28,102 nucleotides of DNA from a virus. Below are positions 1-28,102 of this stretch, piece by piece. The stretch covers positions 1 through 28,102 of IMG/VR virus record IMGVR_UViG_3300046355_000222. One strand, given 5' to 3'. The notes under the pieces were generated by a model. That model worked only from the letters and a program-made list of their open reading frames with translations. It did not search any database and had not been told where the DNA came from. Within the stretch, counting starts at the first letter, position 1. Every line of letters begins with the position of its first letter. Made by a program: the position numbers and the translations under genes.

Positions 1-1488
1 GAGTTTCTATCACTAAACCGTGAATGGAACAAAATCTTCAACGACCCTAAAGCACAAGGCGAAGTAACCCGCGCCATCATGGACATCATGGGAACGTTCA
101 AGACAAGCCAAACCGTTGCCACCCTACGCCACCACATCACAAACGCCGTAGGCGACACATCAACCGCAATCATTGCAGGAACAACAAACCCATACCACTG
201 GGGTGTCGGATTCGCACTAGCAGCCAACTACATTGGCAAAGACCTCGCCGCAACATTCGGCGCAGGAAAAGTTGACAAAAAAATTATCCGAGCAGTCGAA
301 GGCATCTCAAACCCTTCAAAGTCAATCGAAGTTGCTGACAAGTACGGTGTAAAAAACCCAGGAATCGCAATCGCCAACAAAAACGGAAGAACCGTTGAAA
401 TTCCAGTAACCGTGGAAGAATGGCGTCGCCTATTCGAAGAGCGCAACATCCTCACCGCAGGCATCATCCAAAACGACACCCCAGGTCTAATCGACTCCGT
501 TCTAAACGAAAAAGCACTCAAGGGCGCCCAACTGAACGCCTACGACAAAGCCAGCGCACTCCTCCGAAAAGGTGGAGCAGCAGTAGCCCGCCCACTCGGA
601 ACCGCAGCAGCATACTACGGAAACGCAATCCGTGCAGCCCACGCCATGCAAGTAATCCAATCACGCGCATGGAGCAGCATCGACGAAGCCCTAGACGCAG
701 CAAACGAAACCATCAACCGCTACCACCCAACCATGCAGTCGCTCGCCGCAAACGAACGCAAATACCCTCGCATGGCTTTCTCCTACTACACATGGCTACG
801 TGTCGCACACAACGCCTTCATCGACATGGCACTAAACCACACAGGCGCCATGCTCATACCATCAAAGATTCAATACTCCCTCGCTCAAGATGCAGGCTTC
901 GAACCACAAAGCATCGGCTCACCATGGGAAAACAAGAGCATGTACCTGAAGGGGCAAAGTTACAGCGTCTACGGACCAACCGAAAACGGACCACAAGGAC
1001 CAGCACTGTACAAGCGCAGCATCCTCCCACTCGACGTCCTAGACACTTGGTCATTCGTCAACGACAACGCACTAACCGCAGAACAAAACTCAATCTACAA
1101 CTCACAACAATTCTTCCGCACCCTAATCAAGTCCAGCAACCAAGTGCTACAACCACTAGGCGAGTTCGCACTCAAACAAAACCTAGACACAGGTGCACCA
1201 GAAGAAATCAACTCATGGGCAGAACTTGGCGACAAGTACGTTCAAAACTTCGGACCAACCGCACTATTCCGTGGACTCGGCGCAGACTGGGCTGTACCAT
1301 ACAACCGACGCCCAGAAAACAACAAAAACCCAATCACACAAGCCGAAAAGGACCTCACACTATTCAACCAGTTGACAGGTCAAAAGAAGCAAATCCTGCG
1401 AACCCCACGCACTCTTCCCGTCATCGACAAGGAAAGAAGTGCTAGAATAAAGCAGTACATCGAAAACATAGTTAAGGGTGACAAATAA
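1..1488 (+). CDS. Large virion-associated protein, C-terminal part (5' end outside window)
   Basis: The reading frame is open from the first base of the window, so the methionine at 79 is probably internal and the gene begins upstream. The visible 495 residues are Ala/Asn-rich and soluble-looking, with no signal peptide or obvious enzyme motif. A stretch rich in aromatic residues (about residues 255-275, containing FSYYTWLRVAHNAF) precedes a Gly/Pro/Tyr-rich segment. Position at the end of a plus-strand operon, with the portal gene at the opposite edge of the window, suggests the last gene of the virion operon, such as a large internal or ejection protein of a podovirus-like particle. That role is inference from position; no family was recognised. 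Codons are strongly A/C-rich and glutamine is almost always CAA. Confidence 0.6.
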   Translation, partial: EFLSLNREWNKIFNDPKAQGEVTRAIMDIMGTFKTSQTVATLRHHITNAVGDTSTAIIAGTTNPYHWGVGFALAANYIGKDLAATFGAGKVDKKIIRAVEGISNPSKSIEVADKYGVKNPGIAIANKNGRTVEIPVTVEEWRRLFEERNILTAGIIQNDTPGLIDSVLNEKALKGAQLNAYDKASALLRKGGAAVARPLGTAAAYYGNAIRAAHAMQVIQSRAWSSIDEALDAANETINRYHPTMQSLAANERKYPRMAFSYYTWLRVAHNAFIDMALNHTGAMLIPSKIQYSLAQDAGFEPQSIGSPWENKSMYLKGQSYSVYGPTENGPQGPALYKRSILPLDVLDTWSFVNDNALTAEQNSIYNSQQFFRTLIKSSNQVLQPLGEFALKQNLDTGAPEEINSWAELGDKYVQNFGPTALFRGLGADWAVPYNRRPENNKNPITQAEKDLTLFNQLTGQKKQILRTPRTLPVIDKERSARIKQYIENIVKGDK

Positions 1489-1745
1489 TGTCAGAGACAA
1501 ACATCAACATTGAACACACAGCACGCATCATGTTCGCAACCCTGAACAGCGTCTACCAACTCCACGGAGCAACCGAACTGGAAGCGGAAGACGACAGCAA
1601 AATCATGGGCTGCCAGCACTGCTCAAGCATCGCTGAAGCAATCATCCACTACCCATGCCCGACAGTCAGACTGTTACTGTCCGACATGGTAGTTGAAGCA
1701 GCGCCCGAAGAAGAGCCTGCAGATGAAGAAACCCCCGCCGAATAA
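1488..1745 (+). CDS. Small acidic protein of unknown function
   Basis: This encodes 85 residues. The start codon overlaps the stop of the preceding virion gene (TAATG), so translation is probably coupled. The middle holds a GCQHC motif, with another Cys at PCP further on, which could bind a metal. The C-terminal 18 residues are almost all Glu, Asp, Ala and Pro. It is the last gene of this plus-strand operon and its stop codon lies inside the loop of the terminator hairpin. No family was recognised. Small acidic proteins at this position may be virion accessory proteins, but nothing in the sequence proves it. Confidence 0.7.
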   Translation: MSETNINIEHTARIMFATLNSVYQLHGATELEAEDDSKIMGCQHCSSIAEAIIHYPCPTVRLLLSDMVVEAAPEEEPADEETPAE

Positions 1746-1756
1746 GCGGGGGTTTT
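1729..1756. terminator. Bidirectional intrinsic terminator between convergent operons
   Basis: A perfect stem AACCCCCGC / GCGGGGGTT with a 7-nt loop is followed by TTTT on the plus strand. On the minus strand the 3' side is TTTCTTC. It lies between the plus-strand virion operon ending at 1745 and the minus-strand operon ending at 1760, so it can stop transcription from both sides. Confidence 0.88.
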
Positions 1757-1759
1757 CCT

Positions 1760-2062
1760 CTACTTCTTAACTTTAGATTTCTGTATAGCCAACGCTTTGC
1801 GTTTCGCATCCGCCTTAGACGAAGCACCCCACGCCTGCAACGACAACAACAACCGTGTAGGTTCACCATTAGGTTTACGCTCAGGTCCAGGCATGTTACC
1901 CATACGCGACAAAAAAGACGACCTGCGAGGGTTATTGCCCGACTTCACTGGCGCTTTCAGGTTAGAGCCAGGGTTAGCCGCCTCATACGAGCGGCGACCC
2001 TTCTCATTCAACCCACCAGCAGCGTTCTTACCTTCTTTGCGCTGCCACGCCTCAGAGGGCAT
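1760..2062 (-). CDS. Small basic phage protein, DUF6321-like
   Basis: This encodes 100 residues, highly charged and basic. It carries the run EAWQRKEGKNAAGGLNEKGR near the N-terminus, then a LKAPVKSGNNPRR segment, RMGNMPGPE and SLQAWGASSKADA. From memory this pattern matches a small conserved family of tailed-phage proteins of unknown function (DUF6321); the family number should be confirmed. It is the last gene of the long minus-strand operon, its start overlaps the upstream stop, and its 3' end abuts the two-way terminator. The many Lys and Arg residues suggest nucleic-acid or virion binding, which is inference. Confidence 0.8.
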   Translation of the reverse strand: MPSEAWQRKEGKNAAGGLNEKGRRSYEAANPGSNLKAPVKSGNNPRRSSFLSRMGNMPGPERKPNGEPTRLLLSLQAWGASSKADAKRKALAIQKSKVKK

Positions 2063-2277
2063 TAGTCGTCTTCGCCCATATCATTAATCTTCGACATGAG
2101 TTCATCAATCTTCATCTGACGGTCAGCCTGACCATTAGAGCGGTTGTCATTCAACAAAGCCTTCAACTCGGCAAGAAGGGCGTCTTTAGACTCCATCGGT
2201 CCCTGCATGTCCTTCATGCAAGGGCAGTCTTCACAGCAACCCTTGCCAGACTCAATCTCAATCTCAACCTTAGACAT
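2062..2277 (-). CDS. Small acidic protein with a Cys cluster
   Basis: This encodes 71 residues. A CCEDCPC cluster at residues 14-20 could bind zinc or another metal. It is followed by an amphipathic, probably helical segment rich in Leu, Lys, Asp and Met, and an acidic end. Its start overlaps the stop of the upstream gene (TGATG) and its stop overlaps the next start, so it belongs to the coupled minus-strand operon. No family recognised. Confidence 0.65.
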   Translation of the reverse strand: MSKVEIEIESGKGCCEDCPCMKDMQGPMESKDALLAELKALLNDNRSNGQADRQMKIDELMSKINDMGEDD

Positions 2278-2666
2278 CAGCGTCTCGTTTGGTTTAGTTT
2301 ACGAACTCGGGCTAGTTCAGCGTCCTTGGCTCGCATACGAGTAGCAGCAGCCTGCTCCTTCTCGTAAATAGCCTTGCCAGTCTTGGCGTACTCTTGAGCG
2401 ACAGGACCGCCCTTAGCAATGTTTGCGTCAAGGCTGTTTCTGCCGCCAGGCTGAGTACTAGCCCAGTTTTCAAACTTTGTCGCATAGTGTTGCTGAGTTT
2501 GCGTAGCAGCAGTAGCGTTCTTAGCGGCACCAGCCAAAGACGGCTTGCTAACCTTAGCCGAGCCATAACCCTTGACATAAGTGCGCTTAGCAGCCTTCTT
2601 AGTTGCAACACGCTTCATGCCAGTAGTAGGCGCCATTGGTTTCTCTCCAGGAATCTGAGCAGCCAT
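2277..2666 (-). CDS. Basic Ala/Lys-rich protein of unknown function
   Basis: This encodes 129 residues. The N-terminal third is Lys/Ala-rich with TKKAAKRTYVKGYG and looks disordered and nucleic-acid-like. The C-terminal third (about 95-129) is predicted helical with alternating Ala, Arg, Glu and Lys. It is one of three adjacent minus-strand genes (2277, 2669 and 3010) coding for basic, low-complexity, helical proteins of similar size. No enzymatic motif is visible. Position between the lysis genes and the operon end suggests virion-associated or DNA-condensing roles, which is speculation. Confidence 0.65.
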   Translation of the reverse strand: MAAQIPGEKPMAPTTGMKRVATKKAAKRTYVKGYGSAKVSKPSLAGAAKNATAATQTQQHYATKFENWASTQPGGRNSLDANIAKGGPVAQEYAKTGKAIYEKEQAAATRMRAKDAELARVRKLNQTRR

Positions 2667-2668
2667 AA

Positions 2669-3010
2669 TTACTTACCAAACTTTCTCAACTTGTTTTGAG
2701 CAATAGCCTGCTCCCGCTCCAACTGCTGATAAGCGTTCCAACCACGCTGGTCACTACCAATCTGAGGAGTAACAACCCCAGCACTATTCGTCGAAGTCGA
2801 AACAGACCCAGGGTTCTTTTTGTACATTGCACGCGCTTCAGTTTCAAGTGCTCGTCTTGCAGCATTAATGCGTGCTGCTCTGTCATTAATTTCCTGTTGC
2901 AAAGCACTCTTAGCATCAGGGACCAAAGTGGGCGTAGCCGACTTTCCCTGAACCTTAACCTTAGCACGGGCAAGAGCCAAACGCTCAACTCTATCTGGTG
3001 ACTCAGCCAT
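2669..3010 (-). CDS. Basic helical protein of unknown function
   Basis: This encodes 113 residues. The first 70 residues are rich in Ala, Arg, Lys and Glu with heptad-like spacing, suggesting coiled-coil helices. A Ser/Thr/Asn-rich linker follows, then a second helix with QLEREQAIAQNKLRKFG at the C-terminus. The start overlaps the stop of the gene upstream. It resembles its two neighbours in composition but no clear sequence homology between them could be seen by eye. Function unknown. Confidence 0.62.
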   Translation of the reverse strand: MAESPDRVERLALARAKVKVQGKSATPTLVPDAKSALQQEINDRAARINAARRALETEARAMYKKNPGSVSTSTNSAGVVTPQIGSDQRGWNAYQQLEREQAIAQNKLRKFGK

Positions 3011-3423
3011 TACTTACTTTCTTTCTTGTACTTCTCGGTGAGAAGTTGCAACCGCTTTTGGTAAGCCTTACCAGCAGCAGAGTTGTCAGGCTTGCCCATG
3101 CCACCACCAGACCAAGTTAACTCGTCCTTCTGCTTAGCCTTCAAAGCCATAGCCTTCTTAGCCGCAACCTTCTTAGCACGAGCAGCAGTCGAAGCCGCTT
3201 CACCCTTAGCAATCCAAGAGTTCTGCCAAGCCATGTTCGCCACAGCGGAACGGCTCATAACAGAGTCATCCGCACCCCTGTAATACTTGTAAGTCTTAGA
3301 CCTGTCAACACCAGCCTGCGACTTGTTCCAAGAATCAGGTTCACCCTTAATGTTATGAACACTGTAGTTTTCTACATCCTTGCGAGGGTCCCTCACTGGA
3401 GGCTTTGGTTTTGGAGTGGGCAT
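3010..3423 (-). CDS. Basic protein of unknown function
   Basis: This encodes 137 residues. It starts with a Pro/Lys-rich tail (PTPKPKPPVRDPRKD), followed by a YSVHNIKGEPDSWNKS segment and a middle region with several Trp and Tyr residues. A long Ala/Lys helix (about 76-100) and a basic C-terminus complete it. The start overlaps the upstream stop. No recognised family. The composition matches the other two basic proteins of this group, so a shared role in the particle or on DNA is possible. Confidence 0.62.
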   Translation of the reverse strand: MPTPKPKPPVRDPRKDVENYSVHNIKGEPDSWNKSQAGVDRSKTYKYYRGADDSVMSRSAVANMAWQNSWIAKGEAASTAARAKKVAAKKAMALKAKQKDELTWSGGGMGKPDNSAAGKAYQKRLQLLTEKYKKESK

Positions 3424-3716
3424 TACTTTTCTTCTTTCTTAGAGGTCTGCGCTTGCACAGACTCAACCTGCTTCGAAATCAAATCATCAAACTGGGCATC
3501 AGGCACCTCACCACGCAAAGCATAAGTGAAAAACAAACCAATAGCCAACCCAACAAGTGTACCAGTCGCACCAAACAAAACAGACTCAAAAGCATCCATA
3601 CTAAACATAGGCAAATTACCAACACCCATGAACGACAAACCAGCACCCGCACCCAAAGCAACCACGCGCAAAGTGCGCTTCACATTAGGGCGCTTCAAAA
3701 ACGGAACCTTAGCCAT
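3423..3716 (-). CDS. Small membrane protein, candidate holin
   Basis: This encodes 97 residues with two hydrophobic segments likely to span the membrane: about residues 15-36 (VVALGAGAGLSFMGVG) and about 44-67 (LFGATGTLVGLAIGLFFTYAL). A basic N-terminus and a charged Lys/Glu C-terminal tail frame them. Two-helix proteins next to an endolysin are often class II holins, which open the inner membrane to release the lysin. The endolysin gene lies immediately upstream with a stop/start overlap. The holin call is from topology and context only. Confidence 0.6.
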   Translation of the reverse strand: MAKVPFLKRPNVKRTLRVVALGAGAGLSFMGVGNLPMFSMDAFESVLFGATGTLVGLAIGLFFTYALRGEVPDAQFDDLISKQVESVQAQTSKKEEK

Positions 3717-4327
3717 TACTCTACCTCAACAGCCTTCACAGGCTCCACAGGGGCAACAACAGGCTTCACAGCTGGCTTAGCCTTCACAACAGCCTTCGGA
3801 GCCGCCACAGGCTTCACAGCAGGCTTCACAGCAGGCTTAGCAACAGGTTTAGGCTCATCCTTCACATAAGCAGGACGACCAACACCCATAATCACAGACA
3901 TGTTACGCCACTGCTCCTGAACAACACCACCATTAGCGTGCGACTTGTTCGAAGTGTTACCCTCAATGCACTTCAACTTCTTACCAGCCAAGTCAACATC
4001 GGTAACAATACCAACATGGTCCTGCGAACCATCGTGGTCCCAGTCAAAAAACGCTAGGTCGCCCACACGAGCTTCAGCAGTCGGATGCCAAGCACCCTTA
4101 GCCTTAAAGAACTTGATACCAGCACCGCAAGAGTTAAAACCCTTCTCAGTCTGAGCACCACGAATCAACTCAATGTGACCAGCTGCCGCAACAGCCCACG
4201 AAACAAAACAAGCACACCAAGGGGAATGGTTCGCACCATACCACTTACCAAAAATGTTGTTCTTACCCTTACCCTCAACATACCCAAGGTGCTTCCTTGC
4301 ATGGAGGATGACATCAGTAGCAGACAT
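3716..4327 (-). CDS. CHAP-domain endolysin
   Basis: This encodes 203 residues. Residues 1-150 form a CHAP (cysteine, histidine-dependent amidohydrolase/peptidase) domain. The likely catalytic Cys is C38 in SPWCACFVSW, the His is H104 in SQDHVGIV, and the acidic or polar residue follows in IEGNT (about 122-125). Such enzymes cut amide bonds of peptidoglycan and lyse the host at the end of infection. The C-terminal 45 residues are an Ala/Lys/Pro/Val repeat (KPAVKPAVKPV), probably a flexible linker or cell-wall contact. The start at 4327 was chosen because it follows the upstream stop directly and begins the conserved domain; an extension to 4396 would overlap the previous gene by 68 bases. Confidence 0.88.
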   Translation of the reverse strand: MSATDVILHARKHLGYVEGKGKNNIFGKWYGANHSPWCACFVSWAVAAAGHIELIRGAQTEKGFNSCGAGIKFFKAKGAWHPTAEARVGDLAFFDWDHDGSQDHVGIVTDVDLAGKKLKCIEGNTSNKSHANGGVVQEQWRNMSVIMGVGRPAYVKDEPKPVAKPAVKPAVKPVAAPKAVVKAKPAVKPVVAPVEPVKAVEVE

Positions 4328-4328
4328 T

Positions 4329-4601
4329 CTAAAATCCCAAAATCGTAGTAATAATAGTCGTCCCAAAAGCAAGTATAGCACCAACAATCGCCGCACGAGC
4401 CGAAACCTGAGCCGACTTCACATCCACCAAAACAGTGTCATGCTTCACAGCTTCCAACTCCAACAACCGCACACGAGCAGGCAAATCAGACATCGACTTC
4501 AACTCAGAAGCCAACTGAATCAAAAGCTTATTAGTTTCCTGCTGCTCTTTATACAAATCATTAATCGTCACCTTGACGTGAGCAGGTGTAACCTCAGACA
4601 T
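4329..4601 (-). CDS. Coiled-coil membrane protein, candidate holin or XhlA-like lysis protein
   Basis: This encodes 90 residues. Residues 10-65 are polar and helical with heptad-like Leu spacing. Residues 69-90 form one strongly hydrophobic segment (AAIVGAILAFGTTIITTILGF) that ends the protein. A coiled coil plus a C-terminal membrane helix resembles the XhlA group of lysis-associated proteins. It lies directly upstream of the endolysin with a one-base gap, so it is probably part of the lysis cassette. Two candidate holins therefore flank the lysin. Function is inferred from topology and context. Confidence 0.65.
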   Translation of the reverse strand: MSEVTPAHVKVTINDLYKEQQETNKLLIQLASELKSMSDLPARVRLLELEAVKHDTVLVDVKSAQVSARAAIVGAILAFGTTIITTILGF

Positions 4602-5362
4602 TATGCGGCTTCGTACACAGCTGTAAACGACAACACGTCACCATCAGCCCAAGTCGCAGGGACACTCGACGCCACCGCAACCAAAGTGCCATACGTAGAC
4701 GCAGTGTTCATAACCTTCAACGCCAACGTCGAAACAGTCGGACCGCCACCAGTCGAAATAGTACCAAACAAAGGATACGAAACCTTAGCCACACCAGACA
4801 CCAAAACTGAAGAAGCCACATTCGTAGTAGCAACCACAGGCAAAGTCACAGTCACAGCAGCCGAAGGCTGACCCGCAAAACTCACACGACCACGCACAAA
4901 CACAGTCTTACCAACCTGCGTATAAACACCAGCAGCCTCAACATTCGAACCACCAGTAACAGTCGGAGTATACGAAGCCCACGCCGACGACGAAGGCACA
5001 CGGTCATCAACATACTTCTTAGTAGCAGCCTGCGCATCAGCCGAAGGCGACGCAACAGTAACAGTCTTAGCAGTCAAATCCAAAGTGCCAGCCAACTTAC
5101 CAGCCGTAACATTCAAATCCGCAATACGAGCCGTAGTCACCCAACTGTTAGCCTCAACCGCATCCAAACGACCATCCAAGCTAGTCGCCGCCGACTCCAA
5201 AGTCGTCACCTTAGGCTCAACAACATCCAAACGACCATCCAACGCCGAAACACCAGAATCAATCGCGTTCCAGTTAGCATTAAAAACATCAGTCTCAAAC
5301 GGCTGATTCGAACCCTTATCAGCCTTCTTCAAACCCAAAAAAGTTGTATTAGTATACGACAT
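4601..5362 (-). CDS. Tail fibre or minor tail protein
   Basis: This encodes 253 residues. The N-terminal 70 residues contain two repeats of a coiled-coil unit (SALDGRLDVVEP and TSLDGRLDAVEA), typical of trimeric fibre stalks. The ATKKYVDD motif (about residue 115) is common just before the distal part of phage tail fibres. The C-terminal 130 residues are Val/Thr/Ser/Gly-rich and predicted beta, as in receptor-binding tips. It probably binds the host surface or decorates the virion. The start has an AGGG ribosome binding site, and the stop overlaps the start of the lysis-cassette gene downstream. Confidence 0.75.
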   Translation of the reverse strand: MSYTNTTFLGLKKADKGSNQPFETDVFNANWNAIDSGVSALDGRLDVVEPKVTTLESAATSLDGRLDAVEANSWVTTARIADLNVTAGKLAGTLDLTAKTVTVASPSADAQAATKKYVDDRVPSSSAWASYTPTVTGGSNVEAAGVYTQVGKTVFVRGRVSFAGQPSAAVTVTLPVVATTNVASSVLVSGVAKVSYPLFGTISTGGGPTVSTLALKVMNTASTYGTLVAVASSVPATWADGDVLSFTAVYEAA

Positions 5363-5372
5363 ACGACAAACC

Positions 5373-6098
5373 CTAATCTATAATGATGGTCGTCTCAGAA
5401 TCCAATTCTATACTACCACTATGCACAGGCTCAGACACAACACCCAAATGCGACTGACCCGAAGCCAACGCAATCAACTCACGCGCAATATTACGCTTCA
5501 CCACAGGGTCCAACACATGACGCAAAACAATATCCTGAACCTGCAACAACAAAGAAGGCACATCCAACTGCTGACGAGCATTAGGGTCAAACCTACCCGT
5601 CAACTGATTCACAAAAGTAATCGCCTTCATATCCCCCTGCTGAACCAACTGCCCCAAAGCAGCATCAGCCATAGGAATAAACTTCTGCAAATTCTCCTCA
5701 GACTTAACCTTCATCGCATAAGCAAACTCCTTCTGATTCAACCAACCAGCAAGTTCACTAACACCAATCTTCATCCGCTTAGCCAACACCTGCGGAGTCA
5801 ACAAATTCAAAGGATTCAAATACGCCTGAAGGAAAGTTTCCTGCCTAAGAGTGAGATTAGGATTCGCCGTCGTCTTAATACCACGGTCACTGAGACTACG
5901 CTGGAACTTCGAAGAACCCCAAACGACCTCCACATCCTCAACCGACAAACTGGCATCCTGGTCCAAGATAACCTGCAACTCCAAGAACAAACCCTGCCTG
6001 TCAGCGGCAACCGCAGCCGCCAATACACGCTCAAAAACATCCTGCTCCCTAGTGCGCCTAACACCATCCAACCTACTCTCAAACTTAGAACTATCCAC
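5373..6098 (-). CDS. Homeodomain-like DNA-binding protein, possible small terminase
   Basis: This encodes 241 residues. A GTG start at 6098 was chosen because a strong GGAGGGG ribosome binding site lies 7 nt upstream. An ATG at 6140 would add 14 odd residues and overlap the previous gene by 50 bases. Residues 83-125 (TLRQETFLQAYL, then VLAKRMKIGVSELAGWL) resemble the helix-turn-helix of phage phBC6A51-type homeodomain proteins, some of which are small terminase subunits. The following helices (NLQKFIPMADAALGQLVQQGDMKAITFV) fit that family too. The large terminase is far away at 25413, so a packaging role is only a suggestion. It overlaps the upstream regulator gene by 8 bases. Confidence 0.65.
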   Translation of the reverse strand: MDSSKFESRLDGVRRTREQDVFERVLAAAVAADRQGLFLELQVILDQDASLSVEDVEVVWGSSKFQRSLSDRGIKTTANPNLTLRQETFLQAYLNPLNLLTPQVLAKRMKIGVSELAGWLNQKEFAYAMKVKSEENLQKFIPMADAALGQLVQQGDMKAITFVNQLTGRFDPNARQQLDVPSLLLQVQDIVLRHVLDPVVKRNIARELIALASGQSHLGVVSEPVHSGSIELDSETTIIID

Positions 6099-6585
6099 GA
6101 GACAACCCCTCCAACGCCAACAAATACTCAGGCGAAACACCCAAATTTAGAAGCCTGCCCGACAAACCATCAGGCAACCGCGACAACTTCCCAGACTCAT
6201 AATCACGCACAATAGAAGGCGACACCCGCAACAAAGACGCAAACGCCGTCACAGACCCCGCAAAATCCTTCCGCCACTGCGCAAACGACTGGTAATACTG
6301 ACCCAACACATAAGGCGGAACCAACAACAAATTCTCCGCAGCAGCCTTCAAAGGCGCAGACGGCTTAGCAAGCCACAACTCAATCTCCCCCACCAACACA
6401 TCCACAGCCACACCCAAATGCTGCTCAGCAGCCCCCAAAATCCTATCCGACGCACGCTTAGTACGCCCATCCTCCAACGCAGTCAACGCCGAACGCTGCA
6501 CACCAGCCAACTCAGCAAAACGAGACTGAGACAAACCAGCAGCAACACGAGCCAAACGAACAGGGTGGTCAGAAATACGAGCCAT
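6091..6585 (-). CDS. Double helix-turn-helix XRE-family regulator
   Basis: This encodes 164 residues. Residues 7-60 form a standard XRE/Cro-type helix-turn-helix (RLARVAAGLSQSRFAELAGV, then ALTALEDGR). A second, more diverged one lies at about 110-155 (FAGSVTAFASLLRVSPSIV, then RDYESGKLSRLP), so the protein may bind two half-sites alone. It is the first gene of the long minus-strand operon and probably regulates it. The start at 6585 was chosen because it opens the HTH domain and lies 6 nt after a TACAAT -10 box with no ribosome binding site, implying a leaderless transcript. The frame stays open upstream, but those residues look non-coding. Confidence 0.85.
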   Translation of the reverse strand: MARISDHPVRLARVAAGLSQSRFAELAGVQRSALTALEDGRTKRASDRILGAAEQHLGVAVDVLVGEIELWLAKPSAPLKAAAENLLLVPPYVLGQYYQSFAQWRKDFAGSVTAFASLLRVSPSIVRDYESGKLSRLPDGLSGRLLNLGVSPEYLLALEGLSRG

Positions 6586-6591
6586 AACTTG

Positions 6592-6597
6592 ATTGTA
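6592..6597 (-). promoter_or_regulatory. Leaderless promoter -10 box of the minus-strand operon
   Basis: Read on the minus strand, TACAAT is followed by six bases (CAAGTT) and then the ATG of the XRE gene. With normal -10 to start-site spacing the transcript would begin at or next to the A of the ATG. No purine-rich ribosome binding site is present. No good -35 box was seen. All genes from 6585 to 1760 are packed with overlaps, so this may be their main promoter. Confidence 0.65.
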
Positions 6598-6607
6598 GCA
6601 TAACCGA

Positions 6608-6623
6608 TAGACAGGTATGGCTA
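6608..6623. promoter_or_regulatory. Candidate operator dyad TAGACA-N4-TGGCTA
   Basis: TAGACA, a 4-nt spacer and TGGCTA form an imperfect inverted repeat with one mismatch. It overlaps the -35 position of the minus-strand promoter of the XRE gene. A nearly identical but perfect dyad (TAGACA-GAT-TGTCTA) occurs at 8484-8498, where transcription of the small-gene cluster probably starts. Autoregulation by the XRE protein is the obvious hypothesis. Confidence 0.4.
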
Positions 6624-6754
6624 ATTTAAAATTTCCAGGACCGAGGCTAATGTAGAGGGACGGCTGGAATTGGCGGGACAACATCAAGGGGCGTAGATTG
6701 GGTTTTGTCACCGAGGGAACAGCCCGAGGGATACAAAATAAAGGGAGTAACAAA

Positions 6755-7294
6755 ATGTCTGAAGAAATGAACATCACCCCAAGCAACGCCACACTGAACG
6801 CCGTAATTGCTGAGGCGTTGGAACAGCAGAAGAAGCGAGCCGACACTTTGGAGTTGGCGCTCGCCGAGGCTGAGGCTCAGGTCAAGCAGGGCAAGGAGGT
6901 TTGGGACGCTAACAGCGAGTTGTTGCTGAAGGCTAACGAGGAGATTGAGCGCCTGAAGAATGTAGTCGAATACACTGGTGCACACCTAAAGTCTTGGGCT
7001 GAGAAGTGGCAGAGAGCCAAGACCTTGTTCGAGGCTTCGATTGAAGAGGACGGCGTGGACACCGACAACCTTGGGTACTCGACTGGTCGCTTGGTTGAGT
7101 TGTTCGAGATTGACTTCACCGAAGAGGTCGAGGTGACTGTGACTATCACTTACTCGGGCACCGTCACCGTGCCTAAGGGCGCTGAGATGGGCGACCTCTG
7201 CTTGGAGGTTGAGCCTGATTGGGATGTCAATGTCGAACTTGACGGCGACACGGTTGGCAACCTAACCCTTCAGGGCACGGATTACGACTACTAG
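6755..7294 (+). CDS. Coiled-coil protein of unknown function
   Basis: This encodes 179 residues. The start at 6755 has an AAGGGAG ribosome binding site 7 nt upstream; a TTG at 6698 would lengthen the protein without support. Residues 12-75 are a Glu/Ala/Leu/Lys coiled coil, followed by a Trp-containing helix. The C-terminal 65 residues are acidic, Val/Thr-rich and probably beta. The codons are balanced and C-ending, unlike the strongly T-ending genes further right. This suggests either high expression or a different history. It is transcribed divergently from the XRE regulator. No family recognised. Confidence 0.75.
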   Translation: MSEEMNITPSNATLNAVIAEALEQQKKRADTLELALAEAEAQVKQGKEVWDANSELLLKANEEIERLKNVVEYTGAHLKSWAEKWQRAKTLFEASIEEDGVDTDNLGYSTGRLVELFEIDFTEEVEVTVTITYSGTVTVPKGAEMGDLCLEVEPDWDVNVELDGDTVGNLTLQGTDYDY

Positions 7295-7309
7295 AAAAGG
7301 AGAGGCGAG

Positions 7310-7329
7310 GCGGGGGAGCAATCCCCCGC
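7310..7329 (+). other. GNRA-capped RNA hairpin
   Basis: A perfect 8-bp stem GCGGGGGA / TCCCCCGC is closed by a GCAA tetraloop, a very stable RNA loop class. It is not followed by a T-run, so it is more likely an mRNA stabiliser or processing barrier between the coiled-coil gene and the tiny membrane protein gene than a terminator. Confidence 0.6.
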
Positions 7330-7346
7330 TAAACCAAAGGAGAGCC

Positions 7347-7454
7347 ATGAGTTTCATAGATTCCCTAATCGTCACCGCCGTTTTACTAGGTCCGCTATTT
7401 GTTTACCTAGCCATCATTACAATTGTCGAAACCATTCAAGAAAAGAGAAAGTAA
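7347..7454 (+). CDS. Tiny single-pass membrane protein
   Basis: This encodes 35 residues, with a strong AAAGGAG ribosome binding site 6 nt before the ATG. Residues 7-30 (LIVTAVLLGPLFVYLAIITIV) form one membrane-spanning helix, and the end is basic (QEKRK). The next gene starts 3 nt after its stop, so the two are probably translated together. Function unknown; small phage membrane proteins of this kind can act on host membrane proteins. Confidence 0.65.
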   Translation: MSFIDSLIVTAVLLGPLFVYLAIITIVETIQEKRK

Positions 7455-7456
7455 CC

Positions 7457-7774
7457 ATGACTATCACAGACGAACTAATCCAAGAATCAGCCGAACGAGC
7501 CGTTGTGAAATGGCACTCTGATAGCGGACACGGATGGTTAGTTGTTTGCTCAGTCGAGCAACCCCTAGCCCTGAAGTTTGCCTCAACCTATTCATTCATA
7601 GATTCCAAAAACGACCTGGTGTATTTGGAGGAGGACTGTGATGCTCCCGCCTATCTAGACTTTTTCGACCTTGCTTGGATGGTGAGAGGCATTCAGTCGG
7701 AATACGTTGAGGACCGTAGTCGTATCCGTTCATTGCCTCGCGGTAAGGCTAAGGAGTTGCCAGTCCGCGACTAA
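7457..7774 (+). CDS. Small HGW-motif protein of unknown function
   Basis: This encodes 105 residues. The segment HSDSGHGWLVV (about 20-30), followed by SFIDSKNDLVYLEEDCDAPAYL, resembles small conserved plasmid and phage proteins with a HGW...YLEEDCD signature and no known function. It follows the tiny membrane protein gene by 3 nt and is closed by a strong hairpin at 7800. It uses mixed codons like the coiled-coil gene upstream. Confidence 0.7.
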   Translation: MTITDELIQESAERAVVKWHSDSGHGWLVVCSVEQPLALKFASTYSFIDSKNDLVYLEEDCDAPAYLDFFDLAWMVRGIQSEYVEDRSRIRSLPRGKAKELPVRD

Positions 7775-7799
7775 AGACTTACTCCCTATAAGGCACTTA

Positions 7800-7831
7800 C
7801 CCCTTCACCTTCCCCCAAGGTGGAGGGGTTT
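7800..7831 (+). terminator. Intrinsic terminator after the 6755-7774 gene group
   Basis: CCCCTTCACCTT pairs with AAGGTGGAGGGG over 12 positions with a single G-T wobble around a CCCCC loop. It is followed by TTT and a T-rich stretch (TTTAGTGTT). The short U-tract makes it a moderate terminator by the classic rule, but the stem is very stable. Confidence 0.7.
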
Positions 7832-7861
7832 AGTGTTGCCCAGAAAAAACGAAAAGGCTCT

Positions 7862-7892
7862 TCAGGGGGACGGGTGGAGTGTGTGGTGTGTG
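7862..7892 (+). repeat. 31-bp direct repeat, copy A
   Basis: This begins TCAGGGGGACGGGTGGAG and ends in GTGTGGTGTGTG. It is repeated at 8288-8318 with a single T/C difference. The two copies flank the gene at 7950-8201. Conservation of non-coding sequence at this length suggests a regulatory element, an RNA structure partner or a recent duplication. Confidence 0.85.
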
Positions 7893-7949
7893 GTGCGCTT
7901 GGGTAAATTTGATTCTGTGAGATTCAACCCCCTCACTATTGGAGTAAAA

Positions 7950-8201
7950 ATGTTTGATGTTCGTCCGCGTATGGTTATGTCGAATGACTTGATGCGTTTT
8001 GAGTATTTCGGCGGTGCTGAGATTGTTGTTTCTGCCGTCTATGGTGGCGTGTCCGTTGATGTTGTGGATGTGTCTGAGTTTGTGTCTAGGTTTGCCCCGT
8101 TGTCTCTGATGGACTTTGAGGCGTTTGTGTTGTCGTATTGGGAGGCGTCTAAGGGTCATGAGGTCAAGGCGCGCGAAGAGAGCAACGGCTTAGTCTTCTA
8201 A
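7950..8201 (+). CDS. Small protein of unknown function between direct repeats
   Basis: This encodes 83 residues. The start has a GGAG ribosome binding site 5 nt upstream; a frame opening at 7707 overlaps the previous gene and was not used. The protein is rich in Val, Phe and Ser with an FEYFGGAEIVVSAVYGGVSVDVVDVSEFV beta-like middle and a charged C-terminal helix. G/T-ending codons dominate from here on. It stands alone between a terminator upstream and a hairpin downstream and is bracketed by the 31-bp direct repeats, so it could be a small cassette. Confidence 0.65.
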   Translation: MFDVRPRMVMSNDLMRFEYFGGAEIVVSAVYGGVSVDVVDVSEFVSRFAPLSLMDFEAFVLSYWEASKGHEVKAREESNGLVF

Positions 8202-8207
8202 AACGCC

Positions 8208-8237
8208 CTGTAAGGCTCTGTAAGGCTCTGTAAGCCC
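8208..8237 (+). repeat. Three tandem 10-bp units after the 7950-8201 gene
   Basis: CTGTAAGGCT occurs twice in perfect tandem (8208-8217 and 8218-8227), followed by a partly changed third unit CTGTAAGCCC. The array runs straight into the 15-bp stem at 8237. Confidence 0.75.
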
Positions 8238-8275
8238 CTGCCCGCGTAGCCAGCCCCCTAGGCTACGCGGGCAGG
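8237..8275. terminator. 15-bp perfect hairpin, likely U-less terminator or processing site
   Basis: CCTGCCCGCGTAGCC pairs perfectly with GGCTACGCGGGCAGG around a 9-nt loop. There is no T-run on either side. Strong hairpins without a U-tract are often taken as terminators in Actinobacteria; it could instead protect the 3' end of the small gene's mRNA. Confidence 0.6.
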
Positions 8276-8287
8276 CTTCAAAACCGC

Positions 8288-8318
8288 TCAGGGGGACGGG
8301 TGGAGCGTGTGGTGTGTG
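8288..8318 (+). repeat. 31-bp direct repeat, copy B
   Basis: This is the second copy of the repeat at 7862-7892, with one base changed (C for T in the GGAG(T/C)GTG part). It sits just after the 15-bp hairpin in the 316-base gene-free stretch 8202-8517. Confidence 0.85.
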
Positions 8319-8419
8319 CCCTCGCCCCGCTAATGTTGCTAACAACCCCGCTAGACAGGCAGGGCAAGCACCAAAAACAAAAAAAATAGTGAGCGTAAAC
8401 GGCTAGTTAGTTAGTGTTT

Positions 8420-8440
8420 TTTTGTTATCGTTTTGTTATC
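8420..8440 (+). repeat. Direct repeat TTTTGTTATC with 11-bp period
   Basis: TTTTGTTATC occurs at 8420-8429 and 8431-8440, one base apart, just upstream of the TTGACT box. An 11-bp period places both copies on the same DNA face, as for a regulator bound upstream of a promoter. Confidence 0.5.
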
Positions 8441-8449
8441 AAAATGGTA

Positions 8450-8477
8450 TTGACTAGCCTAGTAAGTGTAGTAAGTT
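8450..8477 (+). promoter_or_regulatory. Promoter of the small-gene cluster
   Basis: A good -35 box TTGACT at 8450-8455 is followed after 16 nt by a weak -10 candidate TAAGTT at 8472-8477. The only genes it could serve are the coupled small genes from 8518. The weak -10 and the surrounding repeats suggest dependence on an activator or a phage factor. Confidence 0.5.
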
Positions 8478-8484
8478 AGTAAGT
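8461..8484 (+). repeat. Three AGTAAGT repeats overlapping the promoter
   Basis: AGTAAGT is present at 8461-8467, 8470-8476 and 8478-8484, separated by 2 and 1 bases. Two further copies lie in the inverted-repeat region beside the DnaA boxes (10164-10170 and 10179-10185). The copies cover the likely -10 region, so a protein bound here would control the small-gene promoter. Confidence 0.6.
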
Positions 8485-8498
8485 AGACAGATTGTCTA
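8484..8498. promoter_or_regulatory. Operator-like palindrome TAGACA-GAT-TGTCTA
   Basis: This is a perfect 6+6 inverted repeat with a 3-nt spacer at the probable transcription start of the small-gene cluster. The half-site TAGACAG also occurs at 8352-8358 and, within a similar dyad, at 6608-6614 upstream of the XRE gene. It fits a repressor operator. Confidence 0.5.
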
Positions 8499-8517
8499 AC
8501 CAATGAAAGGGAATCAA

Positions 8518-8826
8518 ATGCTAAGCAGTTACGATGAAATCAAAAAGCAAGTTACCGATGAATGGGACTATTTCGCGAGCGATTGGGAGCGGGCTATCCA
8601 AGAGACCGCCGATAGCCTTGTGCCTGTTTATACGGGCGAGATTATTCGGGAATGGACTGAGTTGTCTAGCGATGATTCTGACCGATGGCAAGAACTAGGC
8701 ACGGACGGTAGCGCGATGATTAGCGACCTGATGGCGATTGACCTGTTCATTTTTTACGAAGCACAGGTTTCTCTCGCTTATCACGCCGTTTTGAACGAAA
8801 AATACGGGGAAGAAGAGGCTAACTAA
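8518..8826 (+). CDS. Acidic protein of unknown function, first of small-gene cluster
   Basis: This encodes 102 residues. The ATG at 8518 was chosen over the one at 8503 because AAAGGGA lies 5 nt before it. The protein is acidic and Trp-rich (DEWDYFASDWERAIQETADSL, EWTELSSDDSDRWQELGTDG) and probably all-helical, with no membrane segment. Its stop overlaps the next start (TAATG). It opens a run of nine small coupled genes. Such runs just after a regulated promoter in phages often encode early proteins that redirect the host, which is inference here. Confidence 0.7.
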   Translation: MLSSYDEIKKQVTDEWDYFASDWERAIQETADSLVPVYTGEIIREWTELSSDDSDRWQELGTDGSAMISDLMAIDLFIFYEAQVSLAYHAVLNEKYGEEEAN

Positions 8827-9005
8827 TGTCTACCCAATTTGAGATTGAAGAAGAAACCTGTTGCGGGGCTTCCCTGCCTGACGGCGTTAGCGTAAGTTTT
8901 GGGTTTGCCGTTGCTACCTGTTCGCGGTGTTCGTATCGTTGCGCTTATTGGGAATGTGCTTGTGAGTTGCGCCACGATTGCGCCGAAGAAGAGGAAGAGG
9001 ACTAA
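8826..9005 (+). CDS. Small Cys-rich protein, likely metal-binding
   Basis: This encodes 59 residues with nine cysteines, including ETCCG, CSRCSYRC and WECACELRHDC. The CxxC pair and dense Cys/His content suggest one or two zinc sites. The end is a run of acidic residues. Its start overlaps the previous stop. No family recognised. Confidence 0.6.
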   Translation: MSTQFEIEEETCCGASLPDGVSVSFGFAVATCSRCSYRCAYWECACELRHDCAEEEEED

Positions 9006-9007
9006 AA

Positions 9008-9130
9008 ATGGTTACTTGTTGTGTTGTTAGCGCCAATCATTCGGACAATTTGTTTGAGGTTTGGTTTGGCGGTAAAGAACCAGAGTATTTCTGTGGTTAC
9101 CATTTTCATTCAAGAAAGGTTGTTAAGTAA
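9008..9130 (+). CDS. Tiny Cys/His protein of unknown function
   Basis: This encodes 40 residues with a CC pair near the N-terminus and a C-x-x-x-H-x-H motif (CGYHFH) near the end, compatible with one zinc site. The gene starts 2 nt after the previous stop and its stop overlaps the next start. Its short length alone would make it doubtful; the perfect coupling on both sides supports it. Confidence 0.5.
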   Translation: MVTCCVVSANHSDNLFEVWFGGKEPEYFCGYHFHSRKVVK

Positions 9131-9294
9131 TGCGCGAGGTGTTAGAGGACTTGTTAGCCAAGGTAGAGGGAGAGATTGAACTTGCCCCGCTATGGGCTAC
9201 TGAGTTGAACGAACTTAGGGCGGTTCAGATTGCTTTGGGTGATGTTGTTGGGATTGTAAAAAGACAAATCGAAATTGAAAGACTAGGTGAATAG
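9130..9294 (+). CDS. Small acidic helical protein of unknown function
   Basis: This encodes 54 residues, almost certainly all-helical (EVLEDLLAKVEGEIELAPLW, then a second amphipathic helix to the end). It may form a helical hairpin or dimer. The start overlaps the upstream stop. No family recognised. Confidence 0.5.
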   Translation: MREVLEDLLAKVEGEIELAPLWATELNELRAVQIALGDVVGIVKRQIEIERLGE

Positions 9295-9296
9295 GG

Positions 9297-9428
9297 ATGT
9301 TTAGGAAAAAGTTTGGTGCTACCTATCGTGTGGCGTGTGTTGTTTGTAATTATTCGGCGTTGGTTTTGTTTTCTGGCAAAACTATCCAAGTTGTGCCGTG
9401 TCTATGTGTCAAGAATAAGAAAGGTTAG
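9297..9428 (+). CDS. Small zinc-ribbon-like protein
   Basis: This encodes 43 residues with a CVVC knuckle at residues 14-17 and PCLC at 34-37, the spacing of a minimal zinc ribbon. The ends are basic (MFRKK and KNKKG), which would suit nucleic-acid binding. An overlapping frame from 9313 was rejected in favour of this one plus the gene at 9433, because the two-gene reading keeps the stop/start packing of the cluster. Confidence 0.55.
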   Translation: MFRKKFGATYRVACVVCNYSALVLFSGKTIQVVPCLCVKNKKG

Positions 9429-9432
9429 GGAA

Positions 9433-9612
9433 ATGAATAGTTACGGGGTTACTTATCGTTGCGAGTTTGCTAATTTCTTCACCGTTGTTTCTGGTGATGA
9501 TGAATGGCACGCTAGGCGGGTGGCAGACATCTTTTTTAGCGACACTTATGGATTGGATGTCTCTCTAATGGGTGGCGATGATGTTGAAATCGTTTTGGAG
9601 GGTAGTTTCTGA
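9433..9612 (+). CDS. Small protein of unknown function
   Basis: This encodes 59 residues. It has mixed beta and helix character (SYGVTYRCEFANFFTVVSGDDEWHARRVADIFF) with an acidic C-terminus. The pattern 'xVTYxCEFxxFFTVVSGDDEWHARRVAD' recalls the next two products, which also start with a beta strand then a helix with acidic residues. The stop overlaps the next start. Function unknown. Confidence 0.55.
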   Translation: MNSYGVTYRCEFANFFTVVSGDDEWHARRVADIFFSDTYGLDVSLMGGDDVEIVLEGSF

Positions 9613-9761
9613 TGGCTATCTTTGTTGTTACCCAATCTGACCGTTACGAAATTGAAGCGGATACTTTGGAAGAGGCTCGCGCTTTGTGGCGTGAGTATGA
9701 GTTTGATAATGAGTCTGTTGAATTTTTGGACGGGTCTACGACTTTCGAGGAGGATAACTAA
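9612..9761 (+). CDS. Small beta-alpha protein of unknown function
   Basis: This encodes 49 residues: a strand (AIFVVTQSDRYEIEAD), a helix (TLEEARALWREYEF) and an acidic tail. Both ends overlap neighbouring genes by one base (TGATG and TAATG). It resembles the 9433 and 9761 products in layout, suggesting three related small folds, although identity is too low to be sure by eye. Confidence 0.5.
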   Translation: MAIFVVTQSDRYEIEADTLEEARALWREYEFDNESVEFLDGSTTFEEDN

Positions 9762-9958
9762 TGGCTAGGTTTCGTGTGACTTACAATCTGGAAGAGTTTG
9801 GCTACCTGTATTTTGATTCGCCTGATGAAGATTCGGCTGATGAGTTGTTGCGTCAGGTTCAACAGGGGATTTTGGATTTCGAGGACTTACCTAATTTCTA
9901 TAAAAAGATTTCGGGTGGCTCTGAGAGTATCGAGAACGATTTGGAGGAGGCTATCTGA
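9761..9958 (+). CDS. Small acidic beta-alpha protein of unknown function
   Basis: This encodes 65 residues. It begins RFRVTYNLEEFGYLYFDSPDEDSADELLRQV, so a strand pair is followed by a helix and then an acidic end. The opening 'fxVTYxxEEFGY' is reminiscent of the 9433 product. The start overlaps the upstream stop. No known family. Confidence 0.6.
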   Translation: MARFRVTYNLEEFGYLYFDSPDEDSADELLRQVQQGILDFEDLPNFYKKISGGSESIENDLEEAI

Positions 9959-10119
9959 TGGTTTGTCCTTTGTGTGATGTTCGTGATGTTTCTGTTGGCG
10001 TGGGTGGTGATGTTTGGTGTCGTTTGTGTGGTGAGCCTGAGTTTGTTTTTGTCGTGGGTTCGGGTAGAAATGCGCCTGTGGATAACTCTGTGGATAAACC
10101 TGTGGATAACTTTGTTTAG
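9958..10119 (+). CDS. Tiny zinc-ribbon protein whose 3' end encodes three DnaA boxes
   Basis: This encodes 53 residues. CPLC (3-6) and CRLC (21-24) form a likely zinc ribbon. The end of the protein reads PVDNSVDKPVDNFV, because the DNA there is three TGTGGATAA boxes at 12-bp spacing read in one frame. The start overlaps the stop of the gene before (TGATG). The protein may be real, with its tail dictated by the DNA sites, or the coding frame may extend passively through an origin element. It is the last gene of the small-gene cluster. Confidence 0.5.
   Translation: MVCPLCDVRDVSVGVGGDVWCRLCGEPEFVFVVGSGRNAPVDNSVDKPVDNFV
10077..10109 (+). repeat. Three perfect DnaA boxes, candidate replication origin
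   Basis: TGTGGATAA, the exact complement of the consensus DnaA box TTATCCACA, occurs at 10077-10085, 10089-10097 and 10101-10109. All three point the same way at a 12-bp period. They are followed by an A/T-rich, palindrome-rich gene-free segment (10120-10373). Host DnaA binding and opening of the DNA nearby is a reasonable reading. No other copy of the box was noticed in the window. Confidence 0.65.
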
Positions 10120-10141
10120 TCGGTTTCCTATATTGATACCT

Positions 10142-10230
10142 ACTCATTCTTCATCTACTCTTGAGTAAGTTAAGAATGAGTAAGTAGGTTCTATATATAG
10201 CGACTTCAGATTTAACACTTTGTAGATGAA
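10142..10230. repeat. Nested inverted repeats next to the DnaA boxes
   Basis: ACTCATTCTT (10142-10151) and AAGAATGAGT (10172-10181) form a perfect 10-bp inverted repeat. Inside its loop sits TACTC-TT-GAGTA (10156-10167). TTCATCTAC (10150-10158) is also repeated inverted as GTAGATGAA (10222-10230). An A/T-rich TATATATA lies between. The segment can fold in alternative ways, and it carries two AGTAAGT motifs shared with 8461-8484. It resembles an origin or a complex regulatory region. Confidence 0.6.
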
Positions 10231-10274
10231 ATAAAGGGGAAAAGGGGGTGTCTTTTTTCCCAATTGGTAACATT

Positions 10275-10303
10275 TTGATAAATACGGTACAAATCTCTAT
10301 GAT
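10275..10303 (+). promoter_or_regulatory. Strong sigma70-type promoter for the 10374 gene
   Basis: TTGATA (10275-10280), a 17-nt spacer and TATGAT (10298-10303) match the vegetative promoter consensus closely. Transcription would start near 10310, leaving a leader of about 64 nt that contains the hairpin at 10332. Confidence 0.8.
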
Positions 10304-10331
10304 TAGTAGGTGAGTACTGCTAAACTACTAT

Positions 10332-10355
10332 CCTAGTGAGAGACACTAGGTTTTT
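10332..10355 (+). terminator. Leader hairpin with T-run, possible attenuator
   Basis: CCTAGTG-AGAGA-CACTAGG is a perfect 7-bp stem followed directly by TTTTT. It has the form of an intrinsic terminator but lies between the 10275 promoter and the 10374 start codon. It could attenuate that transcript, or act at the DNA level as an operator. Confidence 0.6.
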
Positions 10356-10373
10356 GGAAAGGATACAAGTTTT

Positions 10374-10979
10374 ATGGCTATTTTTGACCCTGTATACGGC
10401 GAGTTGATGACCGCTAAAGAGGTGTGTGAGACGACTGGTTTGACTATGAATCAGTTGCGTAATTGGCGGTTGCCATCTCGTTTGGACAAAGCCCCGTTTG
10501 GTTTTGTGAGTATTGGTGTTGCCCCGTATTACCGCAAGGCTTCTGTTTCGTTGTGGTTGGATAAGAACGCGGGTAGCAATGTTCGGTATACGCCTGCTGG
10601 GACTGATTTGGATGTTCCTGTTGCTGAGGGTTTTGAGGGTGATGTTGAGCGTATCAATGCTTTGAAGCGTGTTGCGGTGATTACTCCTGAGAATGTGAAG
10701 TCTTGGCAGGATTACTTGTTTGGTGTTGACCAGCAGAGGACTATGGCTTCTTCTAATGTTGTGAAGAATCGTTTCTTGACTGAGTTGTTGGGTTATGAGG
10801 TTGGTTTTAGTAATAGTGTTTCGGCTGAGCAGAGGTTTAGTGAGCCTGTTTGGTTTGAGGCGATGGTTAAGGCTTTGCGTCTTCAGGTGAATGAGATGTA
10901 TTCGTTGGGGTTGTCTGAGCAGGATGTTTTGGATGTTCCTGTTGGGCAAGTGCCACCGTTGAAGGAAACTAAGAAGTAG
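10374..10979 (+). CDS. DNA-binding protein with MerR/excisionase-like N-terminus
   Basis: This encodes 201 residues. Residues 12-60 (LMTAKEVCETTGLTMNQLRNWR, then a wing and YYRKASVSLWLDKN) look like the winged HTH of excisionase/AlpA/MerR-type proteins. This part usually reads 'ta.eva...gvs...l..W'. The rest (about 85-190) is helical with no known motif. The gene has its own strong promoter, a leader hairpin and an AAAGGA site, and lies directly after the candidate origin. It could be an origin-binding or early regulatory protein; this is inference from position. Confidence 0.7.
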   Translation: MAIFDPVYGELMTAKEVCETTGLTMNQLRNWRLPSRLDKAPFGFVSIGVAPYYRKASVSLWLDKNAGSNVRYTPAGTDLDVPVAEGFEGDVERINALKRVAVITPENVKSWQDYLFGVDQQRTMASSNVVKNRFLTELLGYEVGFSNSVSAEQRFSEPVWFEAMVKALRLQVNEMYSLGLSEQDVLDVPVGQVPPLKETKK

Positions 10980-11025
10980 GGTGTGGCGGGTTAGTGGTCG
11001 TTATCGAATCGTTATGAAACTCGAT

Positions 11026-11054
11026 TTGACTTTCGATTACTAACCTGCTATACT
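11026..11054 (+). promoter_or_regulatory. Strong sigma70-type promoter for the 11110 operon
   Basis: TTGACT (11026-11031), exactly 17 nt and TATACT (11049-11054) form a near-consensus promoter in the 130-base gap before the 11110 gene. The start would be near 11061. It probably drives the long plus-strand replication operon that follows. Confidence 0.85.
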
Positions 11055-11109
11055 ACTCATAGGTGGTTGAGGAAAGCCACTTTAATTAAATGGAGAAATG
11101 GAGTAACAA

Positions 11110-11394
11110 ATGGTTACAAAGCAACAGGTAGTGGCACTGGCTGAGAAGTTGGGTGTTGATGTTGAGGATGATGGTTCTACTATTTGTCTGACCACTAAGG
11201 GTGTTCGGATGTTTGATGGTTGGTTTGCTCATACTCTGCTTACTAGTTATGGTTTTGATTCGCGTGTTAGTCGGTTGTCTAAGGCTGAGGTGTGGGGGTT
11301 GGTGTTGGATGATTTGTCTGGCGCGAGCGTTGTTGAGTGTGATGTGCCTAAGTGTGATTACTGCCGTGAATTGATTGTGAAGTGGAACGACTAA
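11110..11394 (+). CDS. Small protein, tandem paralogue 1
   Basis: This encodes 94 residues with a GGAG site 7 nt before the ATG. The N-terminus TKQQVVALAEKLGVDVE closely matches the next gene's TKKQVVSLAEKQGAEVT, so the two arose by tandem duplication or share a small helical domain. The C-terminus adds a CDVPKCDYC cluster that may bind zinc and is missing from the paralogue. The middle contains a Trp-rich WFAHTLLTSYGF segment. Function unknown. Confidence 0.75.
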   Translation: MVTKQQVVALAEKLGVDVEDDGSTICLTTKGVRMFDGWFAHTLLTSYGFDSRVSRLSKAEVWGLVLDDLSGASVVECDVPKCDYCRELIVKWND

Positions 11395-11627
11395 TGGCTA
11401 CGAAGAAGCAGGTTGTATCGCTCGCTGAGAAGCAGGGCGCGGAGGTCACTATTGATGTTGTGGATGGTGTGCTTGATGTGTATGTTGGTTTGCCTAATGG
11501 TTTCATTTGGGATAACGGCTATGGTTCTGGTTCAGTTTCTCAGGAGAAGTATGAGGGTGAGACTATGGCTGAGTTTTGGCAACAGATTTTGGATTACATT
11601 GATTACCCTGTAATTAGGGCTGAGTAA
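11394..11627 (+). CDS. Small protein, tandem paralogue 2
   Basis: This encodes 77 residues. The start at 11394 overlaps the stop of paralogue 1 and begins the shared motif (TKKQVVSLAEK); a start at 11382 would add four residues without support. The rest is acidic with GLPNGFIWDNGYG and a WQQILDYIDY helix. It has no cysteines, unlike its partner. Function unknown. Confidence 0.75.
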   Translation: MATKKQVVSLAEKQGAEVTIDVVDGVLDVYVGLPNGFIWDNGYGSGSVSQEKYEGETMAEFWQQILDYIDYPVIRAE

Positions 11628-11634
11628 AGGAGAA

Positions 11635-11979
11635 ATGAAAATGGAGAATGAAATGGAAAGTAAGTTGGAGTTGTCTGGTGTTGAGGTTGATGTTTTGCGC
11701 GGTTTTTTGGGTGAGATGTTGGCTGAGCGTAATGCGCCTGTGTTGTCGGACATTTATACGAAGTTGTTGGAGGGTAGCGCGGTTGGTAAGGTTGTTACCA
11801 TTTCGTTATCTAAGGAGTATGTCTTTGAGGGTGACTTTTTGGCAGGCTATTTGGAGCAGTTGGATGATTATCCTGATACGCCGTCTCAGCGTGAGTGGTT
11901 TGTGATGGATAGGTTTATTGGTGAGGAAGCCTTGTCTAAGTTGGACGAGGGTTATGTGATGAAAGTTGAGGAGAAGTAA
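11635..11979 (+). CDS. Acidic protein of unknown function
   Basis: This encodes 114 residues from the ATG at 11635, after an AAAGGAG site only 2-3 nt upstream. The ATG at 11641 has better spacing (about 9 nt) and may be the real start. The sequence is Glu/Leu/Val-rich, mixed helix and strand, with no cysteines. It has no recognised family. It belongs to the co-directional operon from the 11026 promoter. Confidence 0.7.
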   Translation: MKMENEMESKLELSGVEVDVLRGFLGEMLAERNAPVLSDIYTKLLEGSAVGKVVTISLSKEYVFEGDFLAGYLEQLDDYPDTPSQREWFVMDRFIGEEALSKLDEGYVMKVEEK

Positions 11980-12105
11980 ATGGTTGAGTGTAAGCATGAG
12001 GAAAAGTTTTTGTCTGCCTGTGTTGGGTGTGATTTGGTTGATGGCTTTCATGAGTTTGTTGCTTGTGTTGAGTGTGGTCAAGATGTTAATGGAGAGGAGA
12101 ACTGA
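11980..12105 (+). CDS. Tiny zinc-ribbon protein
   Basis: This encodes 41 residues with CKH near the N-terminus, CVGC at 14-17 and CVEC at 29-32, plus His at 24. Two CxxC knuckles 12 residues apart are the hallmark of a small zinc ribbon. It starts directly after the previous stop, and its stop overlaps the next start (TGATG). Partner and function unknown. Confidence 0.65.
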   Translation: MVECKHEEKFLSACVGCDLVDGFHEFVACVECGQDVNGEEN

Positions 12106-12428
12106 TGTCTAAGCGTAGGAAGCATAATGATTTGTGGGTTACTCGTGATGGGTTGATTGGGTTTGGTGAGATTACTTTGTTCAATACGGAGGGGTGGTCT
12201 GAGAAGGACATTGCTTTGGTTGAGTGGGCGCGCCCTGATAAGGCTCACAAGGTTGCTAAGGACATTGCTCGTAAGTATGAGCAGAAGCGTGTGAGGGGCG
12301 CTGAGGAGGCGTTTATGGAGTTGTTTAAGGAGTCTTTGTCTAGGTTGGATGGTGTTGATTTGAAGGCTTACATTATTGATGAGAATGGTGTGACTGAGGT
12401 TGACCCTGATACGGATGAGCCTGTTTAG
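12105..12428 (+). CDS. Small protein of unknown function
   Basis: This encodes 107 residues. It opens with a basic SKRRKHNDLW, then a beta-rich VTRDGLIGFGEITLFN, a helical, charged middle (KDIARKYEQKRVRGAEEAFMELFKESLSRL) and an acidic end. It may bind nucleic acid through the basic stretches. The operon is interrupted after it by a hairpin at 12440. No family recognised. Confidence 0.72.
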   Translation: MSKRRKHNDLWVTRDGLIGFGEITLFNTEGWSEKDIALVEWARPDKAHKVAKDIARKYEQKRVRGAEEAFMELFKESLSRLDGVDLKAYIIDENGVTEVDPDTDEPV

Positions 12429-12439
12429 GGTAAAGGTTT

Positions 12440-12474
12440 GGGGGCAAGCCCGTTATGTGACTTGCCCCCTATTT
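12440..12474 (+). terminator. Hairpin between 12428 and 12489, terminator or attenuator
   Basis: GGGGGCAAG pairs perfectly with CTTGCCCCC around a 12-nt loop and is followed by TATTTG. The U-tract is short, so termination is probably partial, reducing expression of the genes after it. Confidence 0.6.
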
Positions 12475-12488
12475 GAAAGGAGTATCAA

Positions 12489-12698
12489 ATGAGTAAACGA
12501 CCAAGTTTACTAAAACTATTATGGCATAAGTTGGAGCGTTTCGGTTTTGTTGGGGCGTTTTTGTTTATGGTTTCGTGTTTGTTGTTTGCTATGTTGTTTG
12601 TGTTGTTTGGTTTACCGAAGGTTGCTGGCGGGTGTATGTTTGTTGCTGGTGTGGCTTTGTTTGTTATTTTGTTTTCGTCTAATGTAAAGGAGAAGTAG
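12489..12698 (+). CDS. Small two-helix membrane protein
   Basis: This encodes 69 residues with an AAAGGAG site upstream. Residues about 19-41 and 45-62 are hydrophobic helices rich in Phe, Leu and Val, joined by a short loop. The N-terminus is basic (SKRPSLLKLLWHKLERF) and so likely cytoplasmic. It could be an early membrane-acting protein; a holin role is unlikely because it lies in the replication region far from the lysin. Confidence 0.7.
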   Translation: MSKRPSLLKLLWHKLERFGFVGAFLFMVSCLLFAMLFVLFGLPKVAGGCMFVAGVALFVILFSSNVKEK

Positions 12699-12701
12699 TA
12701 A

Positions 12702-12995
12702 ATGTTTGGTTATTCGTTTGTTGATACTGGGATGGTTGAGACTGTCGATGGTGTTGCTTGGTCTGGTGAGATTGTGTATAAGGGTCGTTTGGTTGCCACT
12801 GTGTCTAATAATGGTGGTGGTGTTTGTAATGATTATTCGTGGGTGAGTGGTACTGAGGAGGCTTGGTTTATGTCTTATGCGCGTGCTTGTGTGGGTGATG
12901 TGTTTGAGCCTGTGGATGCGTTTGTTGATGTTTTGTGGTCTGAGTCGTTGGTTGTTAACGATGTTGCTTTGGTTGAGTTTGGGGGTGAGTTTTAA
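12702..12995 (+). CDS. Small beta-rich protein of unknown function
   Basis: This encodes 97 residues. The sequence is Val/Gly/Trp-rich (WSGEIVYKGRLVATVSNNGGG), with a single NDYSWVSG turn and an acidic C-terminus. The ribosome binding site AAAGGAG lies inside the end of the previous gene. Its stop overlaps the next start. No family recognised. Confidence 0.7.
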   Translation: MFGYSFVDTGMVETVDGVAWSGEIVYKGRLVATVSNNGGGVCNDYSWVSGTEEAWFMSYARACVGDVFEPVDAFVDVLWSESLVVNDVALVEFGGEF

Positions 12996-13228
12996 TGGGT
13001 AAGAAGTTGCCTTCGAGGATTGTTGATGAGTTGGTTTCTGCTGGATGGAATAGGGATGATGTGAAGCGTGATGATGTTTGGTTGCGTGATGGTGTGAAGT
13101 TGGTTGTTGCTCAGGCTTCGACTTCTAATACGATGTTTAGTGTTGAGTGGTCGCGTTTGGGGTTGGTGCGTGTTCAGTTTTTGCCTGAGCATCAGTTGTC
13201 TCGTGTGATTGATTCTGGGAGTTTCTGA
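12995..13228 (+). CDS. Small basic protein upstream of the helicase
   Basis: This encodes 77 residues: a basic N-terminus (GKKLPSRIVDELVSAGWNRDDVKRDDVW), then two or three beta strands. Its stop overlaps the helicase start (TGATG), so it is likely translated together with it and may be a helicase partner. The DNA is strongly G/T-rich on the coding strand like its neighbours. No family recognised. Confidence 0.7.
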   Translation: MGKKLPSRIVDELVSAGWNRDDVKRDDVWLRDGVKLVVAQASTSNTMFSVEWSRLGLVRVQFLPEHQLSRVIDSGSF

Positions 13229-14751
13229 TGTCTTTGTTTGAGGAGGTGTTGTTTCCTTATCAGCAGGTCGCTGCGTCTCGTATTGCGGGTCAGAGGCGTG
13301 TGTTGTTGGCTGACCAGCCTGGGTTGGGTAAGACGCTTGAGGTGTTGGGTGGTTTGGAGGTGGCGGGGTTGTTTGACCGTCCTTCGATGGTGCTCATTTT
13401 GACTCCTATTATTAATGCTCAGACTACTTGGATTGATTCGGTTGAGCGTTTTGTGATGCCACGCTATTCGGAGTGTGATGTTGTGGATTTGTCTCGTGGT
13501 TCGGCGAAGCAGAAGCAGGCACAGTTTGACCGCACTTTTAAGGATGGTGTGGTGTTTGTGGTTGCTAACCATAATGCGCTTGATTTTACGAAGTCTGGGT
13601 TGCGTGTGCCGAAGTTAGGTGAGATTGTTTGGGATGCTGTCATTGTTGATGAGTCTCACCTTGTGTTGCCTATTCGTGACCATCGTAAGTTGACTAACTT
13701 TTGGAAGGGGTTGAGCCGTTTGCGGATTGGTTCGGCGATTCGTGTGGCTGTGTCTGGTACGCCTGACCGTGGCAAGTTGGAGAATCGTTATGGTACTTGG
13801 CGGTTTTTGGATGAGAAGTCTACGCCTTCGTCTCGTTGGGTTTGGTTGGAGGAGAATTTTTGGGTGATTGAGCAGAGGGTGTCGCGTAGTCGTACTGTTA
13901 AGTCTGTTCAGTCGTTGAAGTCTCAGTCTGGTTGGTTGTTGAAGGATAAGGAGTTGATGATTCGTCGCACGAAGGCTGAGGTGTTGCCTGAACTACCGCC
14001 TAAACGGTATGTGGATGTTGAGTTGGAGTTGGGTAAGGGTCAGCGTGGCGCTTATATGGAGCAACAGATTGAGTCTGAGGCAAAAATTTTGGAGGATAAG
14101 GCTGAGGCGCGTGATTCTGCTGAGGCGATGATTTTTTCGTTGCGTGCACGCCAGTTGGCTACTTGTGCTTGGTCACCTAATGGGGAGGGTTTGATGTCTC
14201 CTGTTGTTGGTGGTGAGTCTGTGAAGTTGGAGTGGTTGGTTGAGTGGTTGGATGAGCGTGGGTTCATTGAGGCTGATGACATGGCTGATAATTCGGCGAA
14301 GGTTGTGATTGTTTCGCAGTTCAGTAAGGTGTTGCATTGGTTGAAGGCTGAGTTGGCTTTGGTTGGTGTGGTTGCTGAGGTGTTGGATGGTTCGGTGTCT
14401 GAGCGTGACCGTGTGTTTGTTCAGAATGAGTTTCAGGAGGGTGGGTTGCGTGTTATTTTGTTGTCGGGTTCGATGGGTGTTGGTATTAACCTTGACCGTG
14501 CTGATGATTTGGTGATGTTGGATTTGCCTTATGACCCTGACCGTATTGAGCAGATTGAGGACCGTGTGCATCGTGCTTCTAACATGCACTCTGTTACGAT
14601 TTGGAATCTGATTGGTTTGGATACGATTGACCAAGCGGTTGCTGAGGCTGTGTCGAAGCGGTATAAGTCGACTCGTAAGTTGTTGGATGGGTCTAGGGGT
14701 ATTGACTTTGCTCGTCAGGTTGTTAGTATTTCGTATAAAGGAGATAAATAA
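13228..14751 (+). CDS. SNF2-like superfamily 2 DNA helicase
   Basis: This encodes 507 residues. Motif I (Walker A) is DQPGLGKT at 29-36, motif II is DESH at 141-144, motif III is SGTP at 176-179, and motif VI is QIEDRVHR at 442-449. The order fits a SWI2/SNF2-type ATP-dependent translocase as found in many phages. It uses ATP to move on or remodel DNA or displace bound proteins, probably during replication, repair or recombination. It lacks extra N-terminal or zinc domains. Overlaps at both ends (TGATG and TAATG) place it in the operon with the small genes before it and DUF3310 after. Glutamine is almost always CAG, opposite to the left-end virion gene. Confidence 0.92.
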   Translation: MSLFEEVLFPYQQVAASRIAGQRRVLLADQPGLGKTLEVLGGLEVAGLFDRPSMVLILTPIINAQTTWIDSVERFVMPRYSECDVVDLSRGSAKQKQAQFDRTFKDGVVFVVANHNALDFTKSGLRVPKLGEIVWDAVIVDESHLVLPIRDHRKLTNFWKGLSRLRIGSAIRVAVSGTPDRGKLENRYGTWRFLDEKSTPSSRWVWLEENFWVIEQRVSRSRTVKSVQSLKSQSGWLLKDKELMIRRTKAEVLPELPPKRYVDVELELGKGQRGAYMEQQIESEAKILEDKAEARDSAEAMIFSLRARQLATCAWSPNGEGLMSPVVGGESVKLEWLVEWLDERGFIEADDMADNSAKVVIVSQFSKVLHWLKAELALVGVVAEVLDGSVSERDRVFVQNEFQEGGLRVILLSGSMGVGINLDRADDLVMLDLPYDPDRIEQIEDRVHRASNMHSVTIWNLIGLDTIDQAVAEAVSKRYKSTRKLLDGSRGIDFARQVVSISYKGDK

Positions 14752-14972
14752 TGTTTGATGATGCGGTTAATAACCCGAAGCATTACACGAGTGACCCGTC
14801 TGGTATTGAGGCTATTCAGATTACTCGTCACAGAACTTTCAATGTTGGTAACGCTATAAAGTATTTGTGGCGTGCAGGGTTGAAAGATAGTAGTATGCAA
14901 ATACAGGATTTAGAGAAAGCAATCTTCTATATTAAGGATGAGATTGCAAGATTAAAAGGAGAATACAAATGA
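14751..14972 (+). CDS. DUF3310 family protein
   Basis: This encodes 73 residues. The sequence VNNPKHYTSD...GIEAIQI...FNVGNAIKYLWRAGLK...DLEKAIFYIKDEI matches the small DUF3310 domain widespread in tailed phages and sometimes annotated as nucleotide kinase-like without proof. It is full length for the stand-alone form. An AAAGGAG site precedes the ATG. It overlaps its neighbours by one and four bases. The role in nucleotide metabolism or replication is only suggested by genomic neighbours. Confidence 0.9.
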   Translation: MFDDAVNNPKHYTSDPSGIEAIQITRHRTFNVGNAIKYLWRAGLKDSSMQIQDLEKAIFYIKDEIARLKGEYK

Positions 14973-15223
14973 GTTACGGCTACGATACAGACACTTTCCC
15001 GTATGACCCTGAAGAGATTCAGATGGAGGCTCGGGACATGGAGGAAATTTATCACCTGACTACTGGTGATAGGTCGATTAGTGTTGGTGTGCATGAGGTT
15101 AACCGTTATGACTTTGAGGTGTGGTTAGACCGTGCCGATGAGAAGACAAAGTATTTCGGTTCGTTTGATGACTTGGATGAGTTTATTCGTGAGCAGTATC
15201 CTGATGCGGATTGGGAACTTTAA
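14969..15223 (+). CDS. Acidic protein of unknown function
   Basis: This encodes 84 residues, strongly acidic and Tyr/Asp-rich (GYDTDTFPYDPEEIQMEARDMEEIYHL). A beta strand pair follows (ISVGVHEVNRYDFEVWLD), then an acidic helix. It overlaps DUF3310 by four bases (ATGA) with an AAAAGGAG site. It could be a DNA mimic by charge, but there is no direct evidence. Confidence 0.72.
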   Translation: MSYGYDTDTFPYDPEEIQMEARDMEEIYHLTTGDRSISVGVHEVNRYDFEVWLDRADEKTKYFGSFDDLDEFIREQYPDADWEL

Positions 15224-15402
15224 TGTCTGCGGGTAAGCCTATGATTGAGATGACTCGTGATTTGTTTGACGAGATGTTGGTTGCTGTTGCCACTAAGGAA
15301 CGGGAGCGGGTGTTGGCTGTGTTTGAGCGTGACTTTGACCAGCGCACCACGAGTATAAACTTTGAGATTAAGCGCCTTTGTGATGAGGTTCGTAATGGAT
15401 AA
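15223..15402 (+). CDS. Small helical protein of unknown function
   Basis: This encodes 59 residues from the ATG at 15223, whose first base overlaps the upstream stop. It is a probable long helix or coiled coil (TRDLFDEMLVAVATKERERVLAVFERDF, then FEIKRLCDEVRNG). It overlaps the next gene by 8 bases in another frame. No family recognised. Confidence 0.6.
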   Translation: MSAGKPMIEMTRDLFDEMLVAVATKERERVLAVFERDFDQRTTSINFEIKRLCDEVRNG

Positions 15403-15577
15403 AGATGATGAGGAGCGGATGAACTTGACGTTCATTCGTTTGAGTGAGGCGTTACAGCGTTCGCGTATGATGCATGAGGCTGTAGCAAATTCGGCAGGTA
15501 AGTTGCTTGTTGAGCAGGTTGAGAAGTTCTTGGAGGAACAAAATGGATTACACGATGACGGGCAATCAGAGCGTTGA
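15395..15577 (+). CDS. Small helical protein of unknown function
   Basis: This encodes 60 residues from the ATG at 15395. It is mainly helical (EERMNLTFIRLSEALQRSRMMHEAVANSAGKLLVEQVEKFLEEQ). It overlaps the gene before it by 8 bases and the WhiB gene by 35 bases in another frame, so translation of all three may be linked. It resembles its neighbour at 15223 in size and composition. Function unknown. Confidence 0.58.
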   Translation: MDKDDEERMNLTFIRLSEALQRSRMMHEAVANSAGKLLVEQVEKFLEEQNGLHDDGQSER

Positions 15578-15905
15578 TGCTGCCCTTTTAGCAGATTTTA
15601 TTTACGCTGAACATGGCGGTATTGTGCCGTGTCAGCAAGCACCTGACCTTTATTTCCCTGAGAAGTCTGGGACGCAAATGTCGCGTGTTGGTGGGTATGA
15701 TGATTTGACTCAGGCACAGTTGGCTAAGAAGAACTGTATTCAGGAGTGCCCTGTGATGATGGAGTGTCGCATGTATGCGTTGTTCCACAACGAGTCGGAT
15801 GGTATTTGGGGTGGTATGACTGCGAATGAGCGTAAGATTTGGCGTAAAGCAAATGGTAAAGTTCGTAGCCAGTCCCGTAAAGGTATCCCGAACAAGAAGT
15901 ATTGA
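15543..15905 (+). CDS. WhiB-family Fe-S transcriptional regulator
   Basis: This encodes 120 residues from the ATG at 15543, which has a GGAGGA site 5 nt upstream. Four cysteines at 30, 65, 69 and 75 give C-x34-C-x3-C-x5-C, the WhiB [4Fe-4S] ligand set. C30 lies in PCQQAPDLYFPE, and GIWGGMTANER at 87-97 is the WhiB turn that contacts the host sigma factor. The tail is Lys/Arg-rich and may touch DNA. WhiB proteins are confined to Actinobacteria and their phages and change transcription through the primary sigma factor. This is the strongest host marker in the window. It probably redirects host or phage transcription. Confidence 0.95.
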   Translation: MDYTMTGNQSVDAALLADFIYAEHGGIVPCQQAPDLYFPEKSGTQMSRVGGYDDLTQAQLAKKNCIQECPVMMECRMYALFHNESDGIWGGMTANERKIWRKANGKVRSQSRKGIPNKKY

Positions 15906-15939
15906 TGTATAGTTGTGTTTCTAATGGAATGGAGTTGAG

Positions 15940-16695
15940 ATGCCTGTAACGATTTTGGGTGTTGAGAAAGCGGAGTTTGTTGACTCTGACAAGGTGGCTG
16001 TTGATACGGCTAACACATGGTTGAAGCGAATCACTGAACTGTTTTTAACTGAGCGTTCGTATCAGCAGAGTATTGGTATCAGCGAGGTTGGTTCTGATTG
16101 CCGTAAGTGTGTTGCTCGTAAGTTGTCTGGTATGCCTAAGAAACCTGAGGGTTCTTGGTATCCGTTCATTGGGACTGCTGTTCATCAAGCGTTGGAGGAT
16201 GGTTTTGGTTCCCGTGAATGGCGCGGTGAGTATCACCTTGAGGAGCGCCTGTTTGTGCACGAGTATAAGTCGTTGAAACTTGGTGGTTCGTGTGACATGG
16301 CTGCACGAACTGTTGATGGCACTGTGATTGTGAACGATTGGAAAGTTGTGGGCGAGCGTGCCATCCGTGAGGCTGGTAACGGCAAAATTAAAGACCAGTA
16401 CCGTATTCAGGCAATGTTGTACGGTTATGGTTGGCGTCAGAAGGGTCACGATGTAACCCATGTGGCTTTGACTTTCCTTCCTCGCGATAAGGATTTGACA
16501 GAGGCGCAGGTGGTTATGCTACGCTATGACGAACAAGTTGCTAAGGACGCTTTGACAGCGTTGGAGGTAATGATTGATGCGGCGGAGATTGTCGGTTGGG
16601 ACGCTGTGATTGCTAAGCAACCGAAGGCAGGTTTCTGTTTCGACTGTAAAAAGTATGAACAGAATGAGATAGGTGACGTTGCGTCACTTATCTAA
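15940..16695 (+). CDS. RecB/Cas4-like PD-(D/E)XK nuclease with paired CxxC motifs
   Basis: This encodes 251 residues. The core is GTAVHQALE (H82 and E86), GGSCDM (D119), NDWK (D133 and K135) and QYRIQAMLYGYG (153-164), the usual order of RecB-type nucleases. Two CxxC pairs, CRKC (54-57) and CFDC (233-236), frame the core. In Cas4 and AddB four cysteines in such places hold a 4Fe-4S cluster, so this protein may too. It likely trims DNA ends as an exonuclease in recombination or replication. It lies between WhiB and the OB-fold gene. A GGAG site precedes the ATG. Confidence 0.87.
   Translation: MPVTILGVEKAEFVDSDKVAVDTANTWLKRITELFLTERSYQQSIGISEVGSDCRKCVARKLSGMPKKPEGSWYPFIGTAVHQALEDGFGSREWRGEYHLEERLFVHEYKSLKLGGSCDMAARTVDGTVIVNDWKVVGERAIREAGNGKIKDQYRIQAMLYGYGWRQKGHDVTHVALTFLPRDKDLTEAQVVMLRYDEQVAKDALTALEVMIDAAEIVGWDAVIAKQPKAGFCFDCKKYEQNEIGDVASLI
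16667..16693 (+). other. 12-bp hairpin covering the nuclease stop codon
   Basis: AGATAGGTGACG pairs with CGTCACTTATCT over 12 positions with one G-T wobble around a 3-nt loop. The stop TAA begins at 16693. There is no U-tract after it, so it may protect the mRNA end, act as a weak terminator or serve as a DNA dyad. The following 50 bases before 16746 are A-rich. Confidence 0.6.
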
Positions 16696-16745
16696 AGTAA
16701 TAAAAGCAAATAAAACTAAGAAAACTAACAAAGGATAAATACAAG

Positions 16746-17369
16746 ATGGTTGACATCAACTCAGCACTACCAGACCCAAACGACCTACTGTCGGGCAAGT
16801 CTGTTCCAAGCATTTCGTTCAAGGACGCTAAGGTTGGAGACGCATTTACAGGTACCATCACCGACCTTGAGACTGCTCAGGTTCGCAACTACGAGACTGG
16901 CGACCCAGAGTTCTGGGAAGACGGCAACCCTAAGTTGCAGATTGTTGTAACCCTAGCCACCGAGTACGGTGACGGTGCTGAAGACGATGGTGAGCGTAAG
17001 GTTTACCTGTTCGGTCAGAAGTTGCAGGCTGCTAAGGCTGCGATGAAGGAAGCAAACGTTACCAAACTTGAAAAGGGTTTCGGTTTCACCATCACCTTCG
17101 CTGGCGAGAAGCCGTCATCGAACAAGAAGTACAACAACGTGAAGTTGTACGGTATTACCATCGTTCCTTCGAAGAGCAACCCTGCAGTTGACGCAATTCT
17201 TGCTGTAGGTGGCACACCAGTTGTTGCGGAAGGTGATAAACTATCACCAGAGCAGACCGACAAGGTGAAGAAGTTGGCTGATGCTGGCTTCGACTCGAAG
17301 GACATTGCTGAGACCATGGGCGTTAACCGTTATGCTGTCGAAGCAATCCTTGACGGCGGACTAATCTAG
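16746..17369 (+). CDS. OB-fold protein, likely single-stranded DNA binding
   Basis: This encodes 207 residues. Residues 27-155 look like an OB-fold (GDAFTGTITDLETAQVRNY, LQIVVTLATEY, KVYLFGQKLQAAKAAM, GFGFTITFAGEK and VKLYGITIVP). Layout and the acidic N-terminus resemble phage single-stranded DNA-binding or recombination-mediator proteins. A short C-terminal helix-turn-helix-like segment (LSPEQTDKVKKLADAGFDSKDIAETMGV) is an extra feature. It lies between nuclease and primase genes. Codons are C-ending and appear tuned for high expression, as expected for a stoichiometric ssDNA binder. The function is inference from fold and neighbours. Confidence 0.72.
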   Translation: MVDINSALPDPNDLLSGKSVPSISFKDAKVGDAFTGTITDLETAQVRNYETGDPEFWEDGNPKLQIVVTLATEYGDGAEDDGERKVYLFGQKLQAAKAAMKEANVTKLEKGFGFTITFAGEKPSSNKKYNNVKLYGITIVPSKSNPAVDAILAVGGTPVVAEGDKLSPEQTDKVKKLADAGFDSKDIAETMGVNRYAVEAILDGGLI

Positions 17370-17383
17370 TCTGCCCCTAGACT

Positions 17384-17428
17384 GCAGTGTGGTGAGGTTT
17401 TTTCCTCCATTTCCCCTCACCACACTGC
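17384..17428 (+). terminator. 14-bp perfect hairpin before the primase gene
   Basis: GCAGTGTGGTGAGG pairs perfectly with CCTCACCACACTGC around a 17-nt pyrimidine-rich loop that begins with TTTTTT. The T-run sits inside the loop, so it is not a standard terminator. It may partly end the ssDNA-binding transcript and lower the level of the primase, or mark an RNA processing site. Confidence 0.65.
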
Positions 17429-17457
17429 CTCTCTAATCTTTGAAAGGATTATCTATT

Positions 17458-19968
17458 ATGGCTCTGACCAAGCCCTTCCAAGAACTACTTGAACGCCTAG
17501 GGCGTGACGCTGAGGATTCTCTCGCTGTCTGCTACCAGTCCGCCACACAGGGTTTCCGTGTAAAGAACACAACTGTTAAGCACGCCGACCTTGTTGTTGA
17601 AACTTTGACTGAGATGGGTGCGAATGTTTGGTACGAAATCAACCCGTCAACCGCTGTTGGGCGTGCGAAGGCTGAAGACATCACTCGCCTGTCCGCTGTT
17701 TGGATTGACATCGACTACAAAGATACAGGTATCCAAAGTGAAGAGAACGCTCACGAACTTGTGGAACTCATTGCGAATCTTATTGGTGTGCAACCTGCTG
17801 CGGTTGTACATTCTGGGCATGGGTTACAGCCTTACTGGGCGATTGACCCCGAAGAATCATTTACGCAGGAGCAGGCTAGTGGCATTTTGGGTCGCTGGGG
17901 TGCGTTCGTGCGATGGGTGGCTGCTTCCCAAGGCGGTCAACTTGACTCAGTTTTCGACCTCCCGCGCATCTTCCGTGCGCCTGGGGGGACTAATTTTAAA
18001 GACTTGGCTAATCCGATACAGGTACGTGTAGATTTCGCTGACTCTTGGCGACCACTATCCCTTGACGAGTTAGATGACCTGCTCATCACGCACGGTTTCG
18101 TGTCGGTGCAAACGTCACCAGACTTCGAACTGGTGTCTGGTTCTGCTGACTGGCAGTACGCAGAGTATGACTGCCAGTGGGCTGGCAACCTTGTCGCCTC
18201 AGTTCAACCAACTAACGGTGTACCTAAGTCACGTCACGGTTGGTTGCTTCAGCAACTCATCAAAATTAACGCCGCTCACCGCAACGGGTGCATCACCGAA
18301 GACACTGCGAAGCGTGTCATCGTGTTGTTGGATAACCAGTTCCGTGAGTTCTTGAAAGTTTCACCTTCGCGTGAAATCAATCAGGGCGAGTTGCAGTCCG
18401 CTAACCGTTGGGCTATTGCCCGTGTTGAAACGTTCGACGCTAAGAAGTTGAGCGACGAGTTGCGTGGACACGACCACAAAAATTTGATTGAGGGCGCTGT
18501 AGAAATTGTAGAGTCCACTTCGCCCTACAAACAGGACTACTCTAACGAGGAACTGTTCGACATCTACTACAAGTCTTACCTGAACTACGGCACAACAGAT
18601 GCAGCGAACGCAACCCGCATGATTCACTTCATGAAGGGCAAGTACCGTTACGTCACCGATGTGGGCTGGTATTACTGGGACGGTACACGCTACGTCCAAG
18701 ACAAAGAGAAGTCCATCATGCAAGAAATGATTGACTCCGTACAGTTCTTCCACGGCACAGACCTTGGACCAGCCATTAACAAATGGATACTTCAATCACA
18801 AAATAAAGATAGGATTCAAAATGCAATCAGCATTGCTGGGACCGATAGCGAAGTCCTTGTTCGCGCAATCGAGTTGGACGCGGAGGCAAATAATCTCTGC
18901 ACTCCTGACGGGATTGTCAATCTCCGAACGGGTGAGATTCGCCCAGCACTTAAGGGTGTTGACCTCAATACTAGGCAGACGTCTGTCAGTCCTAGAACTA
19001 TTGAAACTCCGTTATGGTCTAACTTCCTCAAAGAAGTCATTGAGGATGAGGAGCGCATCGCGTATGTCCAAGAACTCTTTGGTGCTTCGCTATTCGGTGA
19101 TTCCCGATTCCATGTACTACCAGTATTTGTTGGAACGGGAGCGAACGGTAAATCAACTATTATCGACGTCATTGCGGGGATTCTAAATGACTACGCCGCA
19201 ACCATGCCCGAAAACTTTCTACTTGACACTACAGGCAACGCACACCCAACTGACATTGCAAGACTTAGAGGAGTTCGTCTTGCCGTGGCTTCAGAAACAA
19301 GGCCTGATGGTAAGTTCAATGAGAGCCGAGTAAAGATGTTGACAGGTGGCGACACCTTGTCAGCCCGTTTCATGGGGCAAAACTTCTTCGACTTCAAACC
19401 AACACACACCCTGTTCATGGCAGTAAACCACTTGCCTGAAGTTAAGTCTGGTGGTGACGGTTTCTGGCGTCGCCTCCGCAAGATTGACTTCCGTAAAACA
19501 ATCCCTGCGGATAAGCGTAAAGAGAACCTTGCCCAACTGCTCGTCGAGCAGGAAGGTGCAGGCATCCTGCAGTGGATGATTGACGGTGCGGTTCGTGTCA
19601 CCAACCAAGGGTTCAGCGAACCCGAGTCGGTCAAGATGGCTACACAGTCTTACCGTCACGAAGAAGACCACATTGCGAAATTCATCAACGAACGTACCAT
19701 CCTCGCCGACACTGCGTCAGTCACTAAGACTTCGCTGTTCAACGCTTACCGTGAATGGTGTGCCGAGAACGGCGAGAAGCCTGTGACACAGAACAACTTG
19801 ACTCGTGAAGTTAAGGCACGCCTAGGCGTCTCTGAGAGCGACTCTGTGGGCTTCAAAATGTTTGTTGGTGTAGACCTGCTAAAGATTGGTTCAAACAACA
19901 ACCAGTCGTCTGTGAAGGACATTCTGGGCGACTACCTTGAGGACAAAGATGATTACTGGAATCGATGA
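17458..19968 (+). CDS. Primase-helicase: AEP-type primase fused to D5/P4-like SF3 helicase
   Basis: This encodes 836 residues from the ATG at 17458, after an AAAGGAT site. The N-terminal part is an archaeo-eukaryotic-type primase: WIDIDYKD at 82-89 supplies the metal-binding DxD, and HSGHGLQPYW at 118-127 is the nucleotide-binding His motif. The middle is helical linker. The C-terminal part is a superfamily 3 helicase with Walker A GTGANGKST (559-567), followed by the P4/D5-type TLSARFMGQNFFDFKPTHTLFMAVNHLP. A winged-helix tail follows. It opens the DNA at the origin and primes synthesis, so phage replication likely depends on it. No separate DNA polymerase gene was seen in the window. Confidence 0.93.
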   Translation: MALTKPFQELLERLGRDAEDSLAVCYQSATQGFRVKNTTVKHADLVVETLTEMGANVWYEINPSTAVGRAKAEDITRLSAVWIDIDYKDTGIQSEENAHELVELIANLIGVQPAAVVHSGHGLQPYWAIDPEESFTQEQASGILGRWGAFVRWVAASQGGQLDSVFDLPRIFRAPGGTNFKDLANPIQVRVDFADSWRPLSLDELDDLLITHGFVSVQTSPDFELVSGSADWQYAEYDCQWAGNLVASVQPTNGVPKSRHGWLLQQLIKINAAHRNGCITEDTAKRVIVLLDNQFREFLKVSPSREINQGELQSANRWAIARVETFDAKKLSDELRGHDHKNLIEGAVEIVESTSPYKQDYSNEELFDIYYKSYLNYGTTDAANATRMIHFMKGKYRYVTDVGWYYWDGTRYVQDKEKSIMQEMIDSVQFFHGTDLGPAINKWILQSQNKDRIQNAISIAGTDSEVLVRAIELDAEANNLCTPDGIVNLRTGEIRPALKGVDLNTRQTSVSPRTIETPLWSNFLKEVIEDEERIAYVQELFGASLFGDSRFHVLPVFVGTGANGKSTIIDVIAGILNDYAATMPENFLLDTTGNAHPTDIARLRGVRLAVASETRPDGKFNESRVKMLTGGDTLSARFMGQNFFDFKPTHTLFMAVNHLPEVKSGGDGFWRRLRKIDFRKTIPADKRKENLAQLLVEQEGAGILQWMIDGAVRVTNQGFSEPESVKMATQSYRHEEDHIAKFINERTILADTASVTKTSLFNAYREWCAENGEKPVTQNNLTREVKARLGVSESDSVGFKMFVGVDLLKIGSNNNQSSVKDILGDYLEDKDDYWNR

Positions 19969-20578
19969 CCCCTGCGTTTCCTGCCGTGCAGGATTCCACA
20001 ACGAATGTGATTTCGTTTGGGACGACACATTTGTTGAACCATGTTGCTGTGGCGGTCAAATAAACTTTGACGCCGCAGGCAACGTGAAGTCATCAGGTGG
20101 CGACGAAACAACCACGTCACGCAAAGACATCGACACTGGTTACATTGAGGACGGGTATGAATCTAGCAAATCTTTGGCAGACTACAAAGACCCTATTTCG
20201 ACAGGGCGTAAACGCGCTGCAGAAATGTACCCAATCTCAGCAGGGATGGTTTGTGAGTGGGCTGGTTTGGCTCGTGCAGGTGGCGGTCTTCACCCTATTG
20301 TTGGCTGCATTGGTCGTCCCGCTTCAGACCGCCATCATGGTCCTGATAAGAACACCATGAACAACGCACCAACTAACTTGCATAGGATTTGTGACCACTG
20401 CCACAACACTTGGCATGCGGTTAACGACCCTGCGTATGGTGACCGCCCAGTGCATACTGAACCGTTCATCCCGAAGGGTGAGTTGGGTAAGGACTGGTGG
20501 TTGCATGATGCAGAAACTAAGGCTACCCAAATGGAAGTTTTAGAGTCTGAGGCTAAGCGTTTAGCAGAGGCGCGCTAG
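19949..20578 (+). CDS. HNH endonuclease-like protein with N-terminal Cys cluster
   Basis: This encodes 209 residues from the ATG at 19949, with a GAGG site 7 nt upstream. It overlaps the primase end by 20 bases. Residues 9-34 hold seven or so cysteines (CVSC, NEC and PCCCGG), which could bind zinc. Residues 102-156 form an HNH nuclease: C102, C120, the catalytic-type DRHHGPDKN (H129/H130), N143, then CDHCHNTWH (C148, C151, H152 and H156). HNH enzymes cut DNA; here possible roles are replication, recombination or packaging. It is not an obvious intron or homing gene because it fits the operon frame. Confidence 0.85.
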   Translation: MITGIDDPCVSCRAGFHNECDFVWDDTFVEPCCCGGQINFDAAGNVKSSGGDETTTSRKDIDTGYIEDGYESSKSLADYKDPISTGRKRAAEMYPISAGMVCEWAGLARAGGGLHPIVGCIGRPASDRHHGPDKNTMNNAPTNLHRICDHCHNTWHAVNDPAYGDRPVHTEPFIPKGELGKDWWLHDAETKATQMEVLESEAKRLAEAR

Positions 20579-20583
20579 TTCAG

Positions 20584-20654
20584 TTCCCGATGGTGTAATG
20601 GCAACACTCCGCCCTTTGGAGGCGGCTTTCTTGGTTCGAGTCCAGGTCGGGAAG
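20584..20654 (+). tRNA. tRNA-Gln (anticodon UUG)
   Basis: A full cloverleaf can be drawn. The 7-bp acceptor stem is TTCCCGA / TCGGGAA. The 4-bp D stem is GTGT / ACAC. The anticodon stem is CCGCC / GGCGG with loop CTTTGGA, giving anticodon TTG at 20616-20618. A 4-nt variable loop and T stem CTTGG / CCAGG with loop TTCGAGT follow. The discriminator is G and no CCA is encoded, so it is added later. Gln codon CAA dominates in the A/C-rich virion gene at the left, so this tRNA may support late-gene translation. Confidence 0.95.
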
Positions 20655-20655
20655 C

Positions 20656-20718
20656 AAAAAAACCCAGTCTTGATTATGCGGCGACGAAGTGTCTGTGCAT
20701 AAACAGCGGACTGGGTTT
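20656..20718 (-). terminator. Large structured terminator of the minus-strand tail operon
   Basis: On the minus strand a 10-bp stem AAACCCAGTC / GACTGGGTTT is followed by a T7 run, a classic intrinsic terminator. Its loop is unusually long (39 nt) and contains a second stem TTATGC / GCATAA, and inside it GAC / GTC. It lies between the minus-strand metallophosphoesterase gene and the tRNA. The nested fold suggests a stable RNA 3' end or a small RNA. Confidence 0.8.
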
Positions 20719-20739
20719 GCCTAACTGCAACAGTTAGGC
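20719..20739. terminator. 9-bp hairpin beside the structured terminator
   Basis: GCCTAACTG-CAA-CAGTTAGGC is a perfect stem with a 3-nt loop directly next to the structured terminator. On the plus strand it would form just after the tRNA, and on the minus strand just after the metallophosphoesterase stop. It may help stop transcription in either direction. Confidence 0.65.
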
Positions 20740-20746
20740 GGGGTAA

Positions 20747-21715
20747 CTACATTCTAGCAGTGAACTTGTTTCCACGGAACCAAGCAACGCCATCATTAAT
20801 CTGAACAAGTTCAGTGTAAAACTGCTCATCCTCATCAATGGTAATCACTGCGATTCCTTGTTGCCAGTTTTCGTAATACTTTGCCGCTGAGCCATCAATC
20901 TTCGTGCTGCCATTGACGGATGGTACTGCTCCATCAACTCGGCAGAGGCAACCTGGGCTAATCGCTTGTGACTTAATTGGTCCTTCACGGTCAAAAACCG
21001 TTCTTGACTGGACTTCTTGGCGGTGGATATGCCCAAATACTGTGGAGATATGTGGGGTATCGTTAGTGTAGGCGGCAGCAGTGGACCCGTTACTTCGAAC
21101 CTTAGTGCCATGCATCGCTCGCAAAGTTTTCGTGAGCCAGTATGCGCCCGCAGGGTATGCGTCAATATATTCAACACCAATCTCATCTAGTCGCAAAAGG
21201 TAAGGGACACTCATCACAGGAAGGGTGTCCATGTTTGCACGCTTCAACCCCCAAGCAGAGGCAGCGTTAATGCTAATAAACTTTTCCAACCGACGGTCAT
21301 GGTTGCCTTCGATTAGAACAATCTCCGCCTGTGGACCCGCTGCTGCGCGCTGCTCCTGCAAGAACAAGTGGGCACGGTCAAACGCCTTCTGGGTGGTGTT
21401 AGCGAACGCTGGTTCTTGCTCAAACCTGCCAAATGTTGGCAAGTCTAGATAGTCGCCCAAGTTGATGACACCATCCACGCGGTCGTTGTCAGCCAGCCAT
21501 GACGTAATCTGCATTGCAACATTCATTGCTGCTTCGTCATGGAACGGGTCAAGGACGTCGTTTAGTAGACGGTAACCGATTTGTGGGTCTGGAAGAATGA
21601 CGTGAACCTTGTGTTTGGTTTTAGGTTTCTTGTATTCTTTGGGTGCTTTGATGCACACTGGTTGCGCCTGTATCACAGGTTGCCATGAAAGTTTCGGGGT
21701 CAAGTTATCGAGCAC
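20747..21715 (-). CDS. Calcineurin-like metallophosphoesterase
   Basis: This encodes 322 residues with a GTG start at 21715. The metal-binding motifs occur in order: DPQ (43-45, in place of the usual DxH), GDYLD (87-91), GNHD (137-140), H202 in MHGTKV and GHIH (228-231). These enzymes cut phosphodiester or phosphomonoester bonds with two metal ions. The DPQ variant changes one metal ligand, as in some phage members. It may process nucleic acid or nucleotides. It overlaps the upstream HTH-like gene by 11 bases and ends beside the structured terminator. Confidence 0.9.
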   Translation of the reverse strand: MLDNLTPKLSWQPVIQAQPVCIKAPKEYKKPKTKHKVHVILPDPQIGYRLLNDVLDPFHDEAAMNVAMQITSWLADNDRVDGVINLGDYLDLPTFGRFEQEPAFANTTQKAFDRAHLFLQEQRAAAGPQAEIVLIEGNHDRRLEKFISINAASAWGLKRANMDTLPVMSVPYLLRLDEIGVEYIDAYPAGAYWLTKTLRAMHGTKVRSNGSTAAAYTNDTPHISTVFGHIHRQEVQSRTVFDREGPIKSQAISPGCLCRVDGAVPSVNGSTKIDGSAAKYYENWQQGIAVITIDEDEQFYTELVQINDGVAWFRGNKFTARM

Positions 21716-21926
21716 AGGAGCACGCTTTCTTTCTGTGGTTTGTTACGGCACCTTTGTGCACTTTGAAGCCGCGTTCACGCAAAGCGTCTGACAGGGCGTT
21801 ACCTGTCCAGAGCGGTGATGCTATTGCTTCCATAAGAATGTCGTAGTCAGCTTTGTCTAGTTCGGCTGCTTTGCTCATCAGTACGCATAGGGCGTCCTGT
21901 TTTTTGGGCGCTAGTCCTTCTAACAT
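21705..21926 (-). CDS. Small HTH-like protein of unknown function
   Basis: This encodes 73 residues with an AAGGAG site 5 nt before the ATG. The C-terminal half (TGNALSDALRERGFKVHKGAVTNHRKKACSC) resembles a helix-turn-helix with a basic end, as in small phage DNA-binding proteins. It overlaps the metallophosphoesterase gene by 11 bases, so the two are co-expressed. A short gap (21927-21968) separates it from the zinc ribbon upstream. Confidence 0.7.
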   Translation of the reverse strand: MLEGLAPKKQDALCVLMSKAAELDKADYDILMEAIASPLWTGNALSDALRERGFKVHKGAVTNHRKKACSCAR

Positions 21927-21968
21927 GTGTCTCCTTCATGTAGCACTTGAGAGTTAGTCTAGCAGTTT

Positions 21969-22094
21969 TTACTTTTTGTCAGTGATTTCTTGACCGCAAG
22001 CACCACAAATGCAAGTGTCTGCTGGGTCTTCGAACGGGATGCTTATTTCAGCGTTCTCACAGTTTGGGGTGTGGCATGTTAGTTGAATTATCAT
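21969..22094 (-). CDS. Tiny zinc-ribbon protein
   Basis: This encodes 41 residues from the ATG at 22094. Cysteines lie in CHTPNC (7-12) and CICGAC (about 29-34), a zinc-ribbon pattern. Its start overlaps the stop of the tail-fibre gene (TAATG). A longer frame from 22178 would run inside the fibre gene and was rejected. Partner unknown. Confidence 0.65.
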   Translation of the reverse strand: MIIQLTCHTPNCENAEISIPFEDPADTCICGACGQEITDKK

Positions 22095-24700
22095 TATCCG
22101 CCTGCTGCTCCTGATGTCATTTGAATTGCTTGGTAGTAACCCGAACGGGACACAGCTCCCGCAGAGCCACCCGCCCAAGCGTAAATGGTGAACCCTGTAG
22201 TTGATACGCTGGCAATAGTTGCCGACGTGACCGATGTGCTTGAAGCCATTGTCACGGTGACGATTGGGGCTTGAGTGAAACGGCTTGCAGGGAACGTAAC
22301 AGATGCGTTACCTGTGAACGCTGTGATGGTGTTTGCTGCCATGCGGTACGGGATACCTGTTGAGCCTGGTTCGGGGCGTGCAGCCAACGCCGTTTCCAAA
22401 CCAACAATTTGCGACTGAGCAAGTGTCAGGACGTCTGAACCGCCAGTGCCGTGCGACGATGCGTGAGCCGTCGGTGTGCGGGCGTTGCTCAGGCGTGAGT
22501 CGGTAGTGATTACGGCTGTGCCTGTGACTTGCGACGGGGCGATGGCAGAAGAACTTGTTAAGTAGGTTGAAGAATCTACCGACCCATCTGCCTTGAGGAA
22601 TTGGCTAGATGTTCCGCCAGTTTTTATGAAGGATGCGCCAGTAATGTTTCCAGCAGAATCTACCTTCGCTAGTACTGCCTGTGTAGAATCTTGCCATTGT
22701 GTTAGGTCAGCAGTTTGAGAAGCCGAACCGCGAATCGTTGAACCGATTTGAGTGGTAGAAGCAGTCTGTATGTCTAGTCGCCCAGCACCAGCAGCGCCAC
22801 CTGCAACCAATCGTCCAGACTGACTGATGAGTGAGCCACCTGCTGATACGTTGGCAAGAACAGTTCCGCTAGAGTTCTGCCATTCTGTCAAACTAGCAGT
22901 TTGAGACGCAGCGCCACGAACCCTAAGTGGTAGCGTCGATGCTGACCCCGCGTTGAAAATTCCGTAAGCGTTAGTGTTTATTCCGCCAAATGAATCTATA
23001 AATGCAGTTGCCACACCTGAACTGTTTTGCCATTCCTGCAAGTTAGCAGTCTGAGAAACAGCACCCCGAAGCACCAAAGGAATCTGCGAAGCACCAAAAG
23101 CATAAGAAGTAATGTTACCCAAAGCAGTCGAACCACCAACAGATAAAAACCCATTCTTATCAACAACACTTCGATAAGACCCGTTTAATGACCAAACCTG
23201 CATATGGTTAGTTGGTGACGCTGGCGTATTTATTTGAAGTCCGATAGTGCCAACTGCGCCAGTATTGATAACCTGCGCACCAGTAAAAGTGTTCCCACCA
23301 GCCAAGTTAGCCTTAGCACCCAAATCAGATACAAGGTTCGTAACCTGCGATTGAGCAATAGCAAGAGTTGACTGGGCGGTGTTCACCCAAGCTGAACCGT
23401 TAAACTTCAGTAAGTCGCCTGACGCTGCAGACCCTGTGAACACGTCGTGCAGTTCGTTCAGTTCGTAACCGTTCTGCACCTTAACAAGGATTTCACCATT
23501 AGTGGCATGCTTGCGTGTAACGACACCTAGGTAAACTGAGTGCGCTGGTTTTGCTGGAGGTGCACCGTACACGCGCCCACCTGCCGTACCTGACAACCAA
23601 ACGCTGTCGCCTGCAGCGGTTGCGCCTGATGTGTCAATGCCTGTTAGCAGACCGTTTGTGACAATGTAACCTAAACCGTTTACGGCTAGGTCTTGGTAAA
23701 GCAAACCTAAAGTTTTTGATGACGTTGTTTCTGTGTCTGCGTCGGCTAGGCTGACAAGAACGTTGTCGCCGTTTGCGCCAGAAATGTATACCGCTTGACC
23801 TTTTGTTACCGAACCACCCGTGTCGTTCTTCACGTAATCAAGCAGCGGGGTTTCTAGTTTTGCGTTTGCGATAGCGTCGAACGATAGTGTGGATGTTCCG
23901 CTGTCCCAGACAATAGGTGACGTTGCGGTGATGGTTGGTGGTGGGGTATCAACCCATTCGGTGTCGTAGTCGGTTGCGGAGTTTTTTGCTAGGATTTGTC
24001 CAGTTGTGCCGCCAGCGGCGACGCCAGGTCCAGCGGGTCCTGTTGGTCCAGTGGGACCAGTTGCGCCTGTGGGTCCAGTCGGTCCAGCGGGTCCAGTCGC
24101 ACCAGTCGGACCAGTCGCACCATCTAAACCATCTGCGCCGTCAGCCCCAGCGGGACCAGTTGGCCCTGTTGGACCCGTGGCACCTGTAGCACCCGTTGCG
24201 CCCGCTGGTCCAGTCGCACCCGCTGGTCCAGTCGCACCTGTTGGTCCAGTAGGTCCAATAAGCGAGTCAAGCCACTCAGCCTCAGTTCCGACAAACCCGT
24301 TTGCGACGGCAACCTCGTAAGCGGACGCACCATCGGCACCATCCGCCCCGTCTGCACCATCAGTTCCGTTAGTTCCATTGGTTCCGTTAGTTCCAGCAGC
24401 ACCCGTTGCGCCCGTCGCACCAGTGGCACCCGTGGCACCATCCGCACCGTCAGCGCCTACGAGGGATGCGAGCCAAGCAGACTCGCTGCCAGAGAACCCA
24501 TTAGCAACAGCGATGTCATACGCCGAGTCGCCCGCTGCGCCCTGCGTAAAGTAAGGGAGACTCACCCAGTTAGTTTCGCCATCACCAACCTTCACCTTCA
24601 TAGTGTCAGTCTCTACAGCAAACTCACGCTCAGCAAGAATCGGGTTGACGCTAGTCCAAGTTGCGGCGAGGTCGCCGCGCAACTGAATACGAATAGCCAT
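22094..24700 (-). CDS. Long tail fibre with collagen-like stalk
   Basis: This encodes 868 residues. Residues 1-52 ([43 protein letters not shown]) resemble the phage Mtd-type N-terminal attachment domain. About 81-235 is a Gly-X-Y collagen-like stalk, interrupted by [18 protein letters not shown], which also occurs earlier as [18 protein letters not shown]. Three repeats of about 30 residues (RGxxSQTAxLxxWQ) lie at about 540-570, 593-625 and 652-685. The C-terminal 150 residues are beta-rich, probably the receptor-binding tip. It likely forms a trimer that binds the host surface. Its start overlaps the gene upstream (TAATG). Confidence 0.88.
24010..24455 (-). repeat. Collagen-type Gly-X-Y coding repeats
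   Basis: Dense 9-base and 18-base repeats (units such as GGTCCAGTC read on the plus strand) encode Gly-Pro-Thr, Gly-Ala-Thr and Gly-Asp-Ala triplets in two blocks. Such repeats expand and shrink easily, so fibre length may vary between isolates. They look array-like but are coding repeats. Confidence 0.8.
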
Positions 24701-24954
24701 TAGATAGAACCGCCGTCAATAGTAGGTAAACCGCCAAAAAGAGTGTCAGCCCGTCCGCCGTCAATGTTCATCCAGCCACCATCAATGTCATCAAACTTAA
24801 TCCTCTTCGAATCACGCCCATTATGAGTGTGACTTCCAGGCGACGCTTGTGTAGGTCCTTGACCCAACGTATGATGGAGTGCTGTTGCGCTAGAATCCTT
24901 ATCCGAGTACAAGTGAAACTGATTCACTTCGTCTGGAGAGGGTATAGTAGCCAT
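24700..24954 (-). CDS. Tail-fibre-associated small protein
   Basis: This encodes 84 residues. It contains [20 protein letters not shown], like phage tail or baseplate proteins that carry a HTHnG motif, then an acidic Asp/Gly-rich end with the doublet NIDGG...LPTIDGG seen in tail proteins. The start at 24954 was chosen because a TATAAT -10 box sits exactly 6 nt before it, with no ribosome binding site, giving a leaderless transcript. Its stop overlaps the tail-fibre start. It is the first gene of the minus-strand fibre operon. Confidence 0.75.
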
Positions 24955-24956
24955 GC

Positions 24957-24966
24957 TAGAATTATA
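24957..24966. promoter_or_regulatory. Overlapping divergent -10 boxes, one leaderless
   Basis: On the minus strand TATAAT (24966-24961) is followed by 6 nt and the ATG at 24954. On the plus strand TAGAAT (24957-24962) is preceded by TGC, an extended -10 form, and would start near 24968 before the nuclease gene's AAGGAG site. The two boxes share two bases, so polymerase could bind only one way at a time and the two operons may compete. Confidence 0.65.
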
Positions 24967-24988
24967 CCGCACCAAATAAGGAGACGAC

Positions 24989-25420
24989 ATGAGCAAAGCC
25001 AAAGACATTGGTACACGCGCTGAAACCGCTGTACGCAACCACCTACTATCCGCAGGATACTCCCCGCTAGAAGCACACCGCAACGTCCTAAAAGGTTCAG
25101 CGGACGAAGGCGACGTGTGGTTACGCACCGCAGGCGGGTTGATGGTGTTTGAAATTAAAGGCGGAAAGATGGCTAAGGAGGCATCGTATGGTCAGATTGA
25201 AAAATGGTTCCAAGAAGCACAACTGGAGAGAGACAATGCTCACGGCAAGTTTGGCTTTCTGGTCACTCAGCGTGCAGGCGTTGGCTACCCTCGTGCTGGT
25301 GAATGGTGGGCTTACGCCAAACTCGGTGACCTATTTTACCTTCGCAACCGTCTTGAATCTGACAACGACACTTTGGTTCGTATTCGGCTCCAAGAACTAA
25401 CAGAATTGATTCGTGGCTAA
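24989..25420 (+). CDS. PD-(D/E)XK nuclease, Holliday-junction-resolvase-like
   Basis: This encodes 143 residues with an AAGGAG site. The motif order is GTRAE (E12), DEGDVWL (D at about 40-42), FEIKGG (E55 and K57) and a following helix GQIEKWFQEAQLE. This is typical of small PD-(D/E)XK enzymes such as Hjc-type resolvases, which cut branched DNA. In phages this can resolve replication intermediates before packaging. The terminase gene overlaps its end by 8 bases, supporting that role. Confidence 0.8.
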   Translation: MSKAKDIGTRAETAVRNHLLSAGYSPLEAHRNVLKGSADEGDVWLRTAGGLMVFEIKGGKMAKEASYGQIEKWFQEAQLERDNAHGKFGFLVTQRAGVGYPRAGEWWAYAKLGDLFYLRNRLESDNDTLVRIRLQELTELIRG

Positions 25421-26948
25421 AGAAACCTTCGACCTGTCCGAAGTCCTCCTCCAACTAGGAGAAGGGCTGAACGAGTCTGCCCACGCCCCAAACCTGTACA
25501 ACTACAAACCATCTTCAAAGCAAGAGCAGTTCCATGCGATGAAAAACAAAGACAGGTTGTATATTGGTGGTAACCGTTCAGGAAAGTCGCTCGGCTCAAC
25601 CATTGAAGCAATCTGGTGGCTCACGCATACGCACCCGTATCGCAAGACCCCAGAAGGACCTGTTAGAGGGCGAGTAGTAGCCGTCGACTTCCTGAACGGT
25701 GTAGACAAAATTATTCTCCCCCTATACCAACAATGGCTTCCAAAGAAGTACCTCATTGACGGAAGTTGGGAGAAGTCTTACTCTCGTGAACGCCACGTAC
25801 TAACCCTCAACAATGGGTCATTTGTAGAGTTCATGTCCCAAGACCAAGACCTAGACAAGTTCGCAGGTTCATCCCGACACTTCATCCACTTCGACGAAGA
25901 GTGCCCAAAGTCTGTGTTCCTAGAATGTTTGGCACGTCTCGTGGACACAAACGGTGACTGGTGGATGTCGCAAACACCAGTCGCAGGAATGGAATGGATT
26001 TTTGACGACATATATATTCCCGCAAAAGAAGGCACCAAAGACATTGGCATCGTTGAAGCAAGCATGGAGGACAACCCTTCGCTTACTAAAGAAGCCATTG
26101 ACCGTTACATGTCTCAACTTACGGCAGAAGAACAACTCATCCGCAAACACGGACAATACGTCCATCTTGGCGGTTCAGTCTTTCCAGAATTTTCACCTCT
26201 TACACACTGTATTCCTAGAGGGCAGTTCAAACCCACTAGCAGACATCGCATTATTCGAACAATGGATTCGGGATACACCAACCCCACAGTCTGGTTGTGG
26301 ATGGCAGTTGACGAAGACGGAACTATTGTCGTCTTCAAAGAGCACTACCAAGCCAAACTAAACGTCGCTGAGCACGCAGCCATCGTCAACCGTATGACTG
26401 ACGAAATTCTGCGCGAAACAGGCGGCGAAGTGTTCCTCACCACAGGCGACCCAGCCATCAAACAAACCAAAGAACACACGGGCACATCTATCCTGCACGA
26501 ATACTCCAAGTACGGCATCTACATTGCCGTTGACGCCATCCCAAACGACAGGCGAGTAGGCTTGGAAAAGATTCAGCAGTACATGAAAATCAACCCTAGA
26601 ACCAAAAAACCTTACCTGATGTTCACGGACGACTGCATGCACCTCATCGCTGAACTTCCAAAACTTAAATGGAAAAAGCATGCGTCGGTCAAAGTTGCTG
26701 AACAAAAAAATAAACTAGAAGACATCCGCGACAAAGACAATCACTGCTATGATGCTTTGAAGTACGCAATGACATTCATGGATGACCTTGCACCCGAACG
26801 AGAACGCCCCAACGAAGGCAACAAAGAGTTCCACAACGCCTTCAAAACCAGTTTCCCTGCAACATCCAAATTTGCAGAGTATGATGATAACAACGAATGG
26901 GGCGCTTCTTGGAGGAGTGCTGGAGCAATAAGCGAACTAGAAGGATAA
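25413..26948 (+). CDS. terL: Terminase large subunit
   Basis: This encodes 511 residues from a GTG start. The ATPase part has Walker A GGNRSGKS (52-59) and Walker B HFIHFDEE (156-163). The nuclease part has MDSGYTNPT (D285), GDPAI (D346) and the late DKDNHCYDALKY, the usual RNase-H-like set. TerL pumps and cuts DNA into the capsid. It overlaps the nuclease gene by 8 bases with no clear ribosome binding site, so it depends on coupling. A small terminase subunit was not found next to it; the protein at 5373-6098 is a candidate. Confidence 0.95.
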   Translation: MAKETFDLSEVLLQLGEGLNESAHAPNLYNYKPSSKQEQFHAMKNKDRLYIGGNRSGKSLGSTIEAIWWLTHTHPYRKTPEGPVRGRVVAVDFLNGVDKIILPLYQQWLPKKYLIDGSWEKSYSRERHVLTLNNGSFVEFMSQDQDLDKFAGSSRHFIHFDEECPKSVFLECLARLVDTNGDWWMSQTPVAGMEWIFDDIYIPAKEGTKDIGIVEASMEDNPSLTKEAIDRYMSQLTAEEQLIRKHGQYVHLGGSVFPEFSPLTHCIPRGQFKPTSRHRIIRTMDSGYTNPTVWLWMAVDEDGTIVVFKEHYQAKLNVAEHAAIVNRMTDEILRETGGEVFLTTGDPAIKQTKEHTGTSILHEYSKYGIYIAVDAIPNDRRVGLEKIQQYMKINPRTKKPYLMFTDDCMHLIAELPKLKWKKHASVKVAEQKNKLEDIRDKDNHCYDALKYAMTFMDDLAPERERPNEGNKEFHNAFKTSFPATSKFAEYDDNNEWGASWRSAGAISELEG

Positions 26949-26949
26949 T

Positions 26950-27390
26950 ATGAGACACTTTAACTTTTTCGAAAACGGTGGACCTTTCCCAAGCGCATGC
27001 CTATCATGCGGAAACAACGCCAAACTATTCGACCTTGGACGTGAACTACAAAACGGTGGCATGGCGCAACTATGCCTCACCTGCGCATCAGAACTAGCCG
27101 ACTTCATCGGCTACACCCCAGCAGCACCAGCAAAAACAGAAATCGCTGCACTAAAGGCTGAAATCGTTTCACGTGAAACTGAACTAGCCAAAGTACCGAA
27201 CCAAGTAGAGGACCTCATCAATGGAATACGTTCTAGCATTACTGATTTTATCTTTGTCGTTTCTTACAGCGATGACAATAATCAGCATCAGACTGTTTCG
27301 GACCCTCAGCCTGCAACAGATGCAGATAGCCCAGAGCGAGAAGCAGCGTCAAGAAACCCTAAAGCACCTAGCAAACCTGCTCGCAAGTAA
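26950..27390 (+). CDS. Zinc-ribbon and coiled-coil protein, overlapped by the next gene
   Basis: This encodes 146 residues. CLSC (17-20) and CLTC (42-45) form a zinc ribbon at the N-terminus. Residues 60-90 are a coiled coil (AKTEIAALKAEIVSRETELAKV), and the tail is Ser/Pro/Lys-rich. The last 170 bases also encode the start of the next gene in another frame, so the low-complexity tail may be the frame's consequence. It lies between terminase and portal. Function unknown. Confidence 0.75.
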   Translation: MRHFNFFENGGPFPSACLSCGNNAKLFDLGRELQNGGMAQLCLTCASELADFIGYTPAAPAKTEIAALKAEIVSRETELAKVPNQVEDLINGIRSSITDFIFVVSYSDDNNQHQTVSDPQPATDADSPEREAASRNPKAPSKPARK

Positions 27391-27553
27391 AGACCCACTC
27401 GCGTTCCAACAAGTGCAATCTGTCTCATCTATTCCAGAGACAGGGTATACTGGACCTATACTATCTGGCGACGAGATAGAACTAGGCTTATTGGAAGAAG
27501 ACGCCGACGCGATTGATGCAGCGTTCAGGCGCTTCGTGACAGATTCGGAATAA
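27221..27553 (+). CDS. Membrane-anchored coiled-coil protein in an overlapping frame
   Basis: This encodes 110 residues. Residues 4-25 (LALLILSLSFLTAMTIISIRLF) are one membrane helix, followed by a Gln/Glu/Leu-rich coiled coil and an acidic end. The first 170 bases overlap the previous gene in another frame, and a GAGG lies upstream of the ATG. Membrane-anchored coiled-coil proteins coded in overlapping frames recall the Rz/Rz1 spanin arrangement, but the location in the packaging region and the lack of a lipobox make that weak. Confidence 0.7.
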   Translation: MEYVLALLILSLSFLTAMTIISIRLFRTLSLQQMQIAQSEKQRQETLKHLANLLASKDPLAFQQVQSVSSIPETGYTGPILSGDEIELGLLEEDADAIDAAFRRFVTDSE

Positions 27554-27557
27554 ACAC

Positions 27558-28102
27558 ATGGCTACTAAGGAAACTAAGCCCACCACGGCTGAAGGTCAAC
27601 TCGCTGAAGACAGCATCCTTAACCAGTTCAAGCGCAAAGACGACGCTAAGAAACTCGTCGCATGGGTCAAGCAAGAGTACGAGAAGTCGAAGCAAGCACG
27701 CAAACAAGAAGAACTCGACTGGTACCTGCAACTAGCGTTCTACAACGGTTACCAGTACCACACTTGGGAAAAGGTTGGCAACGGGCAAGTTCTATCCGAA
27801 GAACCAAACCCACAACGCCTACCACGCATCACCGTGAACCGCATCGAACCAATCATCCGAACCGAAATCGCTAAGACTTCTTCGGGTCGCCCATCAGCCA
27901 CAGTTGTCCCAGCATCAAACGACGACGACGACCTGATGGCTGCCGCTGCCGCTGAGCAGGTCTGGCAAGCAATGTACGACAAAACCAACTTCCAAAACGA
28001 CATCACACTCAAGTCAGAGTTCTGGCGTGCAACCACAGGTAACTGCTTCATCAAAACCTACTGGGACCCAAGCGTTCAAGAAATCACCCCAACCCCAGTG
28101 AC
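27558..28102 (+). CDS. Portal protein, N-terminal part (3' end outside window)
   Basis: This gives 181 codons up to the window edge with no stop. The start ATG at 27558 is 4 nt after the previous stop. The sequence KQARKQEELDWYLQLAFYNGYQYHTW, then RITVNRIEPIIRTEIAKTSSGRPSATVVP, and EFWRATTGNCFIKTYWDP, matches podovirus or P22-type portal proteins, which form the ring through which DNA enters the capsid. Position right after terminase supports the call. Codons are A/C-rich like the left-end virion gene, as expected if they belong to one operon. Confidence 0.9.
   Translation, partial: MATKETKPTTAEGQLAEDSILNQFKRKDDAKKLVAWVKQEYEKSKQARKQEELDWYLQLAFYNGYQYHTWEKVGNGQVLSEEPNPQRLPRITVNRIEPIIRTEIAKTSSGRPSATVVPASNDDDDLMAAAAAEQVWQAMYDKTNFQNDITLKSEFWRATTGNCFIKTYWDPSVQEITPTPV

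Follow-up and report, generated by a model that had tools for sequence, protein, structure and literature searches.

A tandem DnaA-box array kept as DNA in a phage family and most likely forming part of a replication origin

The 28.1-kb viral record that we analysed as a whole (28,102 nucleotides, the window) carries an array of three DnaA boxes that we read as a platform for loading DnaA and, most likely, as a component of the phage replication origin. The exact sequence TGTGGATAA occurs on the + strand at 10077–10085 (box 1, reading TTATCCACA on the − strand and kept in relatives), 3 bp further on at 10089–10097 (box 2) and again 3 bp further on at 10101–10109 (box 3), which confirms the triple box, in one orientation and at one-turn spacing, of the preliminary description. 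No further exact copy was found on either strand of the window. From the dinucleotide composition of the window, about 0.2 exact boxes would be expected, and about 2.6e-12 exact triples with 3-nt gaps. At least two boxes at cooperative spacing and orientation are taken as the mark of an origin, and the window holds three exact ones in a single orientation. Judging from the sequence, host DnaA would very probably bind the array, and on balance we favour the view that the region serves as the phage replication origin.

We compared the window with ten viral contigs that encode homologues of the 201-aa protein downstream of the array (L346–L355, L355 being cut short). Two exact boxes at 12-bp spacing are present in seven of the ten (L346, L348, L349, L350, L352, L353 and L354), L351 has a single exact box, and L347 and L355 have none. 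Wherever boxes are retained, they lie 263–310 bp upstream of the gene for the 201-aa protein. In six of the eight relatives compared, the array is the longest exact DNA match to positions 9–11 kb of the window (23–26 nt, the next-longest matches being 11–15 nt, or 23 nt in L350), and in those six it exceeds every match in the neighbouring coding genes. In L346, the array forms part of the longest exact match, and a 36-nt identity with the window covers box 3 plus the sequence after it.

In the window, the boxes lie in frame within a 53-aa zinc-ribbon-like gene (9958–10119, + strand), whose product has two CxxC motifs and the C-terminal end PVDNSVDKPVDNFV, with the tail PVDNSVDKPVDN written by the boxes; a Pfam search with this protein returned nothing. 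In the window and in L346, the zinc-ribbon gene continues through the boxes; it stops 2 bp ahead of box 1 in L348, L350, L351 and L352, and in L353 and L354 a TAA within box 1 is its stop codon. In L349, an apparent stop 2 bp before box 1 was seen by eye, while the script chose another frame. One and the same array DNA thus stands in three distinct coding relations across the relatives. Since the coding relation varies and the array is the longest match in most relatives, the array is kept as DNA and the PVDN tail of the 53-aa protein is, on this sequence comparison, incidental. Hence, the boxes described earlier as lying inside a gene are indeed in frame in the window, but this location is incidental, as in most relatives the gene ends before the boxes or at a stop codon provided by them. 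The comparison of boxes with protein frame that had been proposed came out on the side of the boxes, which persist upstream of the 201-aa gene while the frame varies. By sequence comparison, then, the boxes are under selection at the DNA level, conserved at a fixed place as DNA rather than as protein. An extra inverted DnaA box (TTATCCACA) occurs some 20 bp ahead of box 1 in four relatives (L349–L352). It falls within the tail end of the zinc-ribbon gene, is read as SYPQ and gives a divergent box beside a tandem pair, except in L351, where a single forward box accompanies it.

The 254-bp intergenic stretch that follows the zinc-ribbon gene (10120–10373) is a candidate for the part of the origin that unwinds and bears repeats. 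It has about 66% AT against 51% for the window, and the 264 bp after box 3 likewise have 66%, a modest excess over the window value; in relatives that retain boxes, 255–288 bp with 61–70% AT separate the boxes from the downstream gene. The AT-rich segment with inverted repeats reported earlier is therefore borne out, since the stretch contains a 24-nt imperfect dyad (10137–10186, with arms at 10137–10160 and 10163–10186) as well as smaller inverted repeats. The dyad, which bears TGAGTA/TACTCA motifs, is also present in L346 and L347, partly in L348–L352 and not in L353–L355. Across eleven sequences, the window included, the intergenic stretch holds 27 TGAGTA/TACTCA motifs where about 2 would be expected; eight of the sequences account for all 27, and these repeats are possibly binding sites of a phage protein. 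Among the arrays as a group, the AT profile showed no significant asymmetry between the left and right sides.

A sigma-70-like promoter match (TTGATA-17-TATGAT, 10275–10303, + strand) lies about 165 bp past the last box, upstream of the gene for the 201-aa protein; with one match against 0.8 expected, it is weak alone because the count is no higher than chance. The downstream gene itself (10374–10979, + strand) is conserved and encodes a protein with a predicted N-terminal winged helix of the MerR/BldC/Xis type. The predicted structure has a mean pLDDT of 75 and its best matches, over this short domain, are to BldC, MerR and Xis proteins, all with E above 0.1, so that the winged helix is a hint at the fold class only. 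Pfam and PHROGs gave nothing for this protein, including no initiator-family match, and homologues were not found among named phages. Going by the structure prediction, it is possibly an origin- or operator-binding protein.

The rest of the window offers some information on the phage and its host. A near-identity search against named phages gave no match. The window encodes a D5-type primase-helicase (17458–19968, + strand), the candidate replicative helicase of the phage, with its best matches in mycobacteriophages at about 35% identity, and an early-region WhiB-like transcription factor (15507–15905, + strand); together, these genes suggest an actinobacterial host. On the − strand, an 868-aa protein with long collagen-like G-x-y stretches (22094–24700) is probably a tail fibre. 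The closest relative, G001, has a primase-helicase 92% identical to that of the window and is probably a complete circular assembly, since its 41,919 bases include a 127-base terminal repeat; its position 40.1 kb corresponds to 10.1 kb of the window. A second DnaA-box pair is present in G001 (18866–18886, L356), in a noncoding stretch immediately ahead of the capsid gene and after a terminator-like hairpin, and is absent at that place in G002–G004.

The exact triple is found in at least 119 viral stretches, against none for a reversed control pattern. The view of the preliminary description that a phage using host DnaA from boxes overlapping a coding gene would be unusual is not supported as it stands, in that DnaA-box arrays are not rare in phages; the open-licence papers searched hold only scattered cases of phage DnaA sites. 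When the gap was left free (0–20 bp), viral start-to-start distances of 11 bp (106 cases) and 12 bp (68 cases) dominated, with few at 13–18 bp and a second peak at 21–23 bp, one helical turn further. In vivo, E. coli DnaA binds box pairs with a 2- or 3-bp gap, and its binding drops sharply when a single base is added to a 3-bp gap (PMC11317965); the viral spacing optimum matches this preference. Moreover, the spacing rule points to the DNA, because a distance of 11 bp breaks the reading frame, and 98 of 227 viral arrays lie at the margin of a called gene or outside any, compared to about 14% of random positions. Some individual hits deserve mention. An ANIRANIVDN-type repeat protein (L017, 1–594, − strand) yields a triple array through its coding repeats and is likely a false positive of the pattern scan. 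Four related contigs (L010, L020, L032 and L088) have an in-frame VDNPVDN array near the end of a membrane-like protein of about 320 aa, which PHROGs does not place among replication genes. One triple (L266, 2960–2992) comes from a contig that carries the label of a Woesearchaeota archaeon and is perhaps a virus or a contaminant; to our knowledge, these archaea are expected to lack DnaA.

When one genome per species was scanned, for 84,980 species of bacteria and archaea, the triple turned up in at least 117 stretches. Among the matches listed, dnaA or dnaN lies within 1.5 kb in 47 of 117 bacterial stretches, so the triple is often a feature of chromosomal origins, and Pfam assigned 24 of 77 neighbour proteins to the beta clamp and 5 to DnaA. 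That the viral hits are mis-binned chromosomal oriC was ruled out, as dnaA or dnaN homology is absent from all 224 viral loci. Of 15 viral genes that encode at least 150 aa and hold an array in frame, nine (L003, L016, L026, L058, L060, L068, L097, L206 and L078) match PHROG replication-initiation or O-like families, compared to none of 20 size-matched control genes from the same contigs. The probability of all nine falling in the array group by chance is about 7e-5 (hypergeometric sum), although the comparison is supportive rather than exact because the 15 genes were picked by length and frame and the gene calls were our own. The L078 gene (1314–2495, + strand) combines an O-like/DnaD-like initiator region with a C-terminal DnaA N-terminal domain (PF11638, E 7e-7) and holds a triple DnaA-box array within itself. 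The array of the window, in its 53-aa zinc-ribbon gene, is not located in an initiator gene, and for intergenic viral arrays the PHROG assignments of neighbouring genes were not clearly different from those of control genes.

We also looked at strand skew, which had been cited as changing near the boxes. The cumulative GC-skew minimum of the window is at 6557, 3.5 kb upstream of the boxes and near a change in gene direction, and in the circular relative G001 it is 4.1 kb from the boxes; the suggested GC-skew check thus places the minima away from the boxes. Third-codon-position skew in same-direction genes is about 0 at 6.75–9.0 kb, mixed (−0.12 to +0.56) at 9.1–10 kb and about −0.15 beyond 16.7 kb, while between 10.4 and 16.7 kb it is +0.3 to +0.9. 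The earlier observation therefore holds in so far as the skew flips near the boxes and the third-position skew rises from 10.4 kb, but not as regards the minimum, 3.5 kb away. A flip near, and not at, the boxes was seen in the window, G001, G005 and G006, while G003 and G004 have boxes without a skew switch. Across loci, bacterial arrays show a clear signed jump in skew (t about 4) and in-frame viral arrays a weak one (t about 2.5), but intergenic viral arrays, taken as a class, show none. Skew hence gives the origin reading weak support and, for intergenic arrays, counts partly against it.

Host DnaA would bind the three boxes cooperatively, in a single orientation, and bound DnaA would help to open the AT-rich segment 10120–10373. 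The TGAGTA repeats of that segment may be bound by the phage winged-helix protein (10374–10979), after which either the D5 primase-helicase of the phage or host DnaB would load. Each of these steps is inferred, from the binding of DnaA through the opening of the strands and the loading of a helicase to activity as an origin. The candidate origin proposed in the preliminary description keeps its standing on selection at the DNA level, DnaA-preferred spacing, an oriC-like arrangement, an AT-rich and repeat-bearing neighbour and the initiator-gene arrays of unrelated phages, while the parts of that proposal that relied on the in-gene location, on skew and on rarity do not stand. Several observations count against an origin. 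The 201-aa protein has no initiator-family match, L347 and L355 have no exact box, and the second box pair of G001 is lacking in G002–G004. In addition, TAG/CTA-type words, as expected of DnaA-trios, are not enriched within 60 nt of viral arrays, which is a further point against; in the window, at most two A-centred triplets were seen by eye on the side taken as canonical, and a BUS unwinding module would call for three or more trios beside the box pair.

The main rival, which we regard as rather unlikely, is a DnaA-responsive regulatory site, at which array-bound host DnaA would control transcription, either by ending the upstream early operon or by tuning the promoter of the winged-helix gene, the phage thereby sensing the replication state of its host. 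E. coli DnaA regulates genes through box pairs with 2- or 3-bp gaps (PMC11317965), the boxes lie between two transcription units with the promoter-like site downstream, the second pair of G001 stands between genes in the late region, ahead of the capsid gene, and the missing skew jump at intergenic arrays would fit such a role. However, the distance from the array to the promoter-like site is long for a simple operator, and the in-frame arrays of unrelated phages concentrate in replication-initiator genes. We find it improbable that the array is a trap, in which high-affinity boxes, in many copies on replicating phage DNA, would titrate host DnaA and stop chromosome initiation. Exact-consensus boxes at cooperative spacing and the high copy number expected during infection would suit a trap, and titration of E. 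coli DnaA on chromosomal sites has been reported (PMC12371093); yet the window has no more than three exact boxes, none of the relatives examined has more than five, and a trap would not need the fixed place upstream of one gene.

By far the least credible explanation is that a VDNS/VDKP tetrapeptide is selected in the protein and the boxes are its by-product. The in-frame VDN repeats of the window and L346 are what it predicts, and the L017 protein illustrates that arrays can arise in this way, but seven box-bearing relatives do not encode the peptide, and we reject a protein repeat on the frame-breaking 11-bp spacing that is commonest in viruses, the many viral arrays outside genes and the varied coding relations in relatives.

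Returning to the array as a DnaA-loading platform, what seems new is that this phage family has a fixed, coding-independent array and that the array recurs in unrelated phages, where it often lies within an initiator gene; no paper describing such fixed or recurrent phage arrays was found in the open-licence literature searched. Most textbook phages bring their own initiator. We tentatively suggest, as a possibility short of an expectation, that dsDNA phages have repeatedly and convergently acquired tandem arrays with 2- or 3-bp gaps as an origin module, placed beside or inside an initiator gene, and that many phages fire their origin through host DnaA. The signature is essentially free of chance matches and common to bacterial oriC and unrelated phages, which makes it a direct means of telling which phages rely on host DnaA and where they have their origins, uncultured metagenomic phages among them. 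It also carries a warning, as short in-frame peptide repeats in phage proteins (PVDN, SYPQ, LSTG) can reflect DNA sites rather than protein function.

Compared to known systems, the array has partial likenesses to several. In lambda, the repeats within gene O bind O, not DnaA; other phages in our set do carry in-frame DnaA-box arrays in O-like genes, which resembles the placement of lambda ori within O, whereas the array of the window is in a small zinc-ribbon gene and not in an initiator. Bacterial oriC with tandem boxes, including the BUS module of B. subtilis, has the same box, orientation and 2- or 3-bp gap, and the identical triple adjoins dnaA or dnaN in the 47 of 117 stretches noted above among the matches listed, but the window has neither gene nearby, three boxes only and DnaA-trios that are only candidates. 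The injection stop signal of the T5 family, phage DNA with DnaA boxes and inverted repeats that is tied to two-step DNA transfer (PMC13250531), shares these two elements, and T5-like phages are also among our matches; here, in contrast, the genome assembles as a circle of about 42 kb (in the relative G001) and the array is in the early-gene region. Iteron-plasmid origins (P1, F, RK2 oriV and pSC101) likewise have DnaA boxes in fixed orientation beside an AT-rich segment, and repeats that could bind a replicon-encoded protein (PMC4980987). Unlike these, the window has no recognised Rep initiator, its repeats are short and irregular, its origin is a candidate one and it has its own D5 primase-helicase. 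As a kind of system, and by analogy, the array nevertheless resembles the DnaA-assisted plasmid origins of P1, F and RK2.
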